DNA of 64,000 nucleotides from Rhodoferax sp. PAMC 29310 (GTDB taxonomy: Bacteria; Pseudomonadota; Gammaproteobacteria; Burkholderiales; Burkholderiaceae_C): the NCBI RefSeq assembly GCF_017948265.1, contig NZ_CP072852.1:186001-250000 (forward strand), in the 5' to 3' direction. The notes under the pieces were generated by a model that saw nothing but the letters and a program-made list of their open reading frames with translations, did not search any database and was not told the origin of the DNA. A program made the translations under genes and the position numbers. Below, piece after piece: positions 1-64,000 of this stretch (the first letter of the stretch is position 1; every line of letters starts with the position of its first letter).

Positions 1-1814
1 GCGCTGGAGGGAATCAGGCAGATGTTGCGGTGGCCTTGGCCGTGGGCCTCATGAAAGCCTTTGATGGCGAGCAAACCGGCGTACTCGCCCTGTGAGCCGG
101 CATTGGGCTGCAGGCTGATGCCAGCATAGCCTGTGGCCTGACACAACCAGGCGCGCAATTGCTCGTCCAGCTCTAGGTAGCCCAGCAATTGACTGCGCGG
201 CGCAAACGGGTGAATGCGGGCGAACTCGGGCCAGGTGATGGGAATCATCTCGCTGGTGGCGTTGAGCTTCATGGTGCAGCTGCCCAGCGGAATCATGCTG
301 CGGTCCAGCGCCAGATCTTTATCGCTCAGGCGGCGGATGTAGCGCAGCATGCCGGTCTCGGAATGGTGCGTGTTGAAGACCGGATGGGTCATGAAAGGGC
401 TGGTCCGGCGCAGCGCGGCGGGCAGCAGATTGTCCAAACCTTGTTCAAACGCGGCCACGGTGGGCAGGGCGGCGCCGTCTTTGGCGAAGAAGCCAAACAG
501 CTCTTCCACGTTGTCACGGGTCGTGGTTTCATCGAGCGAGACGCTGAGAGAAGTTGCAGAGACTAAACGCAGGTTGGCGCATGCAGAAAGTGCGCGAGCG
601 GCTATTAAATCAGTAGCGTCGTCGGTTTGGATGGTGAGCGTGTCAAAGGCGCTGGCGTGGGCCAGGGTGTAGCCCATGTCTTGCAAACCACGCGCCAGAA
701 TGGCGGTGAAGGTGGCCACGCGCTGGGCAATACGGACCAGGCCTTGAGGTCCGTGGTAAACCGCGTACATGCTGGACACCACCGCCGGCAAGACCTGTGC
801 AGTGCAAATGTTGGAAGTGGCTTTTTCGCGGCGAATGTGCTGCTCGCGGGTCTGCAATGCCAAACGGTAGGTGGGGTTGCCGTGCACGTCCACACTCACG
901 CCGACCAAGCGGCCGGGCAAAGAGCGTTTGAATTCGTCGCGGCAAGCCATGTAAGCAGCGTGTGGGCCGCCGTTGCACAAAGGCATGCCAAAGCGCTGGG
1001 TCGTGCCCACAGCAATGTCAGCACCCAGCTCGCCCGGGGGCGTTAGCAGGGTCAGCGCCAGCAGGTCGGCGGCCATGATGACCACGCCGCCTTTGGCTTT
1101 GTAGGCCGCAATCCATTCCTTGTCATTGCGCACCACACCGCTCACGCCGGGGTATTGCAGCAGCACGGCGAAGCTGTCCTCAGCCAAGCCTTCGTCACCG
1201 TTGCACACCTTCACAGTGATGCCCAGCGGCTTGGCGCGAGTCTGTATCACTTCCAGCGTTTGTGGCAGCACCTGGTCGTCCACCAGGAATGTCATGGACT
1301 TGGACTTGCCCACGCGCATGGCCAGCGTCATGGCTTCGGCAGCGGCGGTGGCTTCGTCAAGCATGGAGGCATTTGCCATGGGCATGCCGGTCAGGTCGGC
1401 CACCATGGTTTGAAAGTTCACCAGCGCTTCCATGCGGCCTTGGCTGATCTCGGCCTGGTAGGGCGTGTAGGCGGTGTACCAGGCGGGGTTTTCCAGGATG
1501 TTGCGCAGAATCACGCCCGGCGTGTGGGTGTCGTAATAGCCCTGGCCGATGTAGCTCTTGAACACATGGTTCTTGGCCGAAATCGCCTTCAGCTCGGCCA
1601 GCGCGGCGGCTTCCGTGATGGCTGCAGGAATGTTCATAACGGATTGGCGGGCAATGGAGCGCGGCACGATGCCGTCAATCAGATCGCGGCGCGAGGCCGA
1701 TCCGACGACTTTCAGCATCATTTCTTCATCTGCCGCTTCAACACCAATATGGCGGGCGATAAATTCGGAGGTGTTTTCGAGTGTTTTTAGGGGCAGGGGA
1801 GATTGCATCGACAT
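1..1814 (-). CDS. gcvP: Glycine dehydrogenase (decarboxylating), P-protein, N-terminal part
   Basis: This is the P-protein of the glycine cleavage system, a PLP enzyme that decarboxylates glycine and passes the aminomethyl group to the lipoyl arm of GcvH. The first ~604 residues are in the window; the usual length is about 950-960, so the C-terminal half with the PLP lysine lies beyond base 1. The start at 1814 opens with [20 protein letters not shown], followed by the family's N-terminal RHIG and the [12 protein letters not shown] helix region. The last visible residues read NICLIPSSA, a known P-protein stretch. It is the last visible gene of a gcvT-gcvH-gcvP operon. An odd segment at about residues 400-416 ([17 protein letters not shown]) is encoded by a copy of the dispersed repeat described elsewhere. 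Confidence 0.95.
588..617 (+). repeat. Dispersed AGCTAT-type repeat, copy 1 (inside gcvP)
   Basis: The plus strand has GTGCGCGAGC followed by GGCTATTAAATCAGTAGC, matching the core of the intergenic copies. In gcvP it is read as GCT-ACT-GAT-TTA-ATA, the frame that avoids stop codons. Confidence 0.55.
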
Positions 1815-1829
1815 GAGGACTCACAAACC

Positions 1830-1895
1830 GTTCGCCTCAAGCCTGTCGAAGGGCGAGCGAAACAAGGGGGGGAATGGGCTACGACAGGCTCAGCC
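1830..1895. repeat. Inverted repeat between gcvH and gcvP
   Basis: AGCCTGTCGAAG at 1840-1851 pairs with CTACGACAGGCT at 1879-1890 (11 of 12 positions). The left arm sits in GTTCGCCTCAAGCCTGTCGA, which resembles a TTCGACAGGCTCAG-type repeat common in Burkholderiales (recalled, not checked). It fills the 108-base gap between gcvH and gcvP and could form a hairpin in the operon mRNA. Confidence 0.6.
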
Positions 1896-1922
1896 GGCGC
1901 GGGCCGCAGCCCGCAGCCCTAT

Positions 1923-2294
1923 TTAGGCGCCAGCGGAGAAGCTGGTGTAGCTGGTTTCGTCCATCAGGGCGTCCAGCTCGGCCGGGTTGGACAGCTTGAC
2001 CTTGAAGAACCAGCCGGCGCCCAGTGGGTCGGAGTTGGCGAGAGCTGGGTCAGCGCGCAGGGCTTCGTTCACCTCGATGATCTCGCCGGTGACGGGCATG
2101 TAGACGTCAGCGGCGGCTTTCACGGATTCGACGACGCCGGCAATGTCTTTGGCAGCAAAAGTGGCGCCGACTTCGGGCAGGTCCACAAACACCACATCGC
2201 CCAAGGCATCTTGCGCGTGGTGCGTGATGCCGACGATGGCGGTGTCGCCGTCAATGTTCAGCCATTCGTGGTCAGGGGTGTACTTGATGGTCAT
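1923..2294 (-). CDS. gcvH: Glycine cleavage system H protein
   Basis: GcvH is the small lipoyl carrier that shuttles the aminomethyl group between GcvP, GcvT and the L-protein. The 123-residue product has the usual length. It begins [19 protein letters not shown] and contains [19 protein letters not shown]. The lipoylation region is [19 protein letters not shown], with the acceptor lysine in ESVKA. GAGCGCCTCC lies just upstream of the ATG. The gene is 78 bases downstream of gcvT and 108 bases upstream of gcvP, in one operon. Confidence 0.97.
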
Positions 2295-2372
2295 GGAGGC
2301 GCTCCTAAAAAATGATGAAAGGTGTCAGTCGTTGAAACAGTAAAAATTCTGTGTGGGCTTTAACCCTGGCTT

Positions 2373-3530
2373 TTAGCCGCGGAAGTAGTTGGTGGGCACA
2401 AACGGCATGGCCACTACCTCCATGGGCACGGCCTTGCCGCGCACCATGGCGTTGATCTTTGTGCCCAGCGCGGCCAGTTCAGGCGGCACATAACCGATGG
2501 CCACTGGCTTGTCGATGGTGGGGCCCAGCAGGCCACTGGTCACTTCGCCAATGCGGTTTCCAGCCAGGTCTTGCAATTCGGTGTGGTCACGCACGGGAAT
2601 GCGCTCCAGCGCCATGAGTCCCACACGTTTTCGGGTTGCAGCGCCCGCGCCACCTGCGAGTTGCGCTAGTATTTTGCTAGCCCCCGGAAAACCGCCGGCA
2701 CGGGCGCCATCAGTACGTCGCACCTTTTGCATGGCCCAGTTCAGAGTCGCCTCGACGGGCGTGGTGGTGGTGTCAATGTCGTTGCCATACAAGCACAGAC
2801 CGGCTTCCAGGCGCAGCGAGTTGCGCGCACCCAGACCAATGGGCTTCACTTCAGGCTGGGCCAGCAGGGCGTGGGCGAGGGCGTTGGCGTCGCTCTCGTG
2901 CACGGAGATCTCAAAACCGTCTTCTCCGGTGTAGCCACTGCGGGTTAAAAAGACGTGAATGATTTTTGTGCCAGCGTCTACTTTGAAGTTGCCGCCAGTC
3001 ATGAACACCAAGTTTTCCACGCCGGGCGCCAGGCGAGACAAGACGGTGACGGCCTGTGGGCCCTGCAGTGCCAGCAAGGCCATCTCAGGCATGGGAATCA
3101 CCTGGCAACGCTCGCCGATCTTGGCCTGGATGTGGGCAATGTCTCCGATCTTGCAAGCACCGTTGACGATGACAAAAATCTCGTCATCGCCTTTGTTGAA
3201 GAACATCAGGTCGTCAATGATGCCTCCGTCGTCATTGAGCAGCAGACCGTAGCGCTGTTTTCCCACGGCCAGATCGATCACGTCCACCGGCATCAGGGTC
3301 TCAAAAGCGGCGGCGGCGTCAGGGCCCACCAGACGCAACTGGCCCATGTGGGACACATCAAACAAGCCGGCGGCCGTGCGGGTGTGGTGGTGTTCGGCCA
3401 TCAGGCCGGCGGGGTACTGCACGGGCATGGAATAGCCGGCAAATGGCACCATGCGGGCGCCCAGCGAGACATGCAGATCATTCAGCGGAACACTAAGCAG
3501 CGCGGCAAGAGGGGGTGTGGTGGCAGTCAT
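2373..3530 (-). CDS. gcvT: Glycine cleavage system T protein (aminomethyltransferase)
   Basis: GcvT transfers the one-carbon unit from the H-protein arm to tetrahydrofolate and releases ammonia. I place the start at 3530 (MTATTPPLAALLSVPLNDLH) because GGAG lies 7 bases upstream; an in-frame start 15 codons earlier at 3575 has no such site. The product is about 385 residues. Family features include the N-terminal HVSLGARMVPFAGYSMPVQY, FDVSHMGQ, the glycine-rich GYTGEDGFE and the C-terminal barrel ending MPFVPTNYFRG. It is the first gene after the glycine riboswitch. The run PGASKILAQL is encoded across a copy of the dispersed repeat. Confidence 0.96.
   Translation of the reverse strand: MTATTPPLAALLSVPLNDLHVSLGARMVPFAGYSMPVQYPAGLMAEHHHTRTAAGLFDVSHMGQLRLVGPDAAAAFETLMPVDVIDLAVGKQRYGLLLNDDGGIIDDLMFFNKGDDEIFVIVNGACKIGDIAHIQAKIGERCQVIPMPEMALLALQGPQAVTVLSRLAPGVENLVFMTGGNFKVDAGTKIIHVFLTRSGYTGEDGFEISVHESDANALAHALLAQPEVKPIGLGARNSLRLEAGLCLYGNDIDTTTTPVEATLNWAMQKVRRTDGARAGGFPGASKILAQLAGGAGAATRKRVGLMALERIPVRDHTELQDLAGNRIGEVTSGLLGPTIDKPVAIGYVPPELAALGTKINAMVRGKAVPMEVVAMPFVPTNYFRG
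2661..2690 (+). repeat. Dispersed repeat, partial copy 2 (inside gcvT)
   Basis: TTGCGCTAGTATTTTGCTAG followed by CCCCCGG holds the CTAGCCCCCG box of the intergenic copies next to a short inverted CTAG-AAAATA core. In gcvT it reads GCT-AGC-AAA-ATA-CTA. The match is short and could be chance. Confidence 0.35.
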
Positions 3531-3546
3531 CAGCGAACTCCGGTTC

Positions 3547-3603
3547 GGGCGCGTGGCGCCCAGGGGCGTATCCAAATCCGAAGGTTTGACGCGATGTCAA
3601 ACC
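3547..3603 (-). promoter_or_regulatory. Possible riboswitch expression platform upstream of gcvT
   Basis: Between the second glycine aptamer and gcvT are two perfect hairpins: GGTTTGAC-5 nt-GTCAAACC (3583-3603) and GGGCGC-3 nt-GCGCCC (3547-3561). The second ends about 4 bases before the GGAG Shine-Dalgarno. Neither is followed by a U-run, which fits control of translation better than termination. The switching role is inferred. Confidence 0.5.
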
Positions 3604-3619
3604 CCTGGCCTGTGCCCCC

Positions 3620-3857
3620 GCTGTCCGCTCTACCTGAGAGATTCACCGGGCCAACGTCAACCCGGGTGGGCTGGCAGACTGCGGTTTGCTCCTTCGGTGG
3701 GCCAAATCCGGTTTGGCCTCTCTCCAGTGGGGAGACGCGCTGGGTGGTGACACCCTGACGCGCTTGTCAGTCCTTTTGCCTGAGCGTTCAAACCGCTGCA
3801 ATCAGCGGTTCTGCGCCTTCGGCGGCTTTCTCTGGGAAAGCTCTCTCCTGACGAGTC
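3620..3857 (-). ncRNA. Tandem glycine riboswitch
   Basis: On the minus strand, in order: GGAGAGAGC, the GCCGCCGAAGGCGCA core and CGCTCAGGCAAAAGGACTGA (aptamer 1, about 3765-3857). After a short linker come GGAGAGAGGCC, CACCGAAGGAGCAA and AATCTCTCAGGTAGAGCGGA (aptamer 2, about 3620-3730). These are the conserved parts of the glycine aptamer (GGAGAG, CCGAAGG.GCAA, TCTCAGG..AAAGGAC). Placement directly upstream of gcvT matches its known role of switching on glycine degradation when glycine is abundant. Confidence 0.95.
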
Positions 3858-3889
3858 GGAATTCTAATGCAGGCCGGCAGTGATCGATC

Positions 3890-6463
3890 TCAATCCGTCC
3901 AAACTGCCTTGGATTCCCACTGGGTCACCCAGGCGGGAATTTGGTTCGCTGGCATCGGGCGGGCTATCCCATAGTCTTGTGCCATTTCGCAGCCCAGCGA
4001 CAGAAGCGCTTGGCCCTGGGCAGCCGTCTCAACCCCTTCGGCGACCACGTTGCGTCCAAAGGCCTGGGCCAGGCCTATGACGCCCTTGACGATGGCGAGG
4101 TCGCTGGGGTCGTCTAGCATGTCCCGAACAAAAGTCTGGTCAATTTTCAAGGTTTGCGCCGGCAGGCGTTTGAGGTAGGTGAGGGAGGAGTGACCGGTGC
4201 CAAAGTCGTCCAGCGCAAAGCTCACGCCCAAGGCATGGCAGGCGTGCATGGCATCACAGACTCGGTCGTAATCTTCCAGTGCGCTGGATTCCAGCACCTC
4301 AAGGCCTAGGCGCTGTTGCGGCACGTCCGGGTGCTTGGTCAGAATGTCGCTCAGGCGTTCGGCAAAGCCGGATTGCTGCAACTGCGCTGCATCCAGGTTC
4401 ACGCTCACTTTCACATCCAGTCCTTGTGCCAACCACGCGCTGGCTTGGCTCAGGGCGGTCTCAATCACCCATTCGCCGACCTCCATGCTGATTGGGTGGC
4501 CTGCCATGAGCGGCAGAAACGCTGCGGGCGGCAGCAATCCCTTTTCGGGGTGTTGCCAGCGGATCAGCGCTTCCACGCTAGTGACAACGCCCGACTGCAT
4601 ATTGACCTTGGGTTGGTAGTGCAGAACGAACTCACGGCGGTCCAGCGCGGTGCGAATGTTTTGGAGCCCTTCACGGCGCGACTGAATGGCCACGTCCTGC
4701 GCGATGTCGAACAACTGGTAGCGGTTTTTCCCCGCTTGCTTGGCGGCGTACATGGCCTGGTCGGCATGGCGCATCAGTTGGTCGGCGTCCGCCGGGTCTT
4801 GCGGATAAAAAGTCACGCCCATGCTGGCAGATACGCGAACAATGATGTGATCTTTTTCGCCTTGTTCGTCAGGCGCCGTCGAAACCGTCACAGGAACCGC
4901 TGCCGCTTGTAGCAGACGCTCCAGCACAGGAATGCCATCGTCGGGTTCTGACAGGTTGCTCAATACGGCCACAAACTCGTCTCCGCCCAGGCGCGTCAAG
5001 GTATCTCCCTCACGCAAGGCGATTTTCATACGACGTGACACCTCAATCAACAGCGCGTCCCCGGCGGCGTGCCCGTACTCGTCGTTGACCTCTTTGATGT
5101 TGTCCAGGTCCAGATAAACCACTGCCAATGAGTGGTTTTGGCGCTGACACTGATTCATGGCGTGGCTGAGTCGGTCGGCCAGCAGCAGGCGGTTGGGAAG
5201 GCCCGTCAAACTGTCGAAGTGGGCAGCCCGCTCCAGCTCGCTTTGGTGCCGTTTGAGCTCCGTGATGTCGGAAATAAGACCGACATAGTTTTGCGCCACA
5301 CCGTTCTCATAAAGCACGGCGCTGACTGTCGTCCTTTGGGCGTAGATTTCGCCGTTTTTTCGTTTGTTCCAAATTTGGCCCTGCCAGTGGCCCCGGCGGT
5401 GCACTTCGCGCCAAATGGACCCGAAAAACTCGTCGTCATGGTGCCCGGATCTCAGTATTTCGGAGGATTGCCCCAAGGCCTCCTCACGGCTAGACCCTGT
5501 GATAGCGGTGAATGTGTCATTGAGCTCGACAATGCGACCCCTGGCGTCCGTGATCGTGATTCCCTCGCCGGCATGGGTAAACACACTGGCGGCCAATTTC
5601 AATTGGGCCTCGGCGAGTTTTCGAGCGGTGACATCGAACATCACGCCTCGCAGCCAGCGCGGTTGACCGGCCACCGCGACCACTTTCACGATGTCGTGCA
5701 ACCAGACGATTCGGCCATCTTTGCTGATGAAGCGGTACTCAAAATCGTGGGCCTCAGGGCGGCTGGTACAAGAGGCGCAGTACTCCAGCGCCCAAGACCG
5801 GTCATCCGGGTGCAGGTTTTGGACCCAGAATCCCGGAATTTGCCATTCTTCAACGGTAAAATCCAGCAGGTGTTCTGCATCCTGACTCACGAAATTGAAG
5901 CGAAAGGTGGTGGCATCGGCTTCCCAGACAATGCCGGCGGTTGAGTCGACTAAATCGCGAAACTGCTGTTGAGAGGCGACCAAGGCCTGTTCTGACTGCT
6001 TGTGTTCGGTGATGTCCTGGTAGATCCCCAGCGAGCCCACTACATCGCCTGCATCGTTGTGCAAAGGGACTTTTGACGTCTGAAACCAAGCAGGCGTCCC
6101 GGTAGGTGAATTGAAAAATTCCTCGTATCCGAGCTTCGTTAAGTTGCCTTGCATCACCGATTGGTCATCGAAGCGGAACTTTTCCGCTTGCTCAGCCCAG
6201 GTCAATTCCTCGTCGGTCCGGCCGAAGATCTCCTGGACGCAGGTCAATCCCGAGTCGCGTGCAAAAACCAGGTTGCCGCCGACGTAACGAGACTGGGTGT
6301 CTTTCCAGAAAATTCCGATCGGCGCGGTGTTGACGATGGCCCGTAGCAATTCGTTTGAGGCTGACAAATCCGCTTTCGAGTCACGCGAACGAACCACTTC
6401 TTTCGCCCGATCAGATGCCGACGTCGCGATTTGATCTTCTTGTGCGGGCTTCTTGGGGGACAT
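3890..6463 (-). CDS. PAS-PAS-PAS-GGDEF-EAL signalling protein
   Basis: An 857-residue cytoplasmic c-di-GMP protein with no clear membrane segment. Three PAS-type domains occupy about 35-155, 165-285 and 285-405, each ending in a DIT/DVT-type boundary (YQDITEHK, FDVTARK, ISDITELK). The GGDEF domain has RLGGDEF at 493-497, so the cyclase signature is intact. The EAL domain starts at 631 (SVEALIRW) and keeps SVNLDAAQ, LEVLES, ALDDFGTGHSS, LKIDQTFV and VVAEGVET, the metal-binding and catalytic set of active phosphodiesterases. Both activities are plausible. The stop is about 30 bases beyond the riboswitch 5' end, and no partner gene is obvious. The sensed signal is unknown. Confidence 0.93.
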   Translation of the reverse strand: MSPKKPAQEDQIATSASDRAKEVVRSRDSKADLSASNELLRAIVNTAPIGIFWKDTQSRYVGGNLVFARDSGLTCVQEIFGRTDEELTWAEQAEKFRFDDQSVMQGNLTKLGYEEFFNSPTGTPAWFQTSKVPLHNDAGDVVGSLGIYQDITEHKQSEQALVASQQQFRDLVDSTAGIVWEADATTFRFNFVSQDAEHLLDFTVEEWQIPGFWVQNLHPDDRSWALEYCASCTSRPEAHDFEYRFISKDGRIVWLHDIVKVVAVAGQPRWLRGVMFDVTARKLAEAQLKLAASVFTHAGEGITITDARGRIVELNDTFTAITGSSREEALGQSSEILRSGHHDDEFFGSIWREVHRRGHWQGQIWNKRKNGEIYAQRTTVSAVLYENGVAQNYVGLISDITELKRHQSELERAAHFDSLTGLPNRLLLADRLSHAMNQCQRQNHSLAVVYLDLDNIKEVNDEYGHAAGDALLIEVSRRMKIALREGDTLTRLGGDEFVAVLSNLSEPDDGIPVLERLLQAAAVPVTVSTAPDEQGEKDHIIVRVSASMGVTFYPQDPADADQLMRHADQAMYAAKQAGKNRYQLFDIAQDVAIQSRREGLQNIRTALDRREFVLHYQPKVNMQSGVVTSVEALIRWQHPEKGLLPPAAFLPLMAGHPISMEVGEWVIETALSQASAWLAQGLDVKVSVNLDAAQLQQSGFAERLSDILTKHPDVPQQRLGLEVLESSALEDYDRVCDAMHACHALGVSFALDDFGTGHSSLTYLKRLPAQTLKIDQTFVRDMLDDPSDLAIVKGVIGLAQAFGRNVVAEGVETAAQGQALLSLGCEMAQDYGIARPMPANQIPAWVTQWESKAVWTD

Positions 6464-6586
6464 AAATTCGAATGCGGTGTGCCTATCGGCCTAGCCGGCA
6501 AAGCGCGGGCACGCAGTTCATGCATGGAGTCGGGACGGGAACATTCACTATGAATGAGTCCCGTTGGATGATCAGACCATGTGTCC

Positions 6587-7060
6587 TCAGGCCACCCGCC
6601 CCGGCAAGTCCAGTGGCAGGGCGGTGGTGCTTTTGATTTGCTCCATGGAGAAAGCGGAGGACACACCAGTCAAGGGGCCGAGCTGGATGAGTTTTTTGTA
6701 GAAGCGATCAAAGCCGTCGATGCTGGTGGTGGCGACTTTGAGGAGGTAGTCCACATCGCCGCTCATGCGGTGCAGTTCCAGCACTTCCGGCATGGAGGAA
6801 ACCGACGCCGTAAATTTCGCGAGCCAGGCTTCATCGTGCTGCGAGGTACGAACGCTCACAAACACGGTCACGGGAAGTCCCACTTTTTGGCGATCCACGA
6901 TGGCGACGCGTTGGGTGATGAAGCCCTCGTCTTCCAGTCGCTTCACCCGTTTCCAGCAAGGCGTGGTGGACAGACCTACCCGTTCGCCCAACTGTGCAAT
7001 AGACAGGGTGCCGTCGTGCTGCAAGGCTTCCAGAATTCCAAGATCCAATCGATCTAGCAT
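6587..7060 (-). CDS. Lrp/AsnC-family transcriptional regulator
   Basis: A 157-residue regulator of the feast/famine family: winged HTH at about 3-60 (LDLGILEALQHDGTLSIAQL, then GLSTTPCWKRVKRLEDEGFI) and a C-terminal RAM domain that usually binds an amino acid and forms octamers. I use the ATG at 7060 because AAGGA sits 6 bases before it; the ATG at 7066 abuts AAGGA and is less likely. It is transcribed divergently from the cysteine desulfurase-rhodanese gene at 7187, so it may control that gene and itself. Direct TTTGTTATT repeats lie in the shared promoter region. The effector is not shown; cysteine is a guess from the neighbour. Confidence 0.92.
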   Translation of the reverse strand: MLDRLDLGILEALQHDGTLSIAQLGERVGLSTTPCWKRVKRLEDEGFITQRVAIVDRQKVGLPVTVFVSVRTSQHDEAWLAKFTASVSSMPEVLELHRMSGDVDYLLKVATTSIDGFDRFYKKLIQLGPLTGVSSAFSMEQIKSTTALPLDLPGRVA

Positions 7061-7073
7061 GTTCATTCCTTAA

Positions 7074-7098
7074 TTTGTTATTTTTGTAGTTTGTTATT
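7074..7098. promoter_or_regulatory. Direct repeat in the divergent lrp-desulfurase promoter region
   Basis: TTTGTTATT occurs at 7074-7082 and 7090-7098, a 16-base period, inside an AT-rich stretch just upstream of the regulator start. AT-rich repeated sites are typical for AsnC-family binding. Its role here is inferred. Confidence 0.35.
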
Positions 7099-7186
7099 GA
7101 CTAATTAATCGCGAATAGTAGGTTGAAAAGAATTATTTTCTAAGACTGTTTTCATAAACTCATGCACTTCTATGTAGGAGAGTGCC

Positions 7187-8755
7187 ATGTCCGCCAGCCC
7201 CATTTACCTCGACAACAACGCCACCACACGCGCCATGCCCGCCGCGCTGGCGGCCGCCCAAACCGCCATGGCGGAGGTCTTTGGCAACCCCAGCAGCGGG
7301 CATTGCACGGGTCTGGTGGCCCGCCAGATGCTGATGAAGGCCCGGGAATACACCGCGCAAGTGCTGGACAGTGGCGAGGGACAATTGATCTTCATGAGTG
7401 GCGCCACAGAAGGCATCCAAAGCGCCGTTTTTTCCGCTTTGATGAACATCCGGCAACGTCGGGAGCGGGGCGAGCCTGTGGGGCGTTTGCTGGTGTACGG
7501 CGCCACCGAACACAAGGCGGTGCCCGAGGCCCTGCGGCACTGGAACGCCGTGCTGGGCCTTGACCTGGAGGTTCGGGCGCTACCTGTGTGCGGCCACGGA
7601 CAACACCAATTGGAGGTGCTGGCCCAGTGGATGGCAGACACGGCTTTGCTGTGCACCATGGCGGCAAACAATGAAACTGGCGTGGTGTCGGATCTGGTGG
7701 GCATTGAGCGAGTGCTCACCGCCCACAACCCGGCCGCACTGTGGTTGGTGGACTGTGTGCAGGCGCTGGGCAAGCTGCCCTTGAAATTGCGGCAGACCCG
7801 CATGGACTACGCCACCTTTTCTGGTCACAAACTCTACGGCCCCAAGGGCATTGGCTTGTTGTATGTGCGCGCTGGCAGCCCTTACACCGCCATGATGGCG
7901 GGCGGCGGTCAGGAAGGCGGCCTTCGCGCCGGAACCGAGAACATGCCCGGCATTGCCGCCTGGGGCGCGGTGATGCAAGCGCTGCTGGAAGGGCGCACCT
8001 TTCAACCCGGGAGTCGCTTGTTGGCGCACCGGGAGCAACTGGCGCGAGCACTCTCCACCGCGTTTTCTGGCGTGGTGTTCAACGCGCCTTTCAGCTTGGC
8101 GGTGCCGACCACGCTCAACTTCTCGGTCCCCGGGGTGAGCAGCAACACCTTGCTGGCCTTGTTTGACGCGGCGGGCGTGCGGGTGAGTGCGGGCAGTGCC
8201 TGCTCGGCCGCCAAGGCAGAACCCAGCTATGTACTGGTGGCCATGGGCTTGCCAGAGTGGCAAACCACGTCAGCCGTGCGCCTGTCGTTTGGGCCGCTGG
8301 ATGAACCCGCCTTGATTGAGCGCGCTTGCGCGGCCATTGTGCGGTGCGGCGAGGTACTGGTTCACGCCCGCGATCACGATGCGCCCACAGTCAGCCTGCC
8401 GCCCGCTTCGATCAGCCGGCCCAAGGCGGACGCTGACCAAACTCTACTCCCGGTGGCTGCGCTGACCTGGGGGGAGTTGGCGGCGTTATTGAACCAACAC
8501 CCTGACACCCGTGTGGTGGACGTGCGTGAAAATTATGAGCATCTGGCCGGCACGCCACAGGCTTTCGCATCCCAGGTGGTGAACGTGCCGCTGGATCGTC
8601 TGGATCAGCATCTATTGGACTGGCTGGCAGAGCCGGCGCGCCCCGTGGTGTTTTTCTGTCGCACGGGCAACCGCAGTCACCAGGCAGCGCAGCAGTTGCT
8701 GCGCAAGGGGCATCCCCACATCCGTCACCTTGCCGGTGGACTGGCCTTGTCCTGA
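7187..8755 (+). CDS. Cysteine desulfurase fused to a C-terminal rhodanese domain
   Basis: A 522-residue two-domain protein. Residues ~1-400 are a class V aminotransferase fold of the NifS/IscS type: YLDNNATT at the N-terminus, the PLP lysine K215 in SGHKLYGPKG, and the persulfide-forming C339 in SAGSACSAAK. Residues ~425-522 form a rhodanese domain with VVDVRENYEHLAG and the active-site loop FCRTGNRS (C491). The likely chemistry is removal of sulfur from cysteine as a persulfide and handover to the rhodanese cysteine. IscS is about 400 residues, so the extra ~120 residues are a true fusion. AGGAG is 8 bases upstream of the ATG. No iscU or other Fe-S genes lie nearby, so a housekeeping IscS role is unlikely; sulfur trafficking under the divergent Lrp-type regulator is more plausible. 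Confidence 0.92.
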   Translation: MSASPIYLDNNATTRAMPAALAAAQTAMAEVFGNPSSGHCTGLVARQMLMKAREYTAQVLDSGEGQLIFMSGATEGIQSAVFSALMNIRQRRERGEPVGRLLVYGATEHKAVPEALRHWNAVLGLDLEVRALPVCGHGQHQLEVLAQWMADTALLCTMAANNETGVVSDLVGIERVLTAHNPAALWLVDCVQALGKLPLKLRQTRMDYATFSGHKLYGPKGIGLLYVRAGSPYTAMMAGGGQEGGLRAGTENMPGIAAWGAVMQALLEGRTFQPGSRLLAHREQLARALSTAFSGVVFNAPFSLAVPTTLNFSVPGVSSNTLLALFDAAGVRVSAGSACSAAKAEPSYVLVAMGLPEWQTTSAVRLSFGPLDEPALIERACAAIVRCGEVLVHARDHDAPTVSLPPASISRPKADADQTLLPVAALTWGELAALLNQHPDTRVVDVRENYEHLAGTPQAFASQVVNVPLDRLDQHLLDWLAEPARPVVFFCRTGNRSHQAAQQLLRKGHPHIRHLAGGLALS

Positions 8756-8768
8756 TGCAGCTTTCCTT

Positions 8769-8819
8769 CGATTGCTCTTTATTTAATAGCTAGCGGTGCA
8801 ATGAATTAGGGGGCTAGCC
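8769..8819 (-). repeat. Dispersed AGCTAT-type repeat, copy 3
   Basis: Read on the minus strand: GGCTAGCCCCCTAATTCATT, a GCACCG stretch, then CTAGCTATTAAATAAAGAGC. It fills the gap between the desulfurase gene and the convergent ETF-QO terminator. Confidence 0.75.
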
Positions 8820-8856
8820 ACCAACTTTTCACAAAATTTCCGCTACCGAGGCCATG

Positions 8857-8881
8857 AAAAATGGGGCCACTTGGGCCCCAT
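8857..8881 (-). terminator. Rho-independent terminator of the ETF-QO gene
   Basis: ATGGGGCC (8861-8868) pairs with GGCCCCAT (8874-8881) across a 5-base loop. On the minus strand the stem runs into ATTTTTC. It lies 26 bases after the ETF-QO stop codon. Confidence 0.8.
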
Positions 8882-8906
8882 TGGGTGTTGGGCGCTTGGC
8901 CCGTGA

Positions 8907-10598
8907 TTACATGCCCGCGTAATTCGGGCCGCCGCCGCCTTCGGGTGTGACCCAGACGATGTTTTGCGTGGGGTCTTTGATATCGCAGGTCTTGCAGTGC
9001 ACGCAGTTTTGCGCGTTGATCTGCAGGCGGTCGGTGTTGTCTTCGTTCTTCACAAACTCATACACACCGGCTGGGCAGTAGCGTGCCTCGGGCCCGGCGA
9101 ACTTGGCCAGGTTGATGCTGACGGGGACTGAGGCATCCTTCAGCGTCAAGTGCGCCGGTTGCTGCTCTTCATGGTTGGTGTTGCTGATGAACACGCTGGA
9201 AAGCCGGTCAAAGGTGAGCTTGCCGTCTGGCTTGGGGTAGATGATGGGCTTGCACTCGGCGGCCGGCTTCAGGTACAGGTGGTCTGGCTTGTCGCGGTGA
9301 ATCGTCCAAGGAATGTTGCCCTTCAAGACAAACTGCTCCAGGCCGTTCATGAGCGTGCCCACGGTCAGACCTTTTTTGAACCAGGTTTTGAAGTTCCGTG
9401 ACTTGTTCAACTCGGTGTACAGCCAACTCTTCTCAAAGGCCTCGGGGTAGGCGCTCAACTCGTCGTGCTGGCGACCTGCGATCACGGCGTCAAACGCAGC
9501 ATCGGCGGCCAGCATGCCGGTTTTGATGGCGGCGTGGCTGCCCTTGATACGGCTCACATTCAGGTAACCGGCATCGCAACCCACCAGGGCGCCACCGGGG
9601 AACACGGTTTTGGGCAGTGACAGCAGGCCACCCGCCGTGATGGCTCGGGCGCCGTAGCCCACGCGCTTGGCGGTGACTTCGCCTTTGGCGTTTTCAAAGT
9701 AGTAGCGCACGTTGGGATGGGTTTTCCAGCGCTGGAATTCCTCAAACGGACTCAAATAGGGGTTGGCGTAGTCCAGCCCGGTGATGAAGCCCAAAGCAAC
9801 TTTGTTGTCCTCCGCGTGGTACAGAAAGGCGCCGCCATAGGTGTCGCTGTCCATGGGCCAGCCGGCGGTGTGCATGACAAAGCCGGGCTTATGGCGGGCA
9901 GGGTCAATCTCCCACACTTCCTTGATGCCAAGGCCGTAGGTTTGTGGGTCACGTCCGTCGTCCAACTTGTACTTGGCAATCAGTTGCTTGCCCAGATGGC
10001 CGCGCGCGCCTTCCGCAAAGATGGTGTATTTGCCGTGCAGCTCCATGCCAATTTGGAAGCTCTCGCTAGGGTTGCCGTCTTTGCCGACACCCTGGTTGCC
10101 CGTGGCCACGCCTTTGACGGAGCCATCGTCGTTGTACAGCACCTCGGCGGCTGTGAAGCCGGGGAAGATTTCAACGCCCAGACCTTCGGCTTGTTCGGCC
10201 ATCCAGCGGGTGACGGCACCCAGGCTGACAATGAAGTTGCCGTGGTTCTGAAAGCAACCAGGCAGTAAAAAGTTGGGGGTGCGAAAGCCGGACTTTTCAC
10301 CCAGAAAGACCATGGCGTCATCGGTGACGGGCTGGTTCAAGGGGGCACCTAGGGCCTTCCAGTTGGGGAAGAGTTCAGTCAGGGCCTTGGGGTCCATGAT
10401 GGCACCCGACAAAATGTGGGCGCCGGGCTCAGAGCCTTTTTCCAGCACCACCACGGAAATTTCCTTGCCCTGTGTGGCCGCCTGTTGCTTGAGACGAATG
10501 GCGGTGGCGAGGCCACCGGGGCCGCCACCCACGACGACAACGTCGTATTCCATTGCTTCACGGGGGCCGAACTGGGCCAGAATTTCCTGAGGGGTCAT
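8907..10598 (-). CDS. etfD: Electron transfer flavoprotein-ubiquinone oxidoreductase
   Basis: ETF-QO passes electrons from acyl-CoA and amine dehydrogenases, via ETF, to ubiquinone in the membrane. The 563-residue product is full length for the family. The N-terminal FAD fold is VVVVGGGPGGLATAIRLKQQ. Middle markers include GAHILSGAIMDPKAL and SRIKGSHAAIKTGMLAAD. The C-terminus carries the 4Fe-4S ligands in CPAGVYEF, NCVHCKTCDIKDP and the end GGGGPNYAGM. It is monocistronic, divergent from the SDR operon, with a 22-bp palindrome in the shared upstream region that could serve both. Confidence 0.96.
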   Translation of the reverse strand: MTPQEILAQFGPREAMEYDVVVVGGGPGGLATAIRLKQQAATQGKEISVVVLEKGSEPGAHILSGAIMDPKALTELFPNWKALGAPLNQPVTDDAMVFLGEKSGFRTPNFLLPGCFQNHGNFIVSLGAVTRWMAEQAEGLGVEIFPGFTAAEVLYNDDGSVKGVATGNQGVGKDGNPSESFQIGMELHGKYTIFAEGARGHLGKQLIAKYKLDDGRDPQTYGLGIKEVWEIDPARHKPGFVMHTAGWPMDSDTYGGAFLYHAEDNKVALGFITGLDYANPYLSPFEEFQRWKTHPNVRYYFENAKGEVTAKRVGYGARAITAGGLLSLPKTVFPGGALVGCDAGYLNVSRIKGSHAAIKTGMLAADAAFDAVIAGRQHDELSAYPEAFEKSWLYTELNKSRNFKTWFKKGLTVGTLMNGLEQFVLKGNIPWTIHRDKPDHLYLKPAAECKPIIYPKPDGKLTFDRLSSVFISNTNHEEQQPAHLTLKDASVPVSINLAKFAGPEARYCPAGVYEFVKNEDNTDRLQINAQNCVHCKTCDIKDPTQNIVWVTPEGGGGPNYAGM

Positions 10599-10691
10599 GG
10601 ATTAACTCGCTTGATAATGAGGCATGGTCCTGGATCGGACGGCGACAGCGCACTGTCGGGCGTGGGGTCGATTTTAGGCGTTGAAATTTAA

Positions 10692-10713
10692 AAAAAGAAC
10701 GATCGTTCTTTTT
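10692..10713. promoter_or_regulatory. Perfect 22-bp palindrome, probable TetR-family operator
   Basis: Every base of 10692-10702 pairs with 10703-10713; the core is AGAACGATCGTTCT. It lies 19 bases upstream of the SDR start (with AGGAG between) and 94 bases upstream of the divergent ETF-QO start. Length and symmetry are typical of TetR/AcrR dimers. No regulator gene is adjacent, so the protein would act in trans. Confidence 0.6.
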
Positions 10714-10732
10714 AATCGTAGGAGTTCTCTAA

Positions 10733-11515
10733 ATGGCTTACAGCATTGATCTTTCCGGCCGCGTGGCACTCATCACTGGCGCGTCCGGCGGACTCGGCGC
10801 CCAGTTTGCCAGAACCCTGGCGGCCGCGGGGGCCGCCGTGGTGCTGGCGAGTCGCCGGGTGGATAAGTTGAAAGAGTTGCGCGCGCAGATTGACGGTGAG
10901 GGCGGTGACGCCCATGTGATTGAGTTGGACGTGACCGACATGGGGTCCATCAAATCTGCGGTGGCCCACGCGGAAACCGAGGTCGGCTCGATTGACATTC
11001 TGGTCAATAACTCCGGCGTCAGCACCACACAGCGTTTGCAGTACGTCTCGGAAGAAGACTTTGACTATGTGTTTGACACCAATGTGCGTGGCGCATTTTT
11101 TGTCGCGCAAGAGGTGGGCAAGCGCATGCTGGCCCGGGCCAAAGGGGCGGCGCCAGGGCATTTCACCGGCGGCCGTATTGTGAATATTGCCTCCATGGCG
11201 GGCTTGCGGGTACTGCCTCAAATTGGCGTTTATTGCATGAGCAAAGCGGCTGTGGTGCAGATGACCAAAGCCATGGCGCTCGAGTGGGGCCGCTTTGGCA
11301 TCAACGTCAACGCCATTTGCCCGGGCTACATCGACACTGAAATCAACCACCACCATTGGCAAACCGAGCAGGGGCAGAAGTTGATTCAGATGCTGCCGCG
11401 CAAACGCGTCGGGCAGCCCAAAGATCTGGATGCGGTGCTGATGATGTTGTGCTCGGACGAGAGCCATTTCATTAACGGGGCGGTCATCGCTGCGGATGAC
11501 GGTTTCGGAGCCTGA
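10733..11515 (+). CDS. SDR-family oxidoreductase
   Basis: A classical short-chain dehydrogenase of 260 residues. It has the Rossmann motif TGASGGLG near residue 16, NNSG at about 90 and the catalytic pair YCMSKAAV (Tyr and Lys). Such enzymes oxidise or reduce alcohols or ketones with NAD(P)(H). The substrate cannot be read from the sequence; the flanking ETF-QO and thioesterase hint at acyl-CoA chemistry. AGGAG is 8 bases before the ATG. It heads a plus-strand series with the EamA transporter (12 bases downstream), ubiC and a thioesterase, and lies behind a candidate TetR operator. Confidence 0.9.
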   Translation: MAYSIDLSGRVALITGASGGLGAQFARTLAAAGAAVVLASRRVDKLKELRAQIDGEGGDAHVIELDVTDMGSIKSAVAHAETEVGSIDILVNNSGVSTTQRLQYVSEEDFDYVFDTNVRGAFFVAQEVGKRMLARAKGAAPGHFTGGRIVNIASMAGLRVLPQIGVYCMSKAAVVQMTKAMALEWGRFGINVNAICPGYIDTEINHHHWQTEQGQKLIQMLPRKRVGQPKDLDAVLMMLCSDESHFINGAVIAADDGFGA

Positions 11516-11526
11516 TCGACAACACG

Positions 11527-12399
11527 ATGCTGACAGGTATCTTGGCGGGCCTCGCCTCTGGGGCTCTGTGGGGACTCGTTTTCGTCGTTCCGCGCATGAC
11601 GCCCGGGCGATTTCTCAGTTTCGGCGCCATGGCGGCTTTGGTCATGGCGATCACCTGGCGGTCACATACCTTGCCCACGTTGCGCCAGGCGATGACAGCT
11701 TTGGGCATGAGTGTGCTGGGCGCCACGGCTTACTACTTGCTGCTGTCGCTGGCCATTCACCGGGCGGGCACTGAGGTGCCCACGCTGATCATTGGCACCA
11801 TTCCACTGTGGGTAATTTTTTTTGGCAAGCCGGCCGGCTTGAAGTGGTCCACCTTGCTGCCCGGTGTGGCCCTGACGGCGGCGGGACTCTTGCTCATGGT
11901 GATGGCCGCGCGTTCTGAGCTGGGCGCCGCGCAGGCCTCGGGGAACAGTTTTTGGTGGGGCGTCGCGTTGGCCAGCGCCGCCATCGTGAGCTGGACGGTG
12001 TTTGCCATTCTTAACGCGGCTTGGCTGAAACGCCACCCCGAAATTCGTGCCTCTGAGTGGGCCAACTGGGTCGGCATCGCCACGGGCGTGGGCGCTTTGC
12101 TGCTTTGGTTGGCCGCTGGATCTTCGCCGAATGAGCTGCTGGCACTTGATGATGGTGCGCTAGTTGCTATGGTTTGCATAGCAACGGGCGTTGGCTCTGG
12201 ATGGGCGGCCAGTATTTTGTGGAATGTCGCCAGCCAGCGCCTGAGTGCCAGTTTGTGCGGTCAATTGATCGTGAGTGAGACCTTGTTTGCGCTGTTTTAT
12301 TCCTTTGTGTGGGACGGCGCCTGGCCGGGCGGCTTGCAGCTGCTGGCAGCGGTGTTGTTCACTCTGGGAATTTTGGCCTCGATCAGGGCACACCGATGA
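11527..12399 (+). CDS. EamA/DMT-family transporter
   Basis: A 290-residue inner-membrane protein with about ten hydrophobic segments in two halves, the layout of drug/metabolite transporters (EamA pair). It opens with MLTGILAGLASGALWGLVFV. The role is probably export of a small metabolite; substrate not predictable. It starts 12 bases after the SDR gene and its stop overlaps the ubiC start (ATGA), so it is co-transcribed. The segment VAMVCIATGVG is encoded across a copy of the dispersed repeat and forms part of a predicted membrane helix. Confidence 0.88.
   Translation: MLTGILAGLASGALWGLVFVVPRMTPGRFLSFGAMAALVMAITWRSHTLPTLRQAMTALGMSVLGATAYYLLLSLAIHRAGTEVPTLIIGTIPLWVIFFGKPAGLKWSTLLPGVALTAAGLLLMVMAARSELGAAQASGNSFWWGVALASAAIVSWTVFAILNAAWLKRHPEIRASEWANWVGIATGVGALLLWLAAGSSPNELLALDDGALVAMVCIATGVGSGWAASILWNVASQRLSASLCGQLIVSETLFALFYSFVWDGAWPGGLQLLAAVLFTLGILASIRAHR
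12156..12186 (+). repeat. Dispersed repeat, copy 4 (inside the EamA gene)
   Basis: GTGCGCTAGTTGCTATGGTT followed by TGCATAGCAAC has the GCGC box and the paired GTTGCTAT/ATAGCAAC core. It reads GCT-ATG-GTT-TGC-ATA in frame, with no stop. Confidence 0.5.
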
Positions 12400-12989
12400 C
12401 GATTTGGTCGACTCACAACGGGTTCGAGCGGCGGGTTCGTCGGTGGTTGGGTGCATCAGGCTCGCTCAGCGCCCGCTTGGCGCAGCACGGCGCCTCGTTC
12501 ACGGTGCGGGTGCTTGACCAGGGGATGCAGCACTTGCACCCTGATGAAGCACGCGCGCTGGGCTTGCCCGGACGGCGACCCGGCTATGTGCGGGAGGTGG
12601 TACTGAGTGTGGACGGCCTGCCGGTGGTGTTTGCCCGCAGCGTCACGGCTCATGCGCATTCGGTGGGCCCTTGGCGCTCGATTCGGGGCTTGGGCACACG
12701 ACCCCTAGCCGACGTTTTGTTCAAGCGCAAGGGAATCGATCGTGCGCCGCTGGAGTTTGCCAACCTGCCCCCGGCGAGCCGGCTGGGGCAGGACGTTGAG
12801 AAGGCCTGGCGCCAGGCCACCGGGCAAACCGTGGCCGCAGGGGCACTGCCAGTTCGCCGCTCGGTGTTCACTCGTTGTGGTGCGCCGCTGCTGGTGATGG
12901 AGGTGTTTGCCAACCCTCAATATCCCTGGTGCTGGCCCAGCCCGCGCCGGGTCAGCCGCCAACCCGTGTTACCAAGGAAACGAGCATGA
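12396..12989 (+). CDS. ubiC: Chorismate--pyruvate lyase
   Basis: UbiC splits chorismate into 4-hydroxybenzoate and pyruvate, the first step of ubiquinone synthesis. The start at 12396 overlaps the transporter stop as ATGA and gives 197 residues. Recognisable parts are the internal VREVVLSVDGLPVVFARSV, the RSIRGLGTRPLADVLF core and the late PVRRSVF stretch. The last codons overlap the next gene by 4 bases. The link with ETF-QO is only that both concern ubiquinone. Confidence 0.88.
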   Translation: MTIWSTHNGFERRVRRWLGASGSLSARLAQHGASFTVRVLDQGMQHLHPDEARALGLPGRRPGYVREVVLSVDGLPVVFARSVTAHAHSVGPWRSIRGLGTRPLADVLFKRKGIDRAPLEFANLPPASRLGQDVEKAWRQATGQTVAAGALPVRRSVFTRCGAPLLVMEVFANPQYPWCWPSPRRVSRQPVLPRKRA

Positions 12990-13405
12990 AAATCGCATTA
13001 CCTGAGCAAAAGAAGTGGGTGCACGACGCCCGCATTGCCATTCGCTGGGGCGACATGGACGCCATGGGGCATGTTAATAACGCCGTCTACTTTCGCTACC
13101 TGGAGACCTGCCGTATTGAGTGGTTGCAAGCCATCGGCTGCACGCCCACCCCACAGGGCGAAGGGCCGGTGATAGTGAATGCGTTTTGCAACTTTTACAA
13201 GCAGCTGGAGTACCCAGGCGACTTGCTGCTAAAGATGTATGTGAGCGACCCGGGCCGCACCACTTTTGAGACTTGGACGACGATTGAGCGGCTGGACCAG
13301 CCCGGCGTCATTTCTGCTGCCGGCGGTGCAACCACCATCTGGGTGGATTTTCCCACTCAGAAGGCTGCCACCTTGCCGGACTGGGTGCGCACGCTGGTGA
13401 GTTGA
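12986..13405 (+). CDS. Hotdog-fold acyl-CoA thioesterase
   Basis: A 139-residue member of the 4-hydroxybenzoyl-CoA thioesterase/YbgC family. The signature is IRWGDMDAMGHVNNAVYFRY, containing the catalytic aspartate and the GHVNN loop, followed by ETCRIEWL. It probably hydrolyses short acyl- or aroyl-CoA esters. The start is set by GGAAA 8 bases upstream and by the ATGA overlap with ubiC. It is the last gene of the SDR-transporter-ubiC-thioesterase run. Confidence 0.88.
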   Translation: MKIALPEQKKWVHDARIAIRWGDMDAMGHVNNAVYFRYLETCRIEWLQAIGCTPTPQGEGPVIVNAFCNFYKQLEYPGDLLLKMYVSDPGRTTFETWTTIERLDQPGVISAAGGATTIWVDFPTQKAATLPDWVRTLVS

Positions 13406-13420
13406 TTTTCGAGAGAAATT

Positions 13421-13471
13421 GGCCTCTACTCCCCGTCTACAGAGCGGGAGTTGCTATATTTTAAATAGCGT
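13421..13471 (+). repeat. Dispersed AGCTAT-type repeat, copy 5
   Basis: GGCCTCTACTCCCCGTCTAC, AGAGCGGGAG, then TTGCTATATTTTAAATAGCG. This is a complete copy with both the TAGCCCC-like box and the paired TTGCTAT/ATAGCG core. It fills the gap between two convergent genes and touches the stop codon of the next gene. Confidence 0.75.
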
Positions 13472-14043
13472 TATTTAACCTTGGGTGTTCTGCCCATCAG
13501 GTAGAACTCGGGGTTGGGCAGCATATTGCTGAAGGAGGCCATGCGGTTGCTGAGCCCAAAGAACGCCGTGATGGCGGCAATGTCCCACGCGTCTTCGTCG
13601 CTGAAGCCGTGGGCCTGCAGGGCGGTGAAGTCGGCGTCACCAATCTCGTTAGATTGCAGGCAGACCTTCATCGCAAAGTCCAGCATGGCTTTTTGACGGG
13701 GCGTGATGTCGGCATTGCGGTAATTGACGGCCACCTGGTCTGCGACCAGCGGCTTCTTTTCATAGATTCGCAAAATCGCGCCATGGGCGACCACACAGTA
13801 AAGGCATTTGTTGGCTGCGCTGGTAGTGGTGACGATCATTTCCCGGTCGCCCTTGCTTAGGCCAGAGTTCTCTTTGAGCATCAAGGCGTCGTGGTAAGCA
13901 AAGAAGGCACGCCACTCGGCGGGGCGGCGGGCCAGCGCCAGAAACACGGTGGGCACAAACCCTGCTTTGTCCTGCACTTCCAGCACTTTGGCGCGAATGT
14001 CGTCCGGCAGGTCTTTGAGTTCGGGGTTGGGGTAACGGCTCAT
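13471..14043 (-). CDS. Peroxidase-related protein of the AhpD/carboxymuconolactone decarboxylase family
   Basis: A 190-residue protein. LSKGDREMIVTTTSAANKCL leads into the CLYCVVAHG motif, the CxxC plus His of AhpD-type alkylhydroperoxidases (about residues 80-87). The length and the closing NRMASFSNMLPNPEFY match the uncharacterised peroxidase-related subfamily. It probably reduces peroxides through the two cysteines. It is divergent from a second family member at 14125, with about 80 bases between the starts. Confidence 0.87.
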   Translation of the reverse strand: MSRYPNPELKDLPDDIRAKVLEVQDKAGFVPTVFLALARRPAEWRAFFAYHDALMLKENSGLSKGDREMIVTTTSAANKCLYCVVAHGAILRIYEKKPLVADQVAVNYRNADITPRQKAMLDFAMKVCLQSNEIGDADFTALQAHGFSDEDAWDIAAITAFFGLSNRMASFSNMLPNPEFYLMGRTPKVK

Positions 14044-14124
14044 GGTGTCTCCAGACAGTTAAGGGGAATGCTTGCCATTATCCTTGGGGTCTTTATCAAC
14101 GCCAATTGGCAGAAAAACTCCACC

Positions 14125-14502
14125 ATGGATTCCCAATTTGACAAAGGCTTGGCCACCCGAAAACAGGTCATGGGTGAAGATTTTGTGGCTGCGGCTTTTG
14201 GCCGAGCCACCGAGTTCACCGCACCGCTACAACAACACATCACCCGCAACGCCTGGGGCGACGTTTGGCAGCGCGACGGCTTGGACCTGAAAACCCGCAG
14301 CCTGATCACCGTCGCCATGCTGGTGGCGCTGGGCAAGCAACATGAACTCAAGGGCCATGTGCGAGGCGCCTTGAACAACGGAGTCACCCCAGCTGAGCTG
14401 CAGGAGCTACTGCTTCATGCTGCCGTTTACTGCGGAGTGCCGGCCGTGGCCGAAGCTTTTCGCACGGCCGCCGAAGTGGTGGATGCACCGCCCACGGCCT
14501 GA
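14125..14502 (+). CDS. Carboxymuconolactone decarboxylase-family protein, PcaC-like
   Basis: 125 residues, the length of 4-carboxymuconolactone decarboxylase (PcaC) of the beta-ketoadipate pathway. Matching stretches are RNAWGDVWQRDGLDLKTRSL, HELKGHVRGALNNGVTPAEL and LLHAAVYCGVPAVAEAFRTA. It lacks the CxxC of AhpD proteins, supporting the decarboxylase subgroup. No other pca genes are adjacent, although a 3-oxoacid CoA-transferase pair (scoAB) lies 2.2 kb downstream, so the aromatic-degradation role is tentative. The Shine-Dalgarno is weak. Confidence 0.82.
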   Translation: MDSQFDKGLATRKQVMGEDFVAAAFGRATEFTAPLQQHITRNAWGDVWQRDGLDLKTRSLITVAMLVALGKQHELKGHVRGALNNGVTPAELQELLLHAAVYCGVPAVAEAFRTAAEVVDAPPTA

Positions 14503-14510
14503 CGATCGCG

Positions 14511-15389
14511 TTACGGGGCGGTCCGAGGTCCGATCAACTGGCGAAATTCTTTGAGTTTGGCCTTCAAAACACGTGAGTTTTCAGTGCCCATGCGCATCAA
14601 CATTTTTTGCCCGGCGGGGCGGGCCTCCAACGCGGCATCGGCGTATTCATACCGTACCCACGGTCGTATGGTGGGCACCGAGCCTTTGACCTCGGTCAGT
14701 ACCAGCTTCACTGGCCCGTTGAGCTCCGGCGTGGCCAGCATTTGGTCAATGACCTGAACCAACCGGTCATTGAAATATTTGCCGGGGTAGCCCAGCTCCT
14801 CGTAGGCAGATTGAAACAGCGGATACCACTTGGCATAAAACGTGGCTGCTTTGGCGGTGTTGAGGCCACTGGCAAACTGCACGAACGGGCGGTAACGCGC
14901 CGCGTTGCTCTCAGCCAGCACTGTCGTGTCACCTTGCTGGGTCACCTGAAAGCGATCCGCCGTAGGTACCACTGGCCACAAGCGGGCTGCGGCGTGGCCC
15001 CGTGACAGGTTGTCTACCGTCACAACGACGCGGCGCACAAACCCGTCCACCTGCAAAAAAGTGAGCACGGAAGGGCGACCCAGCCACTCTAGCAGCGCGT
15101 CTTTGATAGGCGCGTCGGCGTTCGCCAAGGGTGGCAAGGGCTCGGGTTGGGATGCAGCGATTTCCGTCTGAAGCGCTTCGATGGGGTACTGCGGGCCGAC
15201 AGGAGTCGGCATTGGTGTGGGCTCGGGCGCGGCCGGCGTGGTTGTGGGCGCCACTGGGCTTGCAACCACGGCTTGGCCAGGTGGGATGGGGGTGAGCGGT
15301 GGCGTTTGGCTTTGCCACCAAAAGTAAGCCACCGCGGCGAGGCCGAGGAGAGCGAGAATTGGAATCAACCAGCGAGAGAGGGGCTTCAT
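14511..15389 (-). CDS. DUF3014 domain protein, membrane-anchored
   Basis: A 292-residue protein from the ATG at 15389 (MKPLSRWLIPILALLGLAAV), chosen because AAAGGA lies 7 bases upstream. One N-terminal membrane segment (about 8-26) is followed by a proline/threonine-rich linker (about 28-70) and a globular domain of about 220 residues resembling DUF3014 (for example LLEWLGRPSVLTFL, YEELGYPGKYFNDRLVQVID and the final EFRQLIGPRTAP). The layout suggests a periplasmic domain tethered to the inner membrane. The function of the family is unknown to me. It is convergent with the gene at 14125 and stands alone. Confidence 0.8.
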   Translation of the reverse strand: MKPLSRWLIPILALLGLAAVAYFWWQSQTPPLTPIPPGQAVVASPVAPTTTPAAPEPTPMPTPVGPQYPIEALQTEIAASQPEPLPPLANADAPIKDALLEWLGRPSVLTFLQVDGFVRRVVVTVDNLSRGHAAARLWPVVPTADRFQVTQQGDTTVLAESNAARYRPFVQFASGLNTAKAATFYAKWYPLFQSAYEELGYPGKYFNDRLVQVIDQMLATPELNGPVKLVLTEVKGSVPTIRPWVRYEYADAALEARPAGQKMLMRMGTENSRVLKAKLKEFRQLIGPRTAP

Positions 15390-15690
15390 GGCGAGTGTCC
15401 TTTGCGGTAGTTGCAGGCTGCAAGGAATGCAGAGCGGGGCCGGTTTGGCCGGGTCGGGGTGGGGCCGTTGCACAGGGCTTGGCGGGATCGACCATACACA
15501 ACCATCTTACCGGGGCCTGCGTTGGACGCGCAGTTTCTGGCGCGCTTGGCGTCGACACAGCATATGAATCTAAAGGGGTGTAATATAAAAAACTGGGTGG
15601 ACAGGTTTCACACGGGATTGCCAGTTTGGTGATCGAGTGGTGATGATCATTGCTCGCCCACGCTGTCAATTTTTTAACAGGAGGATTCTT
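15390..15690. other. Intergenic region upstream of the DUF3014 and BON genes
   Basis: 301 bases between two divergent genes. No reading frame here looks real. The stretch near 15583-15600 (GTGTAATATAAAAAAC) is AT-rich and could hold a promoter for the BON lipoprotein gene, but no clear -35 was found. Confidence 0.4.
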
Positions 15691-16005
15691 ATGATGATTC
15701 GAAATACCCTTGCCGCTGCCATGACTGCTGTTGTTTTGTTGACTGCCACTGGTTGCGCGGTGACACGAGGCCAACAAACCGTGGGAGCCTATGTGGACGA
15801 TGCCGCCATCACCGCTGCGGTGAAAGCCAAGTTTGTGGAAAGCAAAGTCGTTGCCGCCAGCGCCATCAGTGTGGAAACATTGAACGGAACAGTGTTGTTG
15901 TCTGGCTTTGCCAAGAGCAATGACGAGAAAAACACGGCGCACCAGATCGCCCACGATACCAAAGGCGTCAAGATGGTCCGTGACGAGGTTGTTGTTCGTC
16001 CCTGA
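15691..16005 (+). CDS. BON-domain lipoprotein
   Basis: 104 residues. The ATG at 15691 has AGGAGG 6 bases upstream. A lipoprotein signal (MMIRNTLAAAMTAVVLLTA, then TGC) gives a lipidated cysteine at about residue 21. The rest is one BON domain (about 38-104: DDAAITAAVKAKFVES, VETLNGTVLLSGFAKS, GVKMVRDEVVV), related to OsmY-type domains that bind membranes or envelope polymers. It is probably periplasmic and involved in envelope maintenance. It stands alone and is followed by a dispersed repeat. Confidence 0.9.
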   Translation: MMIRNTLAAAMTAVVLLTATGCAVTRGQQTVGAYVDDAAITAAVKAKFVESKVVAASAISVETLNGTVLLSGFAKSNDEKNTAHQIAHDTKGVKMVRDEVVVRP

Positions 16006-16027
16006 TATTTATGAATGAAATTGGCAT

Positions 16028-16075
16028 CGAGCCCCTATAGGGTATGCGTAAGAAGCTATTTTTTTAGGAGCAATA
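16028..16075 (+). repeat. Dispersed AGCTAT-type repeat, copy 6
   Basis: GAGCCCCTATAGGGTATGCG, TAAGAAGCTATTTTTTTAGG, then AGCAATAG. It shares the 12-mer GCGTAAGAAGCT exactly with the copy inside moeA. It fills the gap between the BON gene and the convergent PAS-LuxR gene. Confidence 0.65.
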
Positions 16076-16079
16076 GAGG

Positions 16080-16622
16080 TCAACCAGCCATCAGCTTGTG
16101 AACCAAGTCACCGGCGTTGGAGGCTTTGTACTTTCGCATCAGCCGGGCACGGTAGATTTCAACCGTGCGGTGGCTGATGCTTAAAGCCCGACCAATTTCC
16201 TTGGAGGTGAGTCCATCCATCAGATGGGCGGCAACCTCCCTTTCTCTCGCCGTCAGTTCCGCCTTGACCGGGCGACGCGAACTCAAATCCTCAAATGTCC
16301 AGATACCCGCCTCATGCGGCGCAATGGGGTTCAGGGCCCGGCCTGTCACATGGCACCAAAAGGTCTCCCCACTGGCGCGTTTCATAATTCGATCGTCCGC
16401 ATAGGTCCCGTGTTGATTCAGAATCGGCGCAATGCGCGCTCCTGTTCGCTCAAACTCAACGGCGCTGGGGTAGAGCACTTGAAATGACTCACCCACCAGC
16501 AACTCCCGAGACACCCCAAACATCTCGCACAAGTGGCGGTTGCAGTCGACCATGGCCCGGTTCCGAGACAGCGCCATGCCAATGGGAGCGAATTCAAAGG
16601 CAAGTCGGTAGTCAATGTCCAT
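16080..16622 (-). CDS. PAS-LuxR transcriptional regulator
   Basis: A 180-residue regulator from the ATG at 16622 (MDIDYRLAFEFAPIGMALSR). One PAS domain spans about 5-115 (NRHLCEMFGVSRELLVGESF). A LuxR/FixJ-type HTH lies at about 120-178 (LTAREREVAAHLMDGLTSKE and IGRALSISHRTVEIYRARLM). It is divergent from the CoA-transferase pair at 16751, so it likely controls that pair in response to a small ligand or redox cue sensed by the PAS fold. There is no receiver domain, so it is not a standard response regulator. An inverted repeat in the 128-base gap is a candidate binding site. Confidence 0.88.
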   Translation of the reverse strand: MDIDYRLAFEFAPIGMALSRNRAMVDCNRHLCEMFGVSRELLVGESFQVLYPSAVEFERTGARIAPILNQHGTYADDRIMKRASGETFWCHVTGRALNPIAPHEAGIWTFEDLSSRRPVKAELTAREREVAAHLMDGLTSKEIGRALSISHRTVEIYRARLMRKYKASNAGDLVHKLMAG

Positions 16623-16672
16623 AGGGCGATTGGGTTCTGAAAGGGTGTGGGGCGGGGTAAGGGTTTGTACTT

Positions 16673-16708
16673 TACGAGATACTACGTAAGTGGTTAGGTA
16701 GTATCGTA
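16673..16708. promoter_or_regulatory. Inverted repeat between the PAS-LuxR gene and scoA
   Basis: TACGAGATACTAC (16673-16685) and GTAGTATCGTA (16698-16708) are inverted copies apart from one inserted base. The site sits 43 bases upstream of scoA and 51 upstream of the regulator. LuxR-type proteins bind such imperfect palindromes. The role is inferred. Confidence 0.55.
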
Positions 16709-16750
16709 AGCGCATTGTTTCTTCGTTATCCAAAATTAGGAGATTGACCC

Positions 16751-17458
16751 GTGAACAAGATTTACCCAAGCGCCGCCGCTGCGCTGGACGGCATTGTCAA
16801 AGACGGCCAACTGATGGCCGTTGGCGGCTTTGGCCTGTGCGGCATTCCCGAAGCCCTGATTGACGCTTTGCGCGACACGGGTGTCAAAGACCTCACCGTT
16901 GTCTCCAACAATGCGGGCGTGGACGGTTTTGGTTTGGGCAAGTTGCTGGAAACGCGTCAAATCAAGAAGATGATCTCCAGCTACGTGGGCGAGAACAAAG
17001 AGTTCGAGCGTCAGTACCTGGCCGGCGAATTGCAGCTGGAATTCACCCCACAAGGCACGCTGGCTGAAAAGCTTCGGGCTGGCGGTGCTGGCATTCCCGC
17101 TTTTTACACCCGAACCGGGGTGGGCACGCTGGTGGCCGAGGGCAAGGAGGCGCGTGAGTTTGACGGTCACACCTACATCATGGAACATGCGCTGTTGCCT
17201 GCAGTTTCCCTGGTCAAGGCTTGGAAAGCGGACAAAAGTGGCAACTTGCTGTTCCGCCGCACGGCCCGCAACTTCAATCCCGCTGTGGCGATGGCAGGCA
17301 AGATCACCGTGGTAGAGGTCGAGGAGATTGTTGAAACCGGCACCTTTGACCCCGATTCCGTGCATTTACCCGGTATTTATGTGCACCGCATTGTGCTGAA
17401 TGCGACCCCGGAAAAACGCATCGAAAAACGCACCCTCACCGAGAAAGCAGGAGTTTGA
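16751..17458 (+). CDS. scoA: 3-oxoacid CoA-transferase, subunit A
   Basis: The alpha subunit of a succinyl-CoA:3-ketoacid (or acetoacetate) CoA-transferase, which moves CoA to acetoacetate or 3-oxoadipate. It is 235 residues from a GTG start with AGGAG 10 bases upstream. Family markers: [19 protein letters not shown] (CoA-binding GGFGLCGIP loop), [18 protein letters not shown] and [20 protein letters not shown]. It pairs with subunit B 2 bases downstream. Which 3-oxoacid is used (ketone body or beta-ketoadipate) is undecided; the PcaC-like gene 2 kb away allows the latter. Confidence 0.95.
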
Positions 17459-17460
17459 TC

Positions 17461-18099
17461 ATGGCTTGGACACACGACCAAATGGCCACCATTGCGGCCA
17501 AAGAATTGCAAGACGGTTTTTACGTCAACCTCGGCATTGGCTTGCCCACGCTGGTAGCCAATTTTGTGAATCCTGACATTGAAGTCTGGCTGCAAAGCGA
17601 GAACGGCATGCTTGGCATTGGCCCTTTTCCCACCGAAGACGAGGTGGACGCCGATTTGATCAATGCGGGTAAACAAACCGTAACCACATTACCGGGGTCC
17701 AGCATTTTCGGCAGCCACGACAGCTTTGCCATGATTCGCGGCGGCAAGATCAATTTGAGCATTCTGGGCGCCATGCAGGTGAGCGAGAAGGGGGATCTGG
17801 CCAACTGGATGATCCCGGGCAAGATGGTAAAGGGAATGGGCGGCGCAATGGATCTGGTTGCCGGCGTCAAAAGCGTCGTTGTACTGATGGAGCATGTGGC
17901 CAAGAAAAAGGACGGCACCATTGACCTGAAAATTCTGCCCAGTTGCACTCTGCCATTGACGGGCGTGGGCGTGGTGGACCGCATCATCACTGACTTGGCG
18001 GTGCTGGATGTGACCCCCCACGGCTTGAAAGTGGTGGAAATCGCGCCGGATGTGACGCGTGAAGAGTTGCAAGCAAAAACAGGTGTGCCGTTGCATTAA
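17461..18099 (+). CDS. scoB: 3-oxoacid CoA-transferase, subunit B
   Basis: The beta subunit, 212 residues from ATG 17461 with AGGAG 7 bases upstream; a TTG two codons earlier is possible but less likely. It carries the catalytic glutamate in [17 protein letters not shown] and [20 protein letters not shown], both hallmarks of this subunit. The alternative names AtoA or PcaJ cover the same fold. It is followed by a strong terminator, so scoAB forms a two-gene operon. Confidence 0.95.
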
Positions 18100-18126
18100 A
18101 CAACAGACGCCACTGAACGGCCAAAG

Positions 18127-18148
18127 GCCCGCCTCGGCGGGCTTTTTT
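18127..18148 (+). terminator. Rho-independent terminator after scoAB
   Basis: GCCCGCC (18127-18133) pairs with GGCGGGC (18136-18142), followed by TTTTTT. It lies 28 bases beyond the scoB stop. Confidence 0.92.
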
Positions 18149-18333
18149 GCGTTTGTAGCGGTACAAAGCCTGCTTGTGCCGCTTCTGAACGTGCCTGCAG
18201 GTTTACTTTTGCCACCTTTGGGTTGGTGGTTTTTCAGTTGCAGCCTGACTCAGGTGGCTACGGGTTTACCCCTGTTTGTCACAAGCTTGTCACTGCCAAT
18301 TCATAAAATAATTGCTATTTGAATTAGAAAAAT

Positions 18334-20230
18334 ATGAATCAACTTTCGTTGGAAAACCCGGTCGAATCGCGGCATTTGATACCCTCATCGCGGTTTCTAA
18401 CTCAGCTGGGCTCGGAATGTGCGCCGTCTGTTTTGACCATGATGCGTTCTGGTGTCTTGCAACGAGGGTTGGGCACATTGGGGCGCCTTATGCATGGCCA
18501 CGGGCTCTACCCTGTTTTTCAGCCCATTGTGGCGCTGTCGGATGGTGCTGTTTATGCCCATGAGTCACTGATCCGTGGACCTCAGGGAACGACACTTCAT
18601 TCTCCCGATGCGCTTTTGGCGGCGGCGGCCAGAGAAAAACTTAACTTTGAGTTTGAAAGCCAGTGCGTGTCGGTAGCGTTGGCGCGCTGGGGTGCTTTGC
18701 AGGAGCCCGGGCGGCTGTTTGTGAATATTAGTGCAGAAGTGCTGGTGCAGGTCATGACGCAATGGGGGTGGAGTGTCTGCTGCACATGATTCAGCGCTTT
18801 GGTGTGTTGCCTAGGTTGCTGGTGCTTGAAATTACCGAGCACGAACGGGTGAGTGACATGGATTGCCTGGCTGACGTCGTCAGCCAAATTCGGACTACTG
18901 GCGTTTCTTTGGCGCTGGATGATTTTGGTGACGGGCGTTCCAGCCTTCGCCTTTGGTCACAACTCAAACCTGAGTTTGTGAAAATCGACAAGTACTTCAC
19001 CAAAGACATCAGCCGCCACGCCGATAAATTGAAAACCATTCAAGCGCTGCAGCAGATTGCGGCAATTTTTGACACGGCCCTGGTGGCCGAGGGCATCGAA
19101 ACAGAGGATGACCTGCGCGTGCTGAGGGACCTAGGAATTGCCTACGGGCAGTGCTACTTTCTGGGTCGCCCCGCGATCGCTCCGGTGGCTGAAATAGCCA
19201 CCGCCGCTCAGACCACAATCAGCGACCGCCGCGTTTCCATTTACCCGGAGCTGCGGCGCAGCGCAACGTCGGGCCAACTCAAACAAATCTCTGCGGTAGC
19301 CGCCCCGGCCGTGGAGTCGAACACCACCAACGATGCATTGGCAGCGATATTTTTGGGCCAGCCCGACCTTCACGCAGTGGCCGTGGTGGATCAAAGTCGC
19401 CCGGTTGGCATCATCAACAGAGCGCGTTTTTTGAACGAGTACACCAAGCTCTATTACCGCGAGGTGTGTGGCGCAAAGTCCTGTGCGGTGCATATCAATG
19501 CCGCCCCTCGACTGATTGAGAGAAACCACAATGTCGATGAATTAATTGGCATTTTGACCTCCACCGACCAGCGTTATTTGGCCGACGGGTTTATCGTCAC
19601 AGAAAATGGCCGTTACGCGGGACTGGGCACGGGAGATCAATTGGTTCGCTCTGTCATGGAGACGCGGATTGAGGCTGCACGCCATGCCAACCCCTTGACG
19701 TTTTTGCCCGGCAACATTCCAATTAGTCAGCACATTGATCGGCTGTTGACCGCGAATACATCGTTTGTGGCGTGCTATGCCGACTTGAACAATTTCAAGC
19801 CCTTTAACGATCAGTATGGTTATTGGCGAGGCGACGAAATGATCCGCCTCGTGGCCCGCCTGACGCAGGCGCACTGTGACCCTTTGAGGGACTTTGTCGG
19901 CCATGTGGGTGGAGATGATTTCATCATCCTCTACCAAAGCGCCGATTGGGAGTTACAGTGCCAGCGCATCGTCGATGAGTTTGCCTTGGCGGCGGTGGAT
20001 CTGTTTATTTTTCGGCCCGCGAGGTGGGTGGCATTGCCGGCGAGGACCGCCACGGTGTGCAGCGGTTTTTCCCGTTGACGACGATTTCCATTGGAGCGGT
20101 GAAAGTGACTCCTAGCTTGTTTGGCAACGCAGAGCAAGTTGCCTCCGAGGCCGCCCGCGCGAAACACGACGCAAAAACGCGGGGGCAGGGTCTGCTGGTA
20201 CGCGACCCTTCAGCGGTTAGCGTTGCGTAA
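18334..20230 (+). pseudogene. EAL-CBS-GGDEF c-di-GMP protein, broken by two frameshifts
   Basis: Three frames join into one protein: 18334 to about 18770 (EAL start, AHESLIRGPQG, LFVNISAEVLVQ), then to about 20030 (rest of EAL with ALDDFGDGRSSL and LVAEGIETEDD; two CBS-like repeats; GGDEF with FVGHVGGDDFIIL), then to 20230 (GGIAGEDRHGVQRFFPLTTI). Each junction needs one extra base. Adding one G to GGGGG near 18770 and one base near GGTGGG at about 20034 gives 632 residues in frame. Both gaps are at homopolymer-like runs, so they may be assembly errors rather than real mutations. If real, no complete enzyme is made. The restored C-terminus overlaps the convergent ppx stop by 14 bases. Confidence 0.85.
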
Positions 20231-21725
20231 CTGTCAATGCCCAGGGCGTACGTTGCCACGCCACTGCTTCTTCTCTCAGCAGATAAGCCGACTGAGGAAA
20301 TGATTCGGCCCATGAGGCTGGGTAAGTGAGGTTGAAGCGCCTCGGGGCAGTTCGGTCGATGGATAGGCTCAAACCGGTGATGTCCGGGTCACGTCGGGCG
20401 TGGCAGACGGCGACGCCCAGACGTAAGGCCAGCAACTGGTGCATCAGGCCTTCATCCTCGAAGTCAAGCGCGAGCTTTTTCAGTTTGCCTTTTTGCCCCA
20501 AGACCAACATGCTGAGCCCCTGAAGTTCAGAAATTGAAAACCCCATTGCATCGGCGTGGCTCAAGATGTAGGCGCCGTGCTTCTGGTGATCGCTGTGAGA
20601 GACATGGCTGCCGATTTCATGGAGCAGGGCGGCCCAGCCCAGTGTTTGCCTTGGGATTTCGGCAAATACGGAGCCTGGAGAAGGGGCTTCTTCCAACAAA
20701 AACCCCAGGAAATGGTCCGCGGCCTTGGCAACTCGCTCTCCATGGGCGCGGTCGGTGCCAAATTTGGATGCCAGACGCTGAATGGATTGGGCTCTGACAT
20801 CGGTCTGGCCCTTTTCACCGCCGTTCAAGTCATACAAAAGGCCATGGCGCAAGCCTCCCGTGGCATGTTCCAACTGGTCGATCTGCAACAAGTCGAAGAG
20901 CGCCCGAACAATGCTCAGGCCGCCACCGATGATCGGGCGCCGGTCGTCTTTCATGCCGGGAAGTCGCAGCCGGTCAGCGCTTTGGGCGGTAAGCAGTTTG
21001 CCAAGCAGCCAATCCAGGCCGTCCCGGGAGATGGAGCCAGCAGGCCAACCCGATGCCACCAGCACGTCGCCCACGGCATTCACCGTGCCCGCAGACCCGT
21101 AGGCCACGTCCCAGGTGTCGCGTCGGTAGACGTTTAGCGCCTCGTCCAGCACCGCCTTGGCCGCGATCTCAGCCATTTGAAAGGAGTGCGGCGTGAATTG
21201 CTGATCCGGGAAATAACGTGTCGACCATGCAATGCTGCCTACGCGATAGGATTCCATGACCTTGGGTGAGTGACCTTGTCCCAGAATCAGTTCCGTGGAA
21301 CGTCCTCCAATGTCGATTACCAAGCGTCGCTCGTCACTTTGAGGCAGGGCTTCGGCGACACCCAGGTAAATCAGGCGGGCCTCTTCACGGCCCGAAATAA
21401 TGTTGATGGGAAAACCAAGCGCTTCGTTGGCACGTCCCAGGAATTCGTCCCGATTTCGGGCTTCGCGCAGAGTCTGAGTGGCAACTGCACGCACCTGGCC
21501 TACGCCAAATCCCGACAGGCGCTCGCCAAATCGAGCCAGACAATCCCAACCGCGCCGCATGGCCTCCGGCGTGAGGTTGCGGTCCTCATCTAGGCCACCG
21601 CCTTGGCGAACGGTTTCCTTCAAATACTCGGTACGGTAAAACTGCCCGTGGTCAACGCGGCCGATTTCAAGCCGGAAGCTGTTTGATCCCAAGTCAACTG
21701 CCGCCAGGCGGGTTCCATTCGTCAT
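20217..21725 (-). CDS. ppx: Exopolyphosphatase / Ppx-GppA phosphatase
   Basis: Removes terminal phosphate from polyphosphate (or pppGpp to ppGpp for GppA types). 502 residues from the ATG at 21725 (MTNGTRLAAVDLGSNSFRLE); an upstream start at 21806 would overlap poorly conserved sequence. Actin/Hsp70-like phosphate loops are AAVDLGSNSFRLEIG, VIDIGGRSTELILG and YGSAGTVNAVGDVL. The C-terminal HD-like part holds WAALLHEIGSHVSHSDHQKH. The second loop has GGRST where many relatives have GGGST. It is transcribed towards the frameshifted GGDEF gene. With ppk2 and pst nearby it belongs to the phosphate island. Confidence 0.92.
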   Translation of the reverse strand: MTNGTRLAAVDLGSNSFRLEIGRVDHGQFYRTEYLKETVRQGGGLDEDRNLTPEAMRRGWDCLARFGERLSGFGVGQVRAVATQTLREARNRDEFLGRANEALGFPINIISGREEARLIYLGVAEALPQSDERRLVIDIGGRSTELILGQGHSPKVMESYRVGSIAWSTRYFPDQQFTPHSFQMAEIAAKAVLDEALNVYRRDTWDVAYGSAGTVNAVGDVLVASGWPAGSISRDGLDWLLGKLLTAQSADRLRLPGMKDDRRPIIGGGLSIVRALFDLLQIDQLEHATGGLRHGLLYDLNGGEKGQTDVRAQSIQRLASKFGTDRAHGERVAKAADHFLGFLLEEAPSPGSVFAEIPRQTLGWAALLHEIGSHVSHSDHQKHGAYILSHADAMGFSISELQGLSMLVLGQKGKLKKLALDFEDEGLMHQLLALRLGVAVCHARRDPDITGLSLSIDRTAPRRFNLTYPASWAESFPQSAYLLREEAVAWQRTPWALTVTQR

Positions 21726-21798
21726 ATTTTTGTATGTACCTGTATTGCAACGCTCAGCATAGCATTGGTCGCGCGGGGTAACCGAGGGCTTGCGGCCA

Positions 21799-22944
21799 TC
21801 ATCCAATCAGCCGACCATCCGGCGTGATCATGCTTTGCGTGACGTAGTTGCTGGTGCGTCGCTTGTCCTGAAAACTCACATGAAAGCCCCCTAGGTCAAT
21901 GCTGGCGCGCTTGCGAAAGGCGGCGAGGGCGGTTTGGCGTGTAGGCAAGCCCTCAGTGCGGTTGAGTATCTGAGCGGTGTATTGCGCTGAAATATAGCCA
22001 GCCAAACTTTGAGGGGTGGGCGGTTCGTCAAAAAGCCGAATGAGTGCTTCCCGATAGGACTTGACGATGGCCATCGGTGAATTGACCATGGGGACAACCT
22101 GGGTGGCCATGACGGGCGTGCGCCTAGTGGCGCCCATTTGCATCATGGTCTGGAGATTCACATTGGCAAGGGCCACCACATAGTGGCGCCGCGCTTGCTG
22201 GTCAGCACCTCCCAGAAACTGAACCAGCTCAGGGGTTCCCCCTACAAATAGCAAGATCCGCGGCGTGCTTGCGGGCAGCCCTTGTCCCATGGAGGCCAGA
22301 TCGCGGGTTAGTTTGACGGGTTTGATGGTGATGTTCAACGCGGTAGCTGCTTGCTCAACGTCGCGCTGGTTTTGTTCATGCTCGTGTTTGGTCGCATAGA
22401 CGACCCCGATTTCAGGGACGCCCATCACGGCCAATGACTTCATCGCTTGTGAAATTTGGTCCTGACGAAACGCAAAAATCGGAAAAGTGATGTCGTCCAA
22501 GACGATATCTGAACTTTGCAGCCAAGGTGCCACGTGGGCTATTTCCAGCTTTTCTTTTTGCATCAAAGCGACCAACCGGACGGCCGCTCGGTCACTCGCG
22601 GTGCCGCAAAGCGCAACGCACTGGGGGGTGTTTTGGATGGACTCAACGGCCGATTGCATGCTGGCAGCGGTGCTGTCGACATCCAGCGTCAAGTGCTGCA
22701 CCGGGCGGCCCTTGATTCCACCCTTGATGTTGACTTCCCGCCAGGCGGTACGAGAGCCAATCAAAAAGTCGCGGGAAACGTCGAGTTGATCGGCGCTGTT
22801 GTCCACAATTTGGGCCACGATCAATGGGTCTGACGGATTGCCTCCCTTTTTAGTTTGTGCCCAAAGGGGGGCGACGGCGCCAGCGGCCAGGCCAATGGCA
22901 CTGCGCAGAACGGTGCGGCGGCTTTCGTTGTCTGAAAAGATCAT
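21799..22944 (-). CDS. Tat-type periplasmic binding protein (branched-chain amino acid ABC family)
   Basis: A 381-residue type I periplasmic binding protein (Leu/Ile/Val or urea/amide receptor family). The N-terminus ESRRTVLRSAIGLAAGAVAP has a twin-arginine motif (SRRTVL) and an A-Q cleavage region, so Tat export is likely. The mature part follows the two-lobe pattern (PLIVAQIVDNSADQLDVSRD, VNIKGGIKGRPVQHLTLDVD). No permease or ATPase is adjacent, so it could be a sensory receptor or serve a distant transporter. Neighbours are ppx (73 bases downstream) and the broken ppk2 upstream; the link with polyphosphate is positional only. No clear Shine-Dalgarno is seen. Confidence 0.8.
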   Translation of the reverse strand: MIFSDNESRRTVLRSAIGLAAGAVAPLWAQTKKGGNPSDPLIVAQIVDNSADQLDVSRDFLIGSRTAWREVNIKGGIKGRPVQHLTLDVDSTAASMQSAVESIQNTPQCVALCGTASDRAAVRLVALMQKEKLEIAHVAPWLQSSDIVLDDITFPIFAFRQDQISQAMKSLAVMGVPEIGVVYATKHEHEQNQRDVEQAATALNITIKPVKLTRDLASMGQGLPASTPRILLFVGGTPELVQFLGGADQQARRHYVVALANVNLQTMMQMGATRRTPVMATQVVPMVNSPMAIVKSYREALIRLFDEPPTPQSLAGYISAQYTAQILNRTEGLPTRQTALAAFRKRASIDLGGFHVSFQDKRRTSNYVTQSMITPDGRLIG

Positions 22945-22974
22945 AGGTGTCGTAATTTGTTGTTTTTAGTTGGT

Positions 22975-23049
22975 GCAGGCAAGGATTCGACCTGTATGAC
23001 GGCAAAGGGTAGTGCCGTTTTCGGCAGGGTCGTCCAACTCCTCGCCTGC
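22975..23049 (-). other. Compact nested-hairpin element between ppk2 and the binding-protein gene
   Basis: Three nested pairings: an outer 11-bp stem (22975-22985 with 23039-23049, one G-U), a 5-bp stem CGACC/GGTCG (22988-22992 with 23028-23032), and an inner TGCCG-4 nt-CGGCA hairpin (23013-23026). It starts about 12 bases after the ppk2 stop and ends about 30 bases before the binding-protein ATG on the minus strand. There is no U-run, so it is not a simple terminator. It could be a structured leader, processing site or small RNA; function unknown. Confidence 0.45.
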
Positions 23050-23060
23050 GAAAGAGACGG

Positions 23061-23176
23061 TCAATAGACAGTGGGCACCAAAAGTTCCTCAGCAACGGCC
23101 TGACGCACATAGTTGTCATGGCGTTCGCGTGTGGGGAGGACTATGGTCGGGTGCTCGGTTTCGCCGTAGGGTATCT
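23061..23176 (-). pseudogene. ppk2: 3' fragment of polyphosphate kinase 2
   Basis: The last part of ppk2, cut off from the rest by the IS element. In the original frame it reads QIPYGETEHPTIVLP and then RERHDNYVRQAVAEELLVP, the usual PPK2 C-terminus. It ends with TGA at 23061-23063. Joining it to the 5' fragment and counting the target site once gives 975 bases in frame, 324 residues. Confidence 0.9.
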
Positions 23177-23184
23177 GGCCAAGC
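23177..23184. repeat. Target site duplication, left copy
   Basis: GGCCAAGC directly before the left end of the IS. The same 8 bases follow the right end at 24517-24524. Confidence 0.93.
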
Positions 23185-24516
23185 GAGGGTGTCCCGAATT
23201 TTGTGTAAACGGCGGTTAAGTTAGACGCGCGGCATGCGCTCGTCAAACTGAATGGTAAAGCGGTTCAGAGCAGCCTTCCAATCCCGAATCGGCATCGTCC
23301 ATTTCTGGCTGATGTTGTTCAGTGCCAGATAGAACAGCTTGAACACTGCGTCCTCAGTTGGGAACGAGCCGCGGGTCTTGGTTATTTTGCGCAGGCTCAT
23401 GTTCACGGACTCAATGGCGTTGGTCGTGTAAATCACTTTTCGGATGTCTGGCGGGTATTCAAAGAACGGTATCAAGCGTGTCCAGTTGCGCCGCCAGGAG
23501 CGCCCAATCGGAGCGAAGGAATCGTCCCATTTGACCTCGAATGCCGTGAGTTGTCGCTCAGCTTCGGATTCAGTGGGCGCAGCGTAAATCAGCCGCAAAT
23601 CCGCGGCGACTTCCTTGCGCTGTTTCCACCCCACGAAGTTCAGGCTGTGACGCACCATGTGAACAATGCAAAGCTGCACCGTCGCCTTGGGGAAGACTGC
23701 CTCAATGGCGTCAGGGAAACCTTTGAGCCCATCTACGCAGGCGATAAAGATGTCAGCCACGCCCCGGTTCTTCAGTTCAGTCACCACCTGCAGCCAGAAC
23801 TTGGCCCCTTCGGTTTGGGCCATCCACAGGCCCAGTACCTCTTTGAGGCCGTCCAGGTTGACGCCAATGGCCAAGTACAGGGCCTTGACCCGCACAGTAC
23901 CGTTGTCGCGCACCTTGACGTGAATGCAGTCCATGTAGACGATGGGGTACAGCGCCTCCAAGGGGCGCGACTGCCAGGCTTTGACCTCGTCCATGACGGC
24001 GTCGGTCACGGATGAAATCAGGGTAGGAGACACTTCGGCGCCGTACATCTCCTGCAGATGGCCTTGAATCTCGCGTACCGTCATGCCTCGGGCATACAGC
24101 GACAGTATCTTGTCGTCAAAGCCGCTCCAGCGGGTCTGGTGTTTGCCAATCAGTTGGGGCTCGAAGGTGCCGGCGCGGTCACGGGGGATTTCTATGGGTA
24201 GCTGGCCAAAATCGCCTTTGAGCGTTTTCTTGCTGCACCCGTTGCGGGTGTTGCCCGCTTCATTGGCAACCAACTGGTTCTTGCCGTGACCCAGGTGGCC
24301 GGTCAATTCGGCTTGCAAAGCTCGCTCGACCAAGGCTTTGGTGAGCTGCGTCAAGAGGCCATTCTGGCCAATCAGGTCTTCGGGCTTTTTGTAGTCGGCC
24401 AACAGGGCGTCAATCAGCTCGGCGGGTAAGGGTTTCATCTCTACGGTCATCTCGGCTCCATGCAAGACAGCAGTTTCCTGCCAAATAACCGTTTACACAA
24501 AACTTCTTACACCCTC
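23185..24516 (-). mobile_element. IS256-family insertion sequence
   Basis: A complete 1332-bp element. The terminal inverted repeats are about 28 bp, 23 identical: each starts GAGGGTGT and ends TTTTGTGTAAACGG (23185-23212 and the complement of 24489-24516). An 8-bp target duplication flanks it. It carries one intact transposase gene. Size, repeat ends and duplication length all fit IS256. It interrupts ppk2. Confidence 0.95.
23221..24450 (-). CDS. IS256-family transposase
   Basis: A mutator-type DDE transposase of about 409 residues from the ATG at 24450 (MTVEMKPLPAELIDALLADY); a start 5 codons earlier at 24465 is also possible. It looks intact. The N-terminal DNA-binding part includes LVERALQAELTGHLGHGKNQ. 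Probable catalytic residues are D in PIVYMDCIHVKV, D in FIACVDGLKGFPDA and E in TTNAIESVNMSLRK, with the typical QLCIVHMVRHSL between. With matched ends it is probably mobile. Its presence of both ends with a clean target duplication suggests a fairly recent insertion. Confidence 0.95.
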   Translation of the reverse strand: MTVEMKPLPAELIDALLADYKKPEDLIGQNGLLTQLTKALVERALQAELTGHLGHGKNQLVANEAGNTRNGCSKKTLKGDFGQLPIEIPRDRAGTFEPQLIGKHQTRWSGFDDKILSLYARGMTVREIQGHLQEMYGAEVSPTLISSVTDAVMDEVKAWQSRPLEALYPIVYMDCIHVKVRDNGTVRVKALYLAIGVNLDGLKEVLGLWMAQTEGAKFWLQVVTELKNRGVADIFIACVDGLKGFPDAIEAVFPKATVQLCIVHMVRHSLNFVGWKQRKEVAADLRLIYAAPTESEAERQLTAFEVKWDDSFAPIGRSWRRNWTRLIPFFEYPPDIRKVIYTTNAIESVNMSLRKITKTRGSFPTEDAVFKLFYLALNNISQKWTMPIRDWKAALNRFTIQFDERMPRV

Positions 24517-24524
24517 GGCCAAGC
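24517..24524. repeat. Target site duplication, right copy
   Basis: GGCCAAGC directly after the right end of the IS, identical to 23177-23184. Confidence 0.93.
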
Positions 24525-25375
24525 AGATGATGAATGCAGTTCAGGCGGGCCTTTTTCTTGTCCACGGCCTGGACCACCCACCAAGGTGCTTCCGGAATGT
24601 GGGTGCGTTCCAGCATCACTTCCTTGGCTTTGGTGTAGTCCTCCCAGCGGCGCCCGGACTCCAGGTTCATTGGGCTGAGTTTCCATTGCTTCAGTGGGTC
24701 GTGAATGCGGCCCATAAATCGCAGGTGCTGCTCCTCGTCCGAGATGGAAAACCAGTACTTGATCAACTGGATGTCTGAGCGAACCAGCATTTTTTCAAAT
24801 TCAGGGACCGATCTGAAAAACTCGTCGTACTGATCGTCAGTGCAAAAGCCCATGACCCGCTCTACGCCAGCGCGCTTGTACCAACTGCGGTCAAACAACA
24901 CAATTTCGCCCGCGCCAGGCAAGTGCGCCACGTAGCGCTGGAAATACCATTGACTTTGCTCCCGGGTGTTGGGTGCGGGAAGGGCGGCCACGCGGCAAAC
25001 TCGGGGGTTGAGCCGCTGGTTAATGCGCTTGATCACGCCACCTTTGCCCGCCGCGTCCCGGCCCTCAAAGAGAACGACTACCTTGTGGCCTGTTTTGACC
25101 ACCCAGTCTTGCAGCTTGACCAATTCAGCTTGCATGCGAAACAGTTCCCGAAAGTACTGCTGACGAATGACCCGGTACTCACTGGAGTGCAGTTCTACTG
25201 GACTGAGCGTTATCTCGTCCATGTTTCGATCCTCAAACTCCAGTTCAAGCTCTTCCTCGTAGGCGTCGGACAGGTCCTGCGCCAACCTCTCGCCATATGC
25301 TTCATCATGAATTGAGCTCAATTTGGACTCCCTTAAGTTGGGCTCAGGAAAAGGCTCAGAGTAGACCGTGCTCAT
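24517..25375 (-). pseudogene. ppk2: 5' fragment of polyphosphate kinase 2
   Basis: PPK2 transfers phosphate between polyphosphate and nucleoside (di)phosphates. The first 286 residues remain, with the Walker A loop in FEGRDAAGKGGVIKRI and the LFDRSWYKRAGVERVMGF segment. Reading on into the IS adds about 35 foreign residues before a stop at 24410, so a 321-residue fusion could be made without the native C-terminus. In the RSWY motif the next residue is Lys where relatives I know have Asn (WYNR). It faces pstS across a region with a Pho box. Activity of the truncated form is unlikely but not excluded. Confidence 0.93.
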
Positions 25376-25440
25376 GTCAATTTCATGACGGTTCGACCAA
25401 AGGCTCGTGCAGGCGAAGGCAATGTGTCAACGGCGGCTTT

Positions 25441-25474
25441 GTGTCACAGTAGTGTCATATCAGCGTCTTATAGT
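25441..25474 (+). promoter_or_regulatory. Pho box and -10 of the pstS promoter
   Basis: GTGTCAC (25441-25447) and GTGTCAT (25452-25458) are two 7-bp repeats 11 bases apart, the PhoB half-site pattern. TATAGT (25469-25474) follows 10 bases later as a -10, with the Pho box in place of a -35. A third TGTCA lies upstream at 25425-25429. PhoB is encoded 4.6 kb downstream. Confidence 0.8.
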
Positions 25475-25522
25475 GAATACCGCTACCGAAATTACCTTCT
25501 CCTCAACTTAAAAGGTCTCTCG

Positions 25523-26566
25523 ATGAAAATCAATTCCAAAATGTCTTTGATCAGCTTGGCTGGTGTCGCCCTCATTGCAGCTTCGAGCGTGGCTCATGCC
25601 CAGCAGATCACCGGTGCGGGTGCCAGCTTCCCGGCCCCTGTCTATTCCAAGTGGGCCGCTGACTACAACAAAGCGACCGGCGTTCGAGTGAACTACCAAT
25701 CCGTAGGATCTGGTGCCGGCATCAAGCAAATTGACTCGGGCACGGTGGATTTCGGTGCTTCGGACATGCCTCAGACTGACGAGGTGTTGGCCAAGAAGGG
25801 CCAGATGCAGTTCCCCACCTTGATCGGTGGCACCGTGCCCGTGATCAACGTCAAAGGTATTGCTCCCGGTCAAATGAAGCTTGACGGTCAAGTGCTGGGT
25901 GACATTTACCTGGGCAAGATTACCAAGTGGAATGATGCTGCCATCGTGGCATTGAATCCTGGTTTGGCTCTGCCAGACGCGGCGATCGCCCCAGTTCGCC
26001 GTGCCGATGGATCGGGAACAACGTTTAACTTTACCAATTACCTGAGCCGCGTCCATACTGAGTGGAAGTCGAAAGTGGGTGAGGGCACAGCCGTGAATTG
26101 GCCAGTGGGTGCAGGTGGCAAGGGCAATGAAGGTGTCGCCGCTTTTGTCAGTCGCCTGCCCAACTCGATTGGTTATGTCGAGTACTCGTACGTCAAGCAA
26201 AACAAAATGACTTACACGTTACTGAAAAATCGGGACGGTCTGTTTGTGTCGCCTGACGACGAGTCGTTCAAGGCCGCTGCAGCGGGCGCTGATTGGTCAA
26301 AATCGTTTTATCAGCTGATCACTGACCAGCCTGGCAAGAATGCATGGCCCATCACAACGGCGACTTTTATCTTGATGAACCTCAAGCAAACCAAGCCAGA
26401 AGCCGCGACGGAAACTTTCAAGTTCTTCACGTGGGCGTTCAAAAGCGGCGACAAAATTGCAGCCGATCTGGACTACGTGCCTATGCCTGACAGCGTGGTT
26501 AGCGTGATTGAGAAAGCCTGGGGTCAAGTAAAAGACGAATCCGGCAAGCCGGTGGCATTGAAGTAA
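25523..26566 (+). CDS. pstS: Phosphate ABC transporter, periplasmic phosphate-binding protein
   Basis: PstS captures inorganic phosphate for the PstCAB importer. 347 residues from ATG 25523; an upstream in-frame extension to 25385 would run through the Pho box and is rejected. A signal peptide (MKINSKMSLISLAGVALIAA to AHAQ) precedes the mature start QITGAGASFPAPVYSKW. Phosphate ligands lie in GAGASFPAP, VGSGAGIKQI, DFGASDMP and VRRADGSGTTFNF. AAAAGG is 8 bases upstream. It is the first gene of pstSCAB-phoU-phoB-phoR and probably the most strongly phosphate-regulated. Confidence 0.97.
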   Translation: MKINSKMSLISLAGVALIAASSVAHAQQITGAGASFPAPVYSKWAADYNKATGVRVNYQSVGSGAGIKQIDSGTVDFGASDMPQTDEVLAKKGQMQFPTLIGGTVPVINVKGIAPGQMKLDGQVLGDIYLGKITKWNDAAIVALNPGLALPDAAIAPVRRADGSGTTFNFTNYLSRVHTEWKSKVGEGTAVNWPVGAGGKGNEGVAAFVSRLPNSIGYVEYSYVKQNKMTYTLLKNRDGLFVSPDDESFKAAAAGADWSKSFYQLITDQPGKNAWPITTATFILMNLKQTKPEAATETFKFFTWAFKSGDKIAADLDYVPMPDSVVSVIEKAWGQVKDESGKPVALK

Positions 26567-26598
26567 GTCTTCGGTTTGTTCGTTCATAGGAGTCAAAG

Positions 26599-27630
26599 GT
26601 GTCAACTACACTTCCGGCCAGTGAAATGCCTTTATCCATGTCTGCAAGATCTCCCGGACCTGTCATGACCAATCCCTCTCCTATGAAAGCGGCCCGATCC
26701 GGGCCCATGGCTGACCGCATCTTTGGCTGGCTGGCCAAAGGTGCGGCGCTATTCACCTTGTGTGTACTGATCGCCATCCTGGCTTCCTTGACCAACAGTG
26801 CCTGGCCAGCTATCGAGAAATACGGCTTGGGATTTCTGACCAGCACGACCTGGGACCCCGTTCAAGAGGAGTTTGGCGGGCTTGTCATGATTTATGGCAC
26901 TTTGGCCACCTCATTTATTGCCTTGCTGATTGCCGTTCCGGTGAGTTTTGGCATCGCGTTGTTTCTGACTGAGCTGTCTCCGGCATGGCTGAAGCGCCCC
27001 CTGGGGACGGCCATTGAATTGCTCGCGGCGATACCTTCTATCGTGTACGGCATGTGGGGCCTGTTGGTCTTTGGTCCCATATTGGCTACCTATGTTCAGC
27101 AGCCCTTGCAGGCCATGTTTTCGGATGTGCCCTACCTCGGGGCCTTTTTCTCCGGCCCCCCTGTTGGCATCGGTATTCTCTCTGCGGGCATCATTTTGGC
27201 GATCATGATCATCCCGTTTATTGCGGCCGTCATGCGGGACGTCTTTGAGGTGACGCCCACACTACTCAAAGAGTCAGCCTATGGTCTAGGTGCCACTACT
27301 TGGGAGGTCGTCTCAAAGGTGGTTCTTCCTTACACCAAGGCCGGTGTCATTGGCGGCATCATGCTTGGTTTGGGACGAGCCATTGGCGAGACCATGGCGG
27401 TGACCTTTGTCATTGGTAACTTCAACCAGCTTGACTCCTTGAGCCTGTTTCAGGCAGCCAATAGCATCACTTCAGCATTGGCCAATGAGTTTGCCGAAGC
27501 AGGCGAGGGCCTCCATCAAGCGGCACTCATGTACCTTGGCTTGGTGCTCTTTTTTATTACCTTTGTGATTCTCACCCTGTCCAAATTATTGCTTGCGCAA
27601 CTTAAGAAGAAAGAGGGCGCCAAGACATGA
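26599..27630 (+). CDS. pstC: Phosphate ABC transporter permease PstC
   Basis: One of two inner-membrane subunits of the Pst importer. 343 residues from a GTG start with AGGAG 7 bases upstream; several in-frame ATGs follow within 25 codons. About six membrane segments. The ABC permease EAA-type loop ([20 protein letters not shown], then [19 protein letters not shown]) contacts PstB. The N-terminal ~40 residues are polar and somewhat long. It overlaps pstA by 4 bases. Confidence 0.96.
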
Positions 27631-28511
27631 CCACCAGTGAAATGCTGCACCAGGCTGCTGCCTTGGAGCGAGATCGCCAAAGCAATTACGCCAGACGCAA
27701 GCTCGTCAACCGCGTGGCCTTGACGCTGTCTTTGGCGGCGATGGCGTTTGGATTGTTTTGGTTGTTCTGGATTTTGTTTGAGACCATTCGGCTGGGCCTC
27801 AGTGGTCTGACGATGGACACATTGACCCAAATGACACCTCCGCCCAACGACGCAGGAGGCTTGGCGAATGCCATTTATGGCTCGTTCCTGATGGTGGCTC
27901 TGGCCACGTTTGTCGGAACTCCCATTGGGATCATGGCTGGCATTTATCTGGCTGAGTTCGACACCAAGGGTTGGTTGGCCAACGTCACGCGTTTTGTCAA
28001 TGACATCTTGTTGTCTGCGCCTTCCATTGTCATTGGACTGTTTGTTTACGCGGTTGTTGTTTCGCGATTTAAATCGTTTTCTGGCTACGCTGGCGTCGTG
28101 GCGTTGGCCATCATTGTGATTCCTGTGGTGATCCGGACCACTGAGAACATGCTCCAGCTTGTGCCGTCGGGGTTGCGAGAGGCAGCTTATGCCCTTGGCG
28201 CTCCGAAGTGGAAGGTCGTGCTGAGCATTACCCTGCGAGCGGCTCGCGCCGGTGTTGTGACGGGTGTACTACTGGGAGTTGCCCGAATCGCAGGAGAGAC
28301 TGCGCCACTGTTGTTCACAGCGTTGAGCAATCAGTTCTGGACATCAAGTCTGAGCGAACCGATGGCGAGCCTTCCGGTGACGATTTTCAAGTTTGCAATG
28401 AGCCCCTACGAGAACTGGCAGAAACTGGCTTGGGCGGGTGTGCTGCTCATCACCATCGCGGTGTTGGGTTTGAATATTCTGGCTCGGGTTTTGACCCGCA
28501 ACAAAAACTGA
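27627..28511 (+). CDS. pstA: Phosphate ABC transporter permease PstA
   Basis: The second Pst permease, 294 residues with about six membrane segments. Typical parts are [39 protein letters not shown] and the EAA-type loop [20 protein letters not shown] with [19 protein letters not shown]. Its ATG overlaps the pstC stop (ATGA), which implies translational coupling. Confidence 0.96.
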
Positions 28512-28545
28512 GCCCCTGGTGGCGTACACGAGAGAATTGGCAAAC

Positions 28546-29331
28546 ATGATTACTGCTACTGTTGCTGCGATTGAGGAACGAACCAAAATTTCGGTCAAAA
28601 ACCTTGATTTTTATTACGGCAAATTCCACGCGCTGAAAAATATCAACCTTGAGATTCCTGAGAAAAAGGTAACGGCCTTCATTGGCCCGTCTGGTTGCGG
28701 CAAGTCCACATTGCTGCGTATTTTTAACCGGATGTTTGAGCTGTATCCAGAGCAGCGCGCGGAGGGTGAAGTTTTGCTGGACGGCGAGAACCTGCTGACC
28801 AGCAAGAAAGACGTGGCCTTGCTGCGTGCCAAAGTTGGCATGGTTTTCCAAAAGCCAACCCCTTTCCCGATGTCGATTTACGACAACATTGCGTTTGGCG
28901 TCAAACTGTTTGAGTCACTCAATACGACCGATATGGAAGAGCGTGTGGAGTGGGCTTTGCGCAAAGCGGCCTTGTGGACCGAGGTCAAAGACAAGCTGAA
29001 TCAAAGCGGGTCCAGTCTGTCGGGTGGGCAACAGCAACGTTTGTGTATCGCACGGGGCATTGCGATCAAACCTGAGGTGCTCCTGCTCGACGAGCCCTGC
29101 TCGGCGCTCGACCCTATCTCGACGGCCAAGGTGGAAGAGTTGATCACCGAGCTCAAGAGTGATTACACGGTGGTGATCGTGACGCACAACATGCAGCAGG
29201 CTGCTCGTTGCAGCGACTACACCGCCTATATGTACCTGGGTGATTTGATGGAGTTTGGCTCAACCGAGCAAATGTTCTTCAAGCCGACACGCAAAGAAAC
29301 AGAAGATTACATTACCGGCCGTTTTGGCTAA
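28546..29331 (+). CDS. pstB: Phosphate ABC transporter ATP-binding protein PstB
   Basis: ATPase that powers Pst uptake. I use ATG 28546 ([20 protein letters not shown]), which matches the usual N-terminus; a GTG 9 codons earlier at 28519 has no ribosome site. 261 residues. Walker A is [12 protein letters not shown], the Q-loop [16 protein letters not shown], signature [13 protein letters not shown], Walker [14 protein letters not shown] and the switch histidine in [10 protein letters not shown]. It ends with the typical [11 protein letters not shown]. phoU follows 9 bases later. Confidence 0.97.
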
Positions 29332-29340
29332 GGAGACAAC

Positions 29341-30042
29341 ATGCCTGATAAACATATTTCCACCCAGTTTGACAGCGAGCTCAGCGCTGTCTCTGGTCGA
29401 GTCATGGAGCTTGGCGGCTTGGTCGAATTACAGATTCGCCAGGCGATTTACGCTTTGTCCCAGTTCAATCTGGAAGTGGCGAACCAGGTGACGGCCGATG
29501 AGGCTCGCGTGAATGCCATGGAGGTGGAAATTGACCGGGAGCTGTCCAGCATTATTGCCAGGCGTCAACCTACCGCCCGCGACCTGCGCTTGTTGATCGC
29601 AATTTCAAAAACAACTGCCAATCTAGAACGGGTGGGCGATGAAGCCGAGAAGATTGCACGCATGGTGCGCTCCATCATCAGCAGTGGTGCGCCCCGGTCG
29701 TTGCCCTCGCTGGAGTTGCGAGTGGCGGCGGACATGGCGTCCGGATTGCTGCGTAAGGCGCTGGACGCCTTTGCCCGGCTTGATACGGCGGCTGCCGTGT
29801 CCATCTTGAAAGAAGATGACCTGATTGACAAGGAGTTTGACGGCTTCGTGCGCAAGCTTATCACCTACATGATGGAAGACCCGCGCATGATTTCGCCGAG
29901 TCTGGATTTGCTCTTTTTGGCCAAAGCCATTGAGCGCATTGGCGACCACTCCAAGAACATCGCCGAGTTCATTATTTACGTAGTCAAAGGTGCGGATGTG
30001 CGCCACACCTCCATTGAAGAAATTGAGTCGGTCGTGAAATGA
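29341..30042 (+). CDS. phoU: Phosphate-specific transport system accessory protein PhoU
   Basis: PhoU links the Pst transporter to the PhoR kinase and damps the Pho response when phosphate is plentiful. 233 residues, two three-helix PhoU repeats (about 10-115 and 120-220). Metal-binding EXXXD-type helices include LERVGDEAEKIARMV and IERIGDHSKNIAEFIIYVVK. GGAG lies 7 bases before the ATG. It overlaps phoB by 4 bases. Confidence 0.96.
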   Translation: MPDKHISTQFDSELSAVSGRVMELGGLVELQIRQAIYALSQFNLEVANQVTADEARVNAMEVEIDRELSSIIARRQPTARDLRLLIAISKTTANLERVGDEAEKIARMVRSIISSGAPRSLPSLELRVAADMASGLLRKALDAFARLDTAAAVSILKEDDLIDKEFDGFVRKLITYMMEDPRMISPSLDLLFLAKAIERIGDHSKNIAEFIIYVVKGADVRHTSIEEIESVVK

Positions 30043-30761
30043 GGCAGCAACCCCGTGTGTTGATTGTGGAGGACGAGCCCGCGATTGCTGAGCTTATCGC
30101 TGTCAACCTGCGTCACAACGGATTTTGCCCCACTTGGGCCATGGACAGTGCCTCTGCCCAAATTGAGCTGGATGCCGTTCTGCCTGATGTCATACTTTTG
30201 GATTGGATGCTGCCGGGAGAGAGTGGACTGGTTCTGGCCAAGCGGTGGAGAGCCCATTCGCGGACGAAAGACGTCCCTATCATCATGTTGACCGCACGTG
30301 GGGACGAGCAAGACCGCGTTTCGGGTTTGGACGCTGGGGCAGACGATTACATTGCCAAACCGTTCTCCACCAAAGAGCTGCTGGCCCGCGTGCGCGCCGT
30401 GTTGCGCCGCAGAGCGCCAGAGCAAGTCGGTGGTGTAGTAGCGGTAGGCGCACTGTCGCTGGACGCCTCAACCTACCGGGTCACCTACGGGGACGAGGCG
30501 CTGAAGTTGGGTCCCACAGAGTTCAAATTGCTTCACTACTTGATGACGCATGCCGAACGGGTTCACAGCCGCGCGCAGTTGCTGGACAAGGTCTGGGGTG
30601 ACCATGTCTTTATCGAGGAAAGAACGGTTGATGTTCATGTCAAGCGGCTGCGCGAAGCGCTTGGTGCGACAGCCAGCCTCATGATTGAAACTGTGCGTGG
30701 TGCTGGTTACCGCATCACCTCCCAAGTGACCGCTGTGGTGAAGTCAAAGGCCAGCGCGTGA
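30039..30761 (+). CDS. phoB: Phosphate regulon response regulator PhoB
   Basis: An OmpR-type regulator of 240 residues that, when phosphorylated by PhoR, binds Pho boxes such as that before pstS. Receiver domain about 5-120 with acidic pocket VEDEP, phospho-acceptor D55 (LLDWMLPGESG), T in MLTARGDE and K in IAKPFSTKE. The winged-helix DNA-binding domain is at about 135-230 (LGPTEFKLLHYLMTHAERVH, RTVDVHVKRLREAL, ETVRGAGYRIT). The start overlaps the phoU stop (ATGA). Confidence 0.97.
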   Translation: MRQQPRVLIVEDEPAIAELIAVNLRHNGFCPTWAMDSASAQIELDAVLPDVILLDWMLPGESGLVLAKRWRAHSRTKDVPIIMLTARGDEQDRVSGLDAGADDYIAKPFSTKELLARVRAVLRRRAPEQVGGVVAVGALSLDASTYRVTYGDEALKLGPTEFKLLHYLMTHAERVHSRAQLLDKVWGDHVFIEERTVDVHVKRLREALGATASLMIETVRGAGYRITSQVTAVVKSKASA

Positions 30762-30806
30762 CACTGCGCCGGCTGGGATAGAAATGATCGACGGTCTGGG
30801 TTAAAC

Positions 30807-32144
30807 ATGTTGTGGCGTCTTTTCACGTTTTTGATTTTTCAAGCTGCTGGCGCGACCATTGGATGGATGCAGCCGGGCCCGCTTCGCCCAACATTGGGGG
30901 CTCTGCTTGGCGTCGTGGGCGGCGGAGTTATATGGCTGCTGATTGATATGTCCAGGGGAGTTCGCCTACTTCGTTGGTTGCGGCTTGGCGCGACCTCTGA
31001 AGTAGCAATGCGCACGGGGATGTGGGGCGAGTTGTCGGATCGCGTGAGGCGGCTGGTTCGTAACAGAGAACAGTTGACGCTTGAAAGTCAGAGTCGATTG
31101 CAGGACTTTCTGGCCGCCTTCCAAGCCTCCCCCAATGGGGTCGTGATGCTGGATTCACATGGACAAATTGAATGGTTCAATCAAATCGCAGCCAGTCACT
31201 TCGGGCTGGATTCCGAGCGGGATAAATTGCAGCATTTCGGGAACTTGGTTCGCGATCCGGGTTTTGCCAGCTACTTTTCAAGTCAAAATTATTCGACCGA
31301 ACTGGTGATGCCGGGGCGTGAAAGCACGCCGTCCAGACCGGTCAAGTTGTCAGTTCAGCTTCACCCTTACGGAGAGGGGCGTCTGCTGCTGCTGTCAAGA
31401 GATGTGACGGCGGTGGAGCAGGCGGAGGCGATGCGACGGGACTTCGTTGCCAACGTCTCCCACGAAATTCGCACACCACTCACGGTTCTTTCGGGATTCG
31501 TGGAAACGCTGCAGACCCTGCCTCTGGATGAAGAAGAGCGAGTGCGCTACCTGGCTTTGATGGCCTTGCAGGCGGAACGCATGCAAACCCTGGTCAGCGA
31601 CCTGTTGACACTTTCCCGTCTCGAGGGGAGTCCGCCCCCTGGCGGTTCCGAGTGGATTCAGGTCGGCAGTCTAGCGGCTGATCTCGAGCAAGAAGGCCGC
31701 AGTCTGTCAGCGGCGCTGCATGGCTCACCGGATTGTGTGCATCACCTCCTTTTTGAGACATCGTTCCTCGGGGCGCTTGCCGGTTCGCGCAACGAATTGC
31801 GAAGTGCCATGAGTAATCTGGTCGGTAACGCGATTCGTTACACGGCCGCAGGGGGTAAAATCAAGGTTCGAACCACTTTGTTGCCGGATGGAAAAGGCGA
31901 GTTTTCTGTGACGGACAGCGGCCCCGGTATTGCTGAAGAGCATATTCCCCGACTGACTGAGCGCTTCTATCGGGTGGACCGAAGCCGTTCTCGCGATACG
32001 GGGGGGACTGGTCTGGGGCTCGCTATCGTCAAGCATGTGGCTCAGCGTCATGGTGCCGAGCTGAAGATCGAGAGCCAGTTGGGTGTTGGCTCGACCTTCA
32101 ATATCATTTTTCCAGCCAGTCGAATGCGACAACCTTCGGCGTAG
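30807..32144 (+). CDS. phoR: Phosphate regulon sensor histidine kinase PhoR
   Basis: 445 residues. Two N-terminal membrane segments (about 5-22 and 28-48) with almost no periplasmic part, as in other PhoR proteins, then a PAS domain (about 95-205: LDSHGQIEWFNQIAASHFGL). The HisKA box is ANVSHEIRTPLTVLSGF with the phospho-acceptor H219. HATPase motifs follow: N-box SNLVGNAIRYTA, G1 VTDSGPGI, G2 GGTGLGLAIVKH. It phosphorylates PhoB when phosphate is scarce and responds to PstB/PhoU. It is 45 bases downstream of phoB and converges on the next gene with 3 bases between stops. Confidence 0.96.
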   Translation: MLWRLFTFLIFQAAGATIGWMQPGPLRPTLGALLGVVGGGVIWLLIDMSRGVRLLRWLRLGATSEVAMRTGMWGELSDRVRRLVRNREQLTLESQSRLQDFLAAFQASPNGVVMLDSHGQIEWFNQIAASHFGLDSERDKLQHFGNLVRDPGFASYFSSQNYSTELVMPGRESTPSRPVKLSVQLHPYGEGRLLLLSRDVTAVEQAEAMRRDFVANVSHEIRTPLTVLSGFVETLQTLPLDEEERVRYLALMALQAERMQTLVSDLLTLSRLEGSPPPGGSEWIQVGSLAADLEQEGRSLSAALHGSPDCVHHLLFETSFLGALAGSRNELRSAMSNLVGNAIRYTAAGGKIKVRTTLLPDGKGEFSVTDSGPGIAEEHIPRLTERFYRVDRSRSRDTGGTGLGLAIVKHVAQRHGAELKIESQLGVGSTFNIIFPASRMRQPSA

Positions 32145-32147
32145 CCT

Positions 32148-33869
32148 CTAAAACCGGTGATCGGTTTTGCGACGAAAGACTGTGAGGTCTTCATCCCGGT
32201 CTGCAGGGTGACGCAAAGAGCTGTGATAAGTCCACTCGTCCCGGTTCACTGCATTTGACAGTGTCGGCATTGAATCTTTGTCAACGATCAGCCAAGGGCA
32301 AGAGGCTGATTGAGAGGCGGGCACAACTCTTAGTTTCCCGTGGAATCGAAATGCCGCCACTTGACTGCGGTTAAGCCCGTGCACTTGCACGCAGGATGGC
32401 TGAAGCTTCATGACGATCAAGGTGCGTCGCACCAATGGAGCGTAGCTGCGGGCATAGTCCAGCAAGGGCAGCCACAAGGTCATCAAAAGCAACCAACTCA
32501 GTGCTGCACCGCCAGCGGGCAGTACCAGGCTTTTCCAGATCGCAGTACGATGCCGGCCCACACGCCATTTCACCAGCCAAAGCCAGGCCAGTGTCGCGGC
32601 GACGGCAAAAACGAACGCAGTGATCGAGAAGCTGCTTTCAAATCCAGGCGCCAGGCGCGTCACGTTGGCAGCTGGTTGGCGGGGTACGCCGGTCTGCATG
32701 GAAATCCAGACCACCCAAATAATCAGGGCACAGCCCGAGAAAAAGAGCAGGGTAAACCAATCGATCAAAGCGGCGACGCTTCGGCGAAGAGTGGGCAGCG
32801 CAAAAGCGGCGAGCGCGGCCATCGCCGGTAGGGCCAGCAAGAGTGCGCGGTCTGCCGAGGCAGTGGTGAGCGTCGCGGTGATGGCAGTAACAACAAACAG
32901 CAATGGCAGTGACAAATGGCGGCTTGGCACACCTTTGCGGGCGCGTTGGCGGCGCCATCGCCACAAGGTCCACAGGGCCAACGGCCAGGCCGGCCAGGTA
33001 AACCAAAGAAATAAACGCCCCAGACTGCGCCACTCGTCCCAGCTGGCGTGGGGCAGATCAATGCGCCATCGCCATAGTCCCAGTCCAGTTGAGAGTGCGA
33101 TGGAAACACCTGCCGCGGCAGCAATGAAAGCAGCCTCTGTGCGCTTTCCTGGTCTGGGTCGCTCGCTTTCTGTTCGGTCGAGCAAGTGAATCAATGCGCC
33201 ACCCAACCCGAGAACGCTGGCCATCACAGGCGCGCCAGACAAAGCCAATCCAATAAGTCCGACGCCGCTCGCCACCGTGGCGTATGTGGCTCGATAAGGA
33301 AGAGCGGCAAATCCATAGAAGAGCAGCGCCGTAAAGCTCAGTTGTGCCAGGGCCGGCGTTGTTTCGTGGGCGAGCTGAGCCAACCCCAAGCAGGCGATAA
33401 ACGCAAGCAAGCCGCCATCTGCCATGGCGCGGGCATAGTCGGCAGGCCTTGCCTCACCGCCGAAGGCAAAAGCGACGGGTTGGGCTTGCGGACTGCGAGC
33501 GAGGTAGTAGGTTCCATACCAGGTGGCGGTCAGCGCCAGGGCGAGCATCAAACCAAAGGGAATTCGAGCGGCGAAGTCGGGTGCTATCCAGGCTGGCGCC
33601 AGCTGCATCGCCCAGGCACCGAGCCAATAGGGCACAAGCGCATCCACGTCGGGCGCCATGCCCATTAGTTTGGGAGAGAACCAATGACCTGCACCGCCTG
33701 CCAGCTCGGCCATGTACCCGAAGGAGGACATGTCGGCACTTTTCCATGGCACTCTACCAAGGTAGCCTGGAAGGACGTACGCAATGCAGAAAAGCAGCAA
33801 AGCGATCCTCGGCAGGCGCTTGACTGCGCCTTGGGCAACAATGGCTGGGGTGGGCTGGTTCACATTCAA
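32148..33869 (-). CDS. Polytopic membrane protein, glycosyltransferase-39-like
   Basis: 573 residues with about ten to twelve membrane segments and a C-terminal soluble stretch of ~100 residues (about 475-573). The N-terminal part (YVLPGYLGRVPWKSADMSSF) resembles the first loop of ArnT/PMT-type glycosyltransferases, where an acidic residue is catalytic; here D is present in KSADM. The pattern suggests a lipid-linked sugar transferase, but the family assignment is weak and the acceptor unknown. It stands alone, convergent with phoR, with a terminator of the neighbouring rpmE2 just upstream. Confidence 0.65.
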   Translation of the reverse strand: MNVNQPTPAIVAQGAVKRLPRIALLLFCIAYVLPGYLGRVPWKSADMSSFGYMAELAGGAGHWFSPKLMGMAPDVDALVPYWLGAWAMQLAPAWIAPDFAARIPFGLMLALALTATWYGTYYLARSPQAQPVAFAFGGEARPADYARAMADGGLLAFIACLGLAQLAHETTPALAQLSFTALLFYGFAALPYRATYATVASGVGLIGLALSGAPVMASVLGLGGALIHLLDRTESERPRPGKRTEAAFIAAAAGVSIALSTGLGLWRWRIDLPHASWDEWRSLGRLFLWFTWPAWPLALWTLWRWRRQRARKGVPSRHLSLPLLFVVTAITATLTTASADRALLLALPAMAALAAFALPTLRRSVAALIDWFTLLFFSGCALIIWVVWISMQTGVPRQPAANVTRLAPGFESSFSITAFVFAVAATLAWLWLVKWRVGRHRTAIWKSLVLPAGGAALSWLLLMTLWLPLLDYARSYAPLVRRTLIVMKLQPSCVQVHGLNRSQVAAFRFHGKLRVVPASQSASCPWLIVDKDSMPTLSNAVNRDEWTYHSSLRHPADRDEDLTVFRRKTDHRF

Positions 33870-33935
33870 TACAGGTCAAGAGGGCCCTTAGGCCCGAATT
33901 CCAAATGGATTCTGATGTGGCATGTTAGCGTCAAC

Positions 33936-33969
33936 AAAAAAGGCAGCACGGTTGCCCGAGCTGCCTTTT
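33936..33969 (-). terminator. Rho-independent terminator of rpmE2
   Basis: AAAAGGCAGC and GCTGCCTTTT arms flank a 12-base loop. On the minus strand the stem ends in TTTTTT, 20 bases beyond the rpmE2 stop. A T-run on the other strand means it may work in both directions. Confidence 0.85.
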
Positions 33970-33988
33970 CGCACATAGCGCTTGCCGA

Positions 33989-34261
33989 TTATTCGGCAGC
34001 AGCTTCCACGGCTTTGGGTTTGCCAAAACGGTTGCGGAAACGCTCAACACGCCCACCCATGTTGTCCACGGATTTCTGTGTACCTGTGTAGAAGGGGTGC
34101 GACTCGCTGGTGGTCTCCAGCTTGATCAGTGGCAGCTCGCGGCCGTCTTCCATTTTGATCATCTCGCGGGTGCTTGCGCAAGAGCGTGTCACGAATTTGA
34201 ATCCATTGGACATGTCCTGGAAGCAAATCTCGCGGTAATTGGGGTGAATGCCTTCTTTCAT
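33989..34261 (-). CDS. rpmE2: Ribosomal protein bL31, type B
   Basis: 90 residues from ATG 34261 ([20 protein letters not shown]) with GGAG 6 bases upstream. It has [20 protein letters not shown] and then FRNRFGK, the standard L31 C-terminal part. It lacks the CxxC zinc residues of type A L31, so it is the zinc-free type B form that replaces the zinc-binding form during zinc shortage. The C-terminal AVEAAAE is a short extra tail. It lies between rho and the membrane protein gene. Confidence 0.95.
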
Positions 34262-34375
34262 ATCTTCTCCATCAGTTGCGCTAGCCGCGTCAGCCCTTGT
34301 GTTCGCCTTGTACAACCCTTGTGCAAGACACGCCCACAATACAAAGCCGTATCGTACTTGTCGCGAAAACCCTAG

Positions 34376-34381
34376 ATTATA
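34376..34381 (-). promoter_or_regulatory. Putative -10 of the rpmE2 promoter
   Basis: A perfect TATAAT on the minus strand, 115 bases upstream of the rpmE2 ATG. The best -35 (TTGGCC) is 19 bases away, longer than ideal. The leader of about 105 bases could carry regulation. Confidence 0.4.
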
Positions 34382-34417
34382 GCCGTAGCGCTGATCATTA
34401 GGCCAAGGCCCACCAGA

Positions 34418-35680
34418 TCAACCACCTCGACGCATTTGGTCGAAGAATTCGCTGTTGGTTTTGGTCGCCCGCATTTGCTTGAGCACCATCTCCATGGAAT
34501 CTACTTCGTCCATGTTGTAGAGAAATTGACGCAAGATGCGGGTTTTTTGCAGAATATCCGGGGCCAAGAGCAGCTCCTCACGGCGTGTACCGCTGCGATT
34601 CAGCTGAATGGACGGGAAAACACGTTTCTCGTAAAGACGGCGATCCAGGTGAATCTCGCTGTTGCCCGTGCCTTTGAATTCTTCAAAAATCACCTCGTCC
34701 ATGCGGCTTCCGGTGTCAACCAGGGCTGTGGCGATGATGGTTAGTGAGCCGCCTTCTTCCACATTGCGAGCCGCACCCAGAAAACGCTTGGGCCGTTGCA
34801 GGGCGTTGGAGTCCACACCACCCGTCAGCACTTTGCCGGAGGATGGTACGACGTTGTTGTAAGCGCGAGCCAAACGGGTGATGGAGTCGAGCAAAATCAC
34901 CACGTCTTTTTTCAACTCAACCAGGCGTTTGGCGCGCTCGATCACCATCTCGGCCACGTGAACGTGACGAGCCGCTGGCTCGTCAAACGTGGAGGCAATC
35001 ACTTCACCCTTGACGGTGCGCTGCATCTCAGTCACCTCTTCAGGGCGCTCATCAATCAGCAGCACCATCATGTGGCTGTCAGGATAGTTGGCCGAGATAG
35101 CGTGCGCGATGTGCTGCATCATCACGGTCTTGCCGCTTTTCGGCGGCGCAACCAGTAAGGCGCGTTGGCCCTTGCCGATGGGGGCAATGATGTCAATGAC
35201 GCGGCCGGTGATGTTCTCTTCGCTCTTGTTGTCTTGCTCAAGTCGCATCTGCACCTTGGGAAACAGCGGCGTCAAGTTCTCGAACATGACCTTGTGCTTG
35301 TTGCTCTCAGGCGAGTCGCCGTTGACCTTGTCCAGCTTGTTCAGGGCAAAGTAGCGTTCACCGTCTTTGGGTGTGCGCACTTCACCTTCAATCATGTCGC
35401 CGGTGTGCAAGTTAAAGCGGCGCACCTGGCTGGGGCTGATGTAAATGTCGTCGGTGCTGGCGGTGTAGCTGGTGTCGGGACTGCGCAAGAAGCCAAACCC
35501 GTCGGGCAGAATTTCCAGCACGCCATCGGCAATGATTTGCTCGCCAGTGCGGGCACGCTTCTTAATGATGGCGAACATCAGCTCCTGCTTGCGCATCCGG
35601 CCGGTGTTTTCAATCTCAAGCTCTTCAGCTTGCTTGAGGACTTCGGACACGTGCAGTGCCTTGAGTTCGTTTAGGTGCAT
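34418..35680 (-). CDS. rho: Transcription termination factor Rho
   Basis: The hexameric RNA-dependent ATPase that ends transcription. 420 residues from ATG 35680 ([20 protein letters not shown]), the standard length; an upstream extension to 35746 is rejected. The N-terminal helical and cold-shock-like RNA-binding domains include [13 protein letters not shown]. The P-loop is [18 protein letters not shown], Walker [17 protein letters not shown], and the R-loop [20 protein letters not shown]. It is followed by rpmE2 on the same strand, and trxA lies upstream. Confidence 0.98.
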
Positions 35681-35816
35681 GGAATGGCCCAAGTGGGTGT
35701 TGAACGAAATACGGGGGAGTGTTGGGTGAGGCGGCGGTAGCCTCAACCTCTTGGCGTTAGCCTGGAACTCGAACCGGCTCGGGGTGGGAGGCGGTGAACT
35801 ATATTAATTATGACAG
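35681..35816 (-). promoter_or_regulatory. rho leader region
   Basis: 136 bases between the trxA terminator and rho. TGAGGC (35727-35732) and GCCTCA (35740-35745) form a small hairpin about 47 bases before the rho ATG. Near the trxA terminator the minus strand is AT-rich (ATAATTAATATAG) and may hold the promoter. Rho genes are often autoregulated through the leader; nothing here proves it. Confidence 0.35.
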
Positions 35817-35850
35817 GAAAAAAATTGCCTCGGCGCGGCGCCAAGGCAAT
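35817..35850 (-). terminator. Rho-independent terminator of trxA
   Basis: ATTGCCT and AGGCAAT arms, with GGCGC/GCGCC inside, followed on the minus strand by TTTTTTT. It lies 25 bases after the trxA stop. Confidence 0.92.
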
Positions 35851-35874
35851 TGGGTTGAATCAGCTCTTGACGAC

Positions 35875-36207
35875 TCAGGCCAAGTGCTGGTCGACGAAGG
35901 CGGTCATCTGTGACTTGGTCAGTGCGCCAACTTTGGTGGCGGCCAATTGACCATCCTTGAACAGCATCAACGTTGGGATGCCACGGATGCCGAACTTGGC
36001 GGGAATGTCGCGGTTTTCGTCGACATTCATCTTGGCGATCTGTAGTTTGCCGCTGTAGGCAGTGGCCACTTCGTCCAGGATGGGTGCAATCATTTTGCAA
36101 GGACCGCACCACTCAGCCCAGTAGTCCACCAGCACGGGTTGGGCGGACTGAAGCACGTCGGCTTCAAAAGACGCGTCGGACACATGTTTGATTAATTCGC
36201 TGGCCAT
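35875..36207 (-). CDS. trxA: Thioredoxin 1
   Basis: A 110-residue cytosolic thioredoxin. The active site is [13 protein letters not shown] (about residues 28-40), and the cis-proline loop is [15 protein letters not shown]. It supplies reducing power to ribonucleotide reductase, peroxidases and others. AAGGA lies 8 bases before the ATG. It has its own terminator, so it is probably monocistronic, and is divergent from the addB-like gene. Confidence 0.97.
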
Positions 36208-36282
36208 GGGGAATCCTTGTTGGTGATCGGTGCAGGTAAAGTGGGGAAATTGTGACAGAAACCAATAGAACCCATCAATGAC

Positions 36283-38808
36283 ATGCTTGCTATGGCTGAA
36301 TTAGGAAAAAACCATCACGCCACGATTGCGTGGGATTTTGTGATGGCCCAAGTGCATGACGAGATGCTCCGCCGGGAGCTGCATCCGGCGCGAGTGGTGG
36401 TGCTGGTGCCCTATGCGCAGCTGATGCTGGAGGCCAAAAACGCCTGGCTTCGGCTCGTCTCGACACAGCAATCGGCGGTTCATTTTCTGCCCCGGTTTGA
36501 AACCACCATGAACTGGACTCTCAGTTTGGGTGGCTTTTTTCCAGGCCCTGACGATATCCGGCTGGACTTGGCGCGTGACACCTTGACGGCAGGCAGTTTA
36601 TTGGCGCGCACCGGGCTTTCTGCCCACCAGCGGGTGCTGGCCCCTCGGGTGATGGAGGCGGCCTGGAGCCTGGCCCGCGTCGCAGCCGCCGTGCCGCCGG
36701 ACGAACGCAGCGCTTGGGGCGAGCGGATTTCGGATCAACTGGCCGAAGGGCAGGAGGCCGCCGTGTTTGCGTTTGAGGCGGCCACCGCCCGGATCGCGCT
36801 GGCCTGGGCAAGCAGTTCCAGCTACGCATCTGACGTGGTGTTTGGCGCCCAGCCTGATTTGTTGGTCGTGCTGGAAGGCTTCCAGACCGAACCTTTGGCT
36901 CAGGCGCTGAAAGCCGTGTTGGGTGATCGGTTGCTCAGTTTGTCACTCGACCCACGCGTCGATGCGGCTGAATCCGCGCCCGACCAGTTGGCGCTGCACG
37001 CCGCCTCTGACTCAGAAGACGAAGCCCAGCGCGCCACCGCCTGTGTGCTGGCGCATCTGAACGCCGGGCGAACGCCTGTGGGCTTGGTAGCGCAAGACCG
37101 GGTACTGACCCGCCGGGTTCGCGCGCTCTTGGGCGAGCGGGGCGTGCCCCTTCGGGATGAAACCGGCTGGAAGCTATCCACCACGCGTTCCGCGGCGGCG
37201 CTGATGAGCCTGCTGCGCGCCGTGGTGTGGAATGCCTCGACCGATGTGGTGCTCGATTGGCTGAAAAATGCCTCGGCCTTCAATGCAGAGGCCGTGGCCG
37301 CGCTGGAAAACCGCTTGCGCCGCGACGCGATCCGCGATTGGCGCTCGGTTGGTAGCAAAGCCTCAACGCTGCCGCAGATCAAGGTGCTGCGCGATGCCCT
37401 GCAGTCGGAGCGCACCCTGACCCAATGGCTGACAGACTTGCGCAGTGCGCTGCAAGACGCCGGTCAATGGCTGGGTTTGAGCCGCGACCCGGCCGGGCAG
37501 GCGGTGCTGGAGGTGCTTCGTCTGCTACCCGGCGCCGAGCAGGAATTTGCCGACGTGAGCGAGCGCCTGAGTTTGAGTGAGTTCACTTCGTGGATCAGCC
37601 AGACGCTGGAGGATAAGAGTTTTGCGCCGGGCCATCCGCCCAATGCGCAGGTGGTCATTTTGCCGATGAGCCAGTTGCTGGGTCGGCCGCTGGCGGCCGT
37701 GGTATTGCCGGGTTGTGACGAGGTGCGTTTTCCGGCGTCCCCCGAACCACCCGGCATGTGGACACCGGCGCAACGCGTCCTGCTGGGTTTGTCTTCGCGG
37801 GAAACTTTGGCCGAGGCGACCCGTGCTGCCTGGCGCTACGCCTTGCGGTTTGAGCACCTGGACGTGTTGTGGCGCCTAAGCGAAGGCGGCGAGCACGTCA
37901 TGCCCAGCGGCTTTGTGCAGGAGTTGCGCTTGCAACACCGTGGCGTGGAGGGCGTTGACTGTTGCGAGCTGCGCACTCTTGCTGCGCAAGCCTGTGTGAT
38001 GCCAGCGCCTAGCGGGGCGTCTTTGCCTGTGTTGAAGCTGTCTAGCAGCAGTTACGAAGACTTGCGGCGTTGCCCCTACCGCTTTTTCGGCCTGCGCCAA
38101 CTCAAGCTGCAGGACACCGATGAGCTGGATCAAGAAGTCGACAAGCGGGACTTTGGCAACTGGTTGCACGCCGTTCTGCACCACTTTCATGTGGCATTGA
38201 ATCAGTCGCCAGCCAAGGAGAATCGAGCGCGAGTAGCTATGATTAATATAGCGGCTGAAGCGGCGACCAAGACCATGGGGCTGTCCCAAAGCGAGTTCCT
38301 GCCGTTTGCCTCGGCCTGGCCGCGGGTGCGGGCGGGTTATTTGGAATGGCTAGCCGAGCATGAAGCCAGCGGTGCCGTGTTCCAGGGCGGCGAGGAATGG
38401 AAAGAGTTGCCGCTTGGCCCGTTAACGCTGGTCGGCAAGATAGACCGCGTGGACGCCATGGCGGACGGCCACGCCTGGGTGATGGACTACAAAACCGAGA
38501 ACCGGGGCACCACCTTGCAGCGCGTCAAAACCGCGCTGGAAGACACCCAGCTCGCGTTTTACGCCGCGCTCCTGCCAGATGATCAACTGGCCGCCGCCTA
38601 TGTCAATGTGGGCGAAAAAGACGGCACCAAGACGATTTCACAGGTGGATATTGTCGAGTTGCGGGATCACCTGATTGAAGGCATCTCCACCGACATGGCG
38701 CGCATCCGCGCTGGGGCGCCCATGCCGGCCTTGGGCGAAGGCAAAGCCTGCGAGTACTGCGCCGCCCGTGGGCTGTGCCGCAAAGATTTCTGGGAAGCCA
38801 CGGCGTGA
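36283..38808 (+). CDS. AddB-like PD-(D/E)XK nuclease with Fe-S cysteines
   Basis: 841 residues, the probable partner of the helicase downstream in a double-strand-break processing complex like AddAB. N-terminal ~600 residues form a helicase-like, probably inactive region ([12 protein letters not shown] at ~37-48; [20 protein letters not shown]). The C-terminal RecB-type nuclease domain holds [31 protein letters not shown] and then KTE. Four cysteines, C597 (LRRCPYRF) and C823, C826, C832 ([10 protein letters not shown]), match the iron-sulfur staple of AddB nucleases. The start could also be ATG 36292. A dispersed repeat is read through near residue 650 ([11 protein letters not shown]). Confidence 0.87.
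38222..38255 (+). repeat. Dispersed repeat, copy 7 (inside the addB-like gene)
   Basis: ATCGAGCGCGAGTAGCTATG and then ATTAATATAGCGG, with the GCGC box and the paired GCTAT/ATAGC core. It reads GCT-ATG-ATT-AAT-ATA in frame. Confidence 0.55.
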
Positions 38809-38860
38809 GCTGCGGCAATGACAGCGCTGCTGTCTCTCTGTCAGTTTTAGGTTAGCAACG

Positions 38861-41800
38861 ATGTCACACCAAGAAGCGCAAGCCGCTTACGAGCACAACG
38901 GGCAGCTGGTTAGTGCCGATGCTTTTTACAAAATTGCCTGCGACCCCCGTCGCAGTGTGGCCGTGGAGGCCTGCGCGGGCGCGGGCAAGACCTGGATGCT
39001 GGTGTCTCGCATCGTGCGGGCGTTGCTCGACGGCGTGGCGGCGGACGGCCAGTTGCGCGTGCAGCCGCACGAAATTTTGGCCATCACCTTCACCAAGCGG
39101 GCCGCCAGCGAGATGCGCGAGCGGCTCTACGGCTGGCTGGCAGAGTTTGCGCAAGCCGACCCTGAGACCTTGCTCACCGCCTTGCGTGACCGGGGTGTTG
39201 TGATTAAAAATGACCTGCAGCCGCCGTCCAGGCTGCCTGAACAGCTATCAAATTTATACCAGGGCATTTTGGCCAGTGGGCGCCAGGTGCAGGTGCGCAC
39301 CTTTCACAGCTGGTTTGCGTCCTTGCTGCGCAGCGCGCCGCTGGCGGTTTTGCAGCGAATGGATTTGCCGGCCAACTACGAGTTGCTGGAAGACGACTCC
39401 CAGCCCAAGGCGCTGGTGTGGCGGCGCTTTTACGCGGTGCTGGTGGATGATGCCGCGCTCAAGACTGACTTTGAATCGGTGGTGTACGACTACGGCCGTT
39501 CGCAGGCCGAAAAAGCCCTGCAAACCGCGCTGGACAAGCGCACTGAATTCACCCTGGCCGACGCGCAAGGCGTGGTCGACCAGTCGGTGACGCACTTTGC
39601 CCAGCAGTTTCCAGACTTTGATGGCCTGGATGCGCCCGAGGACTACCTGTTCGCCGACCCGGCCCGCCACCAAACCTTGCTGTCAGCGGCCAAGGCCCTG
39701 GGCGGCGCCAGTGCCAAAAGCTTTGCCGCCAAAGGCGTTGAGCTGGAAATGGCCTTGACGGCCGGCGACCTGCCCGGCGTGTTTGCCGCTCTGTTGACCG
39801 CCACCGGAACGCCGCGCAAGTTTGGCGAAAAAATCGTCGGCATTGAATTGGTGCGGGACGCCCAAGACATGATCGAGCGGGTGGTGAAGGCCCGCCAGCA
39901 GCACGCCGCCTGGCTCTACCAGCAGCGCATGACCCGCCTCAGCCGCGCGCTGATCAAAGAATACGGCGCGCTGAAAGTGGAGCAGGGCTGGGTCGACATG
40001 AACGACGTCGAACGCGCTGCGTTGGTCATGCTGAGCGACCCGCTGTTGGCTGGTTGGGTACAAGAAAAGCTGGACGCCCGCATCAAACACCTGCTGATTG
40101 ACGAGTTTCAGGACACCAACCCGCTGCAATGGCAGGCCTTGCGGTCGTGGCTCAGCGGTTACGCCGGGGCCAGCACGGCCCCTAGCGTGTTCATTGTGGG
40201 CGATCCCAAACAAAGTATTTACCGCTTTCGCCGCGCCGAGCCGCAGGTGTTTCGCGCTGCCAAAGCGTTTGTGCAAGAAGGGCTGGGCGGCGACTTGTTG
40301 AGTTGCGACCACACCCGGCGCAACGCCACCGGCGTTATTGACACCGTGAACACGGCCATGGGCCAGGCCTCGCAGGATGACTCTTATGAGGGCTTTCGCC
40401 CCCACACCACCAGCGCCACCGCGCCGGGCTATGTCTGCAAGTTGCCCCCCATTGCCCGCCCCGCACGGGGCGATGGCGATCAGGATGAAGCCACCGAGTG
40501 GCGCGACAGCCTGACCACCCCGCGCGAACTGCCCGAGGAAACCTTGCGCACCCTGGAAGCCCGCCAAGTGGCGCATTGGATTGCGTCTGAGCTGGTCCGC
40601 ACCGGCAAGCAGCCGTCTGATGTGATGGTGTTGTCGCGCAAACGCGCCGGCCTCATGCCGCTGCAAGACGAGCTACGCAAGCGCCAGATTGCCGCCCAGA
40701 TTGGTGAGAAAACCCGGCTCATTGACTGCTGTGAGGTGCAAGACGTGGTGGCCTTGCTGGACGTGCTGGTGTCGCCCCAGCACGATCTGTCTTTGGCGCG
40801 GGTACTCAAGTCGCCCTTCTTTGGCATGGGTGACGAGGCCTTGGTGCAACTGGCCCTGGCCAAGCAGGTGGATGATTTGAGCTGGTTCGAGTTGCTACAA
40901 CAATCAGAGCTGACCACGCAGGATGGACGGGCGGTAGCGCCTGTTTTGATTCGTTGGAAGAAGGCGCTGGACAGTCTGCCCCCGCATGACGCCCTGCAAA
41001 CCATTTACACCGACGGCGACGTGCTGGCCCGCTTTGCCGTGGCCGCCCCCACCACCCAGCGCGATGCCGTGCTGGCCAACTTGCGCGCCTTGCTGGGCGT
41101 GGCCCTGCAAATGGGGGGCGGGCGCTACGCCACGCCGTATGCTTTTGTGCGGGCGCTCAAAAGCGGCACCGTGTTGGCGCCGGCTACCGTCAACGCAGCA
41201 GCCGTTCGCCTGCTGACCATTCACGGCGCCAAGGGGCTGGAGGCTCACACCGTGCTGCTGCTGGACACCAACACTCCCGAGCGCAGCGCCGACACCATGG
41301 GCGTGCTGATTGACTGGCCGGGCGAGTCCGAATTCCCGAACAAGCTGGTGTTTTTGGCCAGCGAGACACAACCACCGGCGTGTGCCGTGGCCACGCTGGA
41401 TGCCGAGCGGCTGGAGCGCCAGCGCGAAGAGCTCAACGCCTTGTACGTGGCCCTGACCCGGGCCCGCCACACGCTGGCCCTGTCAAGCATCGAACCCTAC
41501 CGCGACCCTGGACGCAGCTGGTGGGCCAGACTCACCGATTTGGCGACCGAGGTGGAGTTGGACAGCGGCGCAAACGGCGCCGTGGGCAGCGGCCTGCCGG
41601 GCGGAAGTAGCTTCTCATTGAAGGAACTGCCGCCAGCGCCCGTAAAATATGCGCAATCCGCTACAAAAAATGAAGCAACCGGTGCGGGCGAGGATGAAAC
41701 CGATGACGACTCGGACCTCGCCCGCTTGGGCAAAGCCATGCACCGTTTGCTGGAGTGGGGCGTGTTGGGCGAAGCCGCCACCCATGCCGTGGTGCGGGAG

Positions 41801-42160
41801 TTTGGGCTGACACCCGAGCAGGGCACCCAAGCGCTGGCCATGGCACAGCGTATTTTGCAAGGCGAGGGCGCCTGGGCCTGGGACCCGGCGGCGCTGGGCT
41901 GGCAGGGCAACGAGGTGGAGCTGATGTGCAATGGCGCCTCGTTTCGGCTGGACCGTTTGGTGCAGCGCCGAGACGGTGGGCACAGCGGCCACTGGTGGGT
42001 GCTGGACTACAAGTCCGCCCACTCCCCGCAGGACAAGCCTGAATTGATGGCCCAGTTGCGGGGCTACCAGGCGGCCGTGCAGGCCATTTACCCCAATGAC
42101 GTGGTGAAAGCCGCGTTTTTAACCGGACAAGGCGCCTTGGTAGAAGTCCAGGCGCTTTGA
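38861..42160 (+). CDS. AddA-like UvrD-family helicase-nuclease
   Basis: 1099 residues, superfamily 1 helicase with a C-terminal nuclease domain. Motif I is ACAGAGKTWMLVSRIV (K43); motif II LLIDEFQDTNPLQWQAL; motif III-like VGDPKQSIYRFRRAEP; late motif VRLLTIHGAKGLEAHTVLLL and LNALYVALTRARHTLAL. The nuclease core is near the end (LGKAMHRLLEW, WWVLDYKSA). With the upstream gene (52 bases) it likely forms an AddAB-type helicase-nuclease for recombinational repair and degradation of foreign DNA. Two stretches (about residues 112-134 and 926-940) are encoded by dispersed repeats. Confidence 0.9.
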   Translation: MSHQEAQAAYEHNGQLVSADAFYKIACDPRRSVAVEACAGAGKTWMLVSRIVRALLDGVAADGQLRVQPHEILAITFTKRAASEMRERLYGWLAEFAQADPETLLTALRDRGVVIKNDLQPPSRLPEQLSNLYQGILASGRQVQVRTFHSWFASLLRSAPLAVLQRMDLPANYELLEDDSQPKALVWRRFYAVLVDDAALKTDFESVVYDYGRSQAEKALQTALDKRTEFTLADAQGVVDQSVTHFAQQFPDFDGLDAPEDYLFADPARHQTLLSAAKALGGASAKSFAAKGVELEMALTAGDLPGVFAALLTATGTPRKFGEKIVGIELVRDAQDMIERVVKARQQHAAWLYQQRMTRLSRALIKEYGALKVEQGWVDMNDVERAALVMLSDPLLAGWVQEKLDARIKHLLIDEFQDTNPLQWQALRSWLSGYAGASTAPSVFIVGDPKQSIYRFRRAEPQVFRAAKAFVQEGLGGDLLSCDHTRRNATGVIDTVNTAMGQASQDDSYEGFRPHTTSATAPGYVCKLPPIARPARGDGDQDEATEWRDSLTTPRELPEETLRTLEARQVAHWIASELVRTGKQPSDVMVLSRKRAGLMPLQDELRKRQIAAQIGEKTRLIDCCEVQDVVALLDVLVSPQHDLSLARVLKSPFFGMGDEALVQLALAKQVDDLSWFELLQQSELTTQDGRAVAPVLIRWKKALDSLPPHDALQTIYTDGDVLARFAVAAPTTQRDAVLANLRALLGVALQMGGGRYATPYAFVRALKSGTVLAPATVNAAAVRLLTIHGAKGLEAHTVLLLDTNTPERSADTMGVLIDWPGESEFPNKLVFLASETQPPACAVATLDAERLERQREELNALYVALTRARHTLALSSIEPYRDPGRSWWARLTDLATEVELDSGANGAVGSGLPGGSSFSLKELPPAPVKYAQSATKNEATGAGEDETDDDSDLARLGKAMHRLLEWGVLGEAATHAVVREFGLTPEQGTQALAMAQRILQGEGAWAWDPAALGWQGNEVELMCNGASFRLDRLVQRRDGGHSGHWWVLDYKSAHSPQDKPELMAQLRGYQAAVQAIYPNDVVKAAFLTGQGALVEVQAL
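39203..39260 (+). repeat. Dispersed repeat, copy 8 (inside the addA-like gene)
   Basis: TTAAAAATGACCTGCAGCCG, CCGTCCAGGCTGCCTGAACA, then GCTATCAAATTTATACC: a nearly full-length copy. It reads CAG-CTA-TCA-AAT-TTA, a different frame from most coding copies, still without a stop. Confidence 0.7.
41638..41680 (+). repeat. Dispersed repeat, copy 9 (inside the addA-like gene)
   Basis: CCCGTAAAATATGCGCAATC and then CGCTACAAAAAATGAAGCAA. It encodes KYAQSATKNEAT in a low-complexity, alanine-, serine- and acid-rich linker just before the nuclease domain. Confidence 0.65.
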
Positions 42161-42222
42161 ACGGCTGTGAAGAATTTTGTGAACCGTGTTGAGTGAAGCA
42201 AGTTGTGAGTAAAGAAGAAGAT

Positions 42223-43545
42223 ATGAAAAAAGTAATCGTGGTTGGTGGTGGTCCCTCGGGTTTGATGGCGGCCGATGTGTTGTTGGCCGCAGGGCTTGAA
42301 GTGCATGTGTATGACGCCATGCCGTCGGTGGGGCGCAAGTTTCTGCTGGCCGGCAAAGGCGGGCTGAATCTGACGCATTCCGAGCCGGCTGATATTTTTG
42401 CCTCGCGCTACGGCGACCGGCGCCAGCAGGTTGAGACCTTGCTCAATGGCTTTGACAACGCGCAGGTTCGCGTCTGGGCGCAAGGCCTGGGCATAGAAAC
42501 ATTTGTGGGCAGTTCCGGGCGGGTGTTTCCGGCCGACATGAAGGCGGCCCCCTTGCTGCGGGCCTGGTTGCACCGCTTGCGCCATCCCGCCACGGGCACG
42601 GGCGTGCAGTTCCACATGCGCCACCGCTGGACCGGTTGGGCCAATAACGAGTCTGGCGCCGTCTTGGCCACCACCCTGAATTTCGACAGCCCTCAAGGCC
42701 CGGTTCAAGTCGCGGCAGACGCCGTGGTGCTGGCATTGGGTGGCGGCAGTTGGGCGCGTTTGGGTTCCAACGGCGCCTGGGTGCCGTGGTTGCAAGCCGC
42801 CGGCGTGTCTGTGGCGCCCCTGCTACCCAGCAACTGTGGTTTTGAAGCCGTGGTGCTGCCCCCCGCGCCAGAGGGCGAGGCGCTGCCCGTGCAAGCCGTT
42901 CCCGCCTCACTCCCTCGCGGCTGGAGCGAGCATTTCACCACCCGTTTTGCGGGCCAGCCTTTCAAGTCGGTGGCGATTCAGGTGACCACGTCCAAAAGCC
43001 AAACCTTTCAGCGCAAGGGCGAGTTTGTGGCCACGGCCACCGGCGTGGAAGGCAGCCTGATTTACGCAGCGTCCAACTTGTTGCGTGACGAAATCGTCGC
43101 CCAAGGCCATGCCACGTTCCATCTGGACTTGCTGCCCGACTTTTCGGCCGAGCGCGTGCTGGCCGAGGTGCGCCATCCGCGTGGGACCCGTTCCCTGTCC
43201 AGCCACCTGAAAAGCCGGCTGCACCTGGAAGGCATCAAGATGGCCATCCTGCACGAGCTGTTGAGCAAAACCCAGATCAACGACCCCGCGCAACTGGCTG
43301 CCGCCATCAAATCCCTGCCCATTCACTTGGTGGCGGCCCGCCCCATGGACGAGGCCATCAGCACCGCCGGCGGCGTGTTGTTTGAAGTCACTGACAAGAA
43401 TTTGATGCTGGAGCAGTTGCCCGGCGTGTTCTGCGCCGGCGAAATGCTGGACTGGGAAGCCCCCACCGGTGGCTACTTGCTCACCGCCTGTTTCGCCAGT
43501 GGCAAAGCAGCCGGTGAAGGCGTTGTGAAAAATTTAGACTCCTAG
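42223..43545 (+). CDS. HI0933-type flavoprotein, NAD(P)/FAD-dependent oxidoreductase
   Basis: 440 residues from ATG 42223 (MKKVIVVGGGPSGLMAADVL); a GTG 10 codons earlier is less likely. The FAD-binding GGGPSGL lies at the N-terminus, SVGRKFLLAGKGGLNLTHSE follows, and the C-terminus has STAGGVLFEVTDKNLML and CAGEMLDWEAPTGGYLLTAC, the fingerprint of the YhiN/HI0933 family (TIGR03862-like). The exact reaction is unknown; relatives are linked to RNA or quinone reduction. The TAG stop is part of the CTAGCCCCC box of a dispersed repeat. Confidence 0.88.
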   Translation: MKKVIVVGGGPSGLMAADVLLAAGLEVHVYDAMPSVGRKFLLAGKGGLNLTHSEPADIFASRYGDRRQQVETLLNGFDNAQVRVWAQGLGIETFVGSSGRVFPADMKAAPLLRAWLHRLRHPATGTGVQFHMRHRWTGWANNESGAVLATTLNFDSPQGPVQVAADAVVLALGGGSWARLGSNGAWVPWLQAAGVSVAPLLPSNCGFEAVVLPPAPEGEALPVQAVPASLPRGWSEHFTTRFAGQPFKSVAIQVTTSKSQTFQRKGEFVATATGVEGSLIYAASNLLRDEIVAQGHATFHLDLLPDFSAERVLAEVRHPRGTRSLSSHLKSRLHLEGIKMAILHELLSKTQINDPAQLAAAIKSLPIHLVAARPMDEAISTAGGVLFEVTDKNLMLEQLPGVFCAGEMLDWEAPTGGYLLTACFASGKAAGEGVVKNLDS

Positions 43546-43594
43546 CCCCCGTCAAAACTGCGCAGACAGCTACTCTTTTGATAGTGGCCTGCGC
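43541..43594 (+). repeat. Dispersed AGCTAT-type repeat, copy 10
   Basis: CCTAGCCCCCGTCAAAACTG, CGCAGACAGCTACTCTTTTG, ATAGTGGCC. The stop codon of the flavoprotein gene lies inside its first box, so the repeat reached the very end of the gene. Confidence 0.8.
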
Positions 43595-43687
43595 AAGAAA
43601 TTGAAGCGGGTGTAAGCAAACGGGCTTTGATCCGACTGTTTAAGGTGCCTCGCCACTGGTGGTGGAGGCCATCAAGAAAGGTGCTTC

Positions 43688-44473
43688 ATGCCCAGTCAAC
43701 GTGTTGAATTCCCCGGAAGCCTGGGCGAGCCACTCGCCGGGCGGCTCGATACCCCCGACGATGCACCGCGCGCCTGGGCGGTGTTTGCCCACTGCTTTAC
43801 CTGCTCCAAAGACTCCAAGGCCGCGGCCTACATTGCCCGCGCCTTGGCCGACGCCGGCTACGGGGTGCTGCGCTTTGACTTCACCGGGCTGGGCGGTAGT
43901 GGCGGTGATTTTGCCAACACCCACTTCAGCTCCAACGTGGGCGATTTTGTGGCCGCCGCCGACTGGTTGCGCCAAAACCACGGCATTCCCGCGCTGCTGA
44001 TGGGGCATTCGCTGGGCGGCGCGGCCGTGCTGGCCGCCGCCAGCCAGGTGCCCGATTGCCGGGCCGTGGCCACGCTGGGCGCGCCCTTTGACCCAGCCCA
44101 TGTGACCCACCAGTTTGGCGATGGTTTGGAGGTGATTGATGAGCACGGCGAAGCCACCATACAACTCGCCGGGCGGCCCTTCAAGATCAAGCGCGAATTC
44201 ATTGCTGACTTAACGGGCCAGCCTCAGGCCGAGCGTATTCGTCAGCTGCGCCGCCCGTTGATGGTGTTACACGCCCCGGAAGACGCGGTGGTGTCCGTGG
44301 ACAATGCCCGGCGCATTTTTGAGACGGCCTTGCACCCCAAGTCCTTCATTTCACTGGACGGGGCGGATCATCTGTTGAACAAGCCAGAAGACGCCCACTT
44401 TGCAGCGGCATTAATCGCCGCGTGGGCGCAGCGCTACCTGCCTGCCGATGCAACTTCGGCGGCCGGGGGCTAG
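43688..44473 (+). CDS. Alpha/beta hydrolase without the usual OsmC domain
   Basis: 261 residues. The N-terminal sequence (FPGSLGEPLAGRLDTPDDAP, AVFAHCFTCSKDSKAA) matches the hydrolase half of a family that in many bacteria continues into an OsmC domain. The nucleophile is in GHSLGGAAV, the acid probably the D of HAPEDAVVS, and the base histidine in GADHLL. Catalysis should be intact, but the gene ends after the hydrolase and runs into the convergent gene at 44470. The substrate is unknown. A Shine-Dalgarno-like AAAGG lies 8 bases upstream. Confidence 0.85.
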   Translation: MPSQRVEFPGSLGEPLAGRLDTPDDAPRAWAVFAHCFTCSKDSKAAAYIARALADAGYGVLRFDFTGLGGSGGDFANTHFSSNVGDFVAAADWLRQNHGIPALLMGHSLGGAAVLAAASQVPDCRAVATLGAPFDPAHVTHQFGDGLEVIDEHGEATIQLAGRPFKIKREFIADLTGQPQAERIRQLRRPLMVLHAPEDAVVSVDNARRIFETALHPKSFISLDGADHLLNKPEDAHFAAALIAAWAQRYLPADATSAAGG

Positions 44474-46485
44474 GTCGCAGCGACCTGCACGCGATTGCGG
44501 CCGTCGCTCTTGGCTTGGTAAAGCGCCTTGTCTGCCTCACTCACCAAGTCTTGCGGGCTGGAGTTGCCGGTGGGCATGTCGATGGCCACACCAAAGCTTG
44601 CGGTGAACTGGATGGGGTGGCCGTTAATGTCAAGGCGCAGGTTTTCAATCTCAACGCGAAGTTCCTCGGCCACGGCGATGGAGTTCGTCAAACTGGCGTT
44701 CACTCGCAGCAGCACAAACTCCTCGCCGCCATAGCGGGCCACCACGTCTTCGGCGCGCAGCATTTTGCTGCGAAGCACCTCGCCAACGGCACGCAAGCAT
44801 TCGTCACCCGCCGGGTGGCCGTAGGAGTCATTAATTTTTTTGAAATGGTCAATGTCGAAAAGAATGACCGACAAGGAGGTGCCCAGGCGGGCCGCGCGAC
44901 GATGCTCAGTTTGCAAGGACTGATCAAAAAAGGCGCGGTTGCTGATTTGGGTGAGCCCGTCCGTGGTGGACAGGTGCTGCAGACGAGTGTTGGCGATTTG
45001 GAGCTTTTCCAGCGTCTGGTTCAGATCATTGGTGCGGGCCTGCACGCGTTTTTCCAGTTCCACATTGGCGTGTTCCTGGGCTGCAATCAGGGCCGTCTGC
45101 GAGGCGCGAGCGGCTCGCTCAATGTCCAGCGCTTCCGACTGAGCTTCAAGGCGCAAAGAGCGGTCCGCGTTGATGCGGTCAGCCAGGGTGATGGACAACA
45201 GCACCACCTGCACCAGAATGCCAATTTGGGGGGCATTGTTGCTCCAGAACCCATTGGGAACCAACCCAAATTTTTCGGCCGCCAATACCAACAGGCCAAT
45301 CAGCACTGCGGTCCATGCCAGGCAGTAAAAGCGTGCAAATTTGGCACCGCGCCACCAGAGCCAATAGCCGAGCAGCAGTGCGATCAAGGCCACAGGGATC
45401 GCTAGAGAAGCGCCGATTCGAATCGTGACACTGTAGGGCAGAAAGAAGGTCGAAACAGTCAAGAGGGCACTGATCACAGCCAAGGCATTTAGCAACAGGA
45501 AGGCCGCTACCGAGGCGTGCCGAAGCTTTAAAAAACTATTGGCAAATAAACAGGTGAACAGCGCTGAACTGGCGGCGAAAGTTGAAATGGCATAACTGTT
45601 CCAGGTCACCGCGTCAGGCCACAGGTAGGCAAAGGCGTAACCCGACAGTGACAGGTGAAACAGCAGGTAGCTGCTGACAAATCCAATGAAGTAGATGTAG
45701 CTCAGGTCACGAATCGAGAAAAACAAAAACAGGTTGTAGATCACCATGATCAACAGTACGCCAGCGAACCCCCCTTGCAACAGGCTTTCATCTTGGCTGG
45801 CGACTTGAAACGCCAGTGGCTCCCACACTCTGACGGAGGCTTCGATGGTGCCGGTGGAGGCCAGTCGCAGGTAAATCTGGTTGCTGCCCGGCAGCAGTTT
45901 GAGCGGCATGACAAAGTGAGGATGACGCACGGGACGAAGGGCGAAAGGCTGGGCATCGCCCAAGGCATAGGTGGTCGTCAGCATACCGTCTACCAGGTGG
46001 TAGAGCCGAACCTCATCAAGAAACGGAATGGGCACCTCAACCAGGCGATTCACCGGGCGAACGGAGGTATTCTGCAGGTCGAATCGGAACCAATAGGCAT
46101 CACTGGTGAAGCCAAAATTAGGCGCAGTGCGGTTGATTGTCTGCCAGCCCGTTTGAGATCTCGTGACTTGATCCGGCGTCATCGTTCGATCCGGGTCAAT
46201 CAACACGCCCATGCGTGTGGCGACATCAATGCGTGCCGGGCCAGCCTCTGAGAGGGTGAAACCCGGAAAGGTGTCTGACGCCATACTCTGCGCGAACAGG
46301 CCGAACGACATCAACCCGGCGGCCCAAAAAAACACCCACCCGCGCAGGAGCTTGTTGATGAGTGCGATGGAAGTTTTCAAGCGATCGGCGGGTAGTGATT
46401 GGGCCAAAACTGCGCGCAGAGAGCGCGTTGGCCGGGACCTGTTGGGCTGCGTTGAATCTATCACGATGACGGCACGTTGCCGCAT
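44470..46485 (-). CDS. 7TMR-DISM diguanylate cyclase
   Basis: 671 residues from ATG 46485, which has AGGGAA about 8 bases upstream. An N-terminal signal (about 40-65) precedes a periplasmic 7TMR-DISMED2 sensor domain (about 80-215), then seven membrane helices (about 225-430), a coiled coil (about 435-505: ALIAAQEHANVELEKRVQAR) and a GGDEF domain with YGGEEFVLLR, a functional variant. It likely makes c-di-GMP in response to a periplasmic carbohydrate-like ligand. It overlaps the hydrolase stop by 4 bases and is not obviously in an operon. Confidence 0.92.
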   Translation of the reverse strand: MRQRAVIVIDSTQPNRSRPTRSLRAVLAQSLPADRLKTSIALINKLLRGWVFFWAAGLMSFGLFAQSMASDTFPGFTLSEAGPARIDVATRMGVLIDPDRTMTPDQVTRSQTGWQTINRTAPNFGFTSDAYWFRFDLQNTSVRPVNRLVEVPIPFLDEVRLYHLVDGMLTTTYALGDAQPFALRPVRHPHFVMPLKLLPGSNQIYLRLASTGTIEASVRVWEPLAFQVASQDESLLQGGFAGVLLIMVIYNLFLFFSIRDLSYIYFIGFVSSYLLFHLSLSGYAFAYLWPDAVTWNSYAISTFAASSALFTCLFANSFLKLRHASVAAFLLLNALAVISALLTVSTFFLPYSVTIRIGASLAIPVALIALLLGYWLWWRGAKFARFYCLAWTAVLIGLLVLAAEKFGLVPNGFWSNNAPQIGILVQVVLLSITLADRINADRSLRLEAQSEALDIERAARASQTALIAAQEHANVELEKRVQARTNDLNQTLEKLQIANTRLQHLSTTDGLTQISNRAFFDQSLQTEHRRAARLGTSLSVILFDIDHFKKINDSYGHPAGDECLRAVGEVLRSKMLRAEDVVARYGGEEFVLLRVNASLTNSIAVAEELRVEIENLRLDINGHPIQFTASFGVAIDMPTGNSSPQDLVSEADKALYQAKSDGRNRVQVAAT

Positions 46486-46597
46486 GGTGGATTCCCTAAA
46501 GCCACCCAAAAATTCGTGCTCTTTTCTTGTGAGTATCGCCCTGTCTGGCCAGCGAGGATCTACACGGCGCCAGACGTTCTATGGCAGCCACTGGGGT

Positions 46598-47956
46598 TTA
46601 GATCACGCCGTTGAACATCATCACATCCACCTCGTCGCCAGGGGCGACGTTGCCTTGGTCATGGTGGAGCACGATCAAGCCATTGGCTTGCACCATGGAG
46701 CTGAGCACGCCAGAGCCCTGGCTGCCGGTGGTTTTGACCCACAGCGCACCATGCGCCGCCGTGGTGACACAGCCACGCTGGTATTCGGTGCGGCCAGGCT
46801 TCTTGCGAATGGGCTCTAGGCTGCGGGCCTTTAGCAAAGGCAGGGGATCTGCCTTGGCGCCCATCATCTGCAGCAACGCGGGGCGAACAAAAGCCAGAAA
46901 GGTGACCATGACTGCGACCGGATTGCCAGGCAGGCCGAACAAAATGGCTTTGTCCGTGCTGCTCAAGGTGCTGTCAATTGCGTATTGAGCCTCGGTCGAG
47001 ACATAAGGGCTCGTGGCCAACTTCTCTCTGAAAATCTGACCCACGGCCATGGGCCGGCCGGGGCGCATGGCAATCTTCCAGAAGGCCACGTCGCCCAGCT
47101 TTTTCATCATCGCCTTGGTGTAGTCGGCCTCACCCACGCTCACGCCGCCGCTGGTGATGATGGCGTCGGACTGCTCGGCGGCGCCCACAAAGGCGGCTTC
47201 CAGCGCGTCGGGCTCGTCCGGGATCACGCCCAGGTCAATCACCTCGCAGCCCATGCGGGTCAGCAGCCCGAAAACGATGTAGCGGTTACTGTCAAACACC
47301 GCGCCCTCGCGTGGCGTCTCGCCCAAGCTCAGTATCTCGTTGCCGGTGGAGAAGTACGCCACCCGCAGCTTGCGCAACACAGTGAGTTTCTCAATGCCCA
47401 AACTGGCCACTAGCCCCAATGCAGCGGGCGTAAGAAGCTCTCCTTTTTGTAGTGCGGGCTTGCCCTCCATCAGGTCTTCGCCCAGCTTGCGGCGGTTGTC
47501 GCCGGTGCGCAGCAAGCCTGCAGGCAGGGTGACGCAGCCTTTGCCGGTGTCGGTTTGCCCCTCAGTCACAAACTCTTGCGGCACCACCGTGTCCAGGCCG
47601 GGCGGCATGATGGCGCCCGTCATGATCTTCACGCAGTCGCCCGCGTCGACCGTGCCTTGCCAGGCCTTGCCGGCCAAGGCCGTGCCCACCACCTGCAACA
47701 CCAGGGGTTGCGTGGCCGACAGTTGCGCGCCATCAAAGGCATAGCCGTCCATGGCCGAGTTGTCGTGCGGTGGCACGCTGATGGGGGAGATCACGTCGCT
47801 GGCCAGCACCCGGCCCAGCGCTTCAAAAATATCAACCTCTTCTTGCTCGGTGATGGGTTCCACCAGCTCGCCCAGAAAGGTGTTGACCGTGTTGACGTTC
47901 AGGGCTTGCGGGTCGTAGCCGGCCAGTTCAGCGGCAATGTCGTCAATTGTTTTCAT
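46598..47956 (-). CDS. moeA: Molybdopterin molybdenumtransferase
   Basis: MoeA inserts molybdate into adenylated molybdopterin to finish the molybdenum cofactor. 452 residues, rather longer than E. coli MoeA (411). Markers are [60 protein letters not shown] and [20 protein letters not shown]. It overlaps mobA by 4 bases (ATGA) and is the last gene of moaA-mobA-moeA. A dispersed repeat is read through near residue 170-182 ([11 protein letters not shown]). Confidence 0.95.
47410..47453 (+). repeat. Dispersed repeat, copy 15 (inside moeA)
   Basis: CTAGCCCCAATGCAGCGGGC, GTAAGAAGCTCTCCTTTTTG, TAG. It has the TAGCCCC box, a GCG box and an AAGCT core, and shares GCGTAAGAAGCT with copy 6. Confidence 0.6.
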
Positions 47957-48588
47957 ACGGCGGGGGATTCCAGTTGCCGCAAATCGGCCAGGGTGTTGGC
48001 GTTGGCAAAGGCCTGCGGGTCATCGGCGGGGGAGTCAAAGGGGACGATGACGGTTTTGTGCAGCGCGGTCCAGGCGTCAATCTTGCGTCCACCGTCTTGC
48101 GTGAAGCGCACCAGGCTCTCCAGCAGGCCCACGCGCATCATGCAAAACACCGGCTGCGGACGCACTTTGCTCTGGCCGTGTTGATCGGTCTCGAGCGCGC
48201 CCACCATGGCAATGTCGGCGTCTTGCTCGTCCAGCGCCTGCGCCAGGCGAGGCACCAGATCCAGCGGCAGCAGTGGGGTGTCGCAGGGCACGGTCACCAA
48301 ATATGGTGTTTCGCAGCGCTCCAGGCCGGTCAAGAAACCGGCCAGAGGGCCGGCGTAATCCGCCAGACCATCGGGCCAGACGTCGGCGCCAAACGACTCG
48401 TAAGCGGAGAGGTTGCGATTGGCGTTAATCAAAATAGTGCCCACACCGCCGCCCATTTGCAGCCGGGTGAGCGTGTGCAGGGCCAGCGGCATGCCATTGA
48501 AGTTCTGCAGTCCTTTGTCCACGCCGCCCATGCGGGAGCCGCGTCCGCCGGCCAAAATCAGGCCAGTAATGTCGATTGGGTTGATCAA
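47953..48588 (-). CDS. mobA: Molybdenum cofactor guanylyltransferase
   Basis: MobA adds GMP to molybdopterin-molybdate to give the bis-MGD cofactor. 211 residues. The start is TTG at 48588 ([20 protein letters not shown]). AGGAGG lies 5 bases upstream and is made from the last codons of moaA, so the two genes are tightly coupled. The nucleotide loop is [28 protein letters not shown] and [14 protein letters not shown] follow the family pattern. It overlaps moeA by 4 bases. Confidence 0.94.
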
Positions 48589-48589
48589 A

Positions 48590-49750
48590 TCAGCCTCCTA
48601 TGTAACTCATTTCAACGCGCCGCTGGCCGAGTCCGGTGTCGGGTGCCATGGCGCTTCTTAATTCGGAATAACTGTCGGTGCGCCCCTGCCAGATGTGGGC
48701 CACCGCAGAGGTCAAATCCACATCCGACGGGTTGTTGCGGACCAGCGCGCGCAGGTCGTAACCTTGTGAGGCAAACAGGCATAAAAACAGCTTGCCCTCG
48801 GTGGACAGGCGGGCCCGGTTGCAATCGCCGCAAAACGCCTGGGTGACGCTGCTAATGACGCCAACCTCACCCGCAGTCTTGTCGTGCTGGCCCGCCGCGT
48901 TGGCATAGCCCCAGCGCTCAGCCGTCTCGCCGGGGCTGGACGGGTCAAGCTGGACCAAGGGCAGTTCCGCATGAATCAGCTGCACCACCTCGGCAGAGGG
49001 CATCACTTCGTTCATGCGCCAGCCGTTGGTGGCGCCCACGTCCATGTACTCAATGAAGCGCAGCACAATGCCCGTGTCCTTGAAGCGCCGGGCCATCGGC
49101 AAGATTTCATGCTCGTTGGTGCCGCGTTTCACCACCATATTGATCTTGATTGGCCCCAGGCCGGCTTCCCGCGCGGCCTCAATGCCCGCCAGCACGTCGG
49201 ACACCGGGAAGTCCACATCATTCATGCTGCGAAACACCGCGTCGTCCAGCCCGTCGAGGCTGACCGTCACGCGTTGCAGCCCCGCGGCCTTCAGGGCACG
49301 GGCTTTGCGGGCCAGCAAGGAGCCGTTGGTGGTCAGCGTCAGGTCCAGCGGCTGGCCATCCAGGGTGCGCAGGGCGGAGAGCTGTTCAATCAAGGCTTCG
49401 ATGTTTTTGCGCAAGAGCGGCTCGCCGCCTGTGAGGCGAATCTTTTGCACGCCATGGGCTACAAACACCCGCGCCATGCGGGTGATTTCCTCAAACGACA
49501 ACAGCGCAGAGTGCGGCAGGTAGGCGTAGTCTTTGTCAAAGATTTCCTTCGGCATGCAGTAGTTGCAGCGAAAGTTGCAACGGTCCGTCACGCTGATGCG
49601 CAAATCCCGAAGGGCGCGCTGGCGCTTGTCTGTGATCAGGCCGTTGGCCGCCAGCCGGGTCTCGGGTGAAAACGCGGCGGCGGGCGTGGTTAGTGAGCTG
49701 GATCGCTGGTCAACCAGTGGCACAACGCGAGGAGGGTGACGTTCAGTCAT
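48590..49750 (-). CDS. moaA: GTP 3',8-cyclase (molybdenum cofactor biosynthesis protein A)
   Basis: A radical SAM enzyme that starts molybdopterin synthesis from GTP. I use ATG 49750 ([20 protein letters not shown]), which fits relatives; an in-frame start at 49828 would sit close to the divergent HDOD gene. 386 residues. The radical SAM cluster is CNFRCNYC; the second cluster is [13 protein letters not shown] plus a later C in LFLCLFA. It also has [13 protein letters not shown] and ends SYIGG. The codons GGA-GGC before the stop form the mobA ribosome site. Confidence 0.95.
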
Positions 49751-49861
49751 GGAAGGGGTGCCTGTGTCCGAATGTGACTTGTGATTTTGGCACGTTTTGT
49801 CGACTGTCAGGTGGCTCATAATGACCACCGGTTTTCAGATTGAAGAACAGGGGCGCCACCC

Positions 49862-50686
49862 ATGAAACTTGAAGAATTGCTTGCATCCAGCGAGCACTTG
49901 CCCAGCATCCCGAAAGTGATTGCCTTGCTGCTCAACGAATTGAGTCGCGATGAGCCCGATTTGCGAAAAATCACGCAAATGATCAACACTGATCCGGTGC
50001 TCACCACGCGGCTGTTGCGCTTGGCCAATTCGGCCCAGTTCCAACTGGCCAACAAAATCAGCAGCGTGTCTGAAGCCTTGGCGTTGTTGGGTCTGCGCCA
50101 GGTCCATTCGCTGGCCACTGCGGCGGCGGTGGCCGGCGCCTTCAAGGGCATTCAGGGCATGGACATGAACGCGTTCTGGCGCTACAGCCTGAACGTGGCC
50201 CGGTTGTCCCGATCGCTCGCGGGCCTGGCCAAGCAGAACCAGGCGGCGGCCTTCACAGCCGGTTTGATTCACGCCACTGGCGAACTGGTCATGCGTTTGG
50301 CGTTGTCGGCGGAGATGACGGCCATGGACGCCACCGTGCCGCCGCTGGGGCTGAAGCGCGCCTCGGCGGAGCGAAAACTGCTCGGTTACAGCTTTGCCCA
50401 AGTGGGCGCAGGTTTTTCCAGGGAGTGGCAGTTTCCTCAGCCCATTGTGGATGCGCTGGAACATCAGGACGCGCCCTTTGACAACGACGTCTATGAACCC
50501 CTCGCAGGGGTGTTGCATCTGGCTGTTTGGCGCTCTCGCGCCCGTGAAGACCGGCTGGAGGAGCAGCGTCTGATCTATTATTTTCCGGATCGTGTCGCCC
50601 TGGCCTTGAAGCTGGACCGCGACATGGTGTTTGGAGAAGACCCGCTGGAGTGGAGTTCACAGGCCGACGTTGACGTCATGCTGTGA
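49862..50686 (+). CDS. HDOD-domain signalling protein
   Basis: 274 residues; a HDOD domain at about 10-210 (LPSIPKVIALLLNELSRDEP, TTRLLRLANSAQF, GLIHATGELVMRLAL). HDOD proteins are HD-related but usually lack phosphodiesterase activity and act as scaffolds in signalling, often with c-di-GMP pathways. The C-terminal ~60 residues are variable. GGGGCG lies just before the ATG. It is divergent from moaA and converges on the lipoprotein gene with 3 bases between stops. Confidence 0.88.
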   Translation: MKLEELLASSEHLPSIPKVIALLLNELSRDEPDLRKITQMINTDPVLTTRLLRLANSAQFQLANKISSVSEALALLGLRQVHSLATAAAVAGAFKGIQGMDMNAFWRYSLNVARLSRSLAGLAKQNQAAAFTAGLIHATGELVMRLALSAEMTAMDATVPPLGLKRASAERKLLGYSFAQVGAGFSREWQFPQPIVDALEHQDAPFDNDVYEPLAGVLHLAVWRSRAREDRLEEQRLIYYFPDRVALALKLDRDMVFGEDPLEWSSQADVDVML

Positions 50687-50689
50687 GCG

Positions 50690-51256
50690 TCACCGGGTCA
50701 GCACGGCCGGGCCCATGTCTTGAAACGGCCCGAGCGGATTGTGGGTGATTTCCACCTCGTTGATGCGGGGTTGACCTCCCCAGCTGCGGTAAACCACTTT
50801 GTCGTCGACCAGCAGAATCAAGCCGGTGAAGCGCCAGCCCGTAGTTTCCTGGCGCCTTGAGAAATTGGTGAAATCAGCGAAAAAATTGCCCGTGCGATTT
50901 TTGGCAATGCGGGCCGCCGTGAATTCCCAGCCGCGACAGGCATCCCGCGCCTCCAGGCAGGCCAGCACCCCGACATCCAGGTCTTGGCGCTGTATCAGCG
51001 CGCTGGGCACAAAGCGGCGCACGATGTCGGCATGGGTCAAGATGACCGTGTTGGGGTAGTGCGGCGGGGCAATGCCCAGCCTTTTCAAATCTTGCACATC
51101 GCTTTGCATCGGCACCAGCCCTTCAATGGTCTGGCGAGCCTGCTCAAAGGTTTCAAACGGAGACGATTCGCTTTTGGCGCTGGGCAGCAGAGACGAGCAA
51201 GCGCCCAAGAGCAATGGCAACAGCGCAGCGGCAAGGGCAGCTTTGAATATGGACAC
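50690..51256 (-). CDS. Lipoprotein of unknown function
   Basis: 188 residues with a lipoprotein signal (MSIFKAALAAALLPLLLGAC, lipobox LLGAC, lipidated C20). The mature part has no motif I recognise; features are HYPNTVILTHADIVRRFVPS, a CLEARDACRGWEF pair of cysteines and VVYRSWGGQPRI. It is probably attached to the outer membrane. It stands between an HDOD gene and a noncoding stretch. Confidence 0.75.
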   Translation of the reverse strand: MSIFKAALAAALLPLLLGACSSLLPSAKSESSPFETFEQARQTIEGLVPMQSDVQDLKRLGIAPPHYPNTVILTHADIVRRFVPSALIQRQDLDVGVLACLEARDACRGWEFTAARIAKNRTGNFFADFTNFSRRQETTGWRFTGLILLVDDKVVYRSWGGQPRINEVEITHNPLGPFQDMGPAVLTR

Positions 51257-51363
51257 GTTGGGGCGGGAAAGTTGAGGGCAGTGTTGACTGCATTCTCATT
51301 CGCTGGTGCGGCGTGTCAATTGATCCGCGTCAAATATTCTTAAACCCGCTTGACCCCATTCGA

Positions 51364-51396
51364 GCCGCCAGGGTTTGACCCTGCGGCCATTTTTTA
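51364..51396 (+). terminator. Terminator-like hairpin in a noncoding stretch
   Basis: GCCGCCAGGGT (51364-51374) pairs closely with ACCCTGCGGC (51378-51387), followed by ATTTTTT. It points in the plus direction, yet no plus-strand gene ends within 670 bases. It may end an undetected small transcript or be read from the HDOD gene across the antisense lipoprotein. Confidence 0.5.
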
Positions 51397-51428
51397 AATG
51401 CGGAGATGTCTTTAACGAAAAAAAGGCG

Positions 51429-51474
51429 CCCAGCCCCCTAGAAGTGAACGCGGGAAGCTATAAAAAATATAGCG
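51429..51474 (+). repeat. Dispersed AGCTAT-type repeat, copy 11
   Basis: CCAGCCCCCTAGAAGTGAAC, GCGGGAAGCTATAAAAAATA, TAGCG. A complete copy with paired GCTAT/ATAGC arms, next to the exporter operon's 3' end. Confidence 0.8.
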
Positions 51475-51516
51475 AGAAAGCCCCCCGAGCCCAAGTGATC
51501 GTGTGATGCGGTGATC

Positions 51517-52650
51517 TCATTCGCTGCGCAGGGGGGTGCTTGCCACCAGAATCAATCCACCGCTCAGGCCCAGGCCAATCAGCGTGTACAAATAGGTCGA
51601 GACGTCCGCCAGCGATGCCCCCATCTGGTTGAGGTGCAGCGCAGCCTGAATGCCTGACGTGCTTGGAAGCAGCCAGCGCAGCCACTGCAGGGCAGTGGGC
51701 AAGGCTTCTACTGGCCAGGAAAAGCCCGACAGAAACACCATGGGAAGTGCGCTGAATAACAGCACCTGTATCGCGCGTTCGCGGTCTTTGCACCACGCGC
51801 CCAGCAACAAACCCATCGTGCTGATCGTCGGCACATAAAGCGCGAGAAGCACGAGCCCGCCCCACAGGTTGGCCCCGCGCGGGTAGTCTTGCATCACCAG
51901 CATCCAGCCGAAATAGAACAAGCCGCTGAGCCAGCCAAAACACGACAATGCCAGAATCCTCGCCAGCCAGCCCGAGGCGCTGGTGCGGTGTTGGTCCGCC
52001 TCCACCAGCGCGCCCATCAGCATGGCGGCCCCCATCAGCAGCGTTTGCTGAAGAATCAACACCGCCACGGCGGGTACGACGTAGCTTCCATAGCCTTCTG
52101 TAGGGTTGAACAATGCGACCAGTTGGGTGGTGACGGGCTGGCGAGATGCGCGGGCCTGCCCGGCGCTTTGACCCGAAGCTTGAAGTTTTTTGATCTCCAC
52201 ACCCGCCGAGACCGTGCCGATGGCCTCCGAGAAACCATAGAGAACGGCTTTGTTCAAAAGGGCGTAGGCACCATTGCCCTCAATGGTGACAACGGCGGCT
52301 TCCCCCCGCACTACATGGCGTTTCAGGTTGGCGGGCAATAGGGCGTAGCCCTTGATGTCTCCCCGCCACAGCGCGTCTTGCGCTTCGGCCTCATTGGCTG
52401 TCACTCCGACCAGTGCCAGGCGGGGGCTTGCGCCGGCCAGTCTGGTGATCTGGCGTGACAAGCTGGACTGATCTTGATCGACCACCATGACGGGAATTTG
52501 TACGACCGCTTGCCGGGAGTAAGGCCATGGGTAAAAAAAGGCATACACCAGCGGAGCGCCCAGCAGGAGCAGCAACACGCCTTTGTCGCGCAGGATGGCT
52601 GTGAGAGTGTTCACCCACATCAGGCGGAAGTCAGTGGCGCCGTGTTTCAT
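51517..52650 (-). CDS. ABC-2-type permease, second subunit
   Basis: 377 residues from ATG 52650 (MKHGATDFRLMWVNTLTAIL). One N-terminal membrane helix, a large periplasmic part (about 40-175, with VMVVDQDQSSLSRQITRLAG), then about five helices: the YhhJ/YbhR layout of ABC-2 export permeases. The stop codon of the upstream permease overlaps the start (TAATG), so the two are coupled. No ATP-binding subunit is found with them. It is the last gene of the exporter operon. Confidence 0.87.
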   Translation of the reverse strand: MKHGATDFRLMWVNTLTAILRDKGVLLLLLGAPLVYAFFYPWPYSRQAVVQIPVMVVDQDQSSLSRQITRLAGASPRLALVGVTANEAEAQDALWRGDIKGYALLPANLKRHVVRGEAAVVTIEGNGAYALLNKAVLYGFSEAIGTVSAGVEIKKLQASGQSAGQARASRQPVTTQLVALFNPTEGYGSYVVPAVAVLILQQTLLMGAAMLMGALVEADQHRTSASGWLARILALSCFGWLSGLFYFGWMLVMQDYPRGANLWGGLVLLALYVPTISTMGLLLGAWCKDRERAIQVLLFSALPMVFLSGFSWPVEALPTALQWLRWLLPSTSGIQAALHLNQMGASLADVSTYLYTLIGLGLSGGLILVASTPLRSE

Positions 52651-53837
52651 TACCGTTGTCCCCAAGTTGCCGGCACCCGGGCCGCGCGCTGCAGAGCCCA
52701 GGCGCTTGCCAGCAGGCTCAAGACGGTGGCCACGCCCAAGCCCGCGACGGTGCTCAGCGAATACCGGATGGGGGCCCCCATTTGCAATTGCTCAATTTGA
52801 ACCCGCACGTAGTGGGTGTAGGGCAGGGCGTACGCCCAGGCCTGCGCCGCTGCTGGCATGGCCACCAAGGGGAAGCCGACGCCACTGAAGGCAAAGGCCG
52901 GTGCAGTCACAAAGCCGGTGGTGGAAAGGGCGGTGCGCAGTGAGCGGGTCAGGGCTGCGGCCAGGGCGCCTAACGCTAACGACAATCCCATGAAAACCCA
53001 CAGCGCAAGCAGCACCCAGGTCAGGGAACCGGGCGGCTGCCAACCGCGCCCATGGGTGAGCCACAGCAGGGCAAAGGTGCCGACGCTACCCAGGCTTAGC
53101 AAAGGCCAAACCAGTTTTCCCAGCAGCGCGGCCATCGCCTGCAAGGTGCCCGATGTGGGCGGTAGCCACTCGGCCATGGAGCGGTCCCGCAATTCACGCC
53201 CCACGGCCCAGGCCCCCGCCGTCATGGCCAAAATATGCAGCAAGGCAGGGATCAGGGCCGCTGCCAAAAATTGCTCGTAATTCAGGGTGGTGTTGAACAA
53301 GGTGAGTGTGCTGGCGCGGACCGGCTCCATCGTGACCTGCACCGCAAGGGCTGACTCGCCCCGCTTTTTTCGTGCCGCCATTTCAATGCCGGCCGACAAA
53401 GTGCCCACCACCGTGCGCACATCGCGCTGGATCAAGCCAGAGTGCATGCCGAACTGGGCGTTGTGCAGCAGCGTTACTTGCGCGGTTTGGCCGTGTTTCA
53501 GTTTTTGTGAAAAGTCACGCGGAATCGTCACGACCGCATAGACGTCGCCGCGGCGCAGGCTGTGCTCGGCTTCACCTGCGTCCAGCGGGCGCTGCGCCAC
53601 CTGCAGTCCTGGGGTCGCTTGCAGAAATCGCACCAGCTGGCGTGACAGCACCGAGTGGTCTTGGTCCAGCACCCCAATGGGCAGTTGCTGCGGCAGCCCC
53701 GCAGAAAATATCCACCACAACAGGCCCACGGCCAGCGCGGGCACCCAGGAGATCATGGCCAAGTCCCAGGGGCTGGCACGCAGTCGCTGCCATTCCCGGC
53801 GCGCACTGTCACTGGCGAATGTCATCAAACGAAGCAC
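52650..53837 (-). CDS. ABC-2-type permease, first subunit
   Basis: 395 residues from a GTG at 53837, or 391 from ATG 53825 (MTFASDSARREWQRLRASPW). Same layout as the next gene: N-terminal helix, periplasmic domain with IGVLDQDHSVLSRQLVRFLQ, then about five helices. The two proteins probably form a heterodimeric export channel with HlyD and TolC partners encoded upstream. It lies 11 bases after the HlyD gene. Confidence 0.87.
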   Translation of the reverse strand: MLRLMTFASDSARREWQRLRASPWDLAMISWVPALAVGLLWWIFSAGLPQQLPIGVLDQDHSVLSRQLVRFLQATPGLQVAQRPLDAGEAEHSLRRGDVYAVVTIPRDFSQKLKHGQTAQVTLLHNAQFGMHSGLIQRDVRTVVGTLSAGIEMAARKKRGESALAVQVTMEPVRASTLTLFNTTLNYEQFLAAALIPALLHILAMTAGAWAVGRELRDRSMAEWLPPTSGTLQAMAALLGKLVWPLLSLGSVGTFALLWLTHGRGWQPPGSLTWVLLALWVFMGLSLALGALAAALTRSLRTALSTTGFVTAPAFAFSGVGFPLVAMPAAAQAWAYALPYTHYVRVQIEQLQMGAPIRYSLSTVAGLGVATVLSLLASAWALQRAARVPATWGQR

Positions 53838-53848
53838 GGCAGGTGCAC

Positions 53849-54850
53849 TCAGTTCACCAGCACCGTCATGCCTGGGCGGGCACCGGCAATGGGGGTGATG
53901 GGGCGGGCGCGCACCTCAAACGTGCGCGCATCAAAACCCTGGCCAGCGCGAGTGGCTCGCCAGGTGGCAAAGTCCGGCAACACGCCGATAAAAAATACCT
54001 TGAAACGCGCCGTCGTTGCGCCGGTTTCAGTCGATGGACTCAGCGCAGGCAGGCGGGCGTCAAACTCGGTGCCCACGGCAAAGCGTTGAAGCTTGTCTTC
54101 ACGCACGTTCAGCACCACCCACTGGTCTTGCAGGTCCACCACACTGACCACAGCGATGCCCTGCGGCGAGAGTTCACCCACTTTGGCCAGCACCTTGGCC
54201 ACTTCGCCTGCGACGGGGCTGGTGAGTTGGGTCTCGGCTTGCGCGGCTTGGACTTCAGCGACGACGCCGGCGACCTGACGCACTTGTGCGTTGGCAGCGG
54301 CCTTGTCCTCGGGGCGGGCGCCAGCACGAGTCATGTCGTATTGGGCCTGGGCGGCGGTGGCTCCATCGCGGGCCGCCTTGAAGTTGGCGTCGGCTTCGTC
54401 ACGTTTTTGGGCTGCAATCAGCCCCTCTTTGGCCAAGCCGTCTACCCGCTTGAGCGAAATTGCCGCCAAGTCAGCGGCGGTCTGGGCGCGTTGCCAGTTC
54501 ATCTTGGCCATCTGGACTTCTTGCTCACGCGCACCGTGCGCAGCTTTACTGGCAATGGCCTGTGCGGCTTCATGGGCGGCAGTGGCTTGAGCCAGCTTGG
54601 CCCGCACTTCAGGGCTGTCCATGCGCATTAACAAGGTGCCCACCTTAATGTGGTCGCCTTCCTTCACCAGAATTTCGCCAATACGGCCCGAGATCTTGGG
54701 CGCAATGTCGGTTTCGTGTGCCTCCATCTGACCCTGAAAAAACTCGGGTTGGGGCTGGGTGGCCTGCCATAGGCCGTAGCCCAGTGCAGCGACGAAACCC
54801 AAGCCGGCAAGACTCAGGGCGATTGTTTTTAGGGTTGGTTTCATGGTCAT
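53849..54850 (-). CDS. HlyD-family periplasmic adaptor
   Basis: A membrane fusion protein of 333 residues joining inner-membrane exporter and TolC. One N-terminal membrane helix (about 9-28), a biotinyl-lipoyl-like half (ISGRIGEILVKEGDHIKVGT), an alpha-helical hairpin (about 85-190, rich in Ala and Gln), the second half (LTSPVAGEVAKVLAKVGELS) and a beta-barrel part. The start overlaps the TolC stop by 4 bases (ATGA), so it is co-transcribed. Confidence 0.92.
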   Translation of the reverse strand: MTMKPTLKTIALSLAGLGFVAALGYGLWQATQPQPEFFQGQMEAHETDIAPKISGRIGEILVKEGDHIKVGTLLMRMDSPEVRAKLAQATAAHEAAQAIASKAAHGAREQEVQMAKMNWQRAQTAADLAAISLKRVDGLAKEGLIAAQKRDEADANFKAARDGATAAQAQYDMTRAGARPEDKAAANAQVRQVAGVVAEVQAAQAETQLTSPVAGEVAKVLAKVGELSPQGIAVVSVVDLQDQWVVLNVREDKLQRFAVGTEFDARLPALSPSTETGATTARFKVFFIGVLPDFATWRATRAGQGFDARTFEVRARPITPIAGARPGMTVLVN

Positions 54851-56289
54851 GGCAGCGTGATGTCGGCGCGGGTAATGTAGGTTTGAAATTGGTCGGACAA
54901 GCCACAGCTTTCCAGCAGGCGGGCCAGCGCCAGCACGTAGTCATAGGCCGCCTGGGCGCGTTCGGTTTTGACTTTGGCCTGGTTGACTTCGGCGTCAATC
55001 AATTCCAGCGCGGTCCCCGTGCCCTCGCGCAGGGCCACGGTACGAAGGCGAAGCACCTCGGCGGCCAGCTCAGTTCCGGGTTGGGTGGCGCTGAACTGGC
55101 GCTGGCCATTGATCACGGCGCGCCAGTTTTTTTCGACCAGCAGGGCAATATCGCTGCGTGCCTGGGCATCGGTGTGCTCGGCTTGCTCAATGCGCTTTTG
55201 CGATGACGCGGCCATGGCATTGCGATCAATGGCGTCAAACAGGGTCCAGCGCACGCCAATGCCGGCTACCCAGTCGGCCGGGCCGGTTTGCAGTTCGCGC
55301 CGTCCAAACGCAAAAATTTGGGGTTTGCGCAGCGCCTCACCGCTTTCGTGCAACTGCTCGGCTTGGGCCTTGCGCGCTGCAACCTTCGCCAGGCCGGGAT
55401 GGCGGAGTTGAGATGCATCCACAAAATAAGAGAGGGGCTCTATGCCCTCGCTCAGCACAAACAGCGGGCTGCTGGCGCTGACAGGCGCTTGGGCCTTAAC
55501 GGTGCGTGCCAAGGCTGTAGCAGCCAATTCGGCGTCGTCATGGGCTTTGAGGGCATTGCGCCGTGCGTCTTCGAGCGCCACTTTGGTTTGCAACTGTTCC
55601 ATTCGAGAGATGACACCAGCGGCGAGCATTTTCCCGACGGCCGCGTCATGCTGGACGATGTCGTCCAGTGCGGCCTGACGCAGCCGGGCTGCTTGCTGCG
55701 CCAATTGGGCGCCGAAATAGCGTTGCACCAACAGCGTTGCCAATTCATGGGTGGTTTGGGCCGCGTCTGCTTGGGCTTCACTCACCTGGGCTTTGGCAAA
55801 CAGGCGCGCAGCGTCCGTGGCGCCGCCGACGTATATCGGCCAGACCGCGGACACGGACGCATTGCTGGCTGTGGACTGACGGTTGTAACTGTAGGTAGAC
55901 GGCAGTTGTGGCACTGACAGAGGAATGGGCAGGCTTTGAAGCGGAATCGGCAGCTGCTGCTCCAACTGGTTGATGCGCTGGTTCACGCTGTCCAGATTCA
56001 CTGCCAGTGTGGCGTTGTAGGCAAAGGCGTTGGCCGACATGCTGACGGTGGGGCCGCCCATACCCTGTAGCCCCTGCACCTGAAACACTTTACTTTGCAC
56101 GGCCGCGTCGGCGGCGGCAAGTTTGTCAGAGTCGGTTTGCAGGCGCTGCCAGGCGGTCTCAAAGGTCATGGGCTGCGCCATGGTGCTGAGCGAGAGCACA
56201 GTCAGCAGGCTGAAGGCACTGAGGCTTAGTGGCAGGCGATGGAGTGACATAGAGGCGGTACGGTTTGGATTTGAAAGTGGTTGATTCAT
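54847..56289 (-). CDS. TolC-family outer membrane efflux protein
   Basis: Two TolC-type repeats, with long helices such as QAARLRQAALDDIVQHDAAVG and the C-terminal ELIDAEVNQAKVKTERAQAAYDY. About 480 residues from ATG 56289, or 467 from ATG 56250, which begins the clear signal peptide (MSLHRLPLSLSAFSLLTVLS). Neither has a good ribosome site. It heads the efflux operon TolC-HlyD-permease-permease and is divergent from the TetR gene. Two operators overlap its promoter: TTGACA of operator 2 serves as -35 and operator 1 spans the expected transcription start. Confidence 0.9.
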   Translation of the reverse strand: MNQPLSNPNRTASMSLHRLPLSLSAFSLLTVLSLSTMAQPMTFETAWQRLQTDSDKLAAADAAVQSKVFQVQGLQGMGGPTVSMSANAFAYNATLAVNLDSVNQRINQLEQQLPIPLQSLPIPLSVPQLPSTYSYNRQSTASNASVSAVWPIYVGGATDAARLFAKAQVSEAQADAAQTTHELATLLVQRYFGAQLAQQAARLRQAALDDIVQHDAAVGKMLAAGVISRMEQLQTKVALEDARRNALKAHDDAELAATALARTVKAQAPVSASSPLFVLSEGIEPLSYFVDASQLRHPGLAKVAARKAQAEQLHESGEALRKPQIFAFGRRELQTGPADWVAGIGVRWTLFDAIDRNAMAASSQKRIEQAEHTDAQARSDIALLVEKNWRAVINGQRQFSATQPGTELAAEVLRLRTVALREGTGTALELIDAEVNQAKVKTERAQAAYDYVLALARLLESCGLSDQFQTYITRADITLP

Positions 56290-56290
56290 A

Positions 56291-56312
56291 ATTGGTACTG
56301 TTTCGTACCAAT
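56291..56312. promoter_or_regulatory. TetR operator 1
   Basis: ATTGGTAC-TGTTTC-GTACCAAT, a perfect 8-bp inverted repeat with a 6-base spacer. It spans the expected start of efflux-operon transcription. The pattern matches operator 2, so the same regulator should bind both. Confidence 0.8.
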
Positions 56313-56337
56313 GCGGTTGAATGATCGAATAAAATTG

Positions 56338-56355
56338 TGGTACTGTCAAGTACCA
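56338..56355. promoter_or_regulatory. TetR operator 2
   Basis: TGGTAC-TGTCAA-GTACCA, the same half-sites and spacer length. The complement of TGTCAA is TTGACA, a consensus -35 for the efflux operon; GATCAT lies 17 bases further as a -10. It is 20 bases upstream of the TetR start, so autoregulation is expected. Confidence 0.8.
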
Positions 56356-56375
56356 ATTTCTACATAGAGTGTTTT

Positions 56376-56999
56376 ATGAACAACAACACACCCTTCAACC
56401 CCGGCTTGAACGATTCAGCCGTGTCTTGGCCCGAGACCAGCGAAGCGCGCCTGCGTTTGTTGGAAGGGATGGCCAAAGCCGTGACGGACAAGGGGTACGC
56501 CAACACCACCATTGCCGACATCGTGCGAGAGGCTGGCGTCTCAAGGCGAACGTTTTATGAGCAATTCACCACCAAAGCCGATTGCCTGGTTGCCTCGTAT
56601 GAGGCGGCCAGCCGGCATGCGCTGACAGCCTTGCAGGCGTCAATTGACCCGGCACGCAGCTGGCCAACCCAGGTCACCCAGGCCATGACGGCTTACCTGG
56701 AATGTCTGGCGAGCAATCCGGTGCTGATGCGCACCCTGTTCGTGGAAATTCTGGGTCTGGGAACCATCGGCATGCAGGCACGCCGCCGGGTGAACCGTGA
56801 AATTGCCGATTTCATGTGTGAGGTGATCAATGGCCGCGAGGGACGCATTGTGCTGCCGCCCGACATGGCCATGGCCGTCGTGGGTGGGGTGAATGAGTTG
56901 GTGCTTCAAGCGTTTGAGCAAGATCGCCTGCATGACATGGCCCCCATTGCCGAGACCGCCAGTACTTTGATTCGGGCCGTCGTCGCGTTTCCGAAGTGA
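56376..56999 (+). CDS. TetR-family repressor
   Basis: 207 residues from ATG 56376 (MNNNTPFNPGLNDSAVSWPE); an earlier GTG at 56337 would lie in operator 2. The HTH is at about 40-75 (ANTTIADIVREAGVSRRTFYEQF). The C-terminal ligand domain (about 85-205) has no family hint of the inducer. It is divergent from the TolC-HlyD-permease operon and likely represses it and itself through the two matching operators. Confidence 0.93.
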   Translation: MNNNTPFNPGLNDSAVSWPETSEARLRLLEGMAKAVTDKGYANTTIADIVREAGVSRRTFYEQFTTKADCLVASYEAASRHALTALQASIDPARSWPTQVTQAMTAYLECLASNPVLMRTLFVEILGLGTIGMQARRRVNREIADFMCEVINGREGRIVLPPDMAMAVVGGVNELVLQAFEQDRLHDMAPIAETASTLIRAVVAFPK

Positions 57000-57014
57000 A
57001 AGTTGTAGAAAAAG

Positions 57015-57060
57015 ACCCGTAGCCCCCGTGAAATAAGCCTGAAACGCTATCAATTTTAAA
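57015..57060 (+). repeat. Dispersed AGCTAT-type repeat, copy 12
   Basis: CCCGTAGCCCCCGTGAAATA, AGCCTGAAACGCTATCAATT, TTAAAG. It lies between the TetR gene and the hppA terminator. Confidence 0.7.
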
Positions 57061-57062
57061 GT

Positions 57063-57086
57063 AAAAAACCCGCCGAAGCGGGTTTG
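57063..57086 (-). terminator. Rho-independent terminator of hppA
   Basis: AACCCGC-4 nt-GCGGGTT (57067-57084), followed on the minus strand by TTTTTTAC. It lies 24 bases past the hppA stop. Confidence 0.9.
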
Positions 57087-57109
57087 GTTTTGGTTGGCAG
57101 ACCTAAGGC

Positions 57110-59179
57110 TTAGCCGCCGTGAATTTTCATCATCAAGGGCACGATCAGCAACGCCACAATGTTGATGATCTTGATCAAGGGGTTGATGGCCGGGCCGGCC
57201 GTGTCTTTGTAGGGGTCGCCCACGGTGTCGCCGGTAACGGCCGCTTTGTGCGTCTCGGACCCTTTGCCGCCGTGGTTGCCGTCTTCAATGTACTTCTTGG
57301 CGTTGTCCCAGGCACCGCCGCCGGTGCACATTGAAATGGCCACAAACAAGCCGGTCACGATGGTGCCCATCAGCAAGCCACCCAGGGCTGCTGGGCCCAA
57401 CACCAGTCCCACCACAATGGGAACTACCACAGGCAGCAGCGACGGAATCATCATTTCGCGAATGGCGGCGGTGGTCAGCATGTCCACCGCTTTGCCGTAC
57501 TCGGGCTTGGCCGTGCCTTCCATGATGCCGGGAATCTCCCGGAACTGACGGCGTACTTCCACCACCACGCTGCCCGCAGCGCGGCCCACAGCCTCCATCG
57601 CCATGGCGCCAAACAGGTAGGGAATCAGGCCGCCAATGAACAAGCCAATGATGACCATCGGGTTGCTCAAGTCGAAGCTGATGACCTTGCCGTAGGCTTC
57701 CAGTTTGTGCGTGTAATCAGCAAACAGCACCAGTGCCGCCAAACCGGCTGACCCAATGGCATAGCCCTTGGTCACCGCCTTGGTGGTGTTGCCCACCGCG
57801 TCCAGCGGGTCGGTGATGTCACGCACGCTGGCAGGCATTTCGGCCATTTCAGCAATGCCACCGGCGTTGTCGGTAATGGGGCCATAAGCGTCCAGCGCCA
57901 CCACAATGCCGGCCATGCTCAGCATGGAGGTTGCTGCAATGGCAATGCCATACAGGCCCGCCAAGGTGTAAGCCGTCCAGATGGCCATGCACACAAAAAT
58001 CACGGGCCAAGCCGTGGAGCGCATGGAAACGCCCAAGCCCGCAATGATGTTGGTGCCGTGCCCGGTGGTAGACGCCTGGGCAATGTGCTTCACCGGCGGG
58101 TACTGCGTGCCGGTGTAGTACTCGGTAATCCAAACCAAGGCAGCGGTCAGCACCAGGCCCACGGCACAGGCGCCAAACAGGCGCATCTGGCTGCCGGTGG
58201 CGGTGATGGAGTTGTCGGGCATCAGCCACATGGTCACAAACAGAAAGGCCACCAGTGACAAGCCACCGGCCACGGCCAAGCCTTTGTAAAGCGCGGGCAT
58301 CACGTTTTTCATGCCCGGAGTGGCTTTGACAAAGAAGCAGCCAATGATGGACGCCACGATGGACACCGCGCCCAGCGCCAGTGGGTATACCACGGCGGCC
58401 GTGCCAGCGCCGGTCACCATCAAGGCGCCCAGCACCATGGTCGCAATCAGCGTCACGGCGTAGGTCTCAAACAAGTCAGCGGCCATGCCGGCACAGTCGC
58501 CCACGTTGTCGCCCACGTTGTCGGCAATCACGGCCGGGTTGCGGGGGTCGTCTTCAGGAATACCTGCTTCCACCTTGCCCACCAAATCGGCGCCTACGTC
58601 AGCCCCCTTGGTGAAAATGCCACCGCCCAAACGGGCAAAGATAGAAATCAGTGACGAGCCAAACGCAAAACCAATCAGCGGATTGAGCAGCGTGGCCAAA
58701 TTCTTGTCGGGCGTGAAGTTTCCGTTGCCCACCAGAAACCAGTAGAACCCGGTGACGCCCAGCAGGCCCAGACCCACCACCAGCATGCCCGTGATGGCGC
58801 CGCCCCGAAACGCCACGTCCAGCGCGGGGCCAATGCCCTTGGTGGCGGCCTGCGCCGTGCGCACATTGGCCCGCACCGACACGTTCATGCCAATAAAGCC
58901 GCAAGCACCCGACAGCACTGCGCCTACGACAAAGCCGATGGCGCTGGTGGAATCCAGAAAAAGGCCAATGAGAATCGCCAGAACCGCACCCACCATGGCA
59001 ATGGTTTTGTACTGGCGGGCTAGGTAAGCGGCGGCGCCGGTTTGAATGGCCGCTGCAATTTCTTGCATCCGGTCATTGCCTGCGTCTTGAGAAAGAATCC
59101 AGCTTCGGGCCCAAACCCCGTAGCCCACAGCAATCAAGCCGCAGATAAGCGCCAAAATCAGCGCTGCGTTGCCTGTCAT
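57110..59179 (-). CDS. hppA: Membrane-bound proton-pumping pyrophosphatase
   Basis: Uses PPi hydrolysis to pump ions across the inner membrane. 689 residues from ATG 59179 with AAGGAG 8 bases upstream, about 16 helices. The PPi/Mg site is in [20 protein letters not shown] and [19 protein letters not shown]; the last acidic motif is [12 protein letters not shown]. The K+-specificity segment reads [16 protein letters not shown]: Lys replaces the Ala of K+-dependent types, so this is predicted to be the K+-independent H+-pumping class. An earlier start at 59302 is rejected. Confidence 0.96.
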
Positions 59180-59407
59180 AGGTGTCACTCCTTGTGTTGT
59201 CTCGCGAGGTGGTGGTGCAACGCTAGCGGCACCACCGCTGCGTTGCTTCCTCGCAAAAACATCAATGAACCCATGATGCAGGCGATTGGCCAACCGAATC
59301 ACTGTACCGTGAAAAGCGGCAAATCTTGTGACGAACAGGTGACGAAGGCGTCAATTCAGGGTTTATCCCGAGAGGACTGGGCGGGGATTCCCCGTGCTCA
59401 GAAAATC

Positions 59408-60097
59408 TTAGACGCCACCTTGGATTCCAATGGGAGTGAATTTTGGAAGGTCTACGGCTGCGCGCTTTGCGTGCCCAAGCAGCTTAGTTCGAAGCAAAAG
59501 AAAGGATTTTTCGTTGGTGATCGATCGGAGGTCCGAACGCAAGCGAACACGGTCATCCATCGAAATGTAGGGCGAGATGATCTCGATGGCTCGCTCGGAC
59601 CAATTAGAGGTTTCTCGTGTGTAGAGAATTTGCCAAGTGGTCAGCAGGAAGATAAAGGAAGCAGAAAGTGTAAATGGCAGAAGCTGCCGTAGTATTTTCC
59701 GACGAATCCGACCAATACCCTGAGAAATCGTTTCCAAACTCTCCACTGCAGTAGGTTTAGCGCCAGATTGATTTTTTTCGAGTGTGCCTACGTCGCGCCA
59801 TAGAGTGAACGTCAAGTAGAGTGGCCCAGCAATGAAAATGATCTCAATGAGACTGAATAGTGGAACTTGAAGTAGATCGGTGTGAAGCTTCCCAATATCT
59901 CGGTAGAGGTAGTCGACATAGCCGCCCCACAATGAAGAGATCAAAGTTAGCGTCATGTTGCCGACAGCGAGAAAAGCGTCCTTTAGAAAAAACTCCCACA
60001 ACCCACTTCCGAGGGCTCCCAAAAAAAGTGTTGTGACCACCGTTCGGGCAGTTCGCCCGGCCTTGCTTCCTTTTAGGATATCTATTGGTTGGTTCAT
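59408..60097 (-). CDS. Orphan membrane protein of unknown function
   Basis: 229 residues, starting MNQPIDILKGSKAGRTARTV. Three likely membrane segments: about 19-50 (VVTTLFLGALGSGLWEFFLK), 80-100 (LFSLIEIIFIAGPLYLTFTL) and 140-160 (LLPFTLSASFIFLLTTWQIL). The remaining ~65 residues are charged and probably cytoplasmic (MDDRVRLRSDLRSITNEKSF). I do not recognise a family. Its base composition is visibly AT-richer than its neighbours, suggesting transfer. It lies between hppA and ppa, both PPi enzymes, on the hppA strand but separated by 228 bases. No clear Shine-Dalgarno. Confidence 0.65.
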   Translation of the reverse strand: MNQPIDILKGSKAGRTARTVVTTLFLGALGSGLWEFFLKDAFLAVGNMTLTLISSLWGGYVDYLYRDIGKLHTDLLQVPLFSLIEIIFIAGPLYLTFTLWRDVGTLEKNQSGAKPTAVESLETISQGIGRIRRKILRQLLPFTLSASFIFLLTTWQILYTRETSNWSERAIEIISPYISMDDRVRLRSDLRSITNEKSFLLLRTKLLGHAKRAAVDLPKFTPIGIQGGV

Positions 60098-60420
60098 TTT
60101 CAGTGTGCGAACTAGCGTTGGACGTTTGGAGTAAAGAGAAGTCTGGAGTTGAATTATCGGTTTGAGCTAGGCGTATGAACGCGTCTCAATGACTATTTGC
60201 GTATGCAGTCTGACCTCGTGATCGGGATCTGCCCATCCCCTAATTGGGGGAGATCCCTTGAGGCAACTCACTTTCCCTTTCAAACTGCGCCGGCTTCAAC
60301 CTCCGCAGGCCCGTCAAATCTCTATCACGCACCCATTTGGAAGCCTGCCGTAAGTGAGGTCGGTAAAATCCGGGGTTAGCCCTTTACGGTCACCGACTTA
60401 ACTCAATCGAAAAAAGCACT
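60098..60420 (+). other. Noncoding region upstream of ppa, with a strong hairpin
   Basis: 323 bases. GGGATCT (60224-60230) pairs with AGATCCC (60251-60257), enclosing CCCC-5 nt-GGGG: a compact stem-loop 160 bases upstream of ppa, with no U-run. The rest has no convincing gene. A ppa promoter is expected but no clear boxes are seen. It is AT-richer near 60110-60200, like the orphan gene beside it. Confidence 0.5.
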
Positions 60421-60960
60421 ATGTCACTTGATAACGTCACCCCCGGAAAAAATGTTCCCGAGTCATTCAATGTGATCATCGAAATTCCGATGAACGCGGA
60501 TCCGGTGAAGTACGAAGTGGACAAGGCCACCAGCGCCATTTTTGTGGACCGCTTCATGAGCACGGCCATGCATTACCCCACCAACTACGGTTACGTGCCC
60601 AAGACCATTTCAGGTGACGGCGACCCGGTCGACGTGTTGGTGATCACCCCCGTGCCCTTGATTCCTGGCGTGGTGGTGACCTGCCGTGCCATCGGTATCT
60701 TGAAGATGACCGACGAAGCCGGTGAAGACGGCAAAGTGTTGGCGGTGCCCATCGACAAAATCTTGTCGATCTACTCCCACTGGAAGAAGCCGGAGGACAT
60801 GAACCCGATTCGTCTGAAGACGATTGCTCACTTCTTTGAGCACTACAAAGACCTGGAGCCAGGCAAGTGGGTCAAGGTTGAAGGCTGGGAAGGCCCAGAG
60901 TCAGCGCACAAAGAAATTCTGGACGGCATTGCCAATTACGAAAAAGACGCAAAGAAATAA
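60421..60960 (+). CDS. ppa: Inorganic pyrophosphatase, family I
   Basis: Soluble Mg-dependent enzyme hydrolysing PPi to two phosphates, keeping biosynthesis moving. 179 residues. The signature is [13 protein letters not shown]; others are [32 protein letters not shown] and [16 protein letters not shown] stretches. It is followed 54 bases later by a strong terminator, so it is monocistronic. It complements the membrane pyrophosphatase encoded 1.2 kb upstream on the other strand. Confidence 0.97.
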
Positions 60961-60972
60961 GAGGCTTTTGAT

Positions 60973-61014
60973 GCTTTAGCCCTTGCACACCCTGCGGGGC
61001 TAGCTATCAAAAAC
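60973..61014 (+). repeat. Dispersed AGCTAT-type repeat, copy 13
   Basis: GCTTTAGCCCTTGCACACCC, TGCGGGGCTAGCTATCAAAA. It lies directly after the ppa stop and before the terminator stem. Confidence 0.75.
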
Positions 61015-61053
61015 AAAGCGCCTGCGCGTGGCAACACGGCAGGCGCTTTTTTT
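61015..61053 (+). terminator. Rho-independent terminator of ppa
   Basis: GCGCCTGC (61018-61025) pairs with GCAGGCGC (61039-61046), followed by TTTTTTT. AAA before the stem extends it against the T-run, so it may also stop the convergent hydrolase gene. Confidence 0.93.
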
Positions 61054-61063
61054 GTGTCCGGCC

Positions 61064-61855
61064 TCAGCGATTGGGGTCGGGAAAGATCATGCCGTGCAAG
61101 CCGCGCTTGCGCTCGAACGGTTTCCATTGGCCCTCAGGCTGGGCCAGGCGGTCTGCCACGGCCCACCAGGTGCTGGGGTTCAGGCCCAGGCCCAAGTGGC
61201 TGGCAATCACTTCCAGATTTTCTGTTTTGCGGTTGGCGCGGCTGGGGGCTTGCATGCTGGCGGACCAGGCCACCACACCGTCAGTGCGCGAGAAGATGGA
61301 GGTGGTGGGCACAGGCGGCGCGGTGGGCAAGTCAAATTTGGCCACCTCTTGGTGAATGTCGCGCCCGCTGGTCAGCTCATAGAGCCGCCAAGCGTTGGTG
61401 CTCAGGTGTGAGCCTGAAAACGGCGTGCCCATGGTAATGACGCAGCGCACGCAGTCGGGCAGTTGTTTGGCCAGCTCGCGCGCGTAAACACCGCCCAGGC
61501 TCCAGCCAATGAGGCTGACCTTTTGGCCCGAAGCCTCAAACGTGTCTCTGACCTGCTGGATGGCGGCCGACAAAACACCGGCTCTGGGGCCAAAGTTGAA
61601 GCCCTGGTTCCAGCCGGACATGTCATAGCCCAGGTTATCCAAAAAGCCGCGCAAGGGCAGGGTGGAGCCGTCGCTGGCGGACAGGCCTGGGAACACAATG
61701 ATGGAGTGGCCGTCGCCCGCGGGCGCTTGGCTAAGCAGTGGCCAGGCGGGCACCACGGCGCCAAATTCCCAAAGTGCCCGAAATTCCATGGCCATCAGCC
61801 AGGGGCTGGGCGCCAGCGCCGGTTGGTCGGTCTTGCGTGAAAACTGGTCTGCCAT
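61064..61855 (-). CDS. Lipase-like alpha/beta hydrolase
   Basis: 263 residues. The nucleophile is in SLIGWSLGGVYARELA (GWSLGG, lipase box). It begins MADQFSRKTDQPALAPSPWL without a signal peptide, so it is cytoplasmic. HSIIVFPGLSASDGS forms the first strand and oxyanion region; the late histidine may be in EVIASHLGLG. Relatives act on triacylglycerol or short esters. It lies 29 bases after the WS/DGAT gene and is probably co-transcribed, suggesting a role in wax or triacylglycerol turnover. Confidence 0.82.
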   Translation of the reverse strand: MADQFSRKTDQPALAPSPWLMAMEFRALWEFGAVVPAWPLLSQAPAGDGHSIIVFPGLSASDGSTLPLRGFLDNLGYDMSGWNQGFNFGPRAGVLSAAIQQVRDTFEASGQKVSLIGWSLGGVYARELAKQLPDCVRCVITMGTPFSGSHLSTNAWRLYELTSGRDIHQEVAKFDLPTAPPVPTTSIFSRTDGVVAWSASMQAPSRANRKTENLEVIASHLGLGLNPSTWWAVADRLAQPEGQWKPFERKRGLHGMIFPDPNR

Positions 61856-61884
61856 GTTCTGTCTTCAGTCCGTCAAAGCGGTCG

Positions 61885-63468
61885 TCAGGTGGCCGCTGCC
61901 GGGGATCTGCGACGGGTTGTTTTTTGAACAGTAGCAGTTTTTTTGGCGCCCGCGGGCGGCTTAGGGGCGCTTTTGGCAGGTGTTTTGCGAGGCGCCGTCA
62001 CTTTGGTGACTCGCTTTCGCGCCGGGGGCGTGGGCGCGACCAGCATGGTGCGTGCTTCTTCAAAAGCCTGGGTCAAGGCATCGCTCAATTCTTGAGCGTG
62101 GGGCAACGCTTGCGGGTCGCTAATAATGCCAAAGTCGACCTGGCCGGCGTAGGTTTGAATGGTGATGTTCAGGGCCAGACCATGCGTGACGATGGATAGG
62201 GGGTGAAAGGTCAGCAGTCTGGCGCCGGCCATGTAGAGCGGTATTTGCGGCCCCGGCACGTTGCTGATGACCAGGTTGGCGGGCATGGGCAAGCGGTGCG
62301 AGAGCCCGGTGGCGGTGTAGGTTTTGTAGGCGGCTTTCGCCAGACCACCGACCAGCCATGGCGCCAGCAGGGAGGGGTAGTCGGTGGGAATCAGGCCTTT
62401 CAGGTCGGTGCGGGCGGTTTTGACCTTGAGGGTCGATGCCTGGATGGCCGCCAGGCGTTGCAATGGGTCTTCCAAGTGGGTGCCCAGGGCGACCACCGTC
62501 ATGGAGGCCTGGGTGTTGAGGTCTTGATTGCCCTCTTCGCGCAGGCTGATGGGCATGGCCGCCAGCAGTGACTTCTTCGGCAGATCGTTGTGTTGGGCGA
62601 GGTAGTTTCGAAGCGCGGTTGAGCACAACCACAGAACCACGTCGTTAAAGGAGGCGCCCACGGGTTTGCCAATGGCACGGCATTCTGTAAACGACACCCG
62701 AGCGGTGGCAAAGCTGCGCTGGGTGCTAACCGCAACGTTGAAATCCGTCATGGGCGCGAGCTGGATGGGGAGCTTTCGCTTGGCTTGCCCGTCTGGTGAA
62801 TCGCCCGTGGGTTTGCTCAAGGTGGCCGTCAGCGCTTTGGCGACCTGGGGAATGGCCTTGAAGAGGCCTTTGTACTGGCTGACCGAGCCTGAGATGACTT
62901 CGCCCAGCATGGCCAGGGGCCCGGGCTGATCAGGGTTTTGTGCGGCGAAGGACGTCGGTGGTGGCGGGACGTCGCGCGGGGTCGCGCTGGTGTCCAAAAT
63001 GGCCTGGGTGAGCACGGTGCCGCCTTTGCCGTCCAGCGCGGCGTGGTGAACCTTGGAATACAGGCCGGCACAGAGGCTGCCATCCGGGCGCTTGATGCGC
63101 TCAAACACATGAAATTCCCACAAGGGCTGGGTGCGGTCGATCAGCTGGCTGTGCATTTCGGCGCAATGCGTTTCGGCCTCGCGCACGGTCAGTGCTTTGC
63201 CCTTGATTTGCCTGATGTGAAAGTTCAGGTCAACGTCGGGGCAGTGCACCCAGCTGGGGTGGCCCAGCTCAAGCGGCATCAAGGCCAGCTTTTGGCTGAA
63301 TATGGGGGCCAGGTGCAGGCGCTTGGCGATATGCTTTTTGATCGCGGCGTGAAAGCTTCCCTTTTGGGCCACAGGGCGCTCATACAGGCAGAAAGACCCA
63401 ATGTGCATGGGGGTTTCAGGCGTCTCAAGGTACAAAAACGAGGCGTCCAGGCCGCTGAGTGTGTTCAT
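61885..63468 (-). CDS. Wax ester synthase/diacylglycerol acyltransferase with a basic tail
   Basis: 527 residues. The acyltransferase active site is KVHHAALDGKGG (HHxxxDG at 141-147). Family markers at the start (LSGLDASFLYLETPETPMHI) and later ASFNDVVLWLCSTALRNYL, VISNVPGPQIPLYMAGA and NITIQTYAGQVDFGIISD. It esterifies fatty acyl-CoA with diacylglycerol or long-chain alcohol to make storage lipid. The last ~50 residues are unusual: rich in Lys, Arg, Ala, Pro and Thr (KRVTKVTAPRKTPAKSAPK), like a histone-H1 or PhaP-type tail. It is upstream of the lipase-like gene in one operon. Confidence 0.92.
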   Translation of the reverse strand: MNTLSGLDASFLYLETPETPMHIGSFCLYERPVAQKGSFHAAIKKHIAKRLHLAPIFSQKLALMPLELGHPSWVHCPDVDLNFHIRQIKGKALTVREAETHCAEMHSQLIDRTQPLWEFHVFERIKRPDGSLCAGLYSKVHHAALDGKGGTVLTQAILDTSATPRDVPPPPTSFAAQNPDQPGPLAMLGEVISGSVSQYKGLFKAIPQVAKALTATLSKPTGDSPDGQAKRKLPIQLAPMTDFNVAVSTQRSFATARVSFTECRAIGKPVGASFNDVVLWLCSTALRNYLAQHNDLPKKSLLAAMPISLREEGNQDLNTQASMTVVALGTHLEDPLQRLAAIQASTLKVKTARTDLKGLIPTDYPSLLAPWLVGGLAKAAYKTYTATGLSHRLPMPANLVISNVPGPQIPLYMAGARLLTFHPLSIVTHGLALNITIQTYAGQVDFGIISDPQALPHAQELSDALTQAFEEARTMLVAPTPPARKRVTKVTAPRKTPAKSAPKPPAGAKKTATVQKTTRRRSPAAAT

Positions 63469-63553
63469 GGGGTCTCCGTGTTTCCCTGCCTATTCTGCGC
63501 CTCAAGGAGCACCCGGGAAACTGGGGCGAACCTGAGTACGCCTTGGGTTTAGG

Positions 63554-64000
63554 TCACGGTGACTGAGGCGGCCGAAGCGGGCTGCGCTGCTCTAGGTGTT
63601 TCATGTATTGCTCAATGCCTTCGCCTTCGCGCTCCAAAAACCGCTCCACCGCGTCAGAGAAGGACGGGTGAGCCAGCCAATGGGCGCTGGTGGTCGACAC
63701 CGGCAGCAGAGCGCGGGCCATTTTGTGCTCGCCCTGGGCGCCGCCTTCAAAGCGCTGGTAGCCGTGTTGGATGCACCACTGCAGCGGTTGGTAGTAGCAG
63801 GCCTCAAAGTGCAGGCAGTCCACACGCTCCATGGCGCCCCAGTAGCGGCCGTAGGCTACCCGCTCCTGATCTTTTAAGCCATTTTGGCCGCTGGCCTCCG
63901 TCTGCAATGCGCTAATAGATATCAAACTAGTAGCAATTTTCTGTCCGCTGCGTTCGCCGACAAACAGCAGCCAGTTCTCTGGCATGGTGTCGGCCATGCG
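63554..64000 (-). CDS. COG3146-type N-acyltransferase, C-terminal part
   Basis: A GNAT/FemAB-like N-acyltransferase; 149 codons are in the window and the 5' end lies beyond base 64000. The closing sequence TTSAHWLAHPSFSDAVERFL, with FEGGAQGEHKMARALLP and FEACYYQPLQWCI before it, is typical. Full-length relatives are about 390 residues. A stretch of about 20 residues (ATSLISISALQTEASGQNGL) is encoded by a dispersed repeat and interrupts an otherwise conserved loop before AYGRYWG. The substrate is unknown. Confidence 0.85.
   Translation of the reverse strand, partial: RMADTMPENWLLFVGERSGQKIATSLISISALQTEASGQNGLKDQERVAYGRYWGAMERVDCLHFEACYYQPLQWCIQHGYQRFEGGAQGEHKMARALLPVSTTSAHWLAHPSFSDAVERFLEREGEGIEQYMKHLEQRSPLRPPQSP
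63873..63934 (+). repeat. Dispersed repeat, copy 14 (inside the N-acyltransferase gene)
   Basis: TTTTAAGCCATTTTGGCCGC, TGGCCTCCGTCTGCAATGCG, then CTAATAGATATCAAACTAGT. It is the longest coding copy, including the upstream TTTTGGCC part. In the gene it reads GCT-ACT-AGT-TTG-ATA. Confidence 0.75.

Follow-up and report, generated by a model that had tools for sequence, protein, structure and literature searches.

The genome of Rhodoferax sp. PAMC 29310 consists of one contig of 4,593,249 bases, and the 64-kb stretch analysed here (positions 186001-250000, hereafter the window) contains a PPK2 gene (ppk2) that is interrupted by an insertion sequence. Both pieces of ppk2, a periplasmic binding protein and ppx share one strand, and pstS, the first gene of pstSCAB-phoU-phoBR, lies on the other (Table 1). 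The window frames downstream of pstS are those which we take to be pstC to phoR.

Table 1. Coordinates of features at the interrupted ppk2 locus, in positions of the window.
Feature	Position	Strand	Basis or remark
ppx	20217..21806	-	only Ppx/GppA match in the genome
Peripla_BP_6 periplasmic binding protein, between ppx and ppk2	21799..22944	-	Pfam
ppk2, severed end (two junction-codon bases, 37 codons, stop)	23061..23176	-	tblastn against relatives
Target duplication GGCCAAGC, left copy	23177..23184	.	exact 8 bp
IS256-family insertion sequence, 1332 bp	23185..24516	-	ends, duplications, 23 full genome copies
Terminal inverted repeat, left arm	23185..23212	+	repeat search
Transposase	23221..24465	-	PF00872, NF033543; same direction as ppk2
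Terminal inverted repeat, right arm	24489..24516	-	repeat search
Present open frame, 321 aa (286 ppk2 residues and 35 from the element)	24410..25375	-	
ppk2, first part (286 codons and one base)	24517..25375	-	PF03976, TIGR03707
Target duplication GGCCAAGC, right copy	24517..24524	.	exact 8 bp; inside ppk2 first part
Pho-box-like site, 64 bp before pstS start	25442..25458	+	0 mismatches to a Pho-box pattern
pstS, first of pstSCAB-phoU-phoBR, start at a chosen internal ATG	25523..26566	+	PF12849, relatives' gene order

The inserted element is bounded by imperfect terminal inverted repeats, which the repeat search returned as a pair with 29-nt arms (83%) including one base of the target duplication. 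At two fixed 8-base sites, agreement such as that between the flanking duplications would be expected by chance about once in 65,000 cases, given equal base use. The transposase, of 414 aa if read from a TTG or 409 aa from the ATG at 24450, matches PF00872 (E 8.7e-118, 393.9 bits, cut-off 21) and the NCBIfam model NF033543 transpos_IS256 (410.1 bits, cut-off 150). An 8- or 9-bp target duplication is a criterion of the IS256 family, and the element combines the 8-bp duplication with terminal inverted repeats and the transposase model of that family. The repeats, the exact GGCCAAGC pair and the transposase profiles thus bear out the preliminary description, which had proposed an IS256-family element within ppk2 flanked by an 8-bp duplication.

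The first piece of ppk2 (286 aa, 24518-25375) matches PF03976 with an E-value of 3.4e-104 over profile positions 4-218 of 229 and TIGR03707 with 357.9 bits (cut-off 301.8) over positions 3-218 of 230, so that the 286 remaining residues correspond to 215 of the 229 Pfam PPK2 positions. The insertion point lies in codon 287, and the last 38 codons are lost from the reading frame; a 37-aa tail and the stop codon are found at 23061-23174. Today's open frame runs on into the element, and its first element-read codon includes one base of ppk2. Within window positions 23221-25375 the transposase gene is co-directional with ppk2 and overlaps the end of this present frame.

An exactly restorable frame of 324 residues had been claimed for the interrupted gene, and the arithmetic holds (859 + 116 = 975 bases, or 324 residues and a stop codon). 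Continuity was judged against the uninterrupted genes of relatives, without joining the pieces, and in these genes the two pieces stand in line. A tblastn comparison with 13 ppk2 loci of relatives gave matches to both pieces at 12 of them. At ten of the 13 loci (L068-L074, L077-L079) the two matches stand one codon apart where the first reaches residue 286, or two where it ends at residue 285, and at L075 and L076 the tail match begins at its residue 3, with a gap of three codons. Because of these codon gaps, all 12 two-piece loci fit a single junction codon. The tail gave no match above threshold at L080, yet the open frame there continues into a similar tail.

A search of the genome with the element identified 23 full copies and, among 40 of 52 candidates scored, at least three partial copies (two of 319 bases, one of 48 bases); the 23 near-identical copies suggest that the element is mobile. 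The full copies differ from the one in ppk2 by 0-5 mismatches, and two of the other 22 are identical to it. The comparison at 1332 bp covered 22 copies, which carry seven private changes in all; L022, which matches over 1331 bases, was excluded from it. Of the 23 full copies, 14 lie between exact 8-bp target duplications. By eye, the flanks of L006 and L025 carry duplications with one mismatch, and L008, L010 and L018 are without an 8-bp duplication, with 6 bp shared at L008. Some match to the element occurs in 19 of 60 genomes (own included), the best listed match outside its own genome being a full-length one of 85% identity (G026; 59 genomes, at most six candidates scored in each). No near-identical sister strain was found among the genomes searched (same-genus and family sets). 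Because the ppk2 copy is identical to two of the other full copies and retains an exact duplication, the insertion was probably recent, in line with the initial proposal, and gene conversion among copies could make it look younger than its real age.

Several of the other copies are composite or appear rearranged. In two distant places of the genome, the first 319 bases of the element are directly followed by a full copy (positions 1182-2832 of L009 and 1501-3151 of L015), each of these 1,651-bp composites lying within its own outer 8-bp duplication (GCCTGAGA and CTGCTCCC, respectively). The composite seems to be mobile as a unit, and its shape could be accounted for by a nested insertion with subsequent recombination. 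The target duplications AGCAAAAA and GGCGCATG are swapped between L020 (genome positions 1378664-1379995, + strand) and L022 (498364-499694, - strand), provided that the terminal base of L022, which is unmatched, is counted as the last base of the element; the opposite orientation and swapped duplications of these copies look as they would after mutual recombination inverting about 879 kb. Five copies (L006, L013, L016, L017, L023) are located inside frames that are open on both sides, the genes hit encoding a phage-integrase-like protein, an rve-domain transposase, an outer-membrane efflux protein, a Pfam-less protein and an AMP-binding enzyme. Furthermore, a PAS-domain protein and a chemotaxis receptor stop at the element in L010 and L015, with only 2 and 7 in-phase codons beyond it, respectively.

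The remaining part of ppk2 carries the substitutions N167K, G201D and D237N at three of the 60 positions that are invariant in all 66 other PPK2 sequences (51 orthologs with ≥65% identity and 15 more distant, distinct sequences). Alignments spanning 150 residues or fewer were dropped from this set, as were the window's own matches (more than 99% identical), and L092, L097 and L098, with a stop flagged in the matched stretch, were kept. These changes, which the preliminary description did not include, are substitutions, not stops or frameshifts. The residues N, G and D are found at these positions in the Francisella and Sinorhizobium chains, and the solved Francisella D117N mutant differs elsewhere. 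Its mutated position 117 aligns with residue 162 of ppk2, the aspartate of the DRSWY motif, and N167K lies five residues past this aspartate.

In a leave-one-out count among the 52 orthologs, the split ppk2 ranks highest (4/128), followed by L047 (3/127), and 39 of the 52 score zero; among all 67 sequences it ranks third, behind two divergent paralogs (14 and 12). An earlier, smaller set (n=23) placed it second (5/137) after L049 (6/138). The corresponding smaller counts for neighbouring genes, with 9 to 23 sequences per gene, gave 4/191 for pstS (third of 16), 13/235 for ppx (tied for most of 10), 1/247 for pstC, 1/162 for phoU and 0/144 for pstB. As ppk2 is not distinct from every neighbouring gene in the smaller count, the case for prior erosion is weakened. 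The surplus of unusual substitutions among the 52 orthologs is modest.

Neutral fixation of the three changes since the insertion would imply roughly 18 changes over the 858 bases of ppk2 and roughly 28 over the element, against none observed between the element and its two identical siblings. The probability of three or more neutral post-insertion changes at the element's private rate is about 6e-6, and an origin of the substitutions at residues 167, 201 and 237 after the insertion was dropped on this ground. Because of this low probability and the unchanged element, the three substitutions probably predate the insertion; gene conversion among copies would weaken the rate argument.

The AlphaFold2 model of the 321-residue frame (mean pLDDT 70.0; shallow alignment of 6 sequences) shows usable confidence in the core and pLDDT below 50 for residues 1-24 and 289-321, the latter comprising nearly all of the element-encoded end. 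The model aligns with Francisella PPK2 (5ll0, 5llb, 5llf) over 217 columns with an rmsd of 1.5-1.6 and a TM-score of 0.86 by target. In the model of the uninterrupted protein of a relative (L085; mean pLDDT 71.5; shallow alignment of 5 sequences), residues 272-305, nearly its entire tail, also have pLDDT below 50, and alignments as shallow as these (5-6 sequences) by themselves depress model confidence. The lost tail of ppk2 is thus modelled as mostly disordered. By eye it is conserved in the frames of 12 of 13 relatives, the exception (L072) having an in-frame shortening, and the insertion takes away a conserved end and little of the known fold. The description of the gene as a PPK2 stands, as a ppk2 of the TIGR03707 kind split by an IS256-family element, and, as the kinase core is nearly complete, the accompanying claim of a complete loss of function may not hold. 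A 321-residue product with little or no kinase activity is the likely outcome; with its core nearly complete and the lost tail mostly disordered, the protein may nevertheless retain activity.

The genome contains three PPK2 matches, namely the split gene and open frames of 422 aa and 267 aa, both of which score above the TIGR03707 cut-off. In addition, its single PP_kinase match is an open ppk1 of 716 aa above the TIGR03705 cut-off. The split had been suggested to shift the polyphosphate balance toward breakdown on condition that no other synthesising gene exists; because an open ppk1 and two other open ppk2 genes are present, this suggestion loses its condition, and such a tilt is not supported. 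Whole-cell polyphosphate synthesis should be little affected.

In relatives, pstS lies divergently beside ppk2 at nine of the 13 ppk2 loci (L068, L070, L072-L075, L077-L079), and an uninterrupted ppk2 is situated between pstS and ppx at six of them (L068, L070, L072, L073, L077, L078). No ppk2 match above 38% identity occurs between pstS and the binding protein at L062 (Rhodoferax) or at L065 and L067 (Polaromonas), which are all the named loci (three of six) having both of these genes; the binding protein shares 52-60% identity with its named-locus matches, which suggests a source among the Comamonadaceae close to Rhodoferax. A close ppk2 ortholog (≥77% identity) was detected in 15 of 35 other same-genus genomes, many of them incomplete drafts, and 199 of 399 family genomes (own included) contain a ppk2 match at E 1e-100 or better. 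One relative (G030) encodes two ppk2 orthologs (L069, L070), only one of which is located beside pstS.

At 12 other loci, the best Pho-box-like site oriented towards pstS has 1-3 mismatches and is located 51-173 bp upstream of the pstS match; where ppk2 is absent (three loci), this distance is 51-64 bp. In the ppk2 direction, the best site in the window has three mismatches, and the best sites elsewhere have one (L068, L070) or two (L074, L075, L078); at L067, where ppk2 is absent, the best site in that direction has 0 mismatches. Judged from these sites, Pho control of pstS is plausible, and ppk2 may be Pho-controlled in some relatives. The Pho control initially attributed to the split ppk2 is unproven, as the position of the window's site suits pstS, comparable sites precede pstS at three loci where ppk2 is missing and the best site facing ppk2 has three mismatches. 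Promoter and terminator scans of positions 24300-25600 revealed nothing beyond shuffled sequences.

We consider it most probable (roughly 0.7) that a recent insertion of an IS256-family element interrupted one of the three ppk2 genes at codon 287, with an 8-bp duplication, and that the gene hit was redundant and possibly already eroding. The element has multiplied in this genome and inserted, probably recently, at this codon, duplicating 8 bp of the target. That ppk2 was already eroding or dispensable by then is a reading towards which we lean, since the three substitutions at otherwise invariant positions are probably older than the insertion. The same substitutions speak against an insertion that alone wrecked a fully functional, Pho-controlled PPK2 and thereby tilted the cell to polyphosphate breakdown; the recent look of the insertion and the presence of ppx would suit such a course, but with ppk1 and two other ppk2 genes remaining and the Pho-box-like site placed for pstS, we regard it as improbable.

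Somewhat less improbable, though still unlikely, is a ppk2 that was trimmed and not lost, its kinase core kept and still working with 35 element-read residues at its end. The insertion past profile position 218 of 229, the mostly disordered tail in the model and the in-frame shortened tail of L072 are in keeping with this possibility, against which stand the missing final 11 Pfam profile positions, the conservation of the tail by eye in 12 of 13 relatives' frames and the proximity of N167K to the DRSWY aspartate. A reshaped, working PPK2, its tail swapped for the element residues and its unusual residues (one of them near DRSWY) part of the new enzyme, with transcription of the transposase possibly following that of ppk2, seems very improbable; as both genes run in the same direction and their frames overlap, read-through from ppk2 could reach the transposase. 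Under the favoured reading, a recent insertion into a redundant gene, the disruption of ppk2 is an ordinary insertion event and a clean case of an insertion sequence in an apparently already weakened gene for which paralogs provide backup. It cautions that a conspicuous insertion is not necessarily the first or only damage, and that pathway conclusions require the rest of the genome.

The element shares with the IS256 family a Mutator-type transposase, a length of about 1.3 kb, imperfect inverted repeats of about 28 bp and an 8-bp duplication, and no difference from the family was found. With PPK2 class I, which we take to be the TIGR03707 type from the title of 6dzg, ppk2 has in common a score above the profile cut-off and the motifs GRDAAGKGG and DRSWY. 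It differs from this class in lacking the end after residue 286 and in its residues K167, D201 and N237. In the model comparison, ppk2 is 55% identical to the PPK2 of Francisella tularensis (5ll0) and 52% identical to that of Sinorhizobium meliloti (3czq/6dzg) over 217-219 columns.
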